Part shown: piece after piece, positions 1 through 64,000 of the stretch
Position numbering within the stretch: position 1 is the first letter of the stretch
How the letters are laid out: every line of letters begins with the position of its first letter
Source: an uncultured Alphaproteobacteria bacterium
GTDB lineage: Bacteria > Pseudomonadota > Alphaproteobacteria > SP197
Direction: 5' to 3'
DNA length: 64,000 bases
Assembly (NCBI GenBank): GCA_943787175.1
Contig: CALSLK010000006.1
Location: 372,001-436,000, forward strand
Notes under the pieces: generated by a model
Seen by the model: only the letters and a program-made list of their open reading frames with translations
What the model was told of the DNA's origin: nothing
Database searches by the model: none
Translations under genes and position numbers: made by a program

Positions 1-194
1 GCAGGCAAATCGAAGAACGCACGGCTGGTATCGTAAAGCCGCGCCACCAGCGCCTCGTCAAACCGATGTCCCGCAATGACGAAAAACCCGGTCGCCTCGC
101 ACGCCGCACGCACGGCATCGACCACGCGGGCCTCACCAGGCGCGCCACCGTCATACCAGGGCTCAAGATCAATGATGGGAATGGTTGGGGTCAT
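1..194 (-). CDS. 2OG-Fe(II) oxygenase, isopenicillin N synthase-like (N-terminal part)
   Basis: Reading the minus strand from an ATG at 192-194 gives an open frame running off the left edge (64 residues visible). It opens with TPTIPIIDLEPWYDGG and continues to a CEATGFFVIAGH segment, the typical N-terminal (DIOX_N) region of the isopenicillin N synthase / non-haem iron oxygenase family. The catalytic HxD...H part lies outside the window, so the substrate cannot be judged. It is divergent from the FAD oxidoreductase at 244, with about 50 bases between their starts. It is missing from the ORF track because it is cut by the window edge. Confidence 0.75.
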   Translation of the reverse strand, partial: MTPTIPIIDLEPWYDGGAPGEARVVDAVRAACEATGFFVIAGHRFDEALVARLYDTSRAFFDLP

Positions 195-243
195 GGCACG
201 GATCACCCTTGCAGCCGTCCGCCGTTTGCGGAAGGTTTCTTCC

Positions 244-1653
244 ATGACGCTATCCCCGCGAAACAGCCGACGCAATCCGATGCTGCGCGAAGTCGCCGAC
301 CTCGGCCATGTCTGTCCGCGCCTGGAGGGCGAGCACCGGGCCGATCTCTGTATCGTGGGCGGCGGCTATCTGGGCCTTTGGACCGCGCTGGAGATCAAGG
401 CTGCAGAACCTGCACTCGAGATCTGCATTGTCGAGGCCGACATCTGCGGTGGCGGAGCAAGCGGGCGCAATTCCGGCATGGCGCTGCCCTGGTGGACCAA
501 GATCGAGGCTTTGATCGCCCAATGCAGCACGCAGGAGGGTCTGCGCCTGGCCAACGCCTCGGTTGCGGCCATCGACGAGATCACGGCCTTTGCCGACGCA
601 CACAAGTTCGACATCGAGTTCGCCCGTACCGGCTGGTTATGGGGATCAACCTCACCACGTGAGGACGGCCGCTGGGCCGGCATCATCGAAGCGCTGGAGC
701 GCCACGGCCAGGCACCCTTTACCGAACTGGACCGCTCCGGTGTGCAAGCCCTGGTCGATGCACCGGGCTTTCGTGGCGGCGCGTTGGATGCGGCCTGCGC
801 GACCCTGCACCCGGCAAAGCTGGTGCGCGGTCTGCGCCGTGTTGCGCTGGAGCGCGGCATCACGATCTTTGAAGACACCGCCATGACCAACCTCAGGCGC
901 GGCAATCCCGCCCTGGTCGAGACCGATGCCGGGCAGGTCCTGGCCCGGCGCGTGGTCCTTGCCATGAACGCCTGGTCGACCGCGCTGCCCGAACTTGATC
1001 GCGGCATTTTCATCCTCACCAGCGACGATGCGGTGAGCGATCCTGTGCCGGAATTCATGGAACAGCACCGCTGGGCCAACGGACCGATCCTGACCGACAG
1101 TGCCGTCTTTGTTTCAGGCTACCGGCCCATGGCCGACGGTCGTGTCTCGGCCGGGGTCAGCGGCGGCGCCATCGCCTTTGGCCATCTGGGCCGCACCCGC
1201 TGGGAAGGCGCCACCCCGCGCGAAGGCGACATTGCGGCTGCCTTTGCCCGCGGTTTTGGCGAAGGCCACGGCATCACCTTCCGCCATTCCTGGCGTGGGC
1301 CCATTGACCGCACCAGAAGCGGCCTGCCGCTGTTTGGCCCGCTGCCCGGTCACCCCAACATTCATTACGGCTACGGCTTTTCGGGCAACGGCATCGTGGG
1401 CTGCCGTATCGGCGCGCAGATCATGACTTCGCTGGTGCTCGAGCGCGACGACGTCTGGTCAAACAGCGGCCTGGTCCATCCGGTCGAACCCTGGATGCCA
1501 CGAGAACCCATCCGCTACATCGGTGCCCACATGGTCCGCCAGGCCATCCGCCGCCAGGACCACCTCGACCGTCTGGACCGCGACGCCGGCCCCATCACCC
1601 GCAAACTCGCCAGCCTTGCCCCCGGCGGCATCGTCACCACGACCACCGATTAA
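244..1653 (+). CDS. FAD-dependent oxidoreductase (DAO / glycine oxidase-like)
   Basis: The protein (469 residues from the chosen start) has an N-terminal dinucleotide fold with IVGGGYLGLWTALEIK, followed by an acidic residue at the end of the second strand (IVEAD) and the GGGASGRNSG segment typical of the DAO family (PF01266). A C-terminal HYGYGFSGNGIVGCRIGAQ stretch matches the second FAD-contacting region. These enzymes oxidise amines or N-methyl/imino acids in the cytoplasm; the substrate is not evident. The ORF track opens at 76, which would overlap the divergent oxygenase. I prefer ATG 244, which has GGAAGG eight bases upstream. Confidence 0.85.
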   Translation: MTLSPRNSRRNPMLREVADLGHVCPRLEGEHRADLCIVGGGYLGLWTALEIKAAEPALEICIVEADICGGGASGRNSGMALPWWTKIEALIAQCSTQEGLRLANASVAAIDEITAFADAHKFDIEFARTGWLWGSTSPREDGRWAGIIEALERHGQAPFTELDRSGVQALVDAPGFRGGALDAACATLHPAKLVRGLRRVALERGITIFEDTAMTNLRRGNPALVETDAGQVLARRVVLAMNAWSTALPELDRGIFILTSDDAVSDPVPEFMEQHRWANGPILTDSAVFVSGYRPMADGRVSAGVSGGAIAFGHLGRTRWEGATPREGDIAAAFARGFGEGHGITFRHSWRGPIDRTRSGLPLFGPLPGHPNIHYGYGFSGNGIVGCRIGAQIMTSLVLERDDVWSNSGLVHPVEPWMPREPIRYIGAHMVRQAIRRQDHLDRLDRDAGPITRKLASLAPGGIVTTTTD

Positions 1654-1698
1654 GCATGCGCGATGGCAACGATTCCTTTTGCGCATATGAACCAGAAA

Positions 1699-1845
1699 CC
1701 GTCAGACCCGGTTCCGCAACGCGGAAGGGGGGCTGAAGGCACGCGACCGCGTGCCCACGCCGCATGGCGCGAAAGCCAAGCGCGCAACCCGATCAGGTCG
1801 GGTGTAAACTCCGCGCGCACCCGGCGACTGAGGGAACAGAGAAAA
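1699..1845 (-). repeat. Dispersed structured intergenic repeat, copy A
   Basis: The 220-base gap between the oxidoreductase and the cupin gene holds a repeat element that recurs inverted at 24.07-24.18 kb. Two blocks are identical between copies: 22 bases at 1817-1838 (complement of TGTTCCCTCAGTCGCCGGGTGC) and 17 bases at 1766-1782. Beside them sit a perfect hairpin GGCACGCG-AC-CGCGTGCC at 1738-1755 and a second at 1712-1726 (TTCCGC-AAC-GCGGAA). The other copy has hairpins at equivalent places but with different stem sequence. It could be a REP-like element or a transcribed structure; the function is unknown. Confidence 0.7.
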
Positions 1846-1873
1846 CGGGAACAACAGATAAGGAGCCAACCCC

Positions 1874-2236
1874 ATGTCAGAAGTCCGCATCTACAAACGC
1901 GACGCTCTCGACTACAAGACCAGCACCGTTGACGGCACCACGACCCAGGTCTGCCGCGCCATTGGCAGCCCCGTCAGCACCACCATGGGTGCCGGCCACG
2001 AGATCCTCGAGACCGTGCAGGTCCCCTGGACCACGCTCTATGACGAAGTCATCTTCATGACCGAGGGCGAGCTCCACATCCACGCCGACGGCAAGACCAC
2101 CACGGGCGTGGCCGGCGACATCATGTGGCTGCCCAAAGGCACCGAACTCATCTACGACGCCCCCGTCCGCGCCGCCTATTTCTACGCCCTCTATCCCGTC
2201 GACTGGGCCGCCCAGAACGGCATGGAAGAGCCCTGA
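1874..2236 (+). CDS. Cupin-domain protein, EutQ-like
   Basis: A 120-residue single-domain protein. The central strand pattern with TLYDEVIFMTEGELHIHADG followed by GDIMWLPKGTELIYDAP fits the two conserved cupin motifs, closest in style to small EutQ-like (ethanolamine utilisation) cupins. The first motif has HIHADG in place of the classical paired histidines, so metal binding is uncertain. The start is supported by AAGGAG about nine bases upstream. It follows the FAD oxidoreductase on the same strand after the repeat element and could share its metabolic context, but the substrate is not predictable. Confidence 0.75.
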   Translation: MSEVRIYKRDALDYKTSTVDGTTTQVCRAIGSPVSTTMGAGHEILETVQVPWTTLYDEVIFMTEGELHIHADGKTTTGVAGDIMWLPKGTELIYDAPVRAAYFYALYPVDWAAQNGMEEP

Positions 2237-2245
2237 AGCCAGGCG

Positions 2246-3004
2246 TTAGAACTTGCCGTTGTTGTTCACCCATTCCGAGCGCGGGGCGATGGCTTCGATG
2301 GTGTTCCAGTGCTCAACAATCCTGCCATCCGCCAGCCGATAGAGGTCATGGATGGCCGAATGCACATCGTCACGGAAGCCTTCGTTGACGGAGAGAACGA
2401 AGTTGCCTTCGGCGAGCAGGCGGTGGTTCCGGTCGTAACGGATCACCGGGCCTTCGCCTGCTCCAGACATCAGGAAGGCGCTTAGCGCGGGCAGGCCGTC
2501 ACCGCTGAGGGGGCTGTGCTCGGTATAGAGGTCGGCATCGGCGAAATCGGCGATGGCTTCGAATCGCTGCCCGACCAGCACGGTCTCCACAAAAGCCCGG
2601 ACAATCTCCCGGTTGACCTCAGTCAACGCGTGATCCACCGCATCGACTGGCCCATCGACCATCGTGTGACCGGAACCATTGGGCCCCTTCCTGGGCTGGA
2701 TGTTGTCCCAGTGTTCAACGACAGGATCGTTCTCGAACCGGAAGATTTCGAAACCGACTCTGGGACTGCCGAAATCGTACTCGGTATGGCCAAAGACGAA
2801 ATCGCCGTCTTCGAAGGCACGCACGATGTTGACCCTGGGTGAACGCTCGGAGAGACGTTTGAACAGATCAGCCAGACCCTCGCTGCCATCATGGGTTTGC
2901 GGGTTGTGCTGAATGTAGGTTTGCGTGCTGACAACCGCGACCGCTTCGGTCTGCCCGGTTTCGATCGATTTCAGCAGTGCGCGGATCTGGTCCTTGCGGT
3001 TCAT
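2246..3004 (-). CDS. Tandem SnoaL-like / NTF2-fold protein
   Basis: 252 residues containing two recognisable copies of one NTF2-like unit. The first has YIQHNPQTHDG ... GFEIFRFENDPVVEHWDNIQ (about residues 30-105). The second has YTEHSPLSGDG ... DLYRLADGRIVEHWNTIEAI (about 160-245). The shared EHW-D/N-xI ending and the xxHxP segment are typical of SnoaL-like polyketide-cyclase/hydrolase folds. It lies two bases downstream of the SDR gene in the same orientation, so the two are probably co-transcribed after purH. The pairing suggests a small-molecule modification step, but no specific reaction can be assigned. Confidence 0.75.
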   Translation of the reverse strand: MNRKDQIRALLKSIETGQTEAVAVVSTQTYIQHNPQTHDGSEGLADLFKRLSERSPRVNIVRAFEDGDFVFGHTEYDFGSPRVGFEIFRFENDPVVEHWDNIQPRKGPNGSGHTMVDGPVDAVDHALTEVNREIVRAFVETVLVGQRFEAIADFADADLYTEHSPLSGDGLPALSAFLMSGAGEGPVIRYDRNHRLLAEGNFVLSVNEGFRDDVHSAIHDLYRLADGRIVEHWNTIEAIAPRSEWVNNNGKF

Positions 3005-3006
3005 GT

Positions 3007-3804
3007 TTACAGCCCCACCGGTGTGCCGCCCGAAATCGGGATGGCGGCGCCGGTCATGTAGGATGAAGCCGGTGATGCCAGGTACGCAATGGCGTCGGCA
3101 ATCTCGGCACAGGTTCCCGCACGTCGCAGGGCAACACCGGCATAACGTTCACGCTTCATGGCCTCGACGCTGATGTTGCGTTCACCGGCCAGGCGCTGGT
3201 TTGCGCCTTCGTGCATGTCGGTGGCGACATAACCCGGACACACCGCATTGCAGCGTATGCCATGTTCACCGTATTCGGCTGCGATTGTTTTGGTCAGGCC
3301 GATGACCCCGTGTTTGGTGGCCGTATAGGCCCCGAACCCGGCCTCGGCACCCAGACCACCGGTCGATGCGTTGTTGACGATTGCGCCGCCGCCCGCCTTG
3401 ACCATGATGGGCAGGACGGCACGACAGAACAGGGCGGGGCCTTTCAGGTTGACCGCGAAGCTCAGGTCCCAGTGTTCGGGTTCAATGTCCCCAAACGGCA
3501 GGGCGCCGACGGTAGTGCCGGCATTGTTGACCAGGATATCGGGCCCGCCGAAACGCTCCGCGCATTGGGCAACACAAGTGGTGATCTGATCAGCTTTGGT
3601 CACATCAACTGCAACCGCCAGGGCGCGGCGACCCAGCGCTTCGATCTCTGCGACAAGTTGCGCCAGGCCCGGTGAGACCGTCACATCGGTGACAACGACA
3701 TTAGCGCCAAGTTCGGCCAGTCGCAGGGCCGTGGCATAACCGATGCCGTCAGGCCTGCCGGTTCCTGTAACGATGGCGACCATGCCCGCAAGACTGTTTT
3801 CCAT
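3007..3804 (-). CDS. Short-chain dehydrogenase/reductase (SDR)
   Basis: 265-residue classical SDR. The cofactor-binding turn reads TGTGRPDGIGYA near residue 14, the structural NNAG appears as LVNNAGTT, and the catalytic Ser-Tyr-Lys set is visible as NNAST followed by YTATKHG. The later CPGYVATDM segment matches the PG motif. It uses NAD(P)H to reduce a ketone or oxidise an alcohol; the acidic residue after the second strand (VVTDV) favours NAD(H), by family knowledge. It sits eight bases downstream of purH and directly upstream of the SnoaL-like gene. Confidence 0.85.
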   Translation of the reverse strand: MENSLAGMVAIVTGTGRPDGIGYATALRLAELGANVVVTDVTVSPGLAQLVAEIEALGRRALAVAVDVTKADQITTCVAQCAERFGGPDILVNNAGTTVGALPFGDIEPEHWDLSFAVNLKGPALFCRAVLPIMVKAGGGAIVNNASTGGLGAEAGFGAYTATKHGVIGLTKTIAAEYGEHGIRCNAVCPGYVATDMHEGANQRLAGERNISVEAMKRERYAGVALRRAGTCAEIADAIAYLASPASSYMTGAAIPISGGTPVGL

Positions 3805-3812
3805 GGGGACGC

Positions 3813-5369
3813 CTAGTGCCGGAAGTGACGCATGCCGGTCATGACCATGGCCATTCCGCGTTCGTTGGCTGCTGCGATGACTTCCTCATCGCGCATGGAA
3901 CCCCCGGGCTGGATCGCGGCGGTTGCACCGCCTTCGGCAGCTTCAATCAGGCCATCGGCAAACGGGAAGAAAGCGTCTGATGCCACGACGGCACCCTCGA
4001 CCGAGAGCCCCGCGCGCTCGGCTTTCTGGCGCGCAATGACAGCACTGTCGAGGCGGCTCATCTGGCCTGCACCAATGCCCACGCTGGCCAGATCACGGGC
4101 ATAGACGATGGCGTTGGATTTGACGTGTTTGGCGATGCGGAAGGCAAACAGCATGTCGGCCATCTCGGCCTCGCTGGGCTGGCGCTCCGTAACGACCTTC
4201 ATTTCGGTTTCAGGCACACGCCCGTTATCGCGGGTCTGGACCAGCAGGCCACTTGCCAGGCTGCGCACGGTCAACCCGGGCGAACGCGGGTCCGGCATGT
4301 CCTTGGTCAGCAGCACGCGCAGGTTTTTCTTTTCGGCAAGAACCATCAGGGCCTCATCGCTGGCACCGGGCGCAATCACGACTTCGGTGAAGACCTCGAT
4401 GATGGCGCGGGCAGTTTTTTCATCCAGCTTGCGGTTGGACGCAACAATGCCGCCAAAGGCGCTGGTGGCATCACAGGCCAGCGCCCGAGCATGGGCCTGC
4501 GCCAGGGTTTCGCCCAGCGCGACACCGCAGGGATTGGCGTGTTTGATGATGGCGATGGCGGGTTTATCGAACTCCGCAACCAGTTCAAACGCGGCGTCGG
4601 TATCGTTGAGATTGTTGAAGCTGAGTTCCTTGCCGCCGACCTGGCGCGCCGTGGCAATGCCGGGGCGCTGGGTGCCGTCGCCATAAAACGCTGCTTCCTG
4701 ATGCGGGTTCTCGCCATAACGCAGGCGCTTGTTGCGCGCTCCGGCAAAGCTGATGCGCCGGGGAAAGGTCTCACCGGCCTCCTGACTGAAGCGCCGCGCA
4801 ATGGCAGCATCATAGGCTGCCGTGCGGCCATAAGCCGTGGCGGCAAGCTGGCGGCGCAGCTCCAGTGGCGTGGCCCCACCGTTCTTTTCCATATCCGAGA
4901 GCACCCGCGCGTAGTCTGCCGGGTCCACCACAACCGCAACAAAGGCATGGTTCTTGGCGGCTGAGCGGATCATGGCAGGCCCGCCGATATCGACATTCTC
5001 GACAATCTCGTCCCAGGCCGCACCGCGGCCCACCGTCGCCTCGAAGGGATAGAGGTTCACCACAACCAGATCGATGGCACCGATGCCATGCTCTTCCATT
5101 GCCGCCACATGGGAGTCCAGATCACGCCGCGCCAGAATGCCACCATGCACGGTGGGGTGGAGCGTCTTCACGCGCCCGTCCATCATCTCAGGAAACCCGG
5201 TGAGATCAGCAACCTCCCTGACCGGAAGCCCCGCCTCGGCGATCGCCTTGGCCGTCCCCCCGGTCGAGATCAGCTCGACCCCGTGGTCATGCAGCGCGTG
5301 GGCAAACTCGGCCAGCCCCGTCTTGTCGGAAACCGAAAGCAGCGCACGTTTGATCAGGACATCGGACAT
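3813..5369 (-). CDS. purH: Bifunctional AICAR formyltransferase / IMP cyclohydrolase
   Basis: 518 residues, the normal length for PurH, catalysing the last two steps of purine synthesis (AICAR to FAICAR to IMP). The N-terminal MGS-like IMP cyclohydrolase domain opens with [12 protein letters not shown] and carries the [12 protein letters not shown] motif. The formyltransferase domain carries [11 protein letters not shown] and the C-terminal [12 protein letters not shown]...[11 protein letters not shown] ending. The start at 5369 matches the family consensus. The SDR and SnoaL-like genes follow within a few bases, giving a probable three-gene transcript. Confidence 0.97.
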
Positions 5370-5469
5370 GGTTTCACCGGAGCAGAAAGAGGAGCCGGAG
5401 TGATAGCCGACCGGCGCGCGCGATCAAAGGGTGCGATGCTGTGGGATGTGGGGAGAGAAGCACCCTTGG

Positions 5470-6009
5470 TTATTCAGGCAACAGGCTTTGCGGTGCGTTG
5501 TCTCTGACAAGGGATCCCGTGCAGGTCCAGGGTGCGTCATCGGGAAGGCCTGAAACCTCCATGGCGATTTCGATGACCGAGCCATCGGGCAGGTTGCGCC
5601 AGGACCAGGTGGTGGTGCCCGGGCACGGCTCGCTCAAACAGGCCAGGGTATCGGTATCCACGCCATGCGCGGGGCCGTGGCGTGCCGTCACCTCGGCAAC
5701 CAGGGCAGGGCAGGATGCCTGATGACCGTTCCGGGCGGCCATGTCGATGCGGTAGAGGCCGTCGCGTCCGATCAGAAAGAAAACATCAAATAGCCCGTCG
5801 CCCACCGAATCTTCCATGGCAAGCACCGCACCTGCTGCATTCTGCACCGGGCCCGCAATCTCGGTCGCAGGGACCAGACGGGATGCGGAGTAGGTCACGG
5901 TCATGACCTCAGCCATCGTCATGCCCCATGTGGTGTTCTCCCACTCGGCTCTGGCCGCGTCGGCGATCATGAGCAGAAATGGAAGAAGCAGGCAGAAGGT
6001 CTGACGCAT
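5470..6009 (-). CDS. Secreted hypothetical protein
   Basis: 179 residues with a clear signal peptide (MRQTFCLLLPFLLMIADAARA, predicted cleavage after ARA). The mature part has four cysteines (SCPAL, LACLSEPC, WTCTG) that could form disulfides in the periplasm. No family was recognised; the segment WENTTWGMTMAEVM loosely resembles secreted domains that begin with a W-G-M pattern. It lies between purH and rho on the same strand with its own roughly 100-base gaps, so it is probably transcribed separately. Confidence 0.6.
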   Translation of the reverse strand: MRQTFCLLLPFLLMIADAARAEWENTTWGMTMAEVMTVTYSASRLVPATEIAGPVQNAAGAVLAMEDSVGDGLFDVFFLIGRDGLYRIDMAARNGHQASCPALVAEVTARHGPAHGVDTDTLACLSEPCPGTTTWSWRNLPDGSVIEIAMEVSGLPDDAPWTCTGSLVRDNAPQSLLPE

Positions 6010-6072
6010 GAAACGACGGTGCCGTGTGCAGAACGCGCCGTCAAACCCTCACAATTGACACCCCGAAACGAA

Positions 6073-6094
6073 GATGGGTCCCGAAGGGCCCATC
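6073..6094 (-). terminator. Hairpin downstream of rho
   Basis: On the minus strand the sequence folds as GATGGGCCC-TTCG-GGACCCATC (one mismatch), a stable stem closed by a UUCG tetraloop, ending 9 bases past the rho stop codon. It is followed by TTCGTTTCGG rather than a clean U-run, so it may be an RNA 3'-end stabiliser as much as an intrinsic terminator. Confidence 0.5.
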
Positions 6095-6102
6095 AAACGT
6101 CG

Positions 6103-7425
6103 TTACGTGTTCATCGAATCGAAGAACTCGTCGTTGTTCTTGGTGTGCTTGAGTTTCTCCATGAGGAACTCCATGGCGTCCACGGGGCCCATGGGCATCA
6201 GGATACGGCGCAGGACCCACATCTTGGAGAGTTGGCCCTTGCTGACCAGGAGCTCTTCCTTGCGGGTGCCGGATTTGCCGATGTCGATCGCGGGGAAGAT
6301 ACGCTTGTCGGCGATCTTGCGGTCCATGACGATTTCGGAGTTACCCGTGCCCTTGAACTCTTCGAAGATGACCTCGTCCATGCGGGACCCGGTGTCGATC
6401 AGCGCCGTGGCGATGATCGTGAGGCTTCCCCCGCCTTCGATGTTACGGGCGGCGCCAAAGAAACGCTTGGGACGCTGCAGGGCGTTGGCATCAACACCAC
6501 CGGTCAACACCTTGCCCGAGCTTGGCACCACCGTGTTGTAGGCACGCGCCAGGCGGGTGATCGAATCCAGCAGGATCACAACATCATGCTTCTGCTCGAC
6601 CAGGCGCTTGGCCTTTTCGATCATCATTTCAGAAACTGCGACATGGCGCGTGGGCGGCTCATCGAAGGTCGAGGCAATGACCTCACCCTTGACCTGGCGC
6701 TGCATGTCGGTGACTTCCTCGGGCCGTTCATCGATGAGCAGGACCAGCAGGTAGACTTCCGGATGGTTGGCTTCAATGGCGTGCGCGATGTTCTGCATCA
6801 GCACCGTCTTGCCCGCGCGCGGGGGGCTGGTGAGCAGAGCGCGCTGGCCCTTGCCCAGCGGAGAAACCAGTTCGATCACGCGGGTCGAAAGGTCCTCTCG
6901 TGTCGGGTCCTGGATCTCCAGATTGAGCTTTTCTTCAGGGTAGAGCGGCGTGAGGTTGTCGAACGGCACGCGGTATCGCGTGGTTTCGGGATCCTCGAAA
7001 TTGATGTGGTTGACCTTCAGCAGCGCAAAGTAACGCTCGTTGTCCTTGGGGCTGCGGATCTGGCCTTCGACTGTGTCGCCGGTCTTGAGCGCAAAGCGGC
7101 GCATCTGGCTGGGACTGACATAGATGTCATCGGGTCCGGGCAGATAATTTGATTCGGGGCTTCGCAGGAAGCCGAAGCCATCGGGCAGGATTTCAAGCAC
7201 GCCGCGCCCGAAGATCGGGACATCCTGTTCGGCCATCTCTTTCAAGATGGCGAACATCAGGTCCTGCTTGCGCAGCACGCTGGCACTTTCAATGCCCAGT
7301 TCCTCGCCAAAGGCCAGAAGGTCTTCTGGCTTGCGCTCCTTCAGTTCCTGAAGGCTGAGCGAGGTGTATTCAGAGGCATTCGCGACGACAGACTCGTCGG
7401 GTGTTTCAGATTCTGTAACGGTCAT
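6103..7425 (-). CDS. rho: Transcription termination factor Rho
   Basis: 440 residues. The N-terminal Rho domain ([22 protein letters not shown]), the RNA-binding cold-shock-like domain ([25 protein letters not shown]) and the hexameric ATPase core with Walker [13 protein letters not shown] and the Walker B/Q-loop segment [16 protein letters not shown] are all intact. The C-terminal R-loop region [24 protein letters not shown] is also complete. There is a short extra N-terminal tail of about 25 residues before the usual start of homology. rho next to the hem genes left of the origin is standard in alphaproteobacteria. Confidence 0.97.
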
Positions 7426-7646
7426 GTGGGACCTTGTATTGGGCGACAGGGAGAATTCCCGCGGGTCGCCTGAATTGAAAATCGTGGGGTTACGCTGGTC
7501 GAACCGGCCCGGTGGCAGAACGCCTGGGCCCTGGGTCGCTAACCGGTCTGATGCCGGTTGTTGCGCTTGAGCAGAAACCTAGAAATAGGCGCGGACCGTG
7601 CGGGAGTCAACGGCAACAAGATGACGAAGTCGTTAAAGATGGCACC
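7426..7646. other. Gap upstream of rho
   Basis: About 220 bases between rho and the small membrane-protein gene. It must hold the rho leader. I see no open frame with family character, no tRNA and no clear regulatory fold. Rho leaders are autoregulated in other bacteria, but nothing in this sequence demonstrates it here. Confidence 0.4.
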
Positions 7647-8075
7647 CTACTTGCCGGCAACCAGTGCCGGATCGTTTTTCAGGATGCACCACAGACCCAC
7701 CGCAGCGGGCCATGCGGCCCACAGACCCCAGGGCACGAACAGGGTCAGCGTGCCAGTCAGGCTGGCAGGTGAGAAACTTACATCGTTACCGGCGATATCA
7801 CCGATCAGGTGCACGAACACCACCATGGCAAGCGCCAACACCAGGGCGACCAGGAACGACGCGGCCAGGAATGCGCGCAACATGGAAAGCCCGCTTTTGT
7901 CTATAAACGCCAGGCCCAGCTTCAGCGTGAAGATGGCACCGATGAACGGCAGCAGAAGCGGGAAGGCAAACATCAGGGACTGGATCGAATAGGGCCAGAC
8001 CATCATGTAGGCGATGAGCGAGAAGAGGCCACCCAGCATGACAGCCTTGGACCAGAGTTGCGGTGTCGTTTTCAT
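7647..8075 (-). CDS. Small membrane protein of unknown function
   Basis: 142 residues dominated by four hydrophobic segments (about residues 10-30, 32-52, 66-90 and 108-128), so an inner-membrane protein with both ends probably on one side. No catalytic motif was seen and no family was recognised. Its ATG overlaps the stop codon of hemJ (ATGA), which places it as the last gene of the hemE-hemH-hemJ operon and suggests translational coupling. Confidence 0.65.
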   Translation of the reverse strand: MKTTPQLWSKAVMLGGLFSLIAYMMVWPYSIQSLMFAFPLLLPFIGAIFTLKLGLAFIDKSGLSMLRAFLAASFLVALVLALAMVVFVHLIGDIAGNDVSFSPASLTGTLTLFVPWGLWAAWPAAVGLWCILKNDPALVAGK

Positions 8076-8524
8076 CAGAAGGGTTTTACCACGACCATGA
8101 TGACAATCAGCACCATCAAAACGGCGGGTACCTCGTTCACGAATTTATAGAAGCGCGCCGAATGGGTGTTGCGGTCTTCGGCAAAGGCACGACGCCAGCG
8201 CGACAGCTGGCCGTGCAGGCCCGACATCACCAGGACGGCGATGAGTTTCACGATCCACCAACCCTCGCTCCAGATTGCCATGCCGCGATCAAAAAACAGC
8301 AGGCCGCCCAGCAGGAAAACCAGAATCATGGCCGGATTAATGATGCCGCGCAGCAGGCGCCGTTCCATCACCTTGAAGGTTTCAGACTGCACGGAGCCTT
8401 TTTCGGCATCGACGTGATAGGCAAACAGGCGCGGCAGATAGAGCATGCCTGCCATCCAGGCGATCACAGCGATGATGTGAAAGGCCTTCACCCAGAGATA
8501 GGCACCACCCAGGAACCCTTCCAT
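8075..8524 (-). CDS. hemJ: Protoporphyrinogen IX oxidase HemJ
   Basis: From the chosen ATG at 8524 this is a 149-residue protein with four membrane segments. The HemJ signatures are present: YLWVKAFHIIAVIAWMAGMLYLPRLFAYHV early in the protein and GIINPAMILVFLLGG plus WWIVKLIAVLVMSGLHG later, including the conserved histidines expected to bind haem. HemJ converts protoporphyrinogen IX to protoporphyrin IX in the membrane, just before ferrochelatase. The ORF-track start at 8569 would add 15 residues overlapping hemH. The ATG used here lies directly after the hemH stop. Confidence 0.9.
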   Translation of the reverse strand: MEGFLGGAYLWVKAFHIIAVIAWMAGMLYLPRLFAYHVDAEKGSVQSETFKVMERRLLRGIINPAMILVFLLGGLLFFDRGMAIWSEGWWIVKLIAVLVMSGLHGQLSRWRRAFAEDRNTHSARFYKFVNEVPAVLMVLIVIMVVVKPF

Positions 8525-8526
8525 GA

Positions 8527-9558
8527 TCAGGCCTCCATGCAGGGGCATTTGCCCCAGTCGGCAGGACATAGACGCCGGCCGGAATCAGGGCCCAGTTCAG
8601 GGGCATCAGGTGCCAGCGTGGTGCGAACGATCTGGGCCAACCCGTCGATGAAGGCTGCTTCGACCCCCAGTGCCGGGACCCGGATATAGGGCTGGCAGTT
8701 GTTCTCGTGGGCCATCTCGGCATATTCGATATCGAGTTCGACCAGGGTTTCGGAATGCTCCGAAACGAAAGCAATCGGCACCACAACAGCACCCTTGCCA
8801 TCGCCACCAGCACGTTTGATTTCGTCATCGGTCGAAGGCCCGATCCAGGTCAGGGGGCCAACGCGGGACTGGTAGCAGACCTGCCAATCGAGATCGGGTT
8901 TTGCCAGTCGCGCAACCACGGCCGCCGCGGTCTGTTCGATCTGCCACTGATAGGGATCGCCCGCCTTGACGATTTTTTCGGGCAGGCCATGGGCTGAAAA
9001 CAACACGCGCACCGGCTGGTCACCGGCATGCTCAAGGGCACGTTCCAGCAGGGCGGCATGGGCCGTGATCAGACCGTCATGCATGGGGTAACAGCACACG
9101 GCTTTGGTCGGCGCCTTGATCCCTGCCTTTGCCGCAGCGCGGTGCCAGGCTTTCAGGGATGACCCCGTCGTGGTGGTTGAGAACTGCGGATAAAGCGGCA
9201 GCAGGACAACCCGGTCAGGCCCGAATGCAGCAACCTCGCGGGCCGCCTCGTCTGCCATGGGATGCCAGTAGCGCATGGCGATGAAGACCTTTGTTGCTTC
9301 ACCGCCCAGAGCTGTTTCAAGTCCGGCTGCCTGGGCTCGGGTCTCCTCGAGCAACGGAGATTTTCCGCCGATCAGTGCATAGATCTTCCGCGCTTCCTTC
9401 TGGCGTTTGTTGGAAATATAGGAAGCCAGCATCGGGCGCAGAGGCCAGGGCAGACCGATGATGGCTGGATCGTTGAAGAGGTTGCCCAGAAACGGCTGAA
9501 TGGCATCGGGCGAATCGGGGCCACCCAGATTGAACAGCACCACCGCCGTGCGGGTCAC
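8527..9558 (-). CDS. hemH: Ferrochelatase
   Basis: 343 residues, full length for the family. It begins with TAVVLFNLGGPDSPDAIQPFL, and carries the active-site stretch VLFSAHGLPEKIVKAGDPY with the catalytic histidine and the later SRVGPLTWIGPSTDDEI segment. It inserts Fe2+ into protoporphyrin IX, the last step of haem b synthesis. The start is a GTG overlapping the hemE stop as GTGA, and hemJ follows at once, so three late haem-pathway steps are translationally coupled. Confidence 0.95.
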   Translation of the reverse strand: MTRTAVVLFNLGGPDSPDAIQPFLGNLFNDPAIIGLPWPLRPMLASYISNKRQKEARKIYALIGGKSPLLEETRAQAAGLETALGGEATKVFIAMRYWHPMADEAAREVAAFGPDRVVLLPLYPQFSTTTTGSSLKAWHRAAAKAGIKAPTKAVCCYPMHDGLITAHAALLERALEHAGDQPVRVLFSAHGLPEKIVKAGDPYQWQIEQTAAAVVARLAKPDLDWQVCYQSRVGPLTWIGPSTDDEIKRAGGDGKGAVVVPIAFVSEHSETLVELDIEYAEMAHENNCQPYIRVPALGVEAAFIDGLAQIVRTTLAPDAPELGPDSGRRLCPADWGKCPCMEA

Positions 9559-10625
9559 GATGCGTTCCCGCGCTGATGGCTCCGCACTGTGGCGACCAGA
9601 TCAGCCACATGCTCGGGCGGTGTTTTCTTGATCACACCATGCCCCAGATTGAAGACATGGGGGCCGCCAGCCATGGCGTCTAGAATCGCACGGGCGCCTG
9701 CACGCATGGCCTCACCGCCGGCCAACAGCAGCTGGGGATCAAGATTGCCCTGAACCGGGCCGCCGCGCTGCAACCCGGCCATGGTCGAGTGGGATATACC
9801 CTGATCGATCTGGAGAACGTCAATGCCAGTTTCGTCGCGATAATTTGCATAGCGGTCTGCAGCGCCACGGGGGAAACCGATGAAAGGAATGCCCGGGCGG
9901 GCGGCATGAACCTCGGCCACGATCGCGCGCGCAGGGCCAATGGACCAGCGGTCGAAGGAAGAACCGTCCAGCAGACCGGCCCAACTGTCGAAAAGCTGCA
10001 CGGCCTGGGCGCCTGCATCGATCTCGCCGATTAGCAGGGAAGCAACAGCGCGTGAAAGAACCTCGAGCAAGCGGTCGAGCAGATCAGGATCCTGCTGCAT
10101 CAGTTCACGGGTCCGGGGAAAGTCTCCACCACCGCGACCGTCGATCATGTAGGCAGCAAGCGTGAAGGGCGCGCCGGCGAATCCGATCAGCGCGATTTCG
10201 GGATCAAGCTCGGCACGCACCCTGGCGAGCGTTTCCATCAACGGCTGGTTGCCTGGAACAACACACTCAGGGTCGAGTTTTCTGACATCGCTCAGTCCCT
10301 CGAGTGGATCAAGGATCGGTCCTTCGCCTTCTGCAAAACGTAGGTTGCGGCCCATGGCATCTGGTATGATCAGGATGTCGGAAAACACGATGGCAGCATC
10401 GATTGCAAAACGCCGGATTGGCTGCAGCGTGATCTCGGTCGCGATCTCGGGGTTGCCGCAACAGGCCATGAAGTCACCGGCTTCCTGTCGCAGGGCACGG
10501 TATTCCGGCAGGTACCGTCCGGCCTGGCGCATCAGCCAGATCGGTACGGGGTCCATGCGTTGACCGCCCAAAGCCTTGATCAGGCGTGGGGTCACGGGGG
10601 TTGGAAGGGGCGATGGAGTGTTCAC
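9555..10625 (-). CDS. hemE: Uroporphyrinogen III decarboxylase
   Basis: The family signatures WLMRQAGRYLPEYRALR near the N-terminus and GFAGAPFTLAAYMIDG in the middle are intact, together with FIGFPRGA and HVFNLGHGVIK. It decarboxylates the four acetate chains of uroporphyrinogen III to give coproporphyrinogen III. No ATG lies near the start of homology. I chose the GTG at 10625 (356 residues, near the usual 345-355); a GTG at 10595 or the more distant GTG at 10703 are alternatives. The gene forms the left border of the candidate replication origin. Confidence 0.93.
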   Translation of the reverse strand: MNTPSPLPTPVTPRLIKALGGQRMDPVPIWLMRQAGRYLPEYRALRQEAGDFMACCGNPEIATEITLQPIRRFAIDAAIVFSDILIIPDAMGRNLRFAEGEGPILDPLEGLSDVRKLDPECVVPGNQPLMETLARVRAELDPEIALIGFAGAPFTLAAYMIDGRGGGDFPRTRELMQQDPDLLDRLLEVLSRAVASLLIGEIDAGAQAVQLFDSWAGLLDGSSFDRWSIGPARAIVAEVHAARPGIPFIGFPRGAADRYANYRDETGIDVLQIDQGISHSTMAGLQRGGPVQGNLDPQLLLAGGEAMRAGARAILDAMAGGPHVFNLGHGVIKKTPPEHVADLVATVRSHQRGNAS

Positions 10626-11016
10626 GAAGCGGGGACTTACACCCTTCCCCTCTTCAATAAAAGAAGGTCTAAAAGGTTGTTGTAGTAGTGGGTCCCTGTC
10701 CACGGCTTGGATGGCTGTTTGTCAGCCCAGTCACAGACAGGGTTGTGGGCCCTGAGGAAAGCAGTGACATGGTGATGTGCGGGAATCAGGGACAACAGGG
10801 ATTCTCCGCCGAGTCGCCTTGTGGGAAATCTTGTGGATCGCTTGCTAAAGACATCACCCGATTCATGTCGGTTGGTGCTCCATCCACAGGGCGCGTTTGC
10901 CGATCGTCCCCATGGGGACAAAGACTGGCTGGAATCTGGATGGTGTGGATGGGGCTTGCGCGCCTGTGCAATACCAGCGACTTATCCCCGATGATCTCCA
11001 TTGCGCCCACAAGCCC
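10626..11016. other. oriC: Candidate chromosomal replication origin (oriC)
   Basis: A 390-base non-coding stretch between hemE (leftward) and the DUF299 gene (rightward), the same setting as oriC of Caulobacter. It holds three TGTGGAT heptamers (DnaA-box core): TGTGGATCG at 10832, the inverted CCATCCACA at 10880-10888 and TGTGGATGG at 10944. TTATCCCCG at 10982 and TGTGGGAAA at 10820 are weaker 7-of-9 boxes. An AT-richer tract lies at 10650-10685 beside hemE and could unwind. Five GANTC sites (CcrM targets) fall between 10783 and 10936. Flanking genes diverge away on both sides. No single box is a perfect 9-mer. Confidence 0.75.
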
Positions 11017-11835
11017 GTGACCAACTTTCATTTCCATCTGGTTTCCGATGCAACCGGTGAGACCATTCTTTCTGTCGCGCATGCTGCCGTGGCGCAGTTC
11101 GAGGATGTCGAGGCGGTGGAGCATGTCTGGGCCCTTGTACGCTCGACGCGCCAAATGGATCGCGTGCTTGCAGCCATCGAGGCCAATCCCGGTGTTGTGA
11201 TCTATACGATGGTCGATCCGGCCAGGCGTGATCAGCTTACCCTGGGCTGCCAGAAACTGGGTGTGCCCTGTGTTCCCGTGCTTGATCCCGTGTTGGGTGT
11301 GCTCTCGACCTATCTGGGCCAGCCGGTCAAAGGCCTGCCAGGGGAACAGCACACGCTCGATGCCGATTACTTTGCCCGGGTCGATGCCATCCAGTTTGTC
11401 CTGCGCCACGATGACGGCCAGTCGCCTTATGATCTTGATGAAGCCAACGTCATCGTTGTCGGCGTATCGCGCACGTCCAAGACCCCGACCTGTTTCTATC
11501 TTGCCAACCGTGGCCTCAAAGCAGCCAACGTACCGATCGTGCCCAGCGTGCCCGTGCCCGATGAGTTGCTTGCCGCCAAACGCCCGTTGATCGTTGCCCT
11601 GATCCAGAGTGCGGACCGGCTGGTCCAGGTACGCAAGAACCGCATGACCATGTTGAAGCAGGAGGGCGAGAGCGATTATGTCGAACCCGCCGCGGTGCGC
11701 CGTGAGCTGGCCTATGCCCGCAAGCTCTATGAAGAGAACGACTGGCCCGTGATCGATGTGACGCGCCGCTCCATCGAGGAAACCGCAGCGGCCATCCTGC
11801 AGCTCTATCAGGAACGCTTCGGAGCGTTGCCTTGA
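11017..11835 (+). CDS. ppsR: DUF299 bifunctional kinase-pyrophosphorylase (PEP synthase / PPDK regulator)
   Basis: 272 residues from GTG 11017, matching the family length and the usual TNFHFHLVSDATGETI opening. The P-loop-like motif appears as VVGVSRTSKTPTCFYLANRG near residue 150. The family phosphorylates and dephosphorylates a threonine of phosphoenolpyruvate synthase or pyruvate phosphate dikinase using ADP and phosphate. The ORF track starts at 10897, which would run through the candidate origin, and the extra residues have no family character. Its stop overlaps the maf start. Gene symbol is by family only. Confidence 0.88.
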   Translation: MTNFHFHLVSDATGETILSVAHAAVAQFEDVEAVEHVWALVRSTRQMDRVLAAIEANPGVVIYTMVDPARRDQLTLGCQKLGVPCVPVLDPVLGVLSTYLGQPVKGLPGEQHTLDADYFARVDAIQFVLRHDDGQSPYDLDEANVIVVGVSRTSKTPTCFYLANRGLKAANVPIVPSVPVPDELLAAKRPLIVALIQSADRLVQVRKNRMTMLKQEGESDYVEPAAVRRELAYARKLYEENDWPVIDVTRRSIEETAAAILQLYQERFGALP

Positions 11836-12442
11836 TGTCTGCTGATCCAACCCCTCTCATTCTGGCTTCGGCCAGCGCGGGCCGCCGGACCATGCTGGAA
11901 AACGCCGGCGTGGTGTTTGATGTCGAAGCAGCCAGCATCGACGAAGATGCCGTGAAGCAGTCCCTGGGTGCAGAAGGTGCCAGCGTGGAACAGGCTGCCG
12001 AGACCCTTGCCGAACTCAAGGCACGACGCATCAGCGCACGCCATCCGGGCGTTCTGGTGCTGGGTTCCGATTCGATGCTTGAATGCCAGGGACGCTGGTT
12101 CGACAAGGCCGAATCGGTGGAGGAGGCACGCGAACACCTCCAGGCCATGCGCGGAACCAAACACCGGCTGGTAACGTCGGCCGTTCTGGTGCGCGACGAG
12201 GGGCGGATCTGGCATCACACTGCGGTCGCCGAAATGACCATGCGCAATTTCTCGGATGCCTGGCTCGATAGCTATCTCCAGGATGTGGGCGAGCGTGCCT
12301 GCGCCAGCGTGGGATGTTATCAGGTCGAAGGACGCGGCCTGCAGCTCTTTGCCGGATCGACGGCGACTTCTTTGCCATTGTCGGCCTGCCTATGGTTCAG
12401 GTGCTCGACCAGTTGCGAACCCAGGGAGTGCTGGCGACATGA
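11835..12442 (+). CDS. maf: Maf-family nucleotide pyrophosphatase, frameshifted near the 3' end
   Basis: The start LILASASAGRRTMLENAGV is the Maf signature, and LVLGSDSMLECQGRWFDKA plus SVGCYQVEGRGLQLFA follow. These enzymes hydrolyse non-canonical nucleoside triphosphates in the cytoplasm. After GLQLFA the expected ending (RIDGDFFAIVGLPMVQVLDQL) is found in the next frame, so one base is missing near 12352. Read through, the protein ends at a TGA that overlaps the aroE start as ATGA. The open frame in the track runs on to 12545 only because of this shift. Confidence 0.88.
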
Positions 12443-13278
12443 TCCATTCAGGAAAAACGATGCTGGCCGGTGTCATGGGCTGGCCGGTTGCCCATTCCCG
12501 TTCGCCGCGCCTGCATGGCTTCTGGCTCGAATCCTATCGCATTGATGGTGCCTATGTGCCGCTTGCCGTGCCGCCTGAAGGCTTTGAGCGCGCCTTGCGG
12601 GCGCTGCCTGAACTGGGGTTCCGTGGCGCCAATGTCACCCTGCCGCACAAGGAAGCCGCCCTGGCACTGGCCGATGAGGCCGACGACATCGCCCGGCGTA
12701 TCGGGGCAGCCAACACCGTGATCGTGCGTGATGATGGCAGTCTTTCTGTCACCAACACCGATGCCTTCGGCTTTACGGAAAACCTGGAGCAGCGCGCCCC
12801 GGACTGGCCGTCAGGCCGTGCTGCCGTCCTGCTGGGTGCAGGTGGTGCCAGCCGCGCGGTGATCGTCGCCTTGCTGGAAGCAGGCGTGCCTGCCATCCGT
12901 CTGGCCAACCGCACCGCCGAACGTGCGCAGGCGCTGGCTGACGAATTTGGTCCTGCCGTCGAGCCCGTCGCCTGGGACGAACGCAGTCAGGCACTCGACG
13001 GTGCCGGCCTGCTGATCAACAGCACGCAGCTTGGCATGACCGGCCAGCCCGCTCTGGAGATCGCGCTTGATCCCCTGGCCGATGACGCCGTGGTTTACGA
13101 CCTCGTCTATGCCCCGCTGGAAACCGATCTTCTGGCAGATGCAGGACGCCGTCACCTGCGCACCGTCGATGGCCTGGGCATGCTGCTCCACCAGGCCCGC
13201 CCGGGTTTTGCCGCCTGGTATGGCCGCGAGCCCGAGGTCAACGGCGCGCTCTACGCCTACGTCGCCGAAGACCTCTAA
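12439..13278 (+). CDS. aroE: Shikimate dehydrogenase
   Basis: 279 residues from ATG 12439. The substrate domain opens with GVMGWPVAHSRSPRLHGFW, contains the catalytic lysine motif FRGANVTLPHKEAAL and the NTD motif SVTNTDAFGFTENL. The NADP-binding domain has AVLLGAGGASRAV and LANRTAERAQAL. It reduces 3-dehydroshikimate to shikimate in aromatic amino-acid synthesis. The start overlaps the true end of maf, giving a coupled ppsR-maf-aroE run on the right arm of the origin. It ends convergent with the serine hydrolase, overlapping by four bases. Confidence 0.95.
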   Translation: MIHSGKTMLAGVMGWPVAHSRSPRLHGFWLESYRIDGAYVPLAVPPEGFERALRALPELGFRGANVTLPHKEAALALADEADDIARRIGAANTVIVRDDGSLSVTNTDAFGFTENLEQRAPDWPSGRAAVLLGAGGASRAVIVALLEAGVPAIRLANRTAERAQALADEFGPAVEPVAWDERSQALDGAGLLINSTQLGMTGQPALEIALDPLADDAVVYDLVYAPLETDLLADAGRRHLRTVDGLGMLLHQARPGFAAWYGREPEVNGALYAYVAEDL

Positions 13279-14360
13279 GCCATCGTCGCGGTCAGGGCAT
13301 AGCGGCGCAGCACGACTTCACCAGGCATCATCTGCATATCGGGTTTGTCGTAGAGACCGGCATGCACCACGACGACCAGGTTCTGTGATGGCACCACGAA
13401 CAGGCGCTGGCCGCCCCAACCGACTCCGGCTGACCACGTGACCTCCTGCCGGTTGATCAGGGATCGGCCAAGCCACCATTGATAACCGTAAAAGAACTGC
13501 ATCATGCCGTTGATCTGCGGCGTGGTCATGGCGTCGATCCAGTCGGATGGCACGATCTGGCGGTCCCCAGCTTTGCCACGGTCGAGCACAAGCTGGCCCA
13601 GTTTGAGCAGGTCGCGTGGTTTGAGCCGCAGGCCCGAGGCTGCGATCGGGACGCCGTTGTCATAGGTCAGCCAGTCCGATTCCGTGATCCCCAGCGGGGC
13701 AAAAAGCGCCTCGCGGGCCAGGGCATCAACCTGCAGACCGGTGGTGCGAAACATGATCTCGGCGATCAGCGCCGTGGTGCCGCCGTTGTAGATCCATGCC
13801 TTTCCCGGCGAGCGTACAAGCGGCTGTTCCAGGACATAGCGGCAGCGATCCTGCGCATGGGTCATGCGGATCTCGCTGTTGGCAGGATCGGAATAGGGCA
13901 CGTCCTCGTTCCATTCCAGCCCGGTCGACATCTCCAGCAGGTGGCGCAGGGTGATCTCTTTCTTCTCGCCGGTCGCCAGGTCGGCATGTTCGGGAAAGAA
14001 GTCGAACACCGGGCGGTCCAGATCATCGAGACCGCCGCGTTCACGCGCGATGCCGAAAGCCAGCGCAACCACACTCTTGGTGATCGAACGCAGGTCGTGG
14101 TGTTTGCCCGCGTCATAGGTGACCTTGCCCAGGGGTTTGCCCCAGGCTTCGTCCCTGCCGGTGAAATACTGTTCAAACACCAGCTTGCCGTTACGGGCCA
14201 TCAGCACGGCATGCACGTTGGCCTCGCTCCAGCGATTGAAATGATCGGCCAGACCCTTCAGCGATTTGGCTGCCATGCCTTGCGCATCGGGCGTGGAAAC
14301 CAACCAGCCGTCCTCCAGATCGCGAGGCCGGCAGCTGTTATCGCCTGGTTTGGTCGTCAT
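13275..14360 (-). CDS. Serine hydrolase, beta-lactamase / DD-peptidase fold
   Basis: 361 residues from ATG 14360. The class C-type motifs are present: SITKS (catalytic SxxK) about residue 88, IYNGGTTALIAEI (YxN) about 190, and a WGGQRLFVVP segment in the place of the KTG box. HLLEMSTGLEWNED is the usual second helix of this group. There is no signal peptide at this start, so a cytoplasmic esterase or amide hydrolase is more likely than a periplasmic beta-lactamase. The gene interrupts the conserved aroE-coaE order on the opposite strand, which suggests a later insertion. The ORF-track start (14408) is an alternative. Confidence 0.8.
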   Translation of the reverse strand: MTTKPGDNSCRPRDLEDGWLVSTPDAQGMAAKSLKGLADHFNRWSEANVHAVLMARNGKLVFEQYFTGRDEAWGKPLGKVTYDAGKHHDLRSITKSVVALAFGIARERGGLDDLDRPVFDFFPEHADLATGEKKEITLRHLLEMSTGLEWNEDVPYSDPANSEIRMTHAQDRCRYVLEQPLVRSPGKAWIYNGGTTALIAEIMFRTTGLQVDALAREALFAPLGITESDWLTYDNGVPIAASGLRLKPRDLLKLGQLVLDRGKAGDRQIVPSDWIDAMTTPQINGMMQFFYGYQWWLGRSLINRQEVTWSAGVGWGGQRLFVVPSQNLVVVVHAGLYDKPDMQMMPGEVVLRRYALTATMA

Positions 14361-14413
14361 GATGCTGTTCCATTCGCTTGGCGCTGGGGTGTGGGATGCC
14401 GTAAACATTCCGC

Positions 14414-15040
14414 ATGTTTGTTCTTGGTCTCACCGGCTCCATCGGCATGGGCAAATCGACCGTGGCGGGGATGTTCGCCCAACACGGTGCGCTGGTCCAT
14501 GACGCTGATGCTGTGGTCCATCGTTTGTATGGGCCCGGTGGTGCTGCCGTCGCGTTGATCGCAGACATGGTTCCAGATGCCGTTGTGGGGTCTGGGCGCA
14601 CCGCTCATGTCGATCGCGGGCGTCTGGGCAAGGCGGTGCTGGGCGATGCTGATGCCATGCGTGCGCTGGAAGCGGGCGTTCATCCCCTGGTGGGTGCCGA
14701 GCGTGACCGCTTCCTGCGCTGGGCCTGCCGGCGTGGTGCTGATCTGGTGGTGATGGACGTTCCGCTCCTGTTCGAGATCGGTGGCGAAAAACGTGTCGAT
14801 GCAGTCTGTGTCGTTTCTGCTCCGGGCTTCATCCAGGCCCGCCGCGTTCTGGCACGGCCGGGCATGACGGCTGAGAAACTTGCACAGATCCGCGCCCGGC
14901 AAATGCCCGATGCTCTGAAACGGCGGCGCGCCGATATCGTGATTCCCACCGGCCTGTCGAAAGGTCTGACCTGGCGGTGTGTGGGATCGGCGGTTCGGGA
15001 GTTCTCAGGCTGTCATGGTCACATCTGGCCGCCACGCTAG
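14414..15040 (+). CDS. coaE: Dephospho-CoA kinase
   Basis: 208 residues. The P-loop GLTGSIGMGKSTVAGMF, the DADAVVH motif and the DVPLLFEIGGEKRVD segment identify CoaE, which phosphorylates the 3'-hydroxyl of dephospho-CoA to make CoA. The lid region ARRVLARPGMTAEKLAQIRARQMPDALKRRRADIVI is intact. The last 20 residues (EFSGCHGHIWPPR) look unlike the family, and a small error near the 3' end cannot be excluded. It is divergent from the serine hydrolase and followed by dnaQ. Confidence 0.92.
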   Translation: MFVLGLTGSIGMGKSTVAGMFAQHGALVHDADAVVHRLYGPGGAAVALIADMVPDAVVGSGRTAHVDRGRLGKAVLGDADAMRALEAGVHPLVGAERDRFLRWACRRGADLVVMDVPLLFEIGGEKRVDAVCVVSAPGFIQARRVLARPGMTAEKLAQIRARQMPDALKRRRADIVIPTGLSKGLTWRCVGSAVREFSGCHGHIWPPR

Positions 15041-15135
15041 CTCTGGCGCCAGCCATGCACAATTCGCTGATCCGGTCCTGTCGCGATTGGCCGGGCAAGG
15101 GTGTAGGATAGCGCCAGCCAACCGAGCTGTGATCC

Positions 15136-15828
15136 ATGCGCGAAATCGTTCTTGATACCGAAACCACCGGCCTTGATGTCCTCAACGGCCATCGTATTGC
15201 CGAGATCGGCTGTGTGGAGCTCATCAATCTGGTGCCCACGGGTGTGACCTGGCAATGCTATCTCAACCCGCAACGTGCGAACGAGCTTGAAGCCTTCAAC
15301 GTTCATGGTCTGTCGGACGCGTTTCTGGCCAAGCAGCCGCTGTTCCGGGCTAAGGCCGAGGAGTTTATCGACTTCATCGGCGACAGCATGCTGATCATCC
15401 ATAACGCCGAGTTTGACTTGAAGTTCCTCAACAACGAACTCAAGCAGATTGGCATGGATACCATCAAGGGCGAGCGCGTGACCGATTCGCTGTCCCTTGC
15501 GCGCACGATCTATCCGGGCCAGGCCAACAGCCTGGATGCTCTCATGAAACGTCTGGGAGTCGATGCTTCTGCGCGAACCCGCCATGGCGCCTTGCTGGAT
15601 GCTGAATTACTGGCACAGGTTTATCTGGAACTGCGTGGCGGCCGGCAGGCTGACTTGGCCCTGACGTCGGAATCGAGCGAAGCGACGTTCCAGGCAGGTG
15701 GGGTTGAATCCGGCCGCGAGCTCCGTGAAGCCCGGCCTCATGACGCCACCGAAGAGGAAATCGCCCGCCACGAGGCCTTCCTCGACAGCCTTGATGACAC
15801 CATCTGGCGCCGATTCACGGCTGGCTGA
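15136..15828 (+). CDS. dnaQ: DNA polymerase III epsilon subunit (3'-5' exonuclease)
   Basis: 230 residues. The DEDDh exonuclease motifs are visible: MREIVLDTETTGLD (Exo I, D-x-E), IIHNAEFDLKFLNNEL (Exo II) and HGALLDAELLAQVYLEL (Exo III with the histidine). It proofreads inside the replicase core with DnaE. The coaE-dnaQ order beside the origin is conserved in alphaproteobacteria. The C-terminal tail after residue 175 is the short, variable polymerase-binding part. Confidence 0.95.
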   Translation: MREIVLDTETTGLDVLNGHRIAEIGCVELINLVPTGVTWQCYLNPQRANELEAFNVHGLSDAFLAKQPLFRAKAEEFIDFIGDSMLIIHNAEFDLKFLNNELKQIGMDTIKGERVTDSLSLARTIYPGQANSLDALMKRLGVDASARTRHGALLDAELLAQVYLELRGGRQADLALTSESSEATFQAGGVESGRELREARPHDATEEEIARHEAFLDSLDDTIWRRFTAG

Positions 15829-15862
15829 ACACCACCCTGCAACGCTGTCCTTGGAATGAAGG

Positions 15863-16843
15863 TCAGGGGATGATGACTGTCGAGCCGACGGTGCGACGCC
15901 CTTCGAGCGCCTGATGGGCGTCGACGATTTCTGCCAGCCGGAAAGTCTGGCCGATGGTGATCTTGATCTTGCCCGATGTGATCATCGTGAGCGCACGATC
16001 AGCACTGGAAAGCAGTTCCTGACGAGTCGCGGTGTAGTCATGCAGGCCAGGCCGGGTGATGAAGGCAGATCCGTGCTGTGCAAGCAGGCGCAGCGGGAAC
16101 GGCGGTGGATCGCCTGATGACTGGCCGAACGACACCAGCGTGCCCAGACGAGCGAGGCAATCGAGGCTGTCCTCGAAGGTGTCCTTGCCGACGGAGTCGT
16201 AAACCACAGGCACGCCTGCACCCTTGGTTTCTTCCAACACGCGCTCGACCAGATTGTCCTGTCCCAGAATCAGCGGCACATCACAACCGTTCTGGCGGGC
16301 CAGTTCGGCCTTGGCCGATGTCGAGACTGTGCCGACGGTGCGCACGCCCAGCGCCTGGGCCCATTGGCAGGCAACCAGGCCGACGCCACCGGCGGCGGCA
16401 TGGAACAGAATGGTCTGGCCACGGCGCACCCTGAAGCACCGCTCCAGCAGGAACTCAGCAGTCATGGCTTTGGTCATGGCGGCTGCGGCGACCTTGTCAT
16501 CGATATTCTCTGGCAACACGACAAGCTGACCGGCATCGGCAATCATGGCCTGGGCATAATTGCCGGGTCCGCTCATGACTGCGACGCGGTCACCAACCTT
16601 GATGTCATGAACGTCTTCACCGATGGCTTCCACGACACCGGCGGACTCGCAGCCCAGTGTGGCGGGAAGGTCGACGGGATAGAGGCCCGTGCGTTCACTG
16701 ACATCATAGAAGTTGAGCGCGATCGCCGTGTTGCGCACCAGAGCCTGGCCGGGCCCTGGATCGCCCAGCGTGACCTGCTCAAGCTGCATGACCTCGGGTC
16801 CGCCGTACTGATGGATCCGCGCGGCCGTGACGGTGTTGCTCAT
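15863..16843 (-). CDS. NADPH:quinone oxidoreductase (MDR family), copy 2
   Basis: 326 residues with the zinc-free quinone oxidoreductase layout: NFYDVSERTGLYPVDLPATLGCESAGVV at residues 45-75 and the nucleotide-binding ILFHAAAGGVGLVACQWAQALG about residue 145. PVVYDSVGKDTFEDSL and FGQSSGDPPPF complete the signature. It transfers hydride from NADPH to quinones. It is a tandem paralogue of the next gene upstream, and their coding regions overlap by ATGA. Confidence 0.9.
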   Translation of the reverse strand: MSNTVTAARIHQYGGPEVMQLEQVTLGDPGPGQALVRNTAIALNFYDVSERTGLYPVDLPATLGCESAGVVEAIGEDVHDIKVGDRVAVMSGPGNYAQAMIADAGQLVVLPENIDDKVAAAAMTKAMTAEFLLERCFRVRRGQTILFHAAAGGVGLVACQWAQALGVRTVGTVSTSAKAELARQNGCDVPLILGQDNLVERVLEETKGAGVPVVYDSVGKDTFEDSLDCLARLGTLVSFGQSSGDPPPFPLRLLAQHGSAFITRPGLHDYTATRQELLSSADRALTMITSGKIKITIGQTFRLAEIVDAHQALEGRRTVGSTVIIP

Positions 16844-17811
16844 GGCAACAGCACCGTGGAGCCGGTCGTCTTGCGGCCCTCCAGATCACGATGCGCCTGC
16901 TGCGTCTGGGCGAGTGGATAGGTCTGGTTGACGTTGATTGCGACCTTGCCGGAGCCGACCATGTTGAACAAACGCTGGGCTGAAAGCTCCAGATCCTCGC
17001 GCGTGGCAATGTAATTCCCAAGACCCGGCCGCGTGTAGAAAAGCGAGCCGCCAGCTGCCAGCCTGGCAGGATCAAAGCTGGTGACCGGCCCTGAAGACTG
17101 GCCGAACGAGACCATCATGCCGCGCGGCGCCAGGGATGCCAGGGATGTCTCGAAGGTATCGGCGCCAACGGAATCATAAACCACCGGCACACCCTGGCCG
17201 TCGGTCAGTTCCTTCACCCGCTCGGCAATGTCCTCACGTCCGGCGATCAGCGCATGATCGCAGCCATGGGCCAATGCCAGTTCTGCCTTTTCGTCGGTGG
17301 AAACGGTTCCGATCACTGTGGCGCCAATCGATTTGGCCCACTGGCAGGCAATCAGGCCAACACCGCCTGCCACCGCGTGAAACAGAATGGTCTGACCGGC
17401 TACAAGGGGGAAGGTGCGACACAACAGATACTCCACCGTCATGCCCTTCAGCATCATGGCTGCAGCAGTCTGGTCGTCGACGGAATCGGGGATCTTCACG
17501 ACCTTCTCGGCAGGGATCGTGCGCGCCGTGCAATAGGCGCCACCGGTCATGGGATAGGCAATACGGTCTCCGGGCTCCAGCCCGGCCACGCCGTCACCCA
17601 GCACCTCGACCACGCCCGCTGCTTCCATGCCCAGCGTGGCAGGCAGCGCCATGGGGTAAAGCCCGGAACGCTGATAGGTATCGATGAAATTGAGACCCAC
17701 CGCGGTGTGCCGGATCAACACCTCACCGGGTGCGGGATCGCCGACTTCAATCTCCTCGACCTTGAGTTGCTCAGGTCCGCCTGCTTCATGAATGCGGATC
17801 GCTGTTGCCAT
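16840..17811 (-). CDS. NADPH:quinone oxidoreductase (MDR family), copy 1
   Basis: 323 residues, closely similar along the whole length to the downstream copy: NFIDTYQRSGLYPMALPATLGMEAAGVV, ILFHAVAGGVGLIACQWAKSIG and PVVYDSVGADTFETSL. The zinc-binding residues of alcohol dehydrogenases are absent, as expected for quinone oxidoreductases. The adjacent pair clearly arose by tandem duplication and has since diverged. A 4-base overlap means the two are translated from one message. Confidence 0.9.
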   Translation of the reverse strand: MATAIRIHEAGGPEQLKVEEIEVGDPAPGEVLIRHTAVGLNFIDTYQRSGLYPMALPATLGMEAAGVVEVLGDGVAGLEPGDRIAYPMTGGAYCTARTIPAEKVVKIPDSVDDQTAAAMMLKGMTVEYLLCRTFPLVAGQTILFHAVAGGVGLIACQWAKSIGATVIGTVSTDEKAELALAHGCDHALIAGREDIAERVKELTDGQGVPVVYDSVGADTFETSLASLAPRGMMVSFGQSSGPVTSFDPARLAAGGSLFYTRPGLGNYIATREDLELSAQRLFNMVGSGKVAINVNQTYPLAQTQQAHRDLEGRKTTGSTVLLP

Positions 17812-17898
17812 GGTGTATCCTCCATAGGTTACTGCGAGTCTGCACTGCAGGTCGCCGCGCGCGCCAGTCTTGAAAGTGCGGGCGCGCGTACGGGTGGA

Positions 17899-19942
17899 TC
17901 AGGCTTCGGCCGGATCCAGCAGGTTTCCAAGATCATCGGGATTGTTCACCGGCAGGGAACACACCGGGCCCTCGCAGACATAGGCGGTGGCCACGCCGTC
18001 GATCTGACCCTTGCCGGTGGCGGGGTGGCCTGTCGGCAGATCGGCATCGGAGGACATGACGGACAGCACGGTATCCTGGCGACCGGTCTTCCAGACTTCG
18101 GCAATCAGAGTCTGGGTCGCTGGATCACCGCGTTCGCCAATGATGGCAATCTGCACGGCATGGTTGAGCAGATCAAGATTACTGATCAGAACAGCATGGG
18201 CCAGAGGGTTGGCCAGAATGTCTGCTGAGAATGTTGTAGCAATGGCTTCAGCGCGATCGCGATAGGCTGTATCGCCTGTCAGGTGCCACAATCTGGCGTT
18301 GACTCCCACCATGGTACCGTTGCCCGACGGTGTCGCATTATCGAGGGCTGTCTTGGTGCGCACGATCAAGGCTTCAGCGTGGTCGGCGGTGAAGAAATAG
18401 CCGCCGGTCTGATCGTCCCAATAATGCGCGTCTGCGGTCGCAACCCAGGCTCTGGCATGATCGAGCAGCGCGGCATCACCGGTGATTTCGAGAAGCGCCA
18501 GCGCGGCATCGGCCATGTGGCTGTAGTCATCGATCATGGCGACATCGAGCACACGGCCGTCGCGTGCGCTGTGTTTCAGGTGCGGGCCGTCGGTCATGAT
18601 GGCCACGACATGGTCAAAGGCATGTCGTGACATGGCAATCCAGTCATCCTGGCCAAAAGCAGCACCTGCACGGGCCAGCGCGCGGATCATCAGACCGTTC
18701 CAGTCGGCCAGCACCTTGTCGTCCAGGCCGGGGCGCGGGCGGGGCGCTCGAATCTCCAGCAGACGTGCGCGCGATACGGCAAGCCTGGCTTCAACCTCAG
18801 GTTCGGGTTGACCGGTGGCCAGACGGTTCAGGATGGTCTTGCCTTCCCAATTGCCTTCGGCCGTGACGCCGTAATGTTTCTTGAAGAGGGCGGCATCCTT
18901 GCCCAGCGCGTCGTCGATCTGGTCCTCAGACCAGACGTAGAACGCGCCTTCTTCGGAATGACCGGTGCCGTCATCGGAATCGGCATCCAGGCTGGAGCAG
19001 AACGCGCCTTCATTTGTCATCATCTCGCGCTGCAGCCAGGCCACGGTTTCGGACACGCGGCGGCGATAGAGATCATGGCCGGTGCCCAGCCACAGGCGGG
19101 TGTAGTGCTCGATGAGCTGGCTGTTGTCATAGAGCATCTTCTCGAAATGCGGCACCAGCCAGATCTCGTCGACCGAGTAACGCGCCCAGCCACCGCCCAG
19201 ATGGTCATAAATTCCACCTTCGGCCATGGCGTCGGCACTGGTCAGCACCGCGCGTCCAAAGCTGTCGCCGCGGCCCTTGCGATGGGCGCGCCAGAGCAGA
19301 TCAAGATCGGGCACATGGGGGAACTTCGGAGCCTGGCCGATGCCGCCATAGCGCAGGTCCACGACCTGTATCAGCTTGTCGGCGCTGGTATCTGCCAGGT
19401 CTGCGGGAAGGGCGCCGCCGCCCTGTTTGGCCGAAAGTCTGGTCAGGGCTTCCTGAAGGGCCAGCCGGTTCTGGTCGATCTTTTCCTTGCCGTTGCGGAA
19501 CGTGTCTTCCACGGCGACCAGCACATCGGTGAAGCCGGGGCGCCCGTATTTCGGGGTGCCTGGAAAATACGTGCCGCCCCAGAAGGGCTCGCCGTCTGGC
19601 GTCAGGAACATGGTGAGCGGCCAGCCACCCTGTTGGCCCAGAAGCTGCAACGCGCTCTGGTAGATCGTGTCGATGTCGGGCCGTTCCTCGCGGTCGACCT
19701 TGATGTTGACGAAAAGGTCGTTCATCACATCGGCAATGGCGTCGTTCTCGAAGCTTTCATGGGCCATGACATGGCACCAGTGGCAGGCGGCATAACCAAC
19801 CGAAAGCATGATCGGTTTGTCCTGCGCCTTGGCATGGGCCAGGTGTCTGCGCACCCCAGGGCTGCCAGTGCACGGGATTGTCCCGGTGCTGATGGAGATA
19901 GGGGCTGGTTTCGCGATCGAGATTGTTGCGCTGAAAATCCAT
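17899..19942 (-). CDS. Thioredoxin-domain protein of the DUF255 / YyaL family, frameshifted near its start
   Basis: The ORF track gives 651 residues from 19854, but the expected N-terminus (DRETSPYLHQHRDNPVHWQPWG) is found just upstream in another frame, starting at ATG 19942. A one-base insertion near 19845 separates the two. The thioredoxin-like part has LSVGYAACHWCHVMAHESFE with the CHWC pair and GGWPLTMFLTPDGEPFWGGTYFP. The rest is the (alpha/alpha) barrel-like part with FFTADHAE and NATPSGNGTMV. The family is widespread in bacteria and eukaryotes (spermatogenesis-associated protein 20), with no settled function. Confidence 0.88.
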
Positions 19943-20054
19943 GCAGGAAACCGCCGGGCGTTGCGTTGGTGGGGACAGAGCCCGTAACGTGGCTGTCAGG
20001 ACCCGATATTCGCAACCCCACAGCGAGTAGGGAATTGGGCCAGGGAGCTCAGAC

Positions 20055-20294
20055 ATGAAAATTACCATCGAAGTCGACTGTACGCCCGAGGAGGCCCGTG
20101 CCTTTATGGGCATGCCCGACGTCAGGCCCATGCAGGACGAAATCATGGCCGACATGAAGGAACGCATGACCGAAGCCGCAAAGAACTTCGAGCCCGAAGC
20201 CGCGCTGAAGGCCTGGATGGGTGCTTCGGGCGACGGCATGGAACAGATGATGCGCTTCTGGCAGCAGATGGGTCAGGGAAAGGACAAGGCGTGA
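20055..20294 (+). CDS. Small conserved protein, DUF6489-like
   Basis: 79 residues opening with MKITIEVDCTPEEARAFMGMPDVRPMQDE, which I recognise as a small alphaproteobacterial family (DUF6489). It has a beta-strand start followed by amphipathic helices ending in MEQMMRFWQQMGQG. No catalytic motif is visible. The stop codon overlaps the start of the ferredoxin-like gene (GTGA), so the two are coupled. Confidence 0.75.
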   Translation: MKITIEVDCTPEEARAFMGMPDVRPMQDEIMADMKERMTEAAKNFEPEAALKAWMGASGDGMEQMMRFWQQMGQGKDKA

Positions 20295-20682
20295 GCGATC
20301 CTGCACCTTATTATGAGCGCCACGTCTTCTGCTGTACGAACGAACGGGCCGAAGGCCATCCACGCGGCTGCTGCAAGGCGCGTAATGCCGAGGCGCTGCG
20401 CAATCATCTGAAAGCCCGGACCAAGGAACTGGGCATCCCGGGTGCGCATCAATGCTGCGGGGTGTCTGGATCGCTGCGAACTGGGCCCGACCATGGTGAT
20501 CTACCCTGAAGGCGTCTGGTATCGGTACGAGAACGAAGCAGGACCTGGAAGAGATCCTGCGGGTCCACATTGCCGGGAATGGCCGGGTTGAACGCCTGAT
20601 GCTCAACCCGAAGACGGCCCCAATTGACCATGACGCCGACTCTGCGGGGCCGGTGTTTCACGTGAAACACATGCTGTTATGA
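20291..20682 (+). CDS. (2Fe-2S) ferredoxin-domain protein, with two frameshifts
   Basis: It opens with [30 protein letters not shown], then AHQCCG. After a shift near 20445 it continues in another frame as [25 protein letters not shown]. After a second shift near 20538 it continues as [24 protein letters not shown]. The four cysteine groups match the thioredoxin-like 2Fe-2S ferredoxin family. The restored frame runs through the first parS site (encoding FHVKH) and its stop overlaps the mnmE ATG. The consistent family match across all three pieces argues for sequence errors over decay. Confidence 0.78.
20653..20670. promoter_or_regulatory. parS: parS centromere site 1
   Basis: Perfect 18-base palindrome GTGTTTCACGTGAAACAC, containing the standard parS 16-mer bound by ParB. 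It lies inside the last codons of the ferredoxin-like gene, a few bases before mnmE and about 5 kb from parB. Confidence 0.93.
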
Positions 20683-21990
20683 CCATCTTTGCTCTCTCTT
20701 CCGCGCCGGGCCGTGCCGCCCTGGCGGTCATCCGTGTTTCCGGGCCAGCCGCCGGGTCTGCCGTGCGTGCGCTGACTGGAAGGGACGTCCCGAAACCACG
20801 CGACCGCTGCCCTGCGCCGGCTGGTGGAGCCCGAAAGTGGCGAGCCTGATCGACGAGGCCCTGATCCTGTGGTTCCGGGGCCCCGCCAGCGAAACCGGCG
20901 AGGATATGGCGGAGTTTCAGGTGCATGGCGGTCGTGCCGTGGTCCAGGGGGTCCTTGAGGCGCTTTCGCGTCTGCCGGGTCTTCGGCCTGCTGAACCTGG
21001 CGAATTCACGCGCCGTGCGCGTGCTCAACGGCAAGCTCGACCTCACGGCTGCCGAAGCCGTTGCTGATCTGGTTGAGGCCGATACCCGTCGCCAGCGCGA
21101 TCAGGCACTGGCCCAGATGCAGGGCGCTCTGGCGCAGGCCTATGATGGCTGGCGCGATCGCCTGGTTGCCCTGATGGCGCGACTCGAAGCCGTCATCGAC
21201 TTTTCCGATGAAGAACTCCCCGATGATGTGACCCTGGGCTTGCTGGATGCGGTGGGTGATCTGGGAAATGAAATCTCTTCCTACCTAGACGATGACCGGC
21301 GTGGAGAACGCCTGCGCGAAGGTTTGCAGATTGTGATCCTGGGCGCGCCGAATGTGGGGAAATCGAGCCTGCTCAACCGTCTGGCCCGCCGGGAGGCTGC
21401 GATTGTTTCGGACGAGGCCGGAACGACCCGTGATGTTGTCGAAGTCACGCTGGATCTTGCCGGGTTCGCTGTGACGCTGGCCGATACCGCGGGGCTGCGG
21501 GCTGATGCGGGCGCGGTGGAACGCGAAGGTATGCGCCGGGCGCTTGATCGCGCGGACAGGGCCGACCTGAAACTGGTGCTGGCCGATGCCTCGCGTTGGG
21601 ATGAGACCTGGGCCGCGGTGGAGCATCAGGTTGATGACAAGCACCATCGTTGTCGCCAACAAGTCCGACCTGGGACATGTTTCACGTGAAACACCTGCCT
21701 TGCCCGTCTCCTGCAGCACAGGCGAAGGCCTGGACGAACTCATTGGCGATGTGGCGCGTCGGATCGAGGAAGCCTGGGGCGGAGAGTCCCCGGGGCCCAC
21801 GCGGGAGAGACACCGTGCCGGTCTTGAACAGGCCGCTGCGGCACTTGAGCGCGCCCGGCTGGGGCAGGAGTCGGCCCTGATCGCCGAGGATCTGCGTCTG
21901 GCTGCGACGGCACTGGGCCGAATCACAGGCCGGGTAGATGTCGAAGACCTGCTGGACGTGATCTTCTCGGAATTCTGCATCGGCAAGTAG
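20679..21990 (+). CDS. mnmE: tRNA uridine-5-carboxymethylaminomethyl modification GTPase MnmE, with about four frameshifts
   Basis: Pieces in successive frames give the whole protein: [25 protein letters not shown], then [29 protein letters not shown], then [20 protein letters not shown]. These are followed by the G domain with [30 protein letters not shown] and ANKSDL, and finally the C-terminal [11 protein letters not shown] with the invariant CxGK. Frame changes fall near 20801, 20845, 21018 and 21637. With MnmG it modifies the wobble uridine of several tRNAs. All active motifs are intact, so indel errors are likely. parS site 2 lies inside the gene. Confidence 0.9.
21678..21693. promoter_or_regulatory. 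parS: parS centromere site 2
   Basis: Perfect 16-base palindrome TGTTTCACGTGAAACA within the mnmE coding region just after the NKSDL motif, where it encodes HVSRETP. Confidence 0.93.
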
Positions 21991-22200
21991 AACGGCGTGT
22001 TTCACGTGAAACACCCTGGCGCGTCGGGAATCCCCTTGCTATCGCCGTAGTTCCGGGCTTTGTTCCCGGCACACGAACAATCCCCGGTCTGGACCCCCTG
22101 TGTTGGGGTGCATGGGGTTGTCTTCGTTCTTTTTCAGAACACCTCCCATCCTGCCAACCCGCGCTGGACCTTGAACTGCTGCATGCCTACATTCCGCGCC
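21991..22200. other. mnmE-mnmG intergenic gap with two hairpins
   Basis: About 210 bases with no credible gene. Besides parS site 3 it holds a stem CCGGG...CCCGG at 22053-22069 and a stem ACCCC...GGGGT at 22093-22109. Neither is followed by a clear T-run, so I do not call them terminators. Confidence 0.45.
21997..22014. promoter_or_regulatory. parS: parS centromere site 3
   Basis: Perfect 18-base palindrome GTGTTTCACGTGAAACAC in the intergenic gap, seven bases after the mnmE stop codon. It is the only one of the four sites that is not inside a coding frame. Confidence 0.94.
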
Positions 22201-24065
22201 ATGAATTCGAGACAAGACCTTTGATGTGATTGTCGTTGGCGGTGGCCATGCCGGTACCGAGGCCGCCGCTGCGGCTGCGCGCTGTGGTGCCCTGACCTGT
22301 CTTGTCACCCACAAGGCCGCGACCATTGGTGCGATGTCGTGCAATCCGGCCATCGGTGGGCTGGGCAAGGGTCATCTGGTGCGTGAAATCGACGCTCTGG
22401 ACGGCTCTGATGGCGCGCGCGATTGATCGCTCAGGCATCCAGTTCCGTATGCTCAACGCCAGCAAGGGCCCGGCCGTACGAGGCCCGCGAGCCCAGGCCG
22501 ACCGGGTGCTTTACGCCGACGCCATTCAGACGCTGCTGTCCGAACAGGACGGTCTGACGATCCTGGAAGGGGAGGCCGATGATGTCGTTCTTGACGATTC
22601 CGGCACGATTGCAGGCCTTGGACTGACCGATGGCCGCCAGCTCAAATGCCGCTCTGTGGTGGTCACGACCGGCACCTTCCTGCGCGGCATGGTGCATCTG
22701 GGTGAGGAAACCTGGGCGGCAGGGCGCATCGGCGATGCCCCTGCGGTTGGGCTTGCGCTCACACTGGAGCGGTTGGGCTTTGCCCTTGGACGTCTGAAGA
22801 CCGGAACACCGCCACGGCTGGATGGTCGTACCATCAATTGGGATGCCTGCAAGGTTCAGCCTGGCGATGATCCGCCGGTGCCGTTCTCGTGGCTGACAGA
22901 CTCCATCACGGTGCGGCAGGTTCCCTGTTACATTACGCATACCAGTGAGGTGACCCACGCCATCATCCGTGCGAACCTTGATCGTGCACCGATCTATTCG
23001 GGCCAGATCGACGGCACGGGACCGCGCTATTGTCCTTCGATCGAGGACAAGGTCGTGCGTTTTGCCGAAAAACCCGGCCATCAGATCTTTCTCGAGCCCG
23101 AAGGCCTGACCACCGACACGGTCTATCCCAACGGTATCTCGACCTCGCTGCCGCGCGATGTTCAGGACGCGATGGTTGCGACCATCCCGGGTCTTGAGAA
23201 CGCCGTGATCGAGCAGCACGGCTATGCCATCGAATACGACTTTGTCGATCCGCGCGAACTCCATCACACACTGGAAACCCGCAGAATCCCTGGCCTTTAT
23301 CTCGCAGGCCAGATCAACGGCACAACGGGTTACGAGGAGGCGGGCGGCCAGGGCCTGGTCGCGGGCATCAATGCTGCCCGGCGTGCCAGCGGCGGTGAGG
23401 CCGTCACCTTTGATCGTGCGGAAGCCTATCTTGGCGTGATGATCGATGATCTCGTGACGCGCGGCACTGCTGAGCCGTACCGCATGTTTACCAGCCGTGC
23501 CGAATACCGCCTGATGCTGCGGGCCGACAATGCTGATCTGCGGCTGACGTCCAAAGGAATCGCAATTGGCTGTGTGGGTGCCGATCGTCAGGTTGCTTTC
23601 TCACAGCGCAAGGAAGCTGTTGAATCGGCCTTGGCTGCTGCCTCTGGCCTCACGGTGACGCCTGACGAAGCCTGTGCCGTGGGTATGTCGGTGAACCGCG
23701 ATGGCCGCCGCCGCAGCCTGATTGATCTCTTTGCCTATCCCGATGCCACGCCTGAGCGTCTGGTTTCCCTGTGGCCCCAGATTGCGGGCTGGCCCGGCCA
23801 TGCGCTTGAACAGGTCGAGATTGCTGGGCGTTATGCCGGTTATGTCCATCGCATGGAGGCTGATATCGCCACCTTGCGCCGGGATGAGGCCCTGCGTCTT
23901 CCGGGGGATCTGGACTTTGCCGTCATCGGTGGCCTGTCGACCGAAATGCGCGAGAAACTGGCGCTAGCCAGGCCCGAAACCCTGGGCCAGGCGGCGCGAA
24001 TACCCGGTGTTACACCTGCTGCCCTGCAAGCACTGATGGCCCATGTACGGCGAAAGGCGGCCTGA
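22201..24065 (+). CDS. mnmG: tRNA uridine-5-carboxymethylaminomethyl modification enzyme MnmG (GidA), with two frameshifts
   Basis: FAD-binding start [23 protein letters not shown], then [23 protein letters not shown]. After a one-base shift near 22405 it continues as [29 protein letters not shown]. The long second frame continues to [23 protein letters not shown], the [20 protein letters not shown] motif and the helical C-terminus. The best start is ATG 22201, which needs one further indel near 22213 to join FDVIVV; the in-frame GTG at 22226 would clip the first strand. It works with MnmE. Confidence 0.93.
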
Positions 24066-24069
24066 TGTT

Positions 24070-24180
24070 TTTGTTGTTCCCTCAGTCGCCGGGTGCTCAC
24101 GCTGTTCGCTTGGCTTTCGCGCCGCTCGGCGCGCCGACGCAGTCGCGTCGGGCCAGCCATCCGCAAAAGTTGCGGATCGC
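24070..24180 (+). repeat. Dispersed structured intergenic repeat, copy B
   Basis: The gap between mnmG and rsmG carries the second copy of the element at 1.7-1.85 kb, in opposite orientation. Identical blocks are 24075-24096 (TGTTCCCTCAGTCGCCGGGTGC) and 24107-24123 (CGCTTGGCTTTCGCGCC), here 10 bases apart versus 34 in copy A. Hairpins follow at 24134-24151 (CCGACGC-AGTC-GCGTCGG) and 24161-24175 (CCGCAA-AAG-TTGCGG). Stem sequences differ from copy A while pairing is kept. Confidence 0.7.
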
Positions 24181-24219
24181 TGCCTTCAGAATTTCATCGG
24201 CTGTGCTGGAAGCCTTGGT

Positions 24220-24855
24220 ATGAGTGATGCAGCAACGCTTCTGACCGCTGAGACGGCTTGTGAGCGGCTTGGTGTTTCACGTGAAACACGCGAGAAGCTG
24301 GAAGCCTATGTTGCCATTCTTCTGGAATGGCAGGGTCGCATGAACCTGATCGGACCCGGCACGATCGATGATATCTGGAACCGGCACATCGTCGATTGCG
24401 CCCAACTGGCCCGTCTGGTTCCGCCGGGGTGCAAACGTCTGGTCGATCTGGGCAGTGGTGCGGGGCTTCCAGGCCTCATCTTTGCCATTTTGGGGGTGCA
24501 GGGCGTCGAGCTGGTCGAGAGCGATCAGAAGAAAGCGGCCTTCCTGCATGCCGCTGCCGGCGCCGCTGGTGTCAAACCTCTGATTCACACCTGCCGGGTC
24601 GAAGCGATGCCCCATGAGCCGGCTGATGTTGTGACCGCCAGGGCGGTTGCGCCGCTGGAGCGGCTCGTCCCGATGGTCATACCATTCATGACCGAAGGAA
24701 GCGTCGCGATTCTGCCCAAGGGCAGTTCAGTTGATCATGAGTTGAAAGCCGTAGCGCGTCACTGGCACCTGTGGTACAGTCGTCACACAAGTATGACAGA
24801 CCCTCGCGGCTGTCTCCTCGTGATCGATAGGTTGTACCATGACCCACGCCTCTGA
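24220..24855 (+). CDS. rsmG: 16S rRNA (guanine527-N7)-methyltransferase RsmG (GidB)
   Basis: 211 residues from ATG 24220. The SAM-binding motif LVDLGSGAGLPGLIFAI follows the family-typical NLIGPGTIDDIWNRHIVDCAQLARLVP, and TARAVAPLERLVPMV is the later conserved block. It methylates G527 of 16S rRNA. The ORF-track start at 24043 lies in mnmG and the repeat element. parS site 4 is inside the gene near codon 18, encoding GVSRETR. The end overlaps the likely parA start by 17 bases. Confidence 0.93.
   Translation: MSDAATLLTAETACERLGVSRETREKLEAYVAILLEWQGRMNLIGPGTIDDIWNRHIVDCAQLARLVPPGCKRLVDLGSGAGLPGLIFAILGVQGVELVESDQKKAAFLHAAAGAAGVKPLIHTCRVEAMPHEPADVVTARAVAPLERLVPMVIPFMTEGSVAILPKGSSVDHELKAVARHWHLWYSRHTSMTDPRGCLLVIDRLYHDPRL
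24272..24289. promoter_or_regulatory. parS: parS centromere site 4
   Basis: Perfect 18-base palindrome GTGTTTCACGTGAAACAC inside the 5' part of rsmG, about 550 bases upstream of parA. Confidence 0.94.
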
Positions 24856-25714
24856 CCCCACATATACCAACGTCTTGTGTGATACAGATCGTCTGACACA
24901 AGAGCTTGGGTATGACAAATCTCAGAAAATCATTGCCGTCGCCAATCAGAAGGGTGGTGTTGGTAAGACAACGACGACCATCAATCTGGCGACGGCGCTT
25001 GCAGCCGTCGGTCGGAAAGTCCTGATCGTTGACAGCGATTCCCAGGGCAATGCCAGTACCGGACTTGGTATTGCACCGTCAGACAGGCGTCAGACAACCT
25101 ATGATCTGCTGACCAGCGGCGCTTCGGCCGTGGTGCCGATGCCAACCTCCATTCCGGGTCTCTCCATCATCCCCGCCACGATCGATCTGTCAGGTGCCGA
25201 GATCGAACTGGTCGATGTTGCAGAGCGTCACGCCCTACTCAAGACCGCGCTGCGCGAACTGGCCGGTGATTACGATCTCGTGCTGATCGATTGTCCGCCC
25301 GCACTGGGCCTGTTGACGCTCAATGCCCTGGTCGCGGCAGATGAGGTGCTTGTGCCTCTGCAGTGCGAATTCTTTGCGCTCGAGGGGCTTTCACTGTTGC
25401 TCAACACGGTCGAGCGGGTTTGCCAGACCTACAATCCCGGGCTTTCGGTCTCGGGCATTGTTCTGACCATGTACGACAAGCGGAACCGGCTGTCGCGCGA
25501 AGTGGTCGATGATGTGCGTCGGGTCATGGGCGACAAGGTCTATCAGACCGTGATCCCGCGTAATGTCCGCGTCTCGGAGGCACCATCATACGGTAAGCCT
25601 GTGATGTTACACGCTTTTCACAGCGCTGGCGCACAAGCCTATGTCCATCTGGCCGGTGAAATGCTGCGTCGTGAAGCCGCGCAGCGCAACGTCCTGCAGG
25701 GAGCGGCCCGATGA
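24839..25714 (+). CDS. parA: Chromosome partitioning ATPase ParA
   Basis: 291 residues. The deviant Walker A KGGVGKTTTTINLATALA, the Walker A' VDSDSQGNASTGLG and the Walker B LVLIDCPPALGLLTLNAL are intact. It binds nucleoid DNA as an ATP dimer and moves the ParB-parS complexes. About 30 extra residues precede the core (THASDPTYTNVLCDTDRL), so a later start is possible. The 3' end overlaps parB as ATGA. Confidence 0.96.
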   Translation: MTHASDPTYTNVLCDTDRLTQELGYDKSQKIIAVANQKGGVGKTTTTINLATALAAVGRKVLIVDSDSQGNASTGLGIAPSDRRQTTYDLLTSGASAVVPMPTSIPGLSIIPATIDLSGAEIELVDVAERHALLKTALRELAGDYDLVLIDCPPALGLLTLNALVAADEVLVPLQCEFFALEGLSLLLNTVERVCQTYNPGLSVSGIVLTMYDKRNRLSREVVDDVRRVMGDKVYQTVIPRNVRVSEAPSYGKPVMLHAFHSAGAQAYVHLAGEMLRREAAQRNVLQGAAR

Positions 25715-26613
25715 GCGAACCCAGAGGTCTTGGCCGTGGTCTTTCCGCCCTGATGGGCGAACCAGCCCCTACGGCAAGCGCACCAACTGCCGAATCGGGT
25801 GAAGGGCTGCGCAAGATTGCCATCGGCAACCTGCGCCCGGGCAAGTATCAGCCGCGCACGCACTTCAACGAAGAAGAGCTCGAAAGCCTGTCCCAGTCGC
25901 TGCAGCACAGCGGCATGATGCAGCCCATCGTCGTGCGGCCGCACAAAAGCGAAGACGGCGTCTTTGAGATTGTCGCTGGCGAGCGCCGCTGGCGTGCGGC
26001 CCAGAAGGCACGCATGCATGATGTGCCCGTCATTGTCCGTGATCTCACGGATCGCGAAGTGCTCGAGCTGGGCCTGATCGAGAATCTGCAACGCGAAGAT
26101 CTGGGGCCCCTGGAAGAAGCGGCTGGCTTTGAGCGCCTTGCTTCGGAATTCCAGCTCAACCAGCGCCAGATCGGTGTCGTTGTCGGCAAGAGTCGCTCCT
26201 ACATCGCCAACATGGTGCGTCTGCTGCAGCTTCCACCGGCCTTGCGCACCATGCTCGACACAGGCGCACTGACCGCCGGTCATGGCCGTGCGCTTCTGAT
26301 GGCGGAAAATTCAGAAGCGCTTGCCAAGCGTGTTGTGCGCGACGGTCTTTCGGTGCGGGAAACCGAAGCGCTTGTTCAGGACGGAAACACCAGCACCTCC
26401 GGCAAGAAGACCCGTCGGAAAACCAGTGAACCGATCAGCGCCGATCTGCGTGATCTGCAGAACCGGCTCGGGGAACAAACCGGTCTGAAGGTTGAAATTC
26501 GATCACAGGGCGAGGCGGGTCAGCTGGTTTTGAATTACGCCAGTCTCGAACAGCTCGACGACATGATCGCACGCCTGGAATCACCGCCCCGGCCACGGCT
26601 CGTTCAAAGCTGA
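25711..26613 (+). CDS. parB: Chromosome partitioning protein ParB
   Basis: 300 residues. The N-terminal MSEPRGLGRGLSALMGE motif is the ParA-contacting stretch. The CTP-binding ParB/Srx domain shows YQPRTHFNEEELESLSQS and the IVAGERRWRAAQKA (GERRxRA) box, and the HTH segment follows at NQRQIGVVVGKSRSYIANMVRLLQLP. The C-terminal dimer region ends in LDDMIARLESPPRPRLVQS. It loads on the four parS sites upstream. Confidence 0.97.
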   Translation: MSEPRGLGRGLSALMGEPAPTASAPTAESGEGLRKIAIGNLRPGKYQPRTHFNEEELESLSQSLQHSGMMQPIVVRPHKSEDGVFEIVAGERRWRAAQKARMHDVPVIVRDLTDREVLELGLIENLQREDLGPLEEAAGFERLASEFQLNQRQIGVVVGKSRSYIANMVRLLQLPPALRTMLDTGALTAGHGRALLMAENSEALAKRVVRDGLSVRETEALVQDGNTSTSGKKTRRKTSEPISADLRDLQNRLGEQTGLKVEIRSQGEAGQLVLNYASLEQLDDMIARLESPPRPRLVQS

Positions 26614-27393
26614 GCGATTCTCGTCTTCAGTCGGGTGACCCAAAGACCCCGTTCCGAACGGAAGCGTGTGGCCCATTCACGACTCGTTGCATCGGCCAGT
26701 TTCGCAACGCCGGGTTTAACGCCTTCGGCTGCTTTGCCATCAAGCCCCAGATGATTCAGCACATCGCGCAGCGTCTCGACCGGCTGCCGGAAAACGTCTC
26801 ATAGGTGATCTTCAACGGCAAAATCGCTTCCGCTTCAAACCAGCGTTCCCAGTTCTCATCGTCGGCAGTCATCTCAGCGACACAGGCGCCGATCCTGTCT
26901 GGATCGTAAGCCAGCGTTTGTGGTTCAGACAGGCGCTCCAACTCGGTTCCGTCTGGAGCCTGGTGCCAAAGGCCCGACTGGTGTGCCTTCACATAGGAAA
27001 TCGCCTGCTCGACCTTGTCGCGACGTGTCAGATGAATGAAACAGGTACGCCCGAACGCCGCCTCCAGACGTTCGCGGTCGCCTGAGGAATCAGGGTGGAG
27101 AACGGCAAGTTTCTCGACGAAAAAGTCGAAGCTGTGGCGCTGCAGACGAAGTCCGAACATCCCGGTATCGAGGCTGCCTTCGCTGATGGCAGCCTTGAAG
27201 ATCTCGCCAGAACCTCGCGCTCGGGCTCGGGAGATCCGCAGTCAACCGAGCGCCGGAAGCCAACTCGCAAGCGACGGTTCATGAAAATAGGATTCGGGAT
27301 TGCCGGCAATTCCGGTCGCAATCAGAAGCTTGCACAACAGCGTGCTGCCGCTGCGTGGTGAGGTGCAGATCACATAGGAATCAAACTGCTCAT
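26604..27393 (-). pseudogene. Stf0-type sulfotransferase, frameshifted
   Basis: Pieces in three frames rebuild a Stf0 (NodH-like LPS/trehalose) sulfotransferase. An N-terminal SYVICTSPRSGSTLLCKLL with the PAPS loop is followed by GNPESYFHEPSLASWL. After a shift near 27245 comes TGMFGLRLQRHSFDFFVEKL, then CFIHLTRRDKVEQAISYVKA. After another shift near 26800 the ending VETLRDVLNHLGLDG...GLWVTRLKTRIAQL is read. The stop overlaps the end of parB by about ten bases. The start is uncertain and may need one more indel. Decay or errors cannot be told apart from this sequence. Confidence 0.75.
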
Positions 27394-27395
27394 CG

Positions 27396-27775
27396 TTAGG
27401 TCCGCCTTGAATTCGTGCCGATCAGTTCGATCCGGTTACCAAAGGGATCATCGACATAAACGCGTTCACGGCCCATGGCATCGACGTCTGGATCAGCCGT
27501 GATGCCGCTTTCGAAAAGCCTTGTTCTGAAGAGATCGAGATCTTCCACGATCAAACCCGGATGGGCCTTTGTCGCGGGTTGGAACCGGGAATCAGACGCC
27601 CAGATGCAAACCAATGCCATCTCCCAGTACAAACCAGAGGCCCCCGCGATTTGCCAGCGCCGCTGGTTTGGCAGTTTCCTTCAGACCAAGAACAACACCA
27701 TAGAATTCTCTGGCCTGAGTCCTCCGCGTCTCGAGGAATCGCAATCTGGACATGATCGAGGCGAACCTGCGTCAA
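27396..27775 (-). pseudogene. VOC-superfamily (glyoxalase/bleomycin-resistance-like) protein, frameshifted
   Basis: The N-terminal VRLDHVQIAIPRDAED is in one frame, the middle (FYGVVLGLKETAKPA...GLWFVLGDGIGLHLG) in a second, and the C-terminal HPGLIVEDLDLFRTRLFESG...RVYVDDPFGNRIELIG in a third. Together these make a normal ~125-residue VOC domain with the expected H...E metal positions. At least two indels are needed. It abuts the broken Stf0 gene and the 3' end of holA, giving a stretch of 1.2 kb with no intact gene. Confidence 0.72.
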
Positions 27776-28800
27776 CGGCGACCTGCGGCATGGGCAGCAC
27801 GGGCCAGATCAAACAGCGCGCGCCGGCAAATCGTATTGGCCGGCATGCCTGTTGTCTTGCACTGGATTTCCGCCTCCGTCAGATGGCCCAGGGCGCGGTT
27901 GGCGCGGTCCGCGTTCCAGCGTCGCGACCCGGCCTTCAGGGCATCGACCGCCCGGAAGTGAAACACCTTCGCGCCCCGGATCGCCGCATCTTCCGCCGTG
28001 CCGCGCTCGCGCAATGCCAGGAACAACTGCAGCTGGGTCATGTGTCGGCGCACCGCACCCAGGATGCTGACCGGCTGTTCGCGATCCGCAAGAGCGCGTT
28101 CCAGGCTGCGGTCGAGATCATCGAGCCTGCCTGCCGAAACCGCCTGCGCAATACGGTCAAGGGAGAGGAACGAGCTGTCGGCCACCACGGCCTCGACATC
28201 CTCCACCGATACTGTCGCCCCTTCACCGGCATAGAGCGCCAGCTTGGCAACCTCGTTGCGGGTCTGAAGCCGGTCGCCACCCAGATAGGCGACCAGAAGG
28301 GCCTTGGCATCGCGATCAATCCCAACGCCATGCTCGCCCAGAGTCGCATCAACGATGCTGGAGAGGTCTCGACCTTCGTCCCGGTAACAGGCAATGGCCG
28401 CACCTTCGCCTGACTTTTCCAGAAGGCTCCGAAGCTTCGAGCGGCCCTGTAGCTCGCCGGCCTCGACGACTACTAGGGTGTCGCCGGTCTGGCGACCCAG
28501 CAGGTCTTCGACGGCACCGGTCAGTTTGTCGCCCGCACCCTTCACACGCACCACACGGCGCCCGCCGGTCAGCGACATCGCCCCGGCCTCATCGATCAGG
28601 AGACCGGGATCGGATGCTGCGGCATCGCCGGAAAGTTCGGCAACACGAAACGGATCGGAAAGGTCTTCCACGGCACTTGCCGCAATCAGGTCCGCGCGCT
28701 CACGCACCATGCCGGTGTCGGCGCCATAGACAAGGACCACACGCACGGCGGGGTCAGGCTTACGGCAGAAGGCGTCGACCTGGCGCGCTGCGATCTTCAT
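27772..28800 (-). CDS. holA: DNA polymerase III delta subunit
   Basis: 342 residues. It opens with MKIAARQVDAFCRKPDPAVRVVLVYGADTGMVRERADLI, the usual HolA start with a GxDxGxVRER variation on the Walker region. SRTKSL-like features are replaced by GELQGRSKLRSLLEKS and AYLGGDRLQTRNEVAKLALYAG (the LGNDR.. box). It loads the sliding clamp as part of the clamp loader. It lies six bases downstream of lptE in the conserved leuS-lptE-holA operon. Confidence 0.93.
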   Translation of the reverse strand: MKIAARQVDAFCRKPDPAVRVVLVYGADTGMVRERADLIAASAVEDLSDPFRVAELSGDAAASDPGLLIDEAGAMSLTGGRRVVRVKGAGDKLTGAVEDLLGRQTGDTLVVVEAGELQGRSKLRSLLEKSGEGAAIACYRDEGRDLSSIVDATLGEHGVGIDRDAKALLVAYLGGDRLQTRNEVAKLALYAGEGATVSVEDVEAVVADSSFLSLDRIAQAVSAGRLDDLDRSLERALADREQPVSILGAVRRHMTQLQLFLALRERGTAEDAAIRGAKVFHFRAVDALKAGSRRWNADRANRALGHLTEAEIQCKTTGMPANTICRRALFDLARAAHAAGRR

Positions 28801-28806
28801 CGCCGA

Positions 28807-29331
28807 TCATCCCTGCCGGGCGAAATAGAGCGAGAGCAGATTGGTGATGGTGCCCGAGAGGTCGCGCGCTGCGTCCTCGGCCGTCGCTTGCTCGGCCACC
28901 AGCGTGGCGTATTCCGACTCGACGACATCGTAGCTCCCCGTCGCACGAGCGGTTGAACTGTAGAGCAGGGTCATGGATGTGCTGTCATAAAGCGCGAAGT
29001 CGGCGTTCAGCGCCAGATTGAACCGGGTCACGGTATCGTTGGACTGGATCTGCAGGGCCGCCGTCGACTGATCGATTTCGACCAGCAACCGATACCGTTT
29101 CGGTTGGCGGCCCTGGCCGGCCGTAAAACGATCGATCAGCTCGTTCTTGAGAATCTGGCCAATGCGCCGTTCCGTGCCTTCGCCGATTTCGTTGATCTCG
29201 ATCGCGGCCAGCTCAGGCGAGACGGCGCCACCCGATGCCTGCTGGCCGTAAAGAGGCTGAAAACCGCAGCCGGAAAGCAGGGCAAGTCCCGACAGTCCGC
29301 CCAGGTGAAGCATGGCGCGGCGCGTGATCAT
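28807..29331 (-). CDS. lptE: LPS-assembly lipoprotein LptE
   Basis: 174 residues with a twin-arginine-looking start (MITRRAMLHLGG) leading to the lipobox LLSGCGFQPLYG, the hallmark of alphaproteobacterial LptE. The mature part has IEINEIGEGTERRIGQILKNELIDRF and LLYSSTARATGSYDVVESEYATLVAEQ, both typical. It plugs the LptD barrel in the outer membrane for LPS export. Position between leuS and holA supports the call. Confidence 0.93.
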   Translation of the reverse strand: MITRRAMLHLGGLSGLALLSGCGFQPLYGQQASGGAVSPELAAIEINEIGEGTERRIGQILKNELIDRFTAGQGRQPKRYRLLVEIDQSTAALQIQSNDTVTRFNLALNADFALYDSTSMTLLYSSTARATGSYDVVESEYATLVAEQATAEDAARDLSGTITNLLSLYFARQG

Positions 29332-29372
29332 GATGGGTCGCAGGCGAAGTTCATGACCAGGAGTCTACACCA

Positions 29373-31951
29373 TCAGCCAACGACGATGTTGACGATCTTG
29401 TTGGGCACCACGATGACCTTGCGCACCGTGAGGCCGGCCATCGCGCGCTGCACGTTGTCGTCTGCCATGGCCGCCGCCTCGATGGCAGCCCTGTCACCGT
29501 CGCGCGGCAGCTCAAGCTTGGCGCGCATCTTGCCGTTGACCTGCACCGCGATCGTCACGCTGAATCTTCGACGATCAGGGACGCATCGGCGACCGGGCCA
29601 TGCTGCATCGGCCAGCAGGCCCTCATGCCCCAGGGCCTTCCACATCTCTTCGGCCAGGTGCGGCATCATCGGCCCGCTCAGGACGATCAGCGTCTCCAGC
29701 GCCTCGCGGTGCGCCCAGCCGTCGCCGCCATCGCCCGCCTTGAAGTCGCCGATGGCGTTGGCGAGTTCGTGAATGCGGGCAACCGATCGGTTGAAGTGAA
29801 AGGCTTCGATGTCGCCGGTCACCCCGTCGATCGCCTTGTGCGCGATCTGGCGCAGGCCCTGTCGCAGTTCTGCGCCAAACGATGAAGGCATGGCTGATCC
29901 AGGTGCAGGCAGTGCCTCCAGGGCATCACCGACCAGACGGGCAATCCGTTGGACAAAACGATGGGCGCCGGCAATGCCGCCGTCGGTCCATTCAAGGTCA
30001 CGGTCGGGCGGTGAATCCGAAAGCATGAACCAGCGCGCGGTATCAGCACCAAAGTCGGCAATGATGCGTTCGGGATCAACGACGTTGCGCTTGGACTTCG
30101 ACATCTTCTCGGACCGGCCGACCGTGACCGATGCCGAATCATCCATGACGAAGAACCGCACCGCTTTCGGCACGCTCGACTTCGCTGGGTTCGAGATAAC
30201 TTCCATCAGGACCCTGATAGGTCTCGTGGGTCACCATGCCCTGGGTAAAGAGGCCCTCGAACGGCTCGTCAAAGTCGAGATAGCCGCAGCGGCGCAGGGC
30301 ACGTGTGAAGAAACGCGAATAGAGAAGATGCAGCACGGCGTGCTCGACACCGCCGATATACTGGTCCACCGGCATCCAGTAGTTCACGGCTTCCTTGTCC
30401 ATGGGCGAAGCATCGCGCGGCGAACAGAAGCGCAGGAAGTACCAGCTGGAATCAACAAAGGTGTCGAGCGTGTCGGTATCCCTCAGCGCCTGGGCGCCAC
30501 AGGACGGGCAGGCAACATGTTTCCAGGTCGGGTGATGATCCAGCGGGTTGCCGGCCTGACCAATCTCGACATCCTCGGGCAGGGCGACGGGAAGCTGATC
30601 GTCGGGCACCGGCACAATGCCGCAGGCATCGCAGTGGATGATGGGAATCGGCGTGCCCCAGTAGCGCTGGCGCGAAATGCCCCAGTCGCGCAGGCGGTAA
30701 TTGATCGTGCGTTCGGCCCGGCCCAGGGTTTCCAGGCGCGCTGCGATCTCGTCCTTGGCCGCCTCAACGGTCATGCCGTCGAGGAACGCGGAATTGGCCA
30801 GCAGGCCTTCGCCCTTGAAGGCTTCGTTGCCGACCTCGAACTCGGCAGCATCGAGCATCAGCTGGAACGACGACCGGGGTTACCGACAGGCCGTACTTGC
30901 GGGCAAAATCAAGGTCGCGCTGGTCATGGGCCGGGCAGCCGAAAATGGCGCCAGAGCCGTATTCCATGAGGACGAAGTTGGCGACATAGACCGGCAGTTC
31001 ACGCCCGTCGAACGGGTGGATCGCTTTCAGGCCCGTGTCATGGCCGCGCTTCTCGGCGCGCTCGATGGCTTCTTCGCTGGTGCCGATACGGCCGCATTCG
31101 GCGATGAATTCTCCCAGTGCGGGATCGGATGCTGCCAGTTCCGTACTGAGCGGATGTTCCGGCGAAAGTGCCATGAAGCTGGCGCCGAAGATGGTGTCAT
31201 GGCGGGTCGTGAAGACTTCCAGCAGATCAACACGGTCCTTCATGGCAAACCGCATCTTCAGCCCCTCGGAGCGTCCGATCCAGTTGGTCTGCATCAGCCG
31301 CACCTTGTCAGGCCAGCGGTTGAGCTCGGCCAGGGCATCTGCGAGTTCGTCGGCGAACTCCGTGATCTTGAGAACCCATTGATTCAACTGGCGCTTTTCG
31401 ACGGTCGCGCCCGACCGCCAGCCCTTGCCGTCGATCACCTGCTCGTTGGCAAGCACGGTGTGGTCGACCGGATCCCAGTTGACCCAGGCTTCCCGGCGGT
31501 CAACCAGGCCGACTTTCAGGAAATCCAGGAACAGCTTCTGCTGGTGGCGGTAGTATTCGGGATGGCAGGTCGCGATCTCGCGCGACCAATCGAGCGAAAG
31601 ACCCATGGACTGCAACTGCCCGCGCATCGCCTTGATGTTCTCATAGGTCCACTCGCGCGGATGCACCCCCTTGGCCATGGCGGCGTTCTCTGCAGGCAAA
31701 CCGAAAGCGTCCCAACCCATGGGATGAAGGACGTTGAAACCCTGGGCGCGTTTGTAGCGCGCAACCAGATCGCCCATGGCGTAGTTGCGCACATGGCCCA
31801 TATGGATGCGTCCGCTTGGATAGGGGAACATCTCCAGGACATAGGCCTTGGGGCGGTCGTCGGGCGGGCCGGCACGGAAGGTCCCGGCCTGTTCCCAGAC
31901 TTCGCGCCAGCGGGGCTCCGCCTCGCGGAAATTGTAACGTTCGCGTGCCAT
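29373..31951 (-). CDS. leuS: Leucyl-tRNA synthetase, with two frameshifts
   Basis: Three overlapping frames together give a complete class I LeuRS: the N-terminal [20 protein letters not shown] (HIGH motif), the editing domain with [16 protein letters not shown], and then, after a shift near 30862, [13 protein letters not shown]. The Zn-ribbon CDACG...CPSCG and [11 protein letters not shown] lie in the middle frame. After a second shift near 30145 the [15 protein letters not shown] (KMSKS) motif and the C-terminal [16 protein letters not shown]-like ending are read. The start ATG 31951 gives [15 protein letters not shown]. All catalytic motifs are intact, so the shifts are probably sequence errors. 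Confidence 0.95.
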
Positions 31952-32216
31952 GATGACTTGTTTATGTCTGCCTGAGCGTTGGGGCGCGCAAGCTAATGCG
32001 GATTGCCTCGGGTTGGAACCAGTTTCTGGCGCAGGGCTCAGAGCCGAATCCCAAGACAATCAGGGCATTCGCGACATGGTTGTCAGGCGCGTGTTGTCCC
32101 ACCGGTCGTCTGGCCGACCCAGACAGGCCTTGCGAATCAGGCACACCATGATGCTCGTCCCCACAGGTCGACCTGCAGAAGAGCTCCATATCACGGTCAG
32201 AATGAGGCTTGGTGCG
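31952..32216. other. Gap between leuS and the DUF3576 gene
   Basis: About 265 bases between the end of the DUF3576 gene and leuS. The only open frames are short and lack family character. I see no tRNA, terminator or repeat in it. Confidence 0.4.
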
Positions 32217-32795
32217 TTACTGACCCAGCTGGGCAATGCGCATCTGGCGCGCGCGGGTCAGAACCGCATCGACCAGTGAGGCCGGAGTCGCAGGATCAAC
32301 CGCGGCCTCGTGCCAGGCGCCATCGGCACCGCGCAGCTGGCGGTTCACCTGAACCTGCACACCGTCGGCCCGCAGGCGGGTGTCAAGAATATAGACCGTC
32401 ACCTTGAAGCGCTCGTTGGGCGTTTCCGGCGATGCGTACCAGTCATAGATGATCACGCCACCCAGCGGATCAGCAGAAATCGGCGGCAGAAAGGAAAAGG
32501 TGTCGAGCGAGGCGCGCCATAGGAAAGCGTTGACGCCAAGGCCGCCCCCGCTGTCGGCCCGTTCCTCGTCCCAGAGATTGCTGATGCCGCCGGCACCAAA
32601 GATGGTTTGCCGGTTTGGATCATTCACATCCGGCTCGAACCGGCCCTGTGATGTCTCGACAGTGTCTTCAACACCGTCATAGGTCGTGTTGCCACAGGCA
32701 CCAAGCAGACCGGCCATCACGACAATTACAGCGCCGCGGTACAAACGAACGGTGAATGGTGCATTGTCAGGGGAAGTTTGAAATCGGGTGGTCAA
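32217..32795 (-). CDS. DUF3576-family lipoprotein
   Basis: From a TTG at 32795 the protein is 192 residues with a short basic start, a hydrophobic stretch and the lipobox-like AGLLGACGN. The mature part has FGAGGISNLWDEERADSGGGLGVNAFLWRASLDTFSFLP and SADPLGGVIIYDWY, which I recognise as DUF3576, a family found upstream of leuS in alphaproteobacteria. The ORF-track start at 32975 adds 60 residues with no family character. The exact start is uncertain. Role unknown; the operon with leuS-lptE-holA suggests an envelope protein. Confidence 0.8.
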   Translation of the reverse strand: MTTRFQTSPDNAPFTVRLYRGAVIVVMAGLLGACGNTTYDGVEDTVETSQGRFEPDVNDPNRQTIFGAGGISNLWDEERADSGGGLGVNAFLWRASLDTFSFLPPISADPLGGVIIYDWYASPETPNERFKVTVYILDTRLRADGVQVQVNRQLRGADGAWHEAAVDPATPASLVDAVLTRARQMRIAQLGQ

Positions 32796-33199
32796 GGCGG
32801 TTCGGTTCCTGTCGTGTCCAGAAGCCGCGCACCTTGGCGCAGGACACGGTTTCGGGCAAGCATGATCTTGTTGCTGACGATCACGTCCTAATATCGCAAT
32901 GTTATGACCATCCTGCCGTATTGGTCGGAGACGCCCGACTGTTTCAAAGCGGGTCACATTGATGCATTCGTGCAACAGTGCGCTGGAAACGCAACAAACA
33001 TCGTCGATAGCACTGGAAATCCGCGCGTCTGTCTTGTTAGCTCAGGCTCGCGAATTCGTCGGGCGATCATTCCAACGTTGAAGCCTCACGCAACGACGCA
33101 AGTCAAAGCAAGGGTGTTGGAACGATCAAGCGTCGATATCTTTTCCGTTCTGGAAAGGCGCTTGTCACTTGATGCAGTCCTTAAAGGAGGTTTGCGCTT
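32796..33199. other. Upstream region of porin 1
   Basis: About 400 bases with no credible gene, lower in GC than the surroundings. It must contain the porin promoter. The only clear site is the strong ribosome-binding sequence AAAGGAGG at the end, about ten bases before the porin ATG. No -10/-35 pair is convincing enough to call. Confidence 0.45.
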
Positions 33200-34423
33200 A
33201 TGAAAAAAGTTCTTCTTGGAACCACGGCGCTCGTCTCGGCGGGTCTTCTTGCGCAGAGCGCGCAAGCAGCTGATCCGATCGAGTTGAGTATTGGTGGTTA
33301 TCACAATTGGGCGTACTTCTTCGCGAAGAACGACAACAACCCGGCTGCTGGCACGTTGCCTGCTGAGCCTGGTTTCAACCTCGGCGACAACGATCTTAAG
33401 TTTGACGGCGAAGTCCAGCTTCGTGGTTCGACAGTTCTGGACAATGGCCTCGAAGTCGGTGTTCGCATCGAGATCGAAGGCGAGACCCAGGGCGATCAGA
33501 TGGACGAGAACTACGCCTGGATTGAAGGCTCCTTTGGTACCTTCCGTTTCGGCAACGACGATCCCGTTTCTGCGCAGATGGCCACGGCCGCTCCGTATCT
33601 GAACTACGTCTTCGGTGCCAACTCGCCAAGCGTGTTCGCGAACGGCTTGTCCCAGTTCTTCGCACGCGCTGCTTCGACTGCTGTCGGCGCTGGCACGTTG
33701 CGTTCGCGTTTCGCCGCTGGTGCATATGCCACCTTCGCGACGTTCCCGAACCAGTCGTTCGATGATGGGCAGCTGATCTACTTCACACCTGTCTTCAATG
33801 GCTTCCAGTTCGGTGTTTCGTATGCTCCGGACAACAACGAAGCATCGTCTGCTAATGCTTACTTACTGCCCACCAAGACTAGTACCGGCACCTCGCCTGC
33901 GACTACCCATGACGAAGTCTACTCGGTTGCTGGTCGTTATGACGGTGCTGTTGGCGACGTCGGTGTGACCGTTGCCGCTGGCTTCATGCGCATGAACGAC
34001 AAGGCTAGTTCGGCACTTGCCGGTAGCCTTCAGTCCACGGCGTCTGATGCCTACGATATGGGCCTGGTGCTGTATTATGGCAACTGGGGCGTTGGTGGTT
34101 CGTACTTGAACAACTCGGATTGGCACAACGTTGCAGGTACCGACACGGAATCCTTCGACATTGGTGTGGCCTACTGGTCGGACGGTGCGTGGTCGGCTGG
34201 TATCTACTGGTTGCATCAGGAGATTGACTACGCTGCTGGTAACCTGGTTGCTGGCTCGAACATCACCGATGAGTTCGATGCTTATCGTTTGATGGGTCAG
34301 TATGACCTGGGTCCGGGCATTGCCGTCACGGGGGCTCTGGGTATGGACACCTTCGATGATGGTGTTGTTAGCCAGACCTATGACACGCAGATGATCGGCG
34401 CTGGTATCATGATTGGCTTCTGA
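33200..34423 (+). CDS. Outer-membrane porin (porin 1, intact)
   Basis: 407 residues with a clean signal peptide (MKKVLLGTTALVSAGLLAQSAQA|ADPIEL). The mature sequence alternates in the way of a 16-stranded general porin (Porin_4 type), with FRFGNDDPV near residue 115 matching the porin signature, and ends in GAGIMIGF with the C-terminal phenylalanine required for barrel insertion. Codon use is AT-richer and more biased than in the neighbours, consistent with high expression. The start has an extended Shine-Dalgarno sequence. A near-identical but broken copy lies at 36143-38934. Confidence 0.93.
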   Translation: MKKVLLGTTALVSAGLLAQSAQAADPIELSIGGYHNWAYFFAKNDNNPAAGTLPAEPGFNLGDNDLKFDGEVQLRGSTVLDNGLEVGVRIEIEGETQGDQMDENYAWIEGSFGTFRFGNDDPVSAQMATAAPYLNYVFGANSPSVFANGLSQFFARAASTAVGAGTLRSRFAAGAYATFATFPNQSFDDGQLIYFTPVFNGFQFGVSYAPDNNEASSANAYLLPTKTSTGTSPATTHDEVYSVAGRYDGAVGDVGVTVAAGFMRMNDKASSALAGSLQSTASDAYDMGLVLYYGNWGVGGSYLNNSDWHNVAGTDTESFDIGVAYWSDGAWSAGIYWLHQEIDYAAGNLVAGSNITDEFDAYRLMGQYDLGPGIAVTGALGMDTFDDGVVSQTYDTQMIGAGIMIGF

Positions 34424-34451
34424 TCGCTTGATCAGAGGCTTATGAAGTCAA

Positions 34452-34482
34452 GGGGCGGCCTCTGGGTCGCCCCTTTTCTTTT
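34452..34482 (+). terminator. Intrinsic terminator of porin 1
   Basis: A GGGGCG...CGCCCC hairpin followed by TTTTCTTTT, starting 28 bases after the porin stop codon. An equivalent hairpin (38959-38996) follows the second porin copy. Confidence 0.85.
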
Positions 34483-34764
34483 GGGCCATGCCCATGGCGC
34501 GGTTTCCCTGGTTCAACCTGTGCCAAAAACGCAAATGCTGACAGCACTCAGTCGCGACCGATCATTGGGGTGATTCTCAATCGGAGGTCGAGGTGAACTG
34601 CCACAGAGGCGCTCGTTTCCAACCCATGTGATGATCAGTGCTAAATTTGACCACCGGAATCTGGTCATTGCGTCCGTTCGATGATAATGCGCGCATATCC
34701 ACAGGTCATTCTACCGTGATCCATGTGGTTCTGGCCTGCTATGTAAGATTGTGGGGATCAATTC
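34483..34764. other. Upstream region of sulfotransferase 1
   Basis: About 280 bases with no credible gene between the porin terminator and the first sulfotransferase. It contains an inverted repeat TGACCA-N8-TGGTCA at 34648-34667, listed separately. No further signal is evident. Confidence 0.4.
34648..34667. promoter_or_regulatory. Operator-like inverted repeat upstream of sulfotransferase 1
   Basis: Six-base arms TGACCA / TGGTCA separated by eight bases, about 100 bases before the sulfotransferase 1 ATG. The geometry suits a dimeric regulator, but a single instance of six-base arms can arise by chance. Confidence 0.25.
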
Positions 34765-35602
34765 ATGAGCAAGATCATCTGGCTGGCGTCTTTTCCAAAA
34801 TCCGGCAACACATGGACCCGGGTTTTTATCATGAATCTTTTCATGAACCCGTCTCAGCCATTGTCGATCAATGAAGTACACAAGATGTCACCGTCTGATA
34901 CGAGCTCGGATTGGTACAACATGTTTGATGATCGTCCGTTGACCGAATGGTCCCTGCCTGAGGTCGCGCGGATGCGCTACAAGGTCCATGCTGAGATTGC
35001 GAGTCATGCACCCGACTCGATCTTCGTGAAGACCCATAGTCCTATTGGTTCCTGGGAAGGTTTTCAGATCATCAACATGCAAGTGACCGCTGGTACCATC
35101 TACATCGTGCGCAATCCTCTTGATGTTGTTGCTTCCTACGCCAATCATTCCGGTCTGACGATTGATCCCATAATCGAGATCATGAACCGGCCCCGTTACA
35201 TGGCTCCAGGCTCAGAACATGCTGCCCCGCACCCGATCGACAGTTGGCGTGAGAACGTCTCCAGCTGGACGGCACACCCGCATCCCGCCCTTCATGTCAT
35301 GCGTTACGAAGACATGCTCCAAAAACCCGAGGAAACCTTTGGTGGCCTTGTGCGATTCCTTGGTTTGCCCCAAGATAAAGGGCGCCTTACTAAGGCCATT
35401 GAGTTTTCCTCATTCGATCAATTGAAGACTATGGAAGACAACGAGGGCTTCGTGGATGCTAGCAAAAGGGGGAGGGCGGTTTTTCCGCGGTGGGAGGATC
35501 GACGGTTGGCGTGACGAACTCACCTCTGGCCAGGCGCGCGCGATTATTGAGGTGAATCGCGAGCAGATGCAACGCTTCGGCTATGTCCCCAAGGGTTTAT
35601 AA
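34765..35602 (+). CDS. Sulfotransferase 1 (Sulfotransfer_1 family), one frameshift
   Basis: It opens with MSKIIWLASFPKSGNTWTRVF, the 5'-phosphosulfate loop of PAPS-dependent sulfotransferases. KTHS (likely catalytic Lys/His), IYIVRNPLDVVASYANHSG (3'-phosphate motif) and MRYEDML follow. Near 35478 the frame is lost; the family ending (GWRDELTSGQARAIIEVNREQMQRFGYVPKGL) is found in the next frame, ending at TAA 35602. It stands alone between the two porins. By its middle region (MSPSDT..WY, MNRPRYM) it resembles sulfotransferase 7 more than its other neighbours. It would transfer sulfate from PAPS to an unknown acceptor. Confidence 0.88.
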
Positions 35603-36142
35603 GTCCCTTCAGGGGAACATCGAAACTGCACTAAGCAAACTTGCCGCCCCTTCCATGATCGGTGTTCGACGGCCTGATCACAGATCTCTCAGATTATGAG
35701 TGACCTTTGAGATACCCTCGTTTGGAGTTCTGACGCGTTTACTGCCAAACTTGAGCGCTCCTGATCCAAACCAGACAGCGATGCTCCAATCTGGCAAGGC
35801 AAACACGTACACGCGATCGATTATCACGGAATAGTGATCAACCAATCATAGTCTCGTCAACGGATCATGAGGCTGGGATCAGACGGCGATAGTCAGCGCG
35901 ACTTCTCAAGTCTTCGTGACAGCCACTGGCGGCAACGTTGATTCCTTACCAGCACATCCAGGTGTCTTCTCCCAGGACTGCAAGCCGGGTTCGTCGGTGC
36001 GGTTTGGGAGCCCCAACTCTGCATCCTGCCAACCTTAAGACGGGCTACAAAATCCGGCCACAGCGCTCACCGTGGTCAGGACCGTTCAAGTGCCAGGTTG
36101 TCGTGATCAAACATCAGGACTGCTGCAAGGAGGTTTGCGCTT
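35603..36142. other. Gap between sulfotransferase 1 and porin 2
   Basis: About 540 bases, lower in GC, with no open frame of family character. The last 22 bases (ribosome-binding sequence AAGGAGG and the start region) match the leader of porin 1. The rest shows no obvious similarity to the upstream region of porin 1 by eye. Confidence 0.45.
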
Positions 36143-36364
36143 ATGAAGAAGGTACTACTTGGAACGACCGCGCTGGTTTCGGCGGGAATGCTTGCGCAGA
36201 ACGCGCAAGACGCTGACCCGATCGAACTCAGTGTCGGCTGTTATTACAATTGGGCGTACTTCTTCGCGAAAAACGACGACAACCCGGCTGCTGGCACGTT
36301 GCCTGATGAGCCTAGTTTCAACCTCGGCGACCACGATCTAAAGTTTGACGGAGAACTCCAGCTT
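36143..36364 (+). pseudogene. Porin 2, 5' fragment
   Basis: The first 73 codons nearly match porin 1, with the same signal peptide pattern (MKKVLLGTTALVSAGMLAQNAQD) and the same extended ribosome-binding site. Similarity stops at ...KFDGELQL, 17 bases before the left end of the IS3 element. Changes such as A-to-D at the signal cleavage site (AQAAD to AQDAD) suggest loss of selection. The matching 3' fragment lies at about 38375-38934. Confidence 0.88.
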
Positions 36365-36382
36365 TGAATAGCCCCGAGTTTT

Positions 36383-37257
36383 CTAGACGCCCTCGGTTTT
36401 CATTTTCTGCTGCCGTTCGAACTCGACGGGCGACAGCATCCCGTTCCTTACGTGCTTGCGCTTTGGGTTGTAGAACATCTCGATGTAGTCGAACACATCC
36501 TGCCTGGCCTCGGCTCGGGTTTTGTAGGTTCTGCGCCGTATCCGTTCGCGTTTGAGCAGGTTGAAGAAGCTCTCGGCCACGGCATTGTCGTGGCAGTTTC
36601 CACGCCGGCTCATCGAGTGTTCCAGATTGTGATGCTTCAGGAATGACGCCCAGTCCATGCTGGTGAACTGGGAGCCCTGGTCTGAGTGGATGAGCACCTT
36701 GCTCTTCGGCTTTCTACGCCACACCGCCATGAGCAATGCCTGCAAGACAACGTCTGTCGTCTGACGGCTCTGCATGGACCAACCGACGACGCGACGCGCG
36801 TAGAGATCGATCACGACGGCCAGATAGGAGAAGCCTTCCAGCGTCCTGATATAGGTGATGTCTGTCACCCAGACCCTGTCTGGTGCTTCCACATCGAACT
36901 GCCGGTCCAGTGTGTTGTCGACGACCACGGATGGCTTGCCACCATAGGTACCAGGCCGGCGCCTGTAGCCGATCCGCGCCTTGATGCCGGCAAGTCTGGC
37001 CAACCGTGCAACGCGGTTCGGGCAGCATGTCTCGCCCTGGTCCAGCAGGTCATCATGGAGCTTGCGATAGCCATAGACCTTGCCACTCTCCTTCCACGCC
37101 GTCCGGACCAGCTCGGTCTGGCGTATGTCTTCACGGCTCTTCTGCTCAGCGGGTTCTTGAGCCAGGCGTAGAAGCCGCTCGGATGGATGCACAGGCAACG
37201 GCACATCGCCCGCACCGAAAACACCGGACGATGCCCGACGACGAACGCGTATCTCAC
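36383..37257 (-). CDS. IS3-family transposase OrfB (frameshifted)
   Basis: The catalytic core is intact in one frame: VWVTDITYIRTLEGFSYL (first D), VLIHSDQGSQFTS (second D) and DNAVAESFFNLLKRE (E), the DDE triad of IS3 transposases, with ETYRNRK-type GYRKLHDDLL upstream. The N-terminal part (MRYAFVVGHRPVFSVRAMCRCLCIHPSGFYAWLKNPLSRR) lies in another frame and joins the core near 37135, so one indel is present. The element may be inactive, or this may be a sequence error. Confidence 0.85.
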
Positions 37258-37517
37258 TTTGCATCCCTGGCGAAATACGCGGTGGCTTTTTTTAGAATGT
37301 CACGCTCCTCGGTGACCCTCACCAGCTCGCTCTTCAGCGCGATCTCGCAGCCTGATCATCGCCGCCGGACCGGCTTCGAGAACTTCCTTCTTCCAGGCGT
37401 AGAGCGAATGCTGGCTGACACCCAGCCGCTTCGATACCTCCGCAACCGGATACCCCGCTCGGTGATCTGAGCCACCGCGTCCCGTTTGAAATCGTCACTG
37501 AAACTGACCTTGCCCAT
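37254..37517 (-). CDS. IS3-family OrfA (helix-turn-helix, frameshifted)
   Basis: Starting at ATG 37517 it reads MGKVSFSDDFKRDAVAQITERG, then after a missing base near 37450 YPVAEVSKRLGVSQHSLYAWKKEV, then after a further shift ALKSELVRVTEERDILKKATAYFA. This is the usual HTH plus leucine-zipper layout of IS3 OrfA proteins. It is too broken to appear in the ORF track. Confidence 0.75.
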
Positions 37518-37626
37518 GATGGCCTCCTTGCCTCAAAATTAGGAAAGAAGGCGTCTACAATCTAGTGGATTGACCCATTCAAAGGAGCCGAATTGGGATT
37601 CCCTTTTAGTGCGCGACCTGCGAGCC

Positions 37627-37975
37627 ATGAGCATGCGCACAGGAATATCGTTTACCGTTTCGCCTTGGGATCGCAAGCAGCTTGAAGCGCTTGTTGCGAA
37701 CGGCAACTCACCGCAGAAACATGTCTGGCGTGCCCGGATTGTGCTGTTGAGCGATGACGGTGGGGGGACGCAGGGGATCATGGCGGCAACCTCCAAATCC
37801 AAAACGACGGTCTGGAGATGGCAGGCGCGGTATGCTGATGCTGGCGTCGCAGGGCTGTTGTCGGACGCCACCCGCCCCCCTGGCAAGGCTCCAACGTCGC
37901 AGGAACGTGTCGATGAGGTGATCCGCCTGACGCAGAAGAGCCCGCCTCACGAGGCGACGCACTGGACGGCGCCAG
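37627..37975 (+). pseudogene. IS630-type transposase, N-terminal fragment (plus strand)
   Basis: About 115 residues: ISFTVSPWDRKQLEALVANGNSP, KTTVWRWQARYADAGVAGLLSD and RLTQKSPPHEATHWTA, a typical IS630 helix-turn-helix region. The text breaks off after HWTA, where the other half-element begins. The ORF continues only in meaningless frame. Confidence 0.8.
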
Positions 37976-38304
37976 CGAACGAGGCCGTTGATCGCGGAGA
38001 TCGGGCCATGCTCGACAATCTCCACCAGTGCCCGGCGCTGGGCATCGTTGAGGATCGATCGCTTTCCCGGAGCCTTGCCGTCCAGCAGACCATCGGGACC
38101 GCGAGCATTGAACCGCATCACCCAGTCGCGAAAGATCTGCAAGCCCACCCCACCGGTCCGTGCTGCGTCGCTCCGGCTGCCACCGTCATAAATTTGGGCC
38201 AGGGACAACAATCGGCGGGCCTGGTTCGCGCTCCTGGACGCGCGTGCCAATCGCCTCATGCCTGCCGCGTCAAAATCCTCCCGCAAGCCAATCGCTGTTC
38301 CCAT
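37975..38304 (-). pseudogene. IS630-type transposase, N-terminal fragment (minus strand)
   Basis: About 110 residues from ATG 38304: MGTAIGLREDFDAAGMRRLARAS, DWVMRFNARGPDGLLDGKAPG and LVEIVEHGPISAINGLVRWR. It is an IS630-type HTH region of a different lineage from the plus-strand fragment. The catalytic half is missing. The ORF in the track continues past the junction into antisense of the other fragment. Confidence 0.8.
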
Positions 38305-38374
38305 CACCAGCATCCTCCAATCAAGGATGCCATCGATTCACACTTTCGACCGCTTGGGAATCCCTCGAGGGAGT

Positions 38375-38934
38375 CAAACTCAACGCAGGTTGGTATAACA
38401 CCTCGCCTGCGTTTACCCATGGCGAAGTCTACTCGGCGGCTGGCCGTTATGACGGTGCTATCGGTGATCTCGGCGTGACCCGTGGCTGCTGGCTTCCTGC
38501 GCGTTAACGACAAGGCCAGTTCGGCCCTTGCCGGCACTCTACAGTCGGCAGCTAAGGATACTTACGATCTCAGCCTGGTGCTCTATTGGGGCAACTGGGG
38601 GTCTTGGTGGTTCGTACCTGAATGCCACCGGTTGGCACAACGTTGCAGGAACCGATACCGAACCTTCAACCTTGGTCTGGCCTACTGGTCGGACGGTGCG
38701 TGGTCGGCTGGTATCTACTGGTTGCATCAGGAGATTGACTACGCTGCTGGTGACCTGGTTCTCGGCGCGAACATCACCGATGAGTTCGATGCTTATCGTT
38801 TGATGGGTCAGTATGACCTGGGTCCGGGCATTGCCGTTACGGGCGCTATTGGTCTCGACACCTTCGATGATGGTGTTGTGAACCAGACCTATGACACACA
38901 GATGATCGGTACCGGTATCAGCATCGGCTTCTGA
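38375..38934 (+). pseudogene. Porin 2, 3' fragment
   Basis: Similarity to porin 1 resumes at about codon 228 (TSPAFTHGEVYSAAGRYDGAIGDLGV) and continues to the terminal GTGISIGF, with shifts near 38475 and 38605-38665. Long runs around 38690-38750 and 38775-38850 are identical in DNA to porin 1. Compared with porin 1 about 155 codons between the two fragments are gone, so the IS insertions came with a deletion. A protein cannot be made. Confidence 0.85.
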
Positions 38935-38958
38935 TCGCCTGACTACTGACGTCACAAG

Positions 38959-38996
38959 TCAAGGGGTGGCCTTCGGGCCGCCCCTATTCCTTTTGT
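38959..38996 (+). terminator. Intrinsic terminator after porin 2
   Basis: A GGGGTGGCC-TTC-GGGCCGCCCC hairpin with a T-rich tail (CTATTCCTTTTG), the counterpart of the terminator after porin 1. Confidence 0.75.
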
Positions 38997-39066
38997 GGAG
39001 GCGAACGGCATGGCCCTTGGGTCGCTTCGTGTGGTAAGTCTCTGCGCAAAGATCACGATGGTGTCG

Positions 39067-39903
39067 ATGGGCAATCTCATATGGCTCGCCTCCTACCCGA
39101 AATCGGGTAACACGTGGATGCGCGCCTTTTTAACAAACCTGATGACGAATGCGGAACGGCCAGCCGGTATCAACGAACTGGGCACCGTCACCGTTGGCGA
39201 TTCCGAGCCGCGACGTTACGAACACCTTTCCGGAAAGAAGGCGTCCGAGCTCGAAGCAGTAGCTGTAGCGACCCTGCGCCTGCAGGTTCAGGCACAGATC
39301 GCTGCAGAATCTCCCTACACTCGGTTCGTCAAGATCCACAGCGCCATGATGCAGACGGCAGGGCAACCCTGTGTCAACATGCAGGTTACCGCTGGCGCCA
39401 TCTACATCGTGCGCAATCCGCTTGATGTCGTGCTTTCATTTTCCCACCATCTGGGATCATCCGTTGATGACGTGATTGGTCTGATGGCGCGCAACAACGC
39501 CGTGACCGACAGCACACCGATCGCCGTATCGGAACTGATCGGAAGCTGGACCCAGCATGTTGCAAGCTGGACCGCAAAGCACAATCCTGCACTCCATGTC
39601 GTGCGCTACGAAGACATGTTGCAGAGCCCGCAATCAGCGTTTGGCAATGTTGCAAAGTTTCTGCAACTTGATGCACCGCGTGCGCGCATCGAAAGAGCGG
39701 TTCGCCACGCTTCGTTCAAGGTCCTGCGCAACCAGGAAAAGTGGAATGGTTTCCAGGAGAGGAGCGAACACGCCGATCATTTTTTTCGTTCCGGCACCGC
39801 AGGCGGCTGGCGCAAGGAACTCACCCCCGATCAGGTCCGTGCCATCGTGTCTGTCCACAGTGAACAGATGGCCCGCTTTGGTTATGTCCCGGAAGGCTAC
39901 TGA
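39067..39903 (+). CDS. Sulfotransferase 2 (Sulfotransfer_1 family)
   Basis: 278 residues from ATG 39067, the position at which all paralogues begin; the ORF-track start at 38995 lies in the terminator region. WLASYPKSGNTWMRAF is the PAPS loop and IYIVRNPLDVVLSFSHHLG the 3'-phosphate motif. At the likely catalytic position it reads KIHS where most paralogues have KTH. WTQHVASWTAKHNPALHVVRYEDML and the FFRSGTAGGW...FGYVPEGY ending are typical. It is the first gene of the nine-gene run, 72 bases before the next. Confidence 0.92.
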   Translation: MGNLIWLASYPKSGNTWMRAFLTNLMTNAERPAGINELGTVTVGDSEPRRYEHLSGKKASELEAVAVATLRLQVQAQIAAESPYTRFVKIHSAMMQTAGQPCVNMQVTAGAIYIVRNPLDVVLSFSHHLGSSVDDVIGLMARNNAVTDSTPIAVSELIGSWTQHVASWTAKHNPALHVVRYEDMLQSPQSAFGNVAKFLQLDAPRARIERAVRHASFKVLRNQEKWNGFQERSEHADHFFRSGTAGGWRKELTPDQVRAIVSVHSEQMARFGYVPEGY

Positions 39904-39975
39904 TATGTTGGCATTCCTGTCGGAACCGAACGAAGTTTCACCCTCAACGCCACAACGTTTATGGGGTAGTTGACT

Positions 39976-40819
39976 GTGGGAAAAATCGTCTGGCTGGCCA
40001 GTTATCCCAAATCCGGCAACACCTGGATGCGCGCCTTCCTGCATAATCTGTTCGGTAATCTTGACCGGCCGTTGCCGCTTGATCAACTGGACCGTGGCAA
40101 TCTGACGGTGGCTGAAACGTCCTTGCATTGGTACCAGGCAATCGATTCCCGGGAGCTCAGTGAATGGTCCCAAGAAGAAATTGACGCCATGCGCCTGAAG
40201 GTTCATGAGAAGATCGCCAGCCTCGGTCCCTGGCAACATCTTCTGCAAGATTCATGGCGCGATATTTGAACTGCGTGGTCAGATGACGGTCAACCTAGGG
40301 GTCAGTGCCGGGGCAATCTATATCGTGCGCAATCCGCTTGATGTCGTGCTTTCCTTTGCCGACTTCCAGGGGATCGCCGTGGATGTCGCGATCAACGCCC
40401 TGGGCGCCCGGAATTTTGAGCTTCCCCGAGATGCCAGCAATGTATCCGAACCCCTGGGCAATTGGTCCCAGAATGTCGAAAGCTGGACCGGTAAGCCCAA
40501 TCGGGCCCTGCATGTCGTGCGTTATGAGGACCTCCTTGCCAAGCCAGTCGCGGCGTTTGGCGGGGTTGCAACGTTTCTTGGTATTGATGCTCCGCGCCCA
40601 CGTCTTGAAAAGGCTGTGCGTCATTGCTCGTTCAAGGTTCTGCGCAATCAGGAAGACAAGACCGGGTTTTCGGAGCGTTCTCCAGCACAGGAACGGTTTT
40701 TCCGCAGTGGCAAGTCTGGCGGCTGGAGGGAGGCCCTCAACGACGAACAGGTTGGGCGCATTATCGAGAACCATCGTGAGCAGATGGACCGGTTCGATTA
40801 CGTCCCGGAAGGTTTCTGA
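39976..40819 (+). CDS. Sulfotransferase 3 (Sulfotransfer_1 family), one frameshift
   Basis: It starts with GTG at 39976 (MGKIVWLASYPKSGNTWMRAFLHN) or the TTG two codons earlier. The first 85 residues are in one frame; after a shift near 40228 the rest follows: IFCKIHGAIFELRGQ, IYIVRNPLDVVLSFADFQG, VVRYEDLLAKP and FFRSGKSGGWREAL...FDYVPEGF. Like sulfotransferase 2 it reads KIH at the catalytic position. The LHWYQAIDSRELSEW segment pairs it with sulfotransferase 4 as its closest neighbour. Its stop overlaps the next start by one base (TGATG). Confidence 0.9.
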
Positions 40820-41663
40820 TGGGCAAGATCGTCTGGCTCGCCAGCTACCCAAAATCCGGCAACACGTGGATGCGCGCTCTCCTGCATCACTTCTTCCGGA
40901 ATCCCGATACGCCGATTCCCCTGAACCAGCTTGGCGGCGGCAACCTCACGACGTCAGAGACCGGGTTGCACTGGTATCAGGCGCTTGATCCGCGTCCACC
41001 GGCAGAATGGAGTGCTGAAGAGATCGCCGCCATGCGCATGAAGGTACAGGAGGCCATTGCGGCGTCCGTACCCGGCAGCATCTTCTGTAAGACTCACAGC
41101 GCGCTGTTCGAGTCGTGGGGGCGTATGACGGTTAATCTCGCAGTGAGCGCAGGCGCCATCTACATCGTGCGCAACCCCCTCGACGTGGTTCTTTCCTTTG
41201 CCGACTACCAGGGCGTCACCATCGACACCCGCAATCAAGGCAATGGGCATGCTAAATTTTGAGCAGCCGCGGGAAGGGGATGCCATTACCTCCCCACTTG
41301 GGAGTTGGACCCAGAATGTCAGAAGCTGGACCGCAAAGCCCAGCCCCGACCTTCATGTCGTGCGGTATGAGGACATGCTCACAGACCCACAGAAGACCTT
41401 CGGCAGCGTGGTCAGATTCTTGGGCGTGGAAGCACCACAGGAAAGGATCGAAAAAGCTGTGCGCCATTCTTCCTTTAAGGAACTGCGTGCGCAAGAAGAC
41501 CAGACTGGGTTTGTAGAACGTTCACCTTCCCAGGAACGGTTCTTTCGCACCGGGACCCTCCGGTCAGTGGCGTGACGCCCTGAACGATGAACAGATCGAG
41601 CGTATCGTTGTGGATCATCGCGACCAGATGGCGTGCTTCGACTACATCCCCGGCGGGTTCTGA
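40819..41663 (+). CDS. Sulfotransferase 4 (Sulfotransfer_1 family), two frameshifts
   Basis: MGKIVWLASYPKSGNTWMRALLHH, FCKTHSALFESWG and IYIVRNPLDVVLSFADYQG are in the first frame. Near 41228 the frame changes and continues as SWTQNVRSWTAKPSPDLHVVRYEDML. Near 41563 it changes again to the ending QWRDALNDEQIERIVVDHRDQMACFDYIPGGF. It is most similar to sulfotransferase 3, which suggests a recent tandem duplication of that pair. Only two bases separate it from the next gene. Confidence 0.88.
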
Positions 41664-41665
41664 CG

Positions 41666-42529
41666 ATGGGCAATATCCTGTGGCTCGCAAGCTACCCGAA
41701 ATCCGGCAACACCTGGATGCGTGCCTTCCTGCACAATGTTCTGCGCGAGCCGGATCAACCCGCTGACATCAATCAGATGACCGGCACCCTGACCCAGGGT
41801 GAGTCTTCCATGGGCTGGTACCGGGTCGCCAATCCGCGCCCGCCCGAACAATGGACACTGGGCGAGATCGCGCGCATGCGCCCCCACGTCCATGAGATGA
41901 TTGCCAAGGGCCAGAAGGGCACGGTGTTCTGCAAGACCCACAACGCTCTGATCAAGGTGGAGGGCCAGCCCACGGTCAACACACGCGTTACCGCAGGCGC
42001 CATCTACATCGTGCGCAACCCGCTCGATGTCCTGCTGTCCTTTGCCGACTTCCAGGCTGTGTCCATCGATGATGCCATCACCATCATGGCAAAACGGAAT
42101 TTCGCGACGCCCCTGACCGACCGCAATGTGCCCGAAACGCTGGGTAGCTGGTCCCAGCATGTCTCAAGCTGGACGGCACAGGACAGCAAAAGCCTGCGTG
42201 TCGTGCGCTATGAGGATCTGCAGGAAGATCCGGTGACGACGTTCGGGGAAACGCTTGCCTTCATGAAACTTGATGTGAAGCGTGCGCGCCTCGACAAGGC
42301 GATCCGGAACGCGTCCTTCAAGGAATTGCGTAAACAGGAAGATCAGAAAGGTTTCAATGAGCGCCCGGGTCACCAGGAGCGGTTTTTCCGCAAAGGCGTT
42401 GCGGGTCAGTGGAAACAGGAACTGAACGAAGAACAGATTGCCCGCATTTGCGAGGATCATGGTGACCAGATGGCCCGTTTCGGCTATCTCCCCGATGGCT
42501 ACAAGCCGCAGACAAAAGTGGAGACGTAA
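41666..42529 (+). CDS. Sulfotransferase 5 (Sulfotransfer_1 family)
   Basis: 287 residues, the longest of the set because of a lysine-containing tail (YKPQTKVET). ILWLASYPKSGNTWMRAFLHN, VFCKTHNALIKVEG, IYIVRNPLDVLLSFADFQAVS, VVRYEDLQEDPVTTFG and FFRKGVAGQWKQEL are all intact. The region between residues 30 and 70 (NQMTGTLTQGESSMGWYRVANPRPPEQW) is quite different from its neighbours and is a candidate acceptor region. Confidence 0.93.
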   Translation: MGNILWLASYPKSGNTWMRAFLHNVLREPDQPADINQMTGTLTQGESSMGWYRVANPRPPEQWTLGEIARMRPHVHEMIAKGQKGTVFCKTHNALIKVEGQPTVNTRVTAGAIYIVRNPLDVLLSFADFQAVSIDDAITIMAKRNFATPLTDRNVPETLGSWSQHVSSWTAQDSKSLRVVRYEDLQEDPVTTFGETLAFMKLDVKRARLDKAIRNASFKELRKQEDQKGFNERPGHQERFFRKGVAGQWKQELNEEQIARICEDHGDQMARFGYLPDGYKPQTKVET

Positions 42530-42532
42530 CCC

Positions 42533-43369
42533 TTGGGCCAGATCATCTGGATCGCGAGTTATCCCAAGTCGGGCAACACCTGGACCCGTGCGTTTCTGCA
42601 CAACCTGTTCCGCGATCCCAAGACATCCTTCAACATCAACGACATGACCCTGTTGACCGCGAATGAGGCCGCCAATGCGAACTATTGTGATCTCGACACC
42701 CGTTCCTGGAAGGAATGGACGAACGACGATGTTGCCGTCATGCGACCCCAGGCCCAGGCCCGTTTGGCGGCCTCACGACCCCATACGATCTTTGCCAAGA
42801 CGCATCTGGCGGTCCTGCAACTGCGTGGGCAGCCCACGATCAACATGAACGTGACGGCTGCTGCGGTTTATCTCATCCGCAATCCGCTCGATGTGGTGAT
42901 CTCCTTTGCCGATCATCAGGGCATCACGATCGATCAGCAGATCGAGCTTCTCAACATGAAGAACTACGAGACGCCCAACGCCGAATCGCTGGCCAACGAA
43001 CCCATGGGAAGCTGGTCCCAGCATGTCGAGAGCTGGACTGCGCAGCCGAATCCCGGCCTCCACGTCATGCGCTACGAGGATATGCTGGTCAATCCGGTCA
43101 AGAGTTTTGGCAGTCTGGTGAAGTTTCTTCGGCTCGATACCCCGCGCTCACGCATCGAACGTGCGGTCAAGAACTCCTCGTTCAAGGTCCTGCGCAAGCA
43201 GGAAGAACTGCACGGGTTCCACGAGAGAACTGCAGCGCAAAAGAACTTCTTCCGGTCCGGCAAAACCGGTGAATGGAAGGACGTTCTCACGGAAGAACAG
43301 ATCGGCAAGATCTGTGAGATACACCGCGATCAGATGGCCAGGTTTGATTATCTGCCGGAAGGGTACTGA
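42533..43369 (+). CDS. Sulfotransferase 6 (Sulfotransfer_1 family)
   Basis: 278 residues, beginning with TTG (no ATG is available at the conserved start) as MGQIIWIASYPKSGNTWTRAFLHN. IFAKTHLAVLQLRGQ, VYLIRNPLDVVISFADHQG, VMRYEDMLVNPVKSFG and FFRSGKTGEWKDVL follow. The TTG start may lower its translation relative to the others. It lies three bases after sulfotransferase 5. Confidence 0.93.
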   Translation: MGQIIWIASYPKSGNTWTRAFLHNLFRDPKTSFNINDMTLLTANEAANANYCDLDTRSWKEWTNDDVAVMRPQAQARLAASRPHTIFAKTHLAVLQLRGQPTINMNVTAAAVYLIRNPLDVVISFADHQGITIDQQIELLNMKNYETPNAESLANEPMGSWSQHVESWTAQPNPGLHVMRYEDMLVNPVKSFGSLVKFLRLDTPRSRIERAVKNSSFKVLRKQEELHGFHERTAAQKNFFRSGKTGEWKDVLTEEQIGKICEIHRDQMARFDYLPEGY

Positions 43370-43375
43370 GGAATC

Positions 43376-44212
43376 ATGGGCAAGATCATCTGGATCGCGA
43401 GTTATCCGAAATCGGGGAACACGTGGACGCGTATCTTCCTGTTCAACCTGCTGGCTGATGCGCCTGATCCTCTTCCCCTGTCGGAAGTCAGCCGCATGTC
43501 GACCTCTGATACCGTGCTGCGCTGGTACAGCGAAGTGGACGAGCGAGATCCAGCGACCTGGACGACCCAGGAAGTTGCCGATCTGCGCCTGACCATGCAG
43601 CAGCACATGACCACGCTGACGTCCGAGCCGACGTTCATGAAAACCCATGCGGCTCTGGTGCCCATGGCGGGGCGCCAGCCCTTTGACATGGATGCCACGG
43701 CCGGTGCGATCTACATCGTGCGCAATCCATTGGACATCGCCGCCTCCTATGCCCGGCACACCGGTGTTCCGATCGACGAGATCATCACGGTCATGAGTAC
43801 GCCCAACCACATGCTGCCGCGCAACGACAGGCTGGCTGAGTTTGTTCAGGGCGGTTGGTCACAACATGTGATGAGCTGGACCCGCACGCCCAACCCGGCC
43901 GTACACATCATGCGGTATGAAGACCTGGCTGCCGATGCCTCAGGGACCTTTGGCAATGTCTGTGGTTTCCTGAAGCTGGATCTCGAGCCTGACCGTATCG
44001 CGCGTGCAGTTGAACACGCCTCGATCGACACAATGCGCCGGCTTGAGGATGAACAGGGTTTCAACGAGAAGAGCGATCATCAGGATCGGTTCTTTGGCGA
44101 AGGCTGTGTCGGTGCTTGGCAGCGCGAACTCAGCGAGGATCAGGCCCGGCAGATTGTCGAGCGTCATCGCAACCAGATGACGCGCTTTGGATACGTGCCC
44201 GAAGGCTGGTGA
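43376..44212 (+). CDS. Sulfotransferase 7 (Sulfotransfer_1 family)
   Basis: 278 residues: IIWIASYPKSGNTWTRIFLFN, TFMKTHAALVPMAGR, IYIVRNPLDIAASYARHTG, IMRYEDLAADASGTFG. The DAASY form of the 3'-phosphate motif, the MSTSDTVLRWY segment and the MSTPNHM segment match sulfotransferase 1 better than its direct neighbours. FFGEGCVGAW replaces the usual FFRxG. Confidence 0.92.
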   Translation: MGKIIWIASYPKSGNTWTRIFLFNLLADAPDPLPLSEVSRMSTSDTVLRWYSEVDERDPATWTTQEVADLRLTMQQHMTTLTSEPTFMKTHAALVPMAGRQPFDMDATAGAIYIVRNPLDIAASYARHTGVPIDEIITVMSTPNHMLPRNDRLAEFVQGGWSQHVMSWTRTPNPAVHIMRYEDLAADASGTFGNVCGFLKLDLEPDRIARAVEHASIDTMRRLEDEQGFNEKSDHQDRFFGEGCVGAWQRELSEDQARQIVERHRNQMTRFGYVPEGW

Positions 44213-44216
44213 ATCC

Positions 44217-45059
44217 ATGGGCAAGATTCTCTGGCTCGCGAGCTATCCCAAATCCGGTAATACCTGGGTGCGCCTGTTCCTTGCCAATCTGTTCAAGGGA
44301 GACGGCAGCAATCCGGTCGCGTTGAACCGCATTGGCGAAGCGACCCTGGCAGAACCCGGCACGGCTGGTTTCTCGTTGCTCGACCAGCGCCCGTGGCAGG
44401 AGTGGAGCATCGAGGACATCGCCCGTATGCGCCCACAGGTGCAGGAACGCATCGCCGCTACGGGAGATGGCGTCGTTCTGGTCAAAACACATAGCGCCTT
44501 TGTCATGGTCCGCGGCACGCCCACAATCAACATGGGCGTGACCGCTGGCGCGGTTTATGTCGTGCGCAATCCGCTCGATATTGCGGTGTCCTATGCCCAT
44601 CACCAGGGCCTGCCGGTCGAAGAGATCATCGCGATCATGGGCAAAGACATGTTCACCACGCCAAGCAACGCGACCAACGTTTATGAGGTCATGGGTTCGT
44701 GGTCGCAGCATGTCGCGAGCTGGACCGCCAGTGCCAGTCCCATGATGCATGTCATGCGTTATGAAGACATGCTCAGCGATCCCCATGCTGTCTTTGGTGC
44801 TCTTGCCGGCTTCATGCGTATCGAAGCCGGCGAAGATGCCGTGCGGCGTGCTGTCGCCCTGAGTGCCTTTGACAAGGTTGCGGGCCAGGAATCCCTGGAA
44901 GGATTTCAGGAGCGCACGCCCGCGCAGGAGCGTTTCTTCCGGTCGGGCAAAGCCGATCAGTGGCGCGATGTTCTCAGCGACGCGCAGGTCAAGGCTGTGG
45001 TGCAGGCGCATGGCGAACAGATGGAACGGTTCGGTTATCTGCCTGAGGCGCCTTCATGA
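44217..45059 (+). CDS. Sulfotransferase 8 (Sulfotransfer_1 family)
   Basis: 280 residues from ATG 44217 (the track start at 44187 overlaps the previous gene). ILWLASYPKSGNTWVRLFLAN, VLVKTHSAFVMVRG, VYVVRNPLDIAVSYAHHQG, VMRYEDMLSDPHAVFG and FFRSGKADQWRDVL are present. Its stop overlaps the next start as ATGA. Confidence 0.93.
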   Translation: MGKILWLASYPKSGNTWVRLFLANLFKGDGSNPVALNRIGEATLAEPGTAGFSLLDQRPWQEWSIEDIARMRPQVQERIAATGDGVVLVKTHSAFVMVRGTPTINMGVTAGAVYVVRNPLDIAVSYAHHQGLPVEEIIAIMGKDMFTTPSNATNVYEVMGSWSQHVASWTASASPMMHVMRYEDMLSDPHAVFGALAGFMRIEAGEDAVRRAVALSAFDKVAGQESLEGFQERTPAQERFFRSGKADQWRDVLSDAQVKAVVQAHGEQMERFGYLPEAPS

Positions 45060-45895
45060 GTGCCATTCTCTGGCTCGCAAGTTATCCCAAGTCCGGCAAT
45101 ACCTGGCTTCGCGCCTTTCTGCATAACGTCCTCGTTCCCGGCGAAGGCCAGTTCGATATCAACCTGCTGGGCGGCATCAGCGATTCGGACGCGTCGGTTT
45201 CGAACTTTGCCCAGGTCGATACGCGTGCACCGGAATCCTGGACGCAGGCCGAGATCATGGCCATGCGTACGGCCGTTCAGAAACGCATCGCCGAAAGCAG
45301 GCAAGGCACGGTGCTGTGCAAAACCCACAACGCCATGATGATGCATCTGGGAAAGCCCCTGATCAGCATGGCGGCCACTGCCGGATCTATCTATGTCGTG
45401 CGCAACCCGCTCGACGTCGTCATCTCCAATGCCAACCATCTGGGCGGTTCCATCGATCAGACGATCGAGGTCCTGGACACCCCGGACTTTGTCACCCATC
45501 CTGTACCGGGCAGCCCTGTGGTTTCCGATGTCATGGGAAGCCGGTCGCAGCATGTTGCAAGCTGGACGGGGCGGCCCAATCGCGGCCAGAACGTCATGCG
45601 TTACGAGGATATGCTGGCCGACCCAGGCGCGGCCTTTGGTGATCTGGTCGCCTTCATGGGTCTCAATCTCGATGCATCAGCGTTCGCCAGCGCGCTTGAA
45701 AACTGTTGGTTTGTCGCGCTGCAGCGCCAGGAAACCGAAAAGGGATTTGGTGAGGCGACGTCACATTCAAGATTTTTCCGCAAGGGTACGGCTGGCCAGT
45801 GGTGTGAGGTTCTCACTCCTGATCAAATTGCTGCGGTTGTCGGTGCGCATCGTGAACAAATGGCGCGCTTCAACTATGTCCCCGATGGATTCTAG
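45056..45895 (+). CDS. Sulfotransferase 9 (Sulfotransfer_1 family)
   Basis: 279 residues: ILWLASYPKSGNTWLRAFLHN, VLCKTHNAMMMHLGK, IYVVRNPLDVVISNANHLG, VMRYEDMLADPGAAFG. The 3'-phosphate motif has SNANH where others have SFADH or SYA, and GSRSQHVASW where others have GSWSQHV. The WVALQRQE segment also departs from the SFKxLRxQE consensus. It is one of the more diverged members but has no obvious loss of a key residue. Confidence 0.92.
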   Translation: MSAILWLASYPKSGNTWLRAFLHNVLVPGEGQFDINLLGGISDSDASVSNFAQVDTRAPESWTQAEIMAMRTAVQKRIAESRQGTVLCKTHNAMMMHLGKPLISMAATAGSIYVVRNPLDVVISNANHLGGSIDQTIEVLDTPDFVTHPVPGSPVVSDVMGSRSQHVASWTGRPNRGQNVMRYEDMLADPGAAFGDLVAFMGLNLDASAFASALENCWFVALQRQETEKGFGEATSHSRFFRKGTAGQWCEVLTPDQIAAVVGAHREQMARFNYVPDGF

Positions 45896-45907
45896 GGGTC
45901 GCTGGAT

Positions 45908-46747
45908 ATGGGAAAGATTCTCTGGCTCGCCAGTTACCCCAAATCCGGCAATACCTGGATGCGCGCGTTTCTGCACAATCTGATCGTCGACAAGGGCGGC
46001 CCCCTTGACCTCAATGCGATGTCTAGGGGCGCGCTGATGGATGCGGCGCATCAGCATTATGCATCGCTGTCGGATGGCGATCCGCGTCAATTGAGCCGGG
46101 AGGAAATCGCGCGATTGCGCCCACGCATGCAGGCAGCCCTGGCGGCGAGCCGGAACGGTACGGTGTTTGTGAAAACCCATACCGCGCTGACCATGCTGGC
46201 GGGACACCCCAGCCATGATCCGGCACACACACTGGGTTCGATCTACATGGTGCGTGACCCCCGTGACGTTGCGCTGAGTTATGCCGATCACCTGGGCATT
46301 GGCATCGATGGGGCCATCGACGCCATGGCACGCGAGAACGCTCAGACCGATGCCAGTGAAGAGGGTGTCACCGAATTCATCGGAAGCTGGTCGCAGAACG
46401 TGACCGGCTGGACCAACCAGAAGGCCAGCACCGTTCTGGTCCTGCGTTACGAAGACATGCTCGATCAGCCCAAACAGACCTTCGGCAGGATCGTCGCGTT
46501 TCTGGGTATTGAGCGCTCATCCCAACAGGTGAGAAATGCAATCGGGAACACCAGCTTCGAGCAGCTTGCGCGTCAGGAGGAGACGTCAGGCTTCCAGGAG
46601 CGCTCACACAAGCAGAAGAAGTTCTTCCGGCGTGGCCGTTCCGGGTCCTGGCGGTCTATGCTCTCGCCCGAACAGGCCGCACGGCTGACAGCAGATCACG
46701 GCGCGGTCATGCAGCGGTTCGGTTATCTCGATAATGAGGCACCATGA
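45908..46747 (+). CDS. Sulfotransferase 10 (Sulfotransfer_1 family)
   Basis: 279 residues: ILWLASYPKSGNTWMRAFLHN, VFVKTHTALTMLAGH, IYMVRDPRDVALSYADHLG, VLRYEDMLDQPKQTFG, FFRRGRSGSWRSML. It alone keeps the classical RDPRDV version of the 3'-phosphate motif; the other nine read RNPLDV or RNPLDI. It is the last of the run and its stop overlaps the yggS start (ATGA), which couples the array to yggS-trpS. Confidence 0.93.
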   Translation: MGKILWLASYPKSGNTWMRAFLHNLIVDKGGPLDLNAMSRGALMDAAHQHYASLSDGDPRQLSREEIARLRPRMQAALAASRNGTVFVKTHTALTMLAGHPSHDPAHTLGSIYMVRDPRDVALSYADHLGIGIDGAIDAMARENAQTDASEEGVTEFIGSWSQNVTGWTNQKASTVLVLRYEDMLDQPKQTFGRIVAFLGIERSSQQVRNAIGNTSFEQLARQEETSGFQERSHKQKKFFRRGRSGSWRSMLSPEQAARLTADHGAVMQRFGYLDNEAP

Positions 46748-47427
46748 ACGATCATAGTGATGTCAGAGAAAATCTTGATGCGGTCCAGGCCGAGATTGCC
46801 GCAGCAGAGCAGGATGCCGGACGCAACAAGGGTTCGGTCACCCTGGTTGCCGTTTCCAAAACCCATGACGGCGAACGCATTCGTCCTGCCCTGGAAGCCG
46901 GCCATCGTATCTTTGGTGAAAACCGCGTGCAGGAAGCTCAGGGTAAGTGGCCTGAACTCAAGGAAGCGTTTGATGGCATCGAGCTCCACCTGATCGGACC
47001 CCTGCAAACCAACAAATCCGATGATGCGATTGCCCTGTTTGATGTGATCGAGAGTGTCGATCGCCCCAAACTGGTGGGTGCCCTGGCGCGCTCGATGGAG
47101 AAACTCGGCCGCCATCCCGCCTGTTTCATCCAGGTCAACACAGGTGAAGAGGATCAGAAGGCGGGCTGCCTGCCTGATGACACCGACGCTCTGGTGGCTC
47201 AGGCCCGTGCAGCCGGTTTGAACGTGGTAGGGCTCATGTGCATTCCCCCGTTTGATCAGGAACCATCGCTCCACTTTGCTCTGCTTGCAGACATTGCAAA
47301 ACGCAACGAACTTGCCCAGCTCTCCATGGGAATGTCGGGTGACTACGAAACAGCAGTCACGTTTGGCGCCACCCATGTGCGGGTTGGCACGGCGATCTTT
47401 GGAGTACGGCCCAAGCCGGCTGCTTGA
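46744..47427 (+). CDS. YggS-family PLP-binding protein
   Basis: 227 residues. VTLVAVSKTHDGERIRPALEAGHRIFGENRVQEAQGKW contains the PLP lysine (SK) and the GENRVQE motif; HLIGPLQTNKSDDAI and LSMGMSGDYETAVTFGATHVRVGTAIFG (the phosphate-binding end) complete the family pattern. These proteins bind pyridoxal 5'-phosphate in a TIM barrel and keep its free level in balance, without proven catalysis. It overlaps the last sulfotransferase and precedes trpS. Confidence 0.93.
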   Translation: MNDHSDVRENLDAVQAEIAAAEQDAGRNKGSVTLVAVSKTHDGERIRPALEAGHRIFGENRVQEAQGKWPELKEAFDGIELHLIGPLQTNKSDDAIALFDVIESVDRPKLVGALARSMEKLGRHPACFIQVNTGEEDQKAGCLPDDTDALVAQARAAGLNVVGLMCIPPFDQEPSLHFALLADIAKRNELAQLSMGMSGDYETAVTFGATHVRVGTAIFGVRPKPAA

Positions 47428-47481
47428 CCGCCCCCCGCCCCCGCGCGATAACGCGACCAATCTGACAATGGAGTGGTCCCG

Positions 47482-48478
47482 ATGAATCGGGTTTTTTCCG
47501 GCATTCAGCCGACCGGCAGCCTGCACCTTGGCAACTACCTGGGTGCCTTGAAGCGTTTCGTGGAGATGCAGGATGATTACGAGTGCATTTATTGCATCGT
47601 CGACCTCCATGCCATCACCATGCCTTATGACCCCGCCGCGCTGCGCGCCAACACGCGTGAAGTGACCGCCGGGTTCCTGGCTTCGGGACTCGATCCCGAA
47701 CGCTGCGTCATCTTCAACCAGAGTCAGTGCGCCATGCATCCCCGCCTGGGTTGGATGCTCTCGTGCCTGACGCCGCTTGGTTGGTTGAACCGCATGACCC
47801 AGTTCAAGGAAAAGGCCGGCAAGAAGCGCGAACAGGCAAGCCTGGGGCTTTACGGTTATCCTGTGCTGCAGGCCGCCGACATCATCGGTTATCACGCCAC
47901 CCATGTGCCGGTGGGCGAAGATCAGAAACAGCATCTGGAACTCAGCCGCGACATTGCCGGTGCCTTCAATCGTCAGTTCGGCGTCGATTTCTTTCCCCTG
48001 CCTGAGCCAGTCATCACGGGCGAGGCGACACGTGTGATGTCCCTGCGTGATGGCACCAAGAAGATGTCGAAATCTGATGAGAGTGATTATTCCCGTATCA
48101 ATCTCAACGATGATCGAGACACCATTGCGTTGAAATTCCGCAAGGCACGCACCGACAGCGAGCCCGGCGTCACCTATGACGCCGAGAGCCGGCCGGAAGC
48201 CTCGAACCTGATCACGATCTATGCCGCCCTCGCCGACACCACCCGCCAGGCCGTCGTTGACCAGTTCTGCCAGCGCCCAGTTCAGTGACTTCAAGAAGGG
48301 CCTCACCGAGCTTGGCGGTCGAGAAAGCTAGGGACCGGTCGGCGAGGAAATGAAACGCCTCAACGCTGACCCCGGCTATGTCGATAGCGTCCTCAAGGAT
48401 GGCGCCGAACGCGCACGCGCCATCGCCATGCCGATCCAGGATCAGGTCGAAGAGATCATGGGTTTTCTGAAGGCTTAG
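47482..48478 (+). CDS. trpS: Tryptophanyl-tRNA synthetase, frameshifted near the 3' end
   Basis: The start is ATG 47482 with GGAG eight bases upstream. [21 protein letters not shown] holds the HIGH-like motif and [18 protein letters not shown] the KMSKS loop; [29 protein letters not shown] is the substrate pocket. Near 48267 the frame breaks; [14 protein letters not shown] and then [29 protein letters not shown]...IMGFLKA follow in other frames, ending at TAG 48478. At least three small indels between 48265 and 48340 are needed. The 3' end overlaps trmB (convergent) by four bases. Confidence 0.93.
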
Positions 48479-49176
48479 CGGTCCCGGCGTTTGAAGGTTA
48501 GGAAGACCGGCGTTCTTCCGGCTTTTCCAGCCTTTGTTTCATAACGTGTTCCGGGCCAGTCATCGGGCCGGGTTTGCCAGTCGCCTGGCCGGCGCGCTGT
48601 CCAGACCAGATCGGGATGGGGCCACACTGCTGTCATCATCCAGCGCGCGTAATCCATGATGTCAGTGGCCAGCCGAAGCTCTCCGCCGTCAGCCAGCAGG
48701 GCGACAAAACGTTCAACCGTTAACGTGTTGATGATCCGGCGGCGATTGTGGCGTGCTTTCGGCCAGGGATCGGGGAACAGCACCATGATGCGCTCAAGAC
48801 TGCCGTCGGGCAGTGCGTCAAGCAGCGGGCGAACATCGTTGTCGAGGACACGTATGTTGGAAAGCTGTTGATCCTGGGCATGGGCAAGCAGGCTGGCGAC
48901 ACCATTGATAAACGGCTCGGCGCCCAGGATGGTGACATCGGGGTGATGCGCTGCCTGCCAGGCCAAATGTTCACCGCCGCCAAAGCCGACCTCGAGCCAT
49001 AGCCGGTCCTGCCCGGCGACGGGGCCCTGCAGATCAACCACGCCGTCTTCGCTGATCATGGGCCGGATCGCTGGCAGCATGTCATCGATCAGGGCCTGAC
49101 GACGTGGCGTCAGCTCATGGCCTTTACGACGGCCAAAGAGCCGTTGGTGGCCTGGAGTTGGGGTCTGCCTGGCCAT
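48475..49176 (-). CDS. trmB: tRNA (guanine46-N7)-methyltransferase
   Basis: 233 residues. RLWLEVGFGGGEHLAWQAAHHPD is the SAM-binding motif, and IMVLFPDPWPKARHNRRRIINT is the signature of TrmB, with the ending DDWPGTRYETKAGKAGRTPVFLTFKR. It makes m7G46 in the variable loop of tRNAs. It is downstream of metK on the same strand, with about 60 bases between them, a sensible pairing of SAM supply and use. Confidence 0.95.
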   Translation of the reverse strand: MARQTPTPGHQRLFGRRKGHELTPRRQALIDDMLPAIRPMISEDGVVDLQGPVAGQDRLWLEVGFGGGEHLAWQAAHHPDVTILGAEPFINGVASLLAHAQDQQLSNIRVLDNDVRPLLDALPDGSLERIMVLFPDPWPKARHNRRRIINTLTVERFVALLADGGELRLATDIMDYARWMMTAVWPHPDLVWTARRPGDWQTRPDDWPGTRYETKAGKAGRTPVFLTFKRRDR

Positions 49177-49237
49177 CGGTACGATCGGCTACGTCCAGCC
49201 ATGTGATCCCATCACAAGGGGATCACATGGCACGACG

Positions 49238-50410
49238 TCAAGCCAGTGCGGACTTCAGGCTGTCGGCCAGGTCGGTCTTTTCCCAGGAAAATCCGCCATC
49301 TGCCTCTGGCTCGCGGCCCATGTGGCCATAAGCTGCCGTGCGCTCATAGATCGGACGGTCGAGTTGGAGATGATCGCGGATGCCGCGCGGGGTGAGATCC
49401 ATGACGTCGCGCAGGGCTTTCTCAAGCGCTGCTTCGTCGCACTGACCGGTGCCATAGGTGTCGACATAGACCGACAGTGGATCGGCAACGCCAATGGCAT
49501 AGGCAAGCTGGATCGAGCAGCGATCGGCCAGTCCGGCAGCCACGACGTTCTTGGCGAGATAACGGCTTGCATAGGCCGCCGAACGGTCAACCTTGCTGGG
49601 GTCCTTGCCTGAGAATGCGCCGCCGCCATGCGGTGCTGCACCGCCATAGGTGTCGACGATGATCTTGCGGCCGGTCAGGCCACAATCGCCATCGGGGCCG
49701 CCGATGACAAAGTTGCCGGTCGGGTTTACATAGAACTGGTCGTCCGAGCACATCCAGCCGTCGGGCAAAACTTCCTCGACATAGGGACGCACGATTTCCT
49801 TGACCTGATCCTGGTTGAGGCTGGCGTCATGCTGGGTCGAAACAACAACAGACGTTGCGCGCACCGGCTTGCCGTCTTCATAGGCCAGGGTGACCTGGCT
49901 CTTGGAATCAGGGGCAAGCAGCGGCTCGGTGCCGTCGTGGCGTACGTCGGCCAGGCGCTTGAGAATCTGATGGGAAAGATGGATCGGTGCCGGCATCAGG
50001 ACAGAGGTTTCACGGCACGCGTAACCGAACATGATGCCCTGGTCACCAGCGCCTTCGGCCTTGTTGCCGTCAGCGTCGACGCCCTGGGCAATATCGGAAG
50101 ACTGTTCATGCAGGTGGACCTGCACCTCGGCGTTTTTCCAGCTGAAGCCTTCCTGATCATAGCCGATCGACTTCACGGCATTGCGTGCCAGTTCCTCGAC
50201 GCGGTCGATGACTTCGTGGGGCCCGCGAACCTCGCCGGCAATGACAATCAGATTGGTTGTCGTCAGGGTTTCGCAGGCAACACGTGCGGTCGGGTCGGCA
50301 CCCAGATAGGCGTCCACCACGGCATCGGAGATGCGGTCACAGACTTTGTCGGGATGGCCCTCGGACACCGATTCGCTGGTGAACAGATAGCTCTTCCTCG
50401 CCACGATCAT
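49238..50410 (-). CDS. metK: S-adenosylmethionine synthase
   Basis: 390 residues from ATG 50410 (the track start at 50482 adds a tail without family character). [24 protein letters not shown], the [13 protein letters not shown] hexapeptide region and [27 protein letters not shown] are the three PS-type signatures. It makes SAM from methionine and ATP. Upstream I looked for SAM-II, SAM/SAH and SAH riboswitch features and did not recognise one. Confidence 0.96.
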
Positions 50411-50618
50411 TCTCCCATGACGCTGATGGTAAAACAAAAACGCAATAGCCAGCAGGCACCGGCATTCCGATGCGCGCGACACTCGCTGAAGCGGGCTTAT
50501 GGGTCAAGAATTTTGACGTATTGCCGCGGCATTTGGCCCATCCGCACGGACGGCACAGGAAACTTGAGACGATGTTGCCGGCCACGTACCCACGAAGGTA
50601 ACGAGGCCGGCAATCAGG

Positions 50619-51041
50619 TCAGCCTTCCGGTGCCTTGTCCTTGGGGCCAGCAGCTTTCACCAACTCAAAGACCTTGCGACGCAGGCGATCATCAGGAATG
50701 CGGTAGTAGGCCCGCACCAGTTCCAGAGTTTCGCGTTTGGTCAATGTGTCGGGGCCGGAAGGATCCTCCGGCGGGTTGGCCGGCGGTGCGGCGCCGCCAC
50801 CGGTTGCCGTTTCTTCGGTCATGTCGTCGAAGAAGAAGCTGACCGGCACATCCAGGATCTGCGACAGCTTGAACAGGCGGCTGGAGCCGATCCGGTTCGC
50901 GCCGCGTTCATACTTCTGAATTTGCTGGAAGGTCAGACCCAGCGCCTGTGCCAGTTTTGCCTGGCTCATACCCAAAAGGGTGCGGCGCAATCTGACACGG
51001 CCACCGACATGAATGTCGATCGGATTTGGTTTGCTTACCAT
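50619..51041 (-). CDS. XRE-family transcriptional regulator
   Basis: 140 residues. The Cro/CI helix-turn-helix occupies residues 12-68: GGRVRLRRTLLGMSQAKLAQALGLTFQQIQKYERGANRI, with the recognition helix TFQQIQKYE. A proline-rich linker (GGGAAPPANPPEDPSGP) joins a C-terminal helical part LVRAYYRIPDDRLRRKVFELVKA. This type of regulator next to lnt and metK is conserved among alphaproteobacteria; targets are unknown. Confidence 0.88.
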   Translation of the reverse strand: MVSKPNPIDIHVGGRVRLRRTLLGMSQAKLAQALGLTFQQIQKYERGANRIGSSRLFKLSQILDVPVSFFFDDMTEETATGGGAAPPANPPEDPSGPDTLTKRETLELVRAYYRIPDDRLRRKVFELVKAAGPKDKAPEG

Positions 51042-51166
51042 GTTCGTTTTAACTTTCTCTGCGTTCCCGTTCGTTATTGCGCTCGACGGGTAACGACACG
51101 GTCTTGAATGGCCCCAACAGCACCAACCCTATCGGACTGGAACGTGACCCGAATCAACCAGCAGTG

Positions 51167-52792
51167 CTAGCACCGCCCGGTTGCGGAACCTGTTCCCCCG
51201 TCGCCCACACGACGAGAGGCCTGCAAGGTCCAGGCCAGAATCATGATCAGGGGGATCAGGCTGAAAAACAGCGTCCAGTCCCCCCATCGTGCATAGAGCG
51301 TGGGCTCTGCCAGAGGCTCTGGAAGCGGGCCATCAAGAACACCGCGATGTCCCAGCGGCAGGCTGGAAAGGACACGTCCCACGGGGTCGATGAAACCGCT
51401 TATCCCGGTATTGGCAACCCGCACCATGGCCAACCCCTGCTCCACGGCACGTAAACGCGCTGCCTGAAAGTGCTGATAAGGCCCTGTGGATTCGCCGTAC
51501 CAGCCGTCATTGGTGATGTTGAGCAACCAGGATGGACGTCCCTGGGCGCCGATAATTTCGGCTGGAAAGATCACTTCGTAGCAGACCAGAGGGCCAAAAG
51601 GTGGCAGGTTTCCTTGGTTTATGACCACGGGGCCGGGACCGGCAACAAAATCGGTTGCTCCGGGCGTCAGCTTGTCGATGGGCAGGATTCCCCGCAGGGG
51701 CACGTATTCCCCGAACGGAACCAGATGATGTTTGTCATAGGTTGCCACAAGACCGGTCTGGTCGAGGACCAGCATGCTGTTCCAGGGTTGCAGTGTGCCG
51801 TCTGTTCCCTCTGACGCGCGCACGGCGCCAGCCAGCAGCAGGCCACCATCGGGTATGACGGTTGTCGCTTCCTGCAGGGTCTGTGGTTTTCGCAGCAGCT
51901 GAAACGGAATGGCAGCTTCCGGCCAGATGATCGTGGCGGGTTGCTCGCTCGCAGGTTGCGACAGACTTAACGCAATAAGCGTTGCAAAATGCGAATCCTG
52001 CAGAGTGCTGCGCCACTTGTCGGCTTGCGCAATGTTGGGCTGGACCAGCCGCAATACGGTACCTTGCTGATAGGTTGTGGCATGGGCGGATAATCTCATG
52101 CTGCCCACACCCCAGACGACGGCAATCAGGGCGATCGACAAGGCAAATCCGACCAGTGCCCTGGTCCTTGGCAATCTTCCTCCGTGCGCCATCAGGGCGG
52201 GCAGCAGAGCTGCCAGCAGAATGATCGCTGAAAGCACCCATGGGCCACCCCAGGCTGCGGGCTGGAGCAGGGCATCCATGAGACCCAGAGAGGTTCCCAG
52301 CATGTTCCAGGGAAAGCCGGTCAGCGCCCAACTGCGCAACCATTCGACCAACAGCCATGCAACCATCAGAGCAGCGGCCCTTGGCGCTCCGGCCGGTGCA
52401 ATGCGGGCAAACAGCGCCGCCAGGGCCGGAAACAATCCAAAACCAAGCGCAATCGCAGCCAGCGCAAACGGGAACAGCCTACCGTAACGATCCGCATCGA
52501 CCAGAAGCGCATTGGCAATCCAGTAGAAACCCGCGCTGGAAAACCCGATGCCAAAAAGCCAGCCATCGAACCAGGCGCGACGGAACGTTGTCGCGCCATT
52601 CAGAATCCAGGCAAACCCCGTCAGTGCGACCAGGGCGGCGGGAAGAACGTAGAAGGGCGGCAACACCGCCGCCAGCACCAGGCCAAGGCCGAACAGGACC
52701 AGACAACGGCGCCAGCCATGCAACAACGCCAACCGCTCAGGCAGGGTTTCGGGCGTCCAGGCCGCGCCTGGATCAGCTCCGCGAGGCGCCAT
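51167..52792 (-). CDS. lnt: Apolipoprotein N-acyltransferase
   Basis: 541 residues from ATG 52792. Six or more hydrophobic segments precede the periplasmic nitrilase-like domain, whose E-K-C triad is visible as TIIWPEAAIPF (Glu), YDKHHLVPFGEYVPLR (Lys) and LVCYEVIFP (Cys). It adds the third acyl chain to lipoproteins in the inner membrane. The ORF-track start (52963) lies within corC in another frame. The chosen start still overlaps the corC end by 20 bases. Confidence 0.95.
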   Translation of the reverse strand: MAPRGADPGAAWTPETLPERLALLHGWRRCLVLFGLGLVLAAVLPPFYVLPAALVALTGFAWILNGATTFRRAWFDGWLFGIGFSSAGFYWIANALLVDADRYGRLFPFALAAIALGFGLFPALAALFARIAPAGAPRAAALMVAWLLVEWLRSWALTGFPWNMLGTSLGLMDALLQPAAWGGPWVLSAIILLAALLPALMAHGGRLPRTRALVGFALSIALIAVVWGVGSMRLSAHATTYQQGTVLRLVQPNIAQADKWRSTLQDSHFATLIALSLSQPASEQPATIIWPEAAIPFQLLRKPQTLQEATTVIPDGGLLLAGAVRASEGTDGTLQPWNSMLVLDQTGLVATYDKHHLVPFGEYVPLRGILPIDKLTPGATDFVAGPGPVVINQGNLPPFGPLVCYEVIFPAEIIGAQGRPSWLLNITNDGWYGESTGPYQHFQAARLRAVEQGLAMVRVANTGISGFIDPVGRVLSSLPLGHRGVLDGPLPEPLAEPTLYARWGDWTLFFSLIPLIMILAWTLQASRRVGDGGTGSATGRC

Positions 52793-53654
52793 AACGTACA
52801 CGCAGACGTTTGATCCGCCGCGGATCGGCATCCACGATCTCGAATTCCAGACCCGATTCATGGGGAATGACTTCACCGCGCACGGGAATTCGTCCCAGCA
52901 TCGAATAGACCAATCCGCCCAGGGTCGAGATATCCTCATCGCGCTCATCGGGAAGCAGATCACAACCGGTCATCTGCTCAAGCTCTTCAACCGAGGCGCG
53001 CGCATGGGCCTCAAGCACCCCGCCACTCTCTGACAGCAAATGCCCGTCATCGGTGTCGTGCTCATCCCATATTTCGCCCACGATGGGTTCGACCAGATCC
53101 TCGATCGTGGCCAGCCCGTCGATACCGCCGAATTCATCGACCACCAATGCCATATGAACGCGGGACGTACGCATCTTGATCAACAGGTCGATCACCGGCA
53201 TCGAAGGCGGCACGAACAGAACTTCCCGCACGACCGAACTCAGCGGCGGTCCCGGTGCTGGCGCCCCCCAGTGGTCCAGCAGGTCGCGAACGTGAATCAT
53301 GCCCAAGGGGTCGTCCAGGGATTCACGATAGACCGGAAGCCGTGAATGACCTTCCCGGCGCATGATCTCAACCACATCAGCCAACGCCACCGACGACTCC
53401 ACGGAAACCACATCAGCCCGGGGAACCATCACGTCATCAACGCGCAGACCGCCAAACTCCAGCAGGTTGACCAGCATGGCGCGCTCGGTATCAGACAGCG
53501 CCGCCCCGTCGTCCTCGTAATCTTCAAGAAGCTCCTCGACCGTTTCGCGCAGGCTTTCACCGTTGCGACCGCTCACAAGACGGCGCAGCCAGCCGGAAAA
53601 CCCGACCGGGTTTGGAGAAGAAGGCGAACTTCGATCAGCCATGACGTTGTTCAC
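52773..53654 (-). CDS. corC: CBS-domain CorC/HlyC-type protein
   Basis: 293 residues without a membrane domain. MLVNLLEFGGLRVDDVMVPRADVVSVE opens the first CBS domain; RLPVYRESLDDPLGMIHVRDLL and HMALVVDEFGGIDGLATIEDLVEPIVGEI form the pair. The C-terminal CorC_HlyC domain has LGGLVYSMLGRIPVRGEVIPHESGLEFEIVDADPRRIKRLRV. The family is linked to divalent-cation efflux. It sits in the conserved phoH-ybeY-corC-lnt order and overlaps ybeY by ATGA. Confidence 0.93.
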   Translation of the reverse strand: MNNVMADRSSPSSPNPVGFSGWLRRLVSGRNGESLRETVEELLEDYEDDGAALSDTERAMLVNLLEFGGLRVDDVMVPRADVVSVESSVALADVVEIMRREGHSRLPVYRESLDDPLGMIHVRDLLDHWGAPAPGPPLSSVVREVLFVPPSMPVIDLLIKMRTSRVHMALVVDEFGGIDGLATIEDLVEPIVGEIWDEHDTDDGHLLSESGGVLEAHARASVEELEQMTGCDLLPDERDEDISTLGGLVYSMLGRIPVRGEVIPHESGLEFEIVDADPRRIKRLRVRYGASRS

Positions 53655-54184
53655 GCATAAGGGTTGGGTATCCCGAGCCCGGCAAGTACAGCGACTTCCA
53701 GAGACTCCATGTGTTCAGCTTGCCTGTCTTCCTCATGGTCATACCCGAGAAGGTGCAGACCGCCATGTACGACAAGGTGGCAAAGGTGATTTCGTGCGGG
53801 CAGTGCGGCTTCACTTGCCTCGCGCAGAACGGTTTCACGCGCTAGCACCACATCTCCAAGCTCGATGGGAAGGTGGGCGGGGGCACCTGGCGGTACCGAC
53901 GGCCTGGTTCCAGCGACCAACTCTTCTGTGGGAAACGACAGGACGTTGGTTGCTTTGTCCTGGCGGCGCCAGCGGTCATTGAGCGCGCGCACGGCTTTAT
54001 CATCGGTCAGGACCACAGCCATGGACAGATGCAGTCCGGGACAGAGGTGCTCAAGCACAGCCGCACCCGCCAACTCAACCGCAGAGCGTGCATCTGGCAG
54101 CGCCTCAAGCCAGGCGTCGTCCTCAAGGGCAAGGTCGATTTCGACCCTGCCGGTGATACTCGATGGAAGGCTTTCGACAATCAC
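53651..54184 (-). CDS. ybeY: Endoribonuclease YbeY
   Basis: 177 residues. The zinc-binding motif HLVVHGGLHLLGYDHEEDRQAEHME (HGxLHLxGYDH) and the preceding LNDRWRRQDKATNVLSFP block are the family hallmarks. YbeY takes part in 16S rRNA 3' maturation and ribosome quality control. Starts and stops overlap with phoH and corC (ATGA both sides), so it is translated in a chain. Confidence 0.95.
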   Translation of the reverse strand: MIVESLPSSITGRVEIDLALEDDAWLEALPDARSAVELAGAAVLEHLCPGLHLSMAVVLTDDKAVRALNDRWRRQDKATNVLSFPTEELVAGTRPSVPPGAPAHLPIELGDVVLARETVLREASEAALPARNHLCHLVVHGGLHLLGYDHEEDRQAEHMESLEVAVLAGLGIPNPYA

Positions 54185-55170
54185 CGCTGGTCCGAGCCTC
54201 CGCTTTCACCATCGTAGGCGCGCACAATCCGGGTCACCAGTTCGTGGCGTACGACATCAGCAGCCGTAAACCGCACCGTGCTGATACCCTTGACGCCCTC
54301 AAGGACACGCAAAGCATCAGCCAAACCCGAAGTCTGGCCGGCGGGAAGATCAATCTGTGACAGGTCGCCGGTTACGACCATGCGGGCGTTTTCGCCCAGG
54401 CGGGTCAGAAACATCTTCATCTGCACCGCCGTCGTATTCTGTGCCTCATCCAGAATGACAAAGGCATTGGCCAGCGTGCGCCCGCGCATGAAGGCAAGCG
54501 GGGCAACCTCGATATCGTCGCTTTCCAAACGGCGCGCGACCTTTTCACCAGGCATCATGTCATGGAGTGCGTCATAAAGCGGGCGCAGATAGGGGTCGAC
54601 CTTGTCGCGCAGATCACCGGGCAGAAAACCGAGACGTTCACCAGCCTCCACGGCAGGGCGTGACAGCACGATGCGATCAACCTTGCCTGCTTCCATCATC
54701 GCAACGGCCATGGCGACTGCCAGATAGGTCTTGCCGGTACCGGCCGGCCCCAGTGCAAACACCAGTTCGTTATCCATGAGGGTCTGGAGATAACGGGCCT
54801 GGTTGCGTGAGCGTGGTGTAATCCGTCGCTTGGGCGTGCGGACTTCCATCATGGGCGCAGAACCTTCGCCATCCGGCAGAGGTTCCTTTGCCATACGCAG
54901 GGCAGCATCAACATCGGCCAGCCCAACCGACAGGCCACTCTTCAGGCGGCCATAAAGCTGGTTCAGAACGCCAACCACCGCCTCGGCGGAGACCTCGGGG
55001 CCTGCGACTGCAATCTGATTGCCACGTGACGTCAAGGAGACTTCAAGCTGCTGTTCGATGCGCGCCAGATTGCGGTCATGGTCGCCGTAAAGAACAGAAA
55101 GCAGGGCATTGTCATCAAAGGTCAGGTAGCGCAACGCTTCGGCCGAATCCTGCACGGTGGGAATCGCCAT
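54181..55170 (-). CDS. phoH: PhoH-family ATPase (YbeZ)
   Basis: 329 residues. A KH-like N-terminal part precedes FALGPAGTGKTYLAVAMAVAMM (Walker A) and NAFVILDEAQNTTAVQMKMFLTR (Walker B with DEAQ), with LSRPAVEAGERLGFLPGDL between them. It is probably an RNA-associated ATPase that works with YbeY. It begins one base from the miaB stop codon. Confidence 0.94.
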   Translation of the reverse strand: MAIPTVQDSAEALRYLTFDDNALLSVLYGDHDRNLARIEQQLEVSLTSRGNQIAVAGPEVSAEAVVGVLNQLYGRLKSGLSVGLADVDAALRMAKEPLPDGEGSAPMMEVRTPKRRITPRSRNQARYLQTLMDNELVFALGPAGTGKTYLAVAMAVAMMEAGKVDRIVLSRPAVEAGERLGFLPGDLRDKVDPYLRPLYDALHDMMPGEKVARRLESDDIEVAPLAFMRGRTLANAFVILDEAQNTTAVQMKMFLTRLGENARMVVTGDLSQIDLPAGQTSGLADALRVLEGVKGISTVRFTAADVVRHELVTRIVRAYDGESGGSDQR

Positions 55171-56573
55171 CAGGCCACCTGCACAGTGGTCGGATGCGCG
55201 GTCTCGCCAGCGGGACTTGCCAGGGTACCGGTCAACGACTTCGCATTCGCTCCGACCAGCGTGACGGGCGCAATCTGGCCCAGCATCTCTGGACCGGCTT
55301 CGACATAAACCGCCTGCAGCCAGGGCGTGCGTCCCACCATCTGTCCCTGCCTGCGGCCAATCCGTTCAAAAAGAACCGGCGCCTGGCAACCCACAGTGGC
55401 GTGGTTGAACGCGACCTGCTGGGCATCGAGTATCTGCTGCAGCGCGGCAAGCCGATCTGTCTTCACGGCTTCGGGAACCTGCTGGCCGGCTGTTGAGGCC
55501 GGAGTTCCCGGCCGGGCGCTATACTTGAACGAGAAGGCCGAAGCATAGGTCACGTCGGTGACCAGTTTCAGGGTATCGGCAAAATCAAGATCGCTTTCGC
55601 CTGGAAATCCGACGATGAAATCGCCCGACATCGCAATATCAGGCCGGGCGTTGCGGATGCGATCGATCAGATGGCGGTAATCATCAGCCGTGTGACGCCG
55701 GTTCATGGCCTTCAGGATCGTATCGCTGCCCGACTGCACGGGAAGATGGAGATACGGCATCAGGGCATCGACCTCGCCGTGGGCCTTGATCAGGGCATCA
55801 TCCATATCGCGGGGATGCGAGGTCGTGTAACGGATCCGCGCAAGGCCATCGATTTCGGCAAGCCCGTAGATCAGGCGCGCCAGTGACCAGTCGCGTCCTT
55901 CGGGCCCTTCCCCGTGATAGGCATTGACGTTCTGACCCAACAGGGTGATTTCGCGCACGCCGGAGGCAACCAGACGGCGCGCCTCTGCCAGCACGGCCTG
56001 GGCAGGCCGTGAAAACTCCGAGCCGCGGGTATAGGGCACAACGCAGAACGTGCAGAACTTGTCACATCCTTCCTGCACGGAAAGGAAGGCGGAGGGACCG
56101 TCAACGGCCTGCGTGTCGGGCAGATGATCAAACTTCGATTCGGCTGGAAATTCGGTGTCGAGCACCGCGCCGGTCGAGCGATGGGCGCGTGCCACCAGCT
56201 CGGGGAGGCGGTGATAGGTCTGGGGGCCCACGATCAGGTCAACCACCGGTGCGCGCCGGCGCATCTCTTCGCTCTCGGCCTGGGCGACACAACCTGCGAC
56301 GGCAATCAGCATCTGGTTGCCGCGTTCGGCTGATTCTTCTTTCAGGATGCGCAGACGACCAAGTTCGGAATAGACCTTCTCGGCAGCCTTCTCGCGAATA
56401 TGACACGTGTTCAGGATCACCAGATCCGCCCCTTCAGGCGCATCGGTTGCTGCATAACCAAGCGGCGCCAGCAGATCGGCCATACGACCGGAGTCGTAGA
56501 CGTTCATCTGGCAGCCATAGGTCTTGATATAGAGTTTTCTGGGCAATCGCGGATCGCTGTGATGACGCTTCAA
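55170..56573 (-). CDS. miaB: tRNA-2-methylthio-N6-dimethylallyladenosine synthase MiaB
   Basis: 467 residues. The N-terminal UPF0004 domain has [20 protein letters not shown] with the three cluster-binding cysteines (the third as NTCHIRE... and GCVAQAE). The radical-SAM motif is [20 protein letters not shown] (CxxxCxxC). A C-terminal TRAM domain ends the protein. It methylthiolates A37 of tRNAs reading UNN codons. It leads the miaB-phoH-ybeY-corC-lnt operon. Confidence 0.96.
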
Positions 56574-56700
56574 GAGCGTTCAGTATGGAAGCGTTTCATG
56601 TCGCTTTTGCATGGTCCGGTATCTGGTTCAAAATCCGTCGCACCATGCCGAATTCGGCCCGGTACAGACGCGATACCATGCCTTAGCCACCCGGCGGGAG

Positions 56701-57531
56701 TCAATTCGTGCTCGCCTTCTTCAACCGGCCGCCCAGGCCACGCCGTCGCTTTGGCGCCAGTCGGCCGGAAAGTGCGGTGGCGACGGCGTCGCCAATGATC
56801 TCCTGACACTGTTCGGCCAGAACGCGGCGATCGCCGCCGGCGTCATCAATGGATATGGGCGGATGAAACTGCACGATGATCGTGACAACCCCGGTTTTCA
56901 GCATCTCCCAGGCATGGGGCACCAGGTCCATGTCGCCATACCAGGCATAATAGGGGCGCAATTCCCGATCCATCGGCAGGTTCGAGAACCCGGCATAAGC
57001 GATGGAGATGGGTTGCACGGCCACTGGCTTATCGTTGACCCTTTGCTGGGCAACGGCAAACAGGGCGCGTTTGAACGGCAGGATCTTGTTGCCGTCGCTG
57101 GTGGTGCCTTCGGGGAACAGAATCAGGCGCTCGCCGGCATCCAGACGTTCCTGAATGGCGGTCTTGTGTTTGCCGGCCTGGCTTCTGCGCCGGTCGACAA
57201 ACACGGTACGCTGCAGCTTGGCCAGCAACCCGAAGCCCGGCCAGTTACCCACCTCGGACTTGGCGACAAAGCTGCCGCGTACCAGAGCGCCCAGGATTTC
57301 GATATCGAGATAGGAGGTGTGGTTGGCGACAAACAGACATGGGCGTTCACGCGACACCCGCCCGCGAATATCAAGGCGAATGCCCAGAATGCGCAGCACG
57401 ATGCGGTGATAAAACTGCGGGAAGGCGTGGCTTGCACGTGCACCCAGTGTGACCAGAACGATCTGCACGGGCAGACAGGCCAGCGTGAAACCGACATATC
57501 CCAGTGCCCGGATGGCAGCGAGCAGCGTCAT
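56701..57531 (-). CDS. 1-acyl-glycerol-phosphate-type acyltransferase, probable lyso-ornithine lipid acyltransferase (OlsA-like)
   Basis: 276 residues from ATG 57531. It has one N-terminal hydrophobic segment, then the PlsC motifs VANHTSYLDIEIL (HX4D), KSEVGNWPGFG and LFPEGTTSDGNKILPFKRA. PlsC and OlsA cannot be separated by motif alone, but the gene directly follows an OlsB-like N-acyltransferase, which argues for OlsA, the second step of ornithine-lipid synthesis. The ORF-track start (57708) lies within the upstream gene. The C-terminal tail is basic (KRRRGLGGRLKK). Confidence 0.82.
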   Translation of the reverse strand: MTLLAAIRALGYVGFTLACLPVQIVLVTLGARASHAFPQFYHRIVLRILGIRLDIRGRVSRERPCLFVANHTSYLDIEILGALVRGSFVAKSEVGNWPGFGLLAKLQRTVFVDRRRSQAGKHKTAIQERLDAGERLILFPEGTTSDGNKILPFKRALFAVAQQRVNDKPVAVQPISIAYAGFSNLPMDRELRPYYAWYGDMDLVPHAWEMLKTGVVTIIVQFHPPISIDDAGGDRRVLAEQCQEIIGDAVATALSGRLAPKRRRGLGGRLKKASTN

Positions 57532-57545
57532 GAGGACGGCACCAT

Positions 57546-58400
57546 CTAGGCGCCTCCTGGACCTGTGCCCAGATCGTCGTCTTCGGCGTCCTCGTCCTTC
57601 TTGTAGCGTTTGTCGAACTTGTCGGAGATCACCGACATATCGAGTACGACACAGACATCGGTGGTGTTGAACTGACGGTCGATCACCGCGCCATCGCCAA
57701 AGCGGCAACCTGCCCTGGCATAACCCTTGATCAGCGGCGGCAGACTCGAGCGACCCTTGATCGCGTCGATTTCTTCAATGGGTAACCGGTTCATGTCGAT
57801 ATAGAGGTCATCAAGCGCGCGCGGACAGATGGCGTCGGGTGCCTGCAGATGATGATGCAGATAGGAAAGCGGGCGCGCCAGTTCATCAGGATCGATGCCG
57901 TGCAGGCTGGCGCAGCCGAACATGATGCGGATGTCGTGCTGGTTGGAGTAGGCGCCCAATCCGCGCAGCAACGCCTGTACTGCTGCACCGGCGCGATAAT
58001 TCATGTCGACGCAACTGCGGCCCAGCTCGACCAGTTCGCCTTCGACGGCGAGCAGCTTGGAGATGTCGTATTCGCCGGAGGTGTAAAACTTGCCGAACTT
58101 CTCAGCGACCGAACGGCGCAGCAGGCGATAGGTGCCCACAATCGACTCATCGCCATCGCGTTTGGTATCGCGCACGATCAGGTGATCGCAGACTTCGTCG
58201 AATTCATCAAAATCGCGCCCCTCGGCCTCCATGGAACCGATCGGCTTGGCCTTCATCTCGTCATAGAAAACGCGGTAGCGCAGCCGCTGGACAGCGCGGA
58301 TCTCGGATTCATCACGGGCCAGTCGCAGTTCCAGGGGACCCAGCATGATGCCGGTTTCCAGGAGGGCTGCTTCGCTGTTCGCCTCATGCATGGCGGGCAC
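57546..58400 (-). CDS. Ornithine-acyl[ACP] N-acyltransferase (OlsB-like, GNAT fold)
   Basis: 284 residues, the usual OlsB length. VQRLRYRVFYDEMKAKP near residue 40, DHLIVRD, VGTYRLLRRSVAEKFGKFYTSGEYDI and ELGRSCVDMNYRAGAAVQALLRGLG are the family blocks, followed by FGCASLHG. OlsB attaches a 3-hydroxyacyl chain to the alpha-amino group of ornithine. It is 14 bases upstream of the OlsA-like gene and six bases downstream of fur, so lipid remodelling may be linked to metal regulation here, by inference only. Confidence 0.85.
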   Translation of the reverse strand: MPAMHEANSEAALLETGIMLGPLELRLARDESEIRAVQRLRYRVFYDEMKAKPIGSMEAEGRDFDEFDEVCDHLIVRDTKRDGDESIVGTYRLLRRSVAEKFGKFYTSGEYDISKLLAVEGELVELGRSCVDMNYRAGAAVQALLRGLGAYSNQHDIRIMFGCASLHGIDPDELARPLSYLHHHLQAPDAICPRALDDLYIDMNRLPIEEIDAIKGRSSLPPLIKGYARAGCRFGDGAVIDRQFNTTDVCVVLDMSVISDKFDKRYKKDEDAEDDDLGTGPGGA

Positions 58401-58406
58401 GCAAGG

Positions 58407-58832
58407 TCAGGAGCCCTTGGCCGGCTTCACGGGCTTGCCGTAAAGCTCAAGGCGATGGTCGACCAGGTGGAAACCCAGGCGTTTGGCAATCTTGTCCTGC
58501 AGGGCTTCAAGTTCCTCGTCAAAAAATTCGATGACTTCGCCAGTATCGACGTTGATCAGGTGATCATGATGTTCATCTTCTTCGGTCGCTTCGTAACGCG
58601 CGCGCCCGCCGCCAAAGTCGTGGCTCTGGATGATCTGGGAATCTTCAAACAGGCGCAGCGTGCGGTAAACCGTTGCCAGGCTGATTCGGTCATCCAGCGC
58701 AGAGGCCCTTCGATAGACCTCTTCAACATCAGGATGATCCTCGGAATCTGACAGAACACGGGCGATGACGCGCCGCTGCTCGGTCATCTTCAAACCCTTG
58801 TCGATACAAGCTTGTTCAATACGCGATGTCAT
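58407..58832 (-). CDS. fur: Fur-family metal-dependent regulator
   Basis: 141 residues. The winged-helix part has GLKMTEQRRVIARVLSDSEDHPDVEEVYRRA and ISLATVYRTLRLFEDSQII, both standard. The metal region reads DEHHDHLINVDTGEVIEF, the HHDHL site of Fur and Mur proteins. The cysteine pairs of classical Fur are absent, as in many alphaproteobacterial members, so manganese (Mur) or iron sensing cannot be decided. It heads the minus-strand run into olsB-olsA. Confidence 0.88.
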   Translation of the reverse strand: MTSRIEQACIDKGLKMTEQRRVIARVLSDSEDHPDVEEVYRRASALDDRISLATVYRTLRLFEDSQIIQSHDFGGGRARYEATEEDEHHDHLINVDTGEVIEFFDEELEALQDKIAKRLGFHLVDHRLELYGKPVKPAKGS

Positions 58833-58925
58833 GATGTCCGAATTTTAACCTGCAATTCACGCCAGCACCATGGCCAGCACCTATCCCCGCCAGGGAGGTG
58901 GTTTCACCCGGCGCTGGGGCACCCA

Positions 58926-58931
58926 TATAAT
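58926..58931 (+). promoter_or_regulatory. Possible -10 element upstream of tusA
   Basis: A perfect TATAAT 44 bases before the chosen tusA start, with TTTCAC 18 bases further upstream as a weak -35 candidate. It lies in the divergent gap between fur and the TusA-like gene. Confidence 0.35.
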
Positions 58932-58974
58932 GCAAAAGCCCCTTTGAGGCTCCTGTTTGCCGAAAGGATCGATC

Positions 58975-59232
58975 TTGAGCCAGAATCCTGCCCGCACCGA
59001 CACCGATATCTTCCTCGATATCACACCCGATGTCTGTCCGCTCACGTTTGTGAAGACCAAGCTCGCCATCGAGAAGATGTCGGTGGGTGAAACGCTCGAA
59101 GTGCGCCTGAACGACGGCGAACCGCTCAAGAATGTGCCGCGTTCGGTCGAAGAGCATGGTCACCAGATCCTCTCGCTGGAGCGCGAGGAAGAGGGCTCGC
59201 AGGTTTGGCGCCTGGTGGTCAGGAAGACTTAA
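58975..59232 (+). CDS. TusA-family sulfurtransferase
   Basis: 85 residues from TTG 58975, which has AAAGGA six bases upstream; an earlier TTG at 58957 (track) lacks such a site. IFLDITPDVCPLTFVKTKLAIEKMSVGETLEVRLNDGEPLKNVPRSV contains the single conserved cysteine in the CPxP-like position (here CPLT) and the DG turn. TusA-type proteins carry persulfide sulfur for tRNA thiolation or cofactor synthesis. It ends convergent with and overlapping the tsaB-rimI gene by four bases. Confidence 0.88.
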   Translation: MSQNPARTDTDIFLDITPDVCPLTFVKTKLAIEKMSVGETLEVRLNDGEPLKNVPRSVEEHGHQILSLEREEEGSQVWRLVVRKT

Positions 59233-60341
59233 GAAAGTGCGCGTGTCAGCGTGAGGGCATCAACGCTCGATTTGCCGTTCTCGTAATATCCCTTGCGCCG
59301 GCCCGTCTGCTTGAAGCCTGCCCGGGCATAAAGCGTGCGTGCGGCAAGATTGTCCTCGGCAACTTCCAGGAACAGGTATCTGGCACCGGCACTGCGCACA
59401 CGATCGGTGACGCCTGCGAGCAGGCGTGCGCCAATGCCTGATTTGCGCGCGCTTTCAAGCACGCCGACAGACAGCAGCTCGGCCTCGTCGGCAGTCTGGC
59501 GCACAAAGGCGAATCCCTGCTCGTGACCCTGGGGATCCACGGCAACCAGCGCAAAGTTGTTCTGTCGTTCCATGACGCGGGCGATGAAATCTGCACTCCA
59601 GACCTCTTCAAAACAGCGTCCGTGCAAGTCAGAGAGCGCCTGGTTTTCATCCGGTTTTGCCACCCGCAGTTTGACCGGCGCCAGTTCTCCGGGCCGCTTG
59701 GCATCGGCCGGGCGCAGGTAAAGCGGCCCTGGCGGTGTTTTGGGAAACGGCTCTTCATCGGTTACGAAACGCTGGATGGCCAGCGCGGCGACCCTGCGCG
59801 CATCGGGCAGGTATTCCTCCGGGTCGATCATGACACCGGCCTGGTCTGCAAAGGCATCGGCACCACTGCCGACCGCCAGCCAGGAACCTTGGGGAAGGCG
59901 GCAATCGGCGCGCTCGGCGATCAGGGGCGGGGAAAGTGCTGCGCCGTCCTGCGCAAAGGTCTGCAGGTAGATCTGACCGCGCCGTGCATCCAGAGCGACC
60001 GCCAGGGAGCGACCGGCAAAGCTGTTCGCGTCAACCGAAGCGGCAAGGGTTTCATGGGTCGTGAAGCCGGCAATCGGCAGTCCTGCGGCCAGCGCCAGTC
60101 CCCGCGCAGCGGCCAGCCCGACACGCACGCCGGTAAAACTGCCGGGGCCCACCGTTACGGCAACCAGGTCCAACTGGTCAAACGCGATCCCCGCGCGATC
60201 CATGACTTCCAGGGTCATGGGAATCATGCGTTCGGCATGGCCACGGGTCATTGCCTCCCAGGCATTGGCCAGGACTTCATCGCCGTCGACCACGGCCACG
60301 GAACATGCCGCCAGTGTTGAATCAAGTGCCAGAACCTTCAT
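59229..60341 (-). CDS. TsaB-RimI fusion protein
   Basis: 370 residues with two domains. Residues 1 to about 220 are TsaB-like (MKVLALDSTLAACSVAVVDG, VAVTVGPGSFTGVRVGLAAARGLA), part of the complex that makes t6A37 on tRNA. Residues about 225 to 370 are a GNAT acetyltransferase of RimI type (LSDLHGRCFEEVWSADFI, ELLSVGVLESARKSGIGARLLAGVTDRV, DNLAARTLYARAGFKQTGRRKGYYE). The two are joined by LYLRPADAKRPGELAPVKLRVAK. In most bacteria tsaB and rimI are adjacent separate genes. No frameshift is needed to read through, so the fusion is real in this sequence. Confidence 0.92.
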   Translation of the reverse strand: MKVLALDSTLAACSVAVVDGDEVLANAWEAMTRGHAERMIPMTLEVMDRAGIAFDQLDLVAVTVGPGSFTGVRVGLAAARGLALAAGLPIAGFTTHETLAASVDANSFAGRSLAVALDARRGQIYLQTFAQDGAALSPPLIAERADCRLPQGSWLAVGSGADAFADQAGVMIDPEEYLPDARRVAALAIQRFVTDEEPFPKTPPGPLYLRPADAKRPGELAPVKLRVAKPDENQALSDLHGRCFEEVWSADFIARVMERQNNFALVAVDPQGHEQGFAFVRQTADEAELLSVGVLESARKSGIGARLLAGVTDRVRSAGARYLFLEVAEDNLAARTLYARAGFKQTGRRKGYYENGKSSVDALTLTRALS

Positions 60342-60403
60342 GGGATGCCGCGTGCCTGCGTGGTAACATTGCCGCCAATCTTGATCCGCTCAGAGGATTC
60401 ATC

Positions 60404-60961
60404 ATGACGCTGCTGGTCGAAATCAGCCCGCCCCGTTTCGACGTCATTGTCGACCTTGTCTATGGCCATGACGACAACTTCATGGGCGAGAGCATCTACG
60501 GCAATGCGCGCTGCTTTCTGCATGCCGATGCAGCGGCATGTCTGGAGCTTGCTGTGGGTTACGCCGCTGAACAGGACTTGCGCCTGAAGATCACAGATGC
60601 CTTCCGCCCGTCCGAAGCGCAATGGGCGCTGTGGAATCATACGCCCAACCCCGACTATGTCGCTGACCCCCGTCGTGGTTCGCCCCACAGCAGGGGCGTT
60701 GCGGTCGATGTCACGCTGCTGGATGTGGATGGGCGCGAGCTCGACATGGGCGGCCCGGTCGATGACCTCACTGCCAACGGACATCATGATGCCGTGGGCA
60801 TCACGCCGGGCCAGCGTGCCAACAGGTTTCTGCTTCTTGGCATCATGACTGCGGCGGGCTTTGACTGGTACGTCAACGAGTGGTGGCATTATCAGCTCTT
60901 TGCACCGCGCCGTTATCCCGTGCTCAGTGATCGTGCTGCAGGCACGGGCATGATGGTGTAG
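60404..60961 (+). CDS. D-Ala-D-Ala dipeptidase, VanX/DdpX-like
   Basis: 185 residues from ATG 60404 with AGAGGA upstream. The zinc site is visible as GSPHSRGVAVDVTLLD (SxHxxGxAxD) and VNEWWHYQLF (ExWH). ITDAFRPSEAQWALW is the preceding conserved block. There is no signal peptide, so like DdpX it may recycle D-Ala-D-Ala in the cytoplasm, not confer vancomycin resistance. It is divergent from tsaB-rimI. Confidence 0.88.
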   Translation: MTLLVEISPPRFDVIVDLVYGHDDNFMGESIYGNARCFLHADAAACLELAVGYAAEQDLRLKITDAFRPSEAQWALWNHTPNPDYVADPRRGSPHSRGVAVDVTLLDVDGRELDMGGPVDDLTANGHHDAVGITPGQRANRFLLLGIMTAAGFDWYVNEWWHYQLFAPRRYPVLSDRAAGTGMMV

Positions 60962-60972
60962 CGCGGACTGCA

Positions 60973-61557
60973 TCAGACAATCTCGCAGGCCTCGTCAAAG
61001 GCGAATCGGTAGGCGCGCGGATCCAGTCCCGTGCGGTCGCCGTAACCCAGATTGACCAGAAAGTTGCTTTTGAAACTGGTGCCGTCGAAGAATTCCTTAT
61101 CGACGCCGCCGCCGTCAAAACCCGACATGGGTCCACAGTCCAGTCCCAGTGCGCGCGCGCCCAGAATGAAGTATGCGCCCTGCAGGGTGGCATTGCGGAA
61201 CGCGGTTTCCTGGGCGAGCTTGGCGCTGGATGTGAACCAGGACACGGCCTCCTCCATGAAAAGTCGCGGCAAATGCTCGTAGAACTTCGTGTCATAGGCC
61301 AGTATGGAGACCACGGGGGCTGCCATGGTCTGTTCAACATTCGCCGACATCAGAAAGGGCTCAAGCCGAGCTTTGGCGGCATCGCTGACGACAAAGGTCA
61401 CGCGCATGGGTGAACAGTTCGCGCTTGTCGGCCCCATCCGGACGAGATCCCACAGCGCTTCGAGCGTTTCCCGGCTGACTTCGCGGTCCTGCCAGCGTGA
61501 TACCGTGCGTGCTTCGCGGAAGATGAGATCGAGTGACGTCTTGTCAAGCTTGTCCAT
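60973..61557 (-). CDS. Nitroreductase-family protein, RutE-like
   Basis: 194 residues from ATG 61557. LDLIFREARTVSRWQDREVSRETLEALWDLVRMGPTSANCSPMRVTFV is the FMN-binding start of the RutE/HadB-like (malonic semialdehyde reductase) branch, and LGARALGLDCGPMSGFD and LVNLGYGDRTGLDPRA are its later blocks. The track start (61731) would run through the deacetylase start. Its ATG and that of the divergent polysaccharide deacetylase share one CCATGG palindrome. Confidence 0.87.
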   Translation of the reverse strand: MDKLDKTSLDLIFREARTVSRWQDREVSRETLEALWDLVRMGPTSANCSPMRVTFVVSDAAKARLEPFLMSANVEQTMAAPVVSILAYDTKFYEHLPRLFMEEAVSWFTSSAKLAQETAFRNATLQGAYFILGARALGLDCGPMSGFDGGGVDKEFFDGTSFKSNFLVNLGYGDRTGLDPRAYRFAFDEACEIV

Positions 61558-62629
61558 GGCAGGATCCCTGCGTTCGCGTTTCGTAGGCTGGCTGACAGGT
61601 GTAGCGCTGGCCCTGGGCACTGTCATCTTTGCGGTGCCGGTTGCGCAGGCGCAAGTCGATGGCGAACCTGCTTCAGCCGTGGTCCTGATGTACCACCGGT
61701 TTGGTGATACCGGTGTGCCCTCGACCAACATCCGCCTTGATCAGTTCGAAGAGCATATCGCGATCCTGACGGACGGCCGCTACAACGTGCGCCCGCTTGA
61801 AGAGATTGTCGCAGCACTTGCTGCGGGCACGCCCCTACCGGACCGCACCATTGCGATCACGATCGATGACACCTATCGGTCAACCTACACAGAGGCGTTT
61901 CCGCGCCTGCAGGCTGCAGGCCTGCCGTTCACGCTGTTCGTCAATACGGATTCGGTCGGCCAGGTCGCTGGCGCGCTTAGCTGGTCGGAGATTCGCACCA
62001 TGGCCGAGGCCGGTGTCACGATCGGCGCGCACAGTGCTGCCCATGGCCATATGGCGTTCATGGATCGCGGCACCATGGAACAGGATCTGGCGCGCATGAC
62101 CTCGACCTTCCTGCGCGAACTGGGTTATGTGCCGCGCCTTTTTGCCTATCCTTATGGCGAATACAGTGCCGAGCTAGTCGCGATGATCGAAAATGCCGGC
62201 TATGTCGCTGCCTTCGGCCAGCACTCCGGGGCTGTGGCAGATGGCGCCAATCTCTTCACGCTGCCGCGGTTTGCACTGAACGAGCGCTATGGTGAGCCTG
62301 ATCGTTTCGCCACCATCGTCGATACCCTGGCGTTTCCGGTGCGCGACATCATGCCCGAAGATATGCCGATCCGTGGAACCGGCAGCGCGAACCCGCCATC
62401 CATCGGTTTCACGGCTGAAGAATCCGTGGGGTCTCTGCACAGGCTGGCCTGTTTTGCCTCGAACGGCGCGAATGTTGATCTGGAACTACTGGGCGACCGC
62501 CACGTCGAGATCCGGCTGGACCGGCCCTTTGGCCCAGGTCGCAGCCGTCTCAACTGTACTCTGCCCACGTCAGACGGACGCTTCCGCTGGCTGGGCCTGC
62601 CGTTCCTCGTGCCCGGAGGCACTGAGTAG
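61556..62629 (+). CDS. Polysaccharide deacetylase-family protein (secreted)
   Basis: 357 residues from ATG 61556 with a good signal peptide (SLRSRFVGWLTGVALALGTVIFAVPVAQAQ). The NodB-like domain has VLMYHRFGDTGVPS, TIAITIDDTYRSTYTEAFPRLQAAGLPFTLFV (the D-D/T motif) and TIGAHSAAHGHMA (the metal HxxxH). FAYPYGEYSAELVAMIENAGYVAAFGQHSG follows. A C-terminal all-beta extension of about 100 residues has no recognised family. It probably acts on a periplasmic or surface glycan. Confidence 0.87.
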   Translation: MAGSLRSRFVGWLTGVALALGTVIFAVPVAQAQVDGEPASAVVLMYHRFGDTGVPSTNIRLDQFEEHIAILTDGRYNVRPLEEIVAALAAGTPLPDRTIAITIDDTYRSTYTEAFPRLQAAGLPFTLFVNTDSVGQVAGALSWSEIRTMAEAGVTIGAHSAAHGHMAFMDRGTMEQDLARMTSTFLRELGYVPRLFAYPYGEYSAELVAMIENAGYVAAFGQHSGAVADGANLFTLPRFALNERYGEPDRFATIVDTLAFPVRDIMPEDMPIRGTGSANPPSIGFTAEESVGSLHRLACFASNGANVDLELLGDRHVEIRLDRPFGPGRSRLNCTLPTSDGRFRWLGLPFLVPGGTE

Positions 62630-62665
62630 GCAAGGTGGAAAAATCAGCTTGGAGATCGCTCCGGT

Positions 62666-63616
62666 CTAGAGGGCCAGATCAGCCAGGCGGGCGTTGTCGA
62701 AATCGGTGAGTTTGTTGAAGCGGATGACCGAGCGCACCAGTTCGATGTAGTCGGGCTCTTCTGCGTAATCGTCCAGGCCGGCAGCCAGGGTCCAACCGTC
62801 GAGCGGCAGATTCTCGCTGTGGAGGGCCGTGCGGATCTGACGCAGATGACGATAGGCCCCGTGGCGGTTCAGGTTGACCAGATAAGCCAGCACCGAATCC
62901 TTCAGGCCATCAAACGACTTCACAACATGGGTTTCGTCCGAGCGGCGTGCTTCAGGAACAATACCGTCGTCTTCATCCCACGAGCGTTGACCGAACACGG
63001 CATTGCCTTCATGGGCAAAACGCGACGTGCCCCAGCCTGATTCCAATGCGGCCTGGGCCAGCACCAGCGAGGGCGGAATGACGTCCACGCGCGCAACCAG
63101 CGTGTCAAAATCGATGTCGTCGACATAGTAGAGTTCGGCGAGCTCATTGAGCCATGCCTGGTCCTGGGCGGAAAGCTCCTGGCCTTGATCGACAGCCGAC
63201 TTGAGACGGAGGAGTTCCTCACGATCGGAGTGGATGTTCTCGTTGGCGGCCAGCACCAGTGGCAGCATGACCATGATGAAGATGCGCTTCTTCTCTGCGA
63301 CCTGATCAATCTCTGCCATGTCCTGGGGCATGGCAGTTGGGAAAAGGCGCGGCACCAGAGCATCGCCCTGGCGCACGCTGGCAACCTGGAATCCAGCGTC
63401 CGAAAGGATCTGATCGACGGTTTCAGCATCCGAAGCAGGCAGCAACCCGCTCTCCGAGACAACTTCGAGCGTCTCGATCACGGGCTCCATGGCGATCACG
63501 GCTCGCGGTGAGGCGGCGGAATTCTCGATGACCTCGCCAGAGGTATCGGCCAATGCGCCATGAGTCAGAAACGCTGCGGCCAGCAGGACCACAGTCTTGG
63601 AAGATTTGACAGTCAT
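62666..63616 (-). CDS. Glucosaminidase-domain protein, Bax-like
   Basis: 316 residues from ATG 63616 with AAAGGGAG upstream and a signal peptide (VKSSKTVVLLAAAFLTHGALA). The muramidase-like domain carries LVLAQAALESGWGTSRFAHEGNAVFGQRSW, with the catalytic glutamate in ALESGWG, and KSFDGLKDSVLAYLVNLNRHGAYRHLR. A segment KKRIFIMVMLPLVLAANE precedes it, as in Bax. It probably cleaves peptidoglycan in the periplasm. The region upstream (residues 25-110) has no recognised domain. Confidence 0.88.
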   Translation of the reverse strand: MTVKSSKTVVLLAAAFLTHGALADTSGEVIENSAASPRAVIAMEPVIETLEVVSESGLLPASDAETVDQILSDAGFQVASVRQGDALVPRLFPTAMPQDMAEIDQVAEKKRIFIMVMLPLVLAANENIHSDREELLRLKSAVDQGQELSAQDQAWLNELAELYYVDDIDFDTLVARVDVIPPSLVLAQAALESGWGTSRFAHEGNAVFGQRSWDEDDGIVPEARRSDETHVVKSFDGLKDSVLAYLVNLNRHGAYRHLRQIRTALHSENLPLDGWTLAAGLDDYAEEPDYIELVRSVIRFNKLTDFDNARLADLAL

Positions 63617-63687
63617 GAAAGGAGGCTCCCTTTGAACCACCGTTGATCGCCGCCGTCCCTGTCCTCCGAAGGAACGGCAGGTTCGCC

Positions 63688-64000
63688 CTACATAACGGGG
63701 CGAACTTCGACCACTTCGGGGATGTAATGTTTCAGAAGATTCTCGATGCCCATTTTCAGGGTCATTGTCGAACTGGGGCAGCCCTGACAGGCGCCCTGCA
63801 TGGTGAGATGAACGATACCGTCCTGATAGGAGCGGAAAACAATATCGCCGCCGTCCTGCGCAACAGCCGGGCGCACGCGGGTATCAAGCAGTTCCTTGAT
63901 TTGGCCCACGACTTCGGCATCGGCTTCGCCAAAGCTTTCTTCGGCAGCTTCGCCGTCGCTCTCGATGACCGGGCGGCCAGCAATGAAGTGCTCCATGATT
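63688..64000 (-). CDS. NfuA/NifU-type Fe-S protein (C-terminal part)
   Basis: The visible part, 104 residues, runs off the right edge; the ATG at 63996 in the track is internal. IKELLDTRVRPAVAQDGGDIVFRSYQDGIVHLTMQGACQGCPSSTMTLKMGIENLLKHYIPEV is the NifU C-terminal domain with the CxxC cluster ligands. IMEHFIAGRPV at the edge matches the end of the N-terminal Nfu domain, so the full protein is probably about 185 residues and serves as a Fe-S carrier. Confidence 0.93.
   Translation of the reverse strand, partial: IMEHFIAGRPVIESDGEAAEESFGEADAEVVGQIKELLDTRVRPAVAQDGGDIVFRSYQDGIVHLTMQGACQGCPSSTMTLKMGIENLLKHYIPEVVEVRPVM

Follow-up and report, generated by a model that had tools for sequence, protein, structure and literature searches.

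The hemE-DUF299 intergenic gap as the probable Cori-type replication origin of an uncultured alphaproteobacterium

The window analysed here is a 64-kb stretch (C6:372001-436000) of contig C6 (474 kb), which belongs to a draft assembly of 3.89 Mb in 38 contigs (91.8% complete). It contains a 391-bp intergenic gap between two divergently transcribed genes that both start with GTG: hemE at 10625 on the minus strand and the DUF299 gene at 11017 on the plus strand (Table 1; coordinates without a contig prefix are those of the window). The gap size and the divergent neighbours described in an earlier note on this DNA were borne out, the two flanks being identified by Pfam as URO-D and Kinase-PPPase. 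The same divergent hemE-DUF299 gap, 348-429 bp in length, is present in each of the 15 family members (G000, this genome, among them) in which both genes could be placed. An AT-richer tract adjoining hemE is present where it had been claimed, with 30-40% GC compared with 56% for the whole gap; GC content is lowest (30-37%) in the 30-bp windows starting at 10646-10656. Elsewhere in the window, open frames near rho at 5470-6009 (179 amino acids) and 7647-8075 (142 amino acids) gave no Pfam match. The maf (11832-12545) and mnmE (20925-21689) frames appear truncated or frameshifted relative to the Pfam models, suggesting assembly indel errors.

Table 1. Features at and around the hemE-DUF299 gap (window coordinates).
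Feature	Position	Strand	Evidence and remarks
hemE (uroporphyrinogen decarboxylase)	9555..10625	-	Pfam PF01208 URO-D, 2.4e-105; left boundary gene
Probable oriC (hemE-DUF299 intergenic gap)	10626..11016		Highest-ranking DnaA-box cluster of C6; switch in T/A skew 2.7 kb off; conserved blocks
AT-rich tract, candidate DNA unwinding element	10636..10685		30-40% GC in 30-bp windows; predicted function
TTGTTGTAGTAGTGGGTCC, candidate DnaA-trios (TAGTAG, 3'-GATGAT-5') plus spacer	10677..10695	+	BUS consensus comparison; predicted function
Two weak tandem box-like motifs, TGTCCACGG and TTGGATGG	10697..10714	+	Sequence and alignment; adjoin candidate trios; weakest part of the anatomy
DnaA box 1	10832..10840	+	CGATCCACA on reverse strand; some relatives have TGATCCACA G-box or TCATCCACA
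DnaA box 2	10880..10888	-	CCATCCACA; conserved in part as TCCACA
Palindrome TCCCCATGGGGA	10907..10918		Two inverted W-box hexamers (TCCCCA)
Weak DnaA box overlapping palindrome	10913..10921	+	TTGTCCCCA on reverse strand
DnaA box 3	10944..10952	+	CCATCCACA on reverse strand; exact core; retained only in this genome (G000) and G004
Conserved block GGGCTTGCG	10952..10960		Family consensus ggacTTGcg
DnaA box 4	10982..10990	-	TTATCCCCG; TTATCCACC or TTATCCCCA in relatives; within conserved block 10974-10990
DUF299/COG1806 Kinase-PPPase gene	11017..11835	+	Pfam PF03618, 3.7e-89; right boundary gene
parS, four exact copies of TGTTTCACGTGAAACA	20654..24288		Starts 20654, 21678, 21998 and 24273; only exact sites in genome
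parA	24839-25714	+	Pfam; downstream of mnmE-mnmG-rsmG
parB	25711-26613	+	TIGR00180, 1.1e-52; one ParB gene in genome, beside parA

Three exact TGTGGAT cores in mixed orientation lie in the gap, at 10832 (+), 10882 (-) and 10944 (+), and the remainder of the 64-kb window has just five others. The corresponding 9-mers (CGATCCACA, CCATCCACA and CCATCCACA) each differ from TTATCCACA at two positions. Together with two weaker boxes at 10913 (TTGTCCCCA) and 10982 (TTATCCCCG) they make up the set of DnaA-like sites proposed earlier, all of which were found again. A perfect or one-mismatch TTATCCACA box was not found in the gap. ATCCACA occurs 349 times in the 3.89 Mb of the genome, that is, about 0.035 times per 391 bp, and the Poisson estimate for three cores in one such gap is ~7e-6, with ~0.07 such windows expected genome-wide. 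A box was allowed up to two mismatches to TTATCCACA, TCC.C being fixed; boxes were counted in 391-bp windows, and the ranking was completed for contig C6. The gap ranks first in this contig by both box definitions (5 versus at most 3, and 3 versus at most 1). A clearly better DnaA-box cluster at another locus, which the earlier note had named as the finding that would speak against an origin here, does not exist in C6, where the other 391-bp windows contain no more than three boxes. Perfect TTATNCACA boxes were dropped as an origin marker; there are 13 of them genome-wide, all singletons, and none in the gap. One solitary perfect TTATCCACA box is found at C6:370778, 1.2 kb to the left of the window and 12 kb from the gap.

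The palindrome TCCCCATGGGGA, which the first reading of the sequence had missed, is built from two copies of the Caulobacter W-box consensus TCCCCA (PMC4285127). Extended by the following C (TCCCCATGGGGAC) it has a single site in this genome, located in the gap, and a single site placed in the gap by its coordinates in six relatives (G002, G004, G009, G010, G013 and G014). It occurs once and outside the gap in G008, whose gap carries a variant, and in G001, G003 and G007; no exact copy was found in G005, G011 and G012. Conserved blocks were determined in an alignment of ten family members (the G001/G003/G007 clade was omitted as more divergent, and G011 and G013 were not aligned). From left to right these blocks are GTAGTAGTGGGTCC (10682-10695), CCGAGTCGC (10809-10817), CTTGTGGATC (10830-10839), CGTCCCCATGGGGACAA (10905-10921), GGGCTTGCG (10952-10960) and CCAGCGACTTATCCCCG (10974-10990). 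The best-conserved elements are the box at 10832, the palindrome, the TTATCCMC box at 10982 and the GTAGTG block, and not the three TGTGGAT cores, of which only the one at 10832 is conserved family-wide. This box falls in the block at 10830-10839, and its TGTGG is retained in 13 of 13 aligned family members. The G001/G003/G007 clade is without the TTATCC block and has the palindrome sequence at other genomic places but not in the gap.

The parS sites and the mnmEG-rsmG-parAB genes are found 9.6-15.6 kb to the right of the gap, the nearest parS at 9.6 kb, in agreement with the placement of parS and parAB within about 15 kb in the earlier note; no exact parS was found elsewhere in the genome. 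In Caulobacter, parS lies no more than 8 kb from Cori, and a survey placed 92% of parS sites in the 15% of the chromosome nearest the origin (PMC4468827).

Strand composition was analysed through the excess of T over A at the fourfold-degenerate sites of predicted genes, after centring and with the sign set by gene strand; this gene-corrected skew was used because gene-strand effects can mask a weak replication skew. The data comprised contig C6, sampled stretches of G008 and the first 400 of 905 kb of G002:C16. In C6, the T/A skew is -0.096 before and +0.080 after a switch at C6:380092, which lies 2.7 kb from the gap; none of 500 block permutations gave an equally strong switch, this being one of six tests (two measures in three data sets). 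For two gene sets, 91-94% of bootstrap draws placed the change point no more than 15 kb from the gap; for two stricter sets, 45-60% did so. A GC-skew minimum had been predicted at the gap. The raw minimum of C6 lies at 377282, 5.5 kb away, but the signal is too weak to locate an origin, and plain GC skew did not locate one in G002 or G008. The first 400 kb of G002:C16 contain no GC-skew minimum at the gap, and the best-fitting origin in G008, at 660 kb, is poorly determined, the profile being almost flat. With the gene correction, the G/C measure gave no information in C6, G002 or G008, and the change points of the latter two lie away from the gap. The T/A change point was at 100 kb in G002, compared with 170 kb expected, and about 0.7 Mb from the gap in G008, where a switch set at the gap still beats permutations. 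The weaker picture in the congeners may be due to rearrangements after they diverged.

The position of the terminus was addressed in the near-closed congener G008, the window's own genome being fragmented. A site CGCATAATATATATTATGGAAA, dif-like as judged by the XerCD consensus, is located at G008:C1:1879575, where cumulative GC skew is maximal. The chromosome of G008 measures 3,415,685 bp, and the two arms between this site and the hemE-DUF299 gap (at ~129.8 kb) are 1,666 and 1,750 kb long (48.8% and 51.2%). Dif-like sites were seen in four genomes (G008:C1:1879575, G000:C32:35235, G002:C6:73924 and G005:C5:47718), with the arms CGCATAA/TTATGGAAA and with CGTATAA in G000 and G005.

The strand switch, the proximity of parABS, the near-antipodal dif-like site in the congener and the family-conserved blocks support the earlier proposal of a replication origin, and we conclude that the main chromosome very probably (probability about 0.93) starts its replication in this gap, as a DnaA-dependent origin of the hemE-COG1806 (Caulobacter Cori) type. 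We consider it highly improbable that the gap does no more than provide divergent promoters to hemE and DUF299, with DnaA-like sites that are regulatory or due to chance and an origin elsewhere. The two genes diverge, so transcription must start nearby, DnaA is able to regulate transcription in Caulobacter (PMC4468827), and the boxes of the gap match the E. coli consensus weakly; a promoter region alone is opposed, however, by a box cluster that is first in the contig, a strand switch at this place, a parS site within 10 kb and conserved blocks that match DnaA-type motifs. A simple scan also gave no sigma-70-like promoter, an argument of little weight. Slimmer still are the chances of an origin near but outside the gap, for instance at the perfect box 12 kb to its left or between the gap and parS. 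Such a location would profit from a skew change point that is resolved to several kb at best and has a wide bootstrap tail, but that perfect box is solitary, no other cluster in C6 exceeds three weak boxes, and the family-conserved DnaA-type blocks sit in the hemE-DUF299 gap itself. The dnaA gene (C6:161732-163026, outside the window) reads as four pieces separated by three frame changes; since it is full-length in 13 of 13 relatives checked, assembly indels are the likeliest cause. A DnaA-independent origin, to which these frameshifts might point, was rejected on the grounds of the intact dnaA of the relatives and of other local genes that also look frameshifted.

For an origin in the gap, we infer DnaA binding, the melting site and the order of assembly from the arrangement of the motifs. 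DnaA would nucleate on the moderate boxes at 10832, 10880, 10944 and 10982, then spread across weak W-box-like sites such as TCCCCATGGGGA, and finally reach the hemE side, where it would engage the TAGTAG trio tract adjoining the weak tandem boxes. The AT-rich tract at ~10636-10685 would then melt and forks would depart bidirectionally, with parABS to the right predicted to segregate the sister origins. In the bacterial BUS, a DnaA box is joined by a spacer to DnaA-trios that lie ~10-13 bp from the box (PMC8287927). The AT tract, TAGTAG (10683-10688, in a segment whose bases 10682-10695 form a family-conserved block) and the neighbouring box-like motifs follow the BUS order, whereas clear trios number just one or two, the spacer before the weak boxes beginning at 10697 is ~8 bp long, and the tandem boxes are poor. 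Melting is placed beside hemE because the AT tract, TAGTAG, the short spacer and the weak tandem motifs match the BUS layout, and a BUS-style start of melting there is put forward only as a suggestion, given the poor boxes and a spacer that falls short of the usual 10-13 bp.

In the literature, Cori-type origins are described by hemE/COG1806 flanks together with DnaA, CtrA and IHF sites (PMC1914354). The flanks, a DnaA-site cluster above background and an AT-rich tract were all found here, and CtrA and IHF sites were not: the gap contains no CtrA site TTAA-N7-TTAA (zero TTAA, one loose TTWW match) and no match to the IHF consensus, which is loose, so that a diverged site could escape. The gap resembles Caulobacter crescentus Cori in its flanking genes, its AT-rich tract, the parS sites nearby and DnaA sites that are not perfect boxes but moderate ones resembling G-boxes and weak ones resembling W-boxes. 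It differs from Cori by the missing CtrA and IHF motifs and by W-box hexamers that form a tight palindrome. With predicted origins of the Rickettsia/Wolbachia type (PMC1914354) it shares the hemE boundary, DnaA sites and a comparable length, but most of those have CtrA and IHF consensus sites, and in Wolbachia the other boundary gene differs. CtrA sites are described as not seen in other origins and as variable among intracellular alphaproteobacteria, some origins having different numbers of them or none (PMC1914354, PMC4468827). They are treated here as a variable feature of Cori that does not define the wider hemE-COG1806 type, and because of this absence and variability in other alphaproteobacterial origins the gap is classed by its Cori position and not as a CtrA-controlled oriC.

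Five GANTC sites lie in the gap (10783-10936), where the rate in the window predicts about one, and 3-7 are present in the gaps of the ten aligned main-clade members; judged from the sequence, this excess would fit CcrM-type methylation. It is conceivable, if rather doubtful, that the origin of this family operates without CtrA and IHF control, with DnaA loaded symmetrically at the head-to-head W-boxes of TCCCCATGGGGA, an origin-specific palindrome, and the extra GANTC sites serving methylation timing.

The origin is ordinary in kind, its gene position is already known from Caulobacter, and the general picture of bacterial origins is unchanged. What the analysis adds is an origin with good support, together with a set of conserved motifs, in an alphaproteobacterial family beyond the model species. 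As a sequence tag, the palindrome confined to the origin offers an inexpensive way to locate oriC in this family's draft genomes, and it is a specific candidate site for DnaA.
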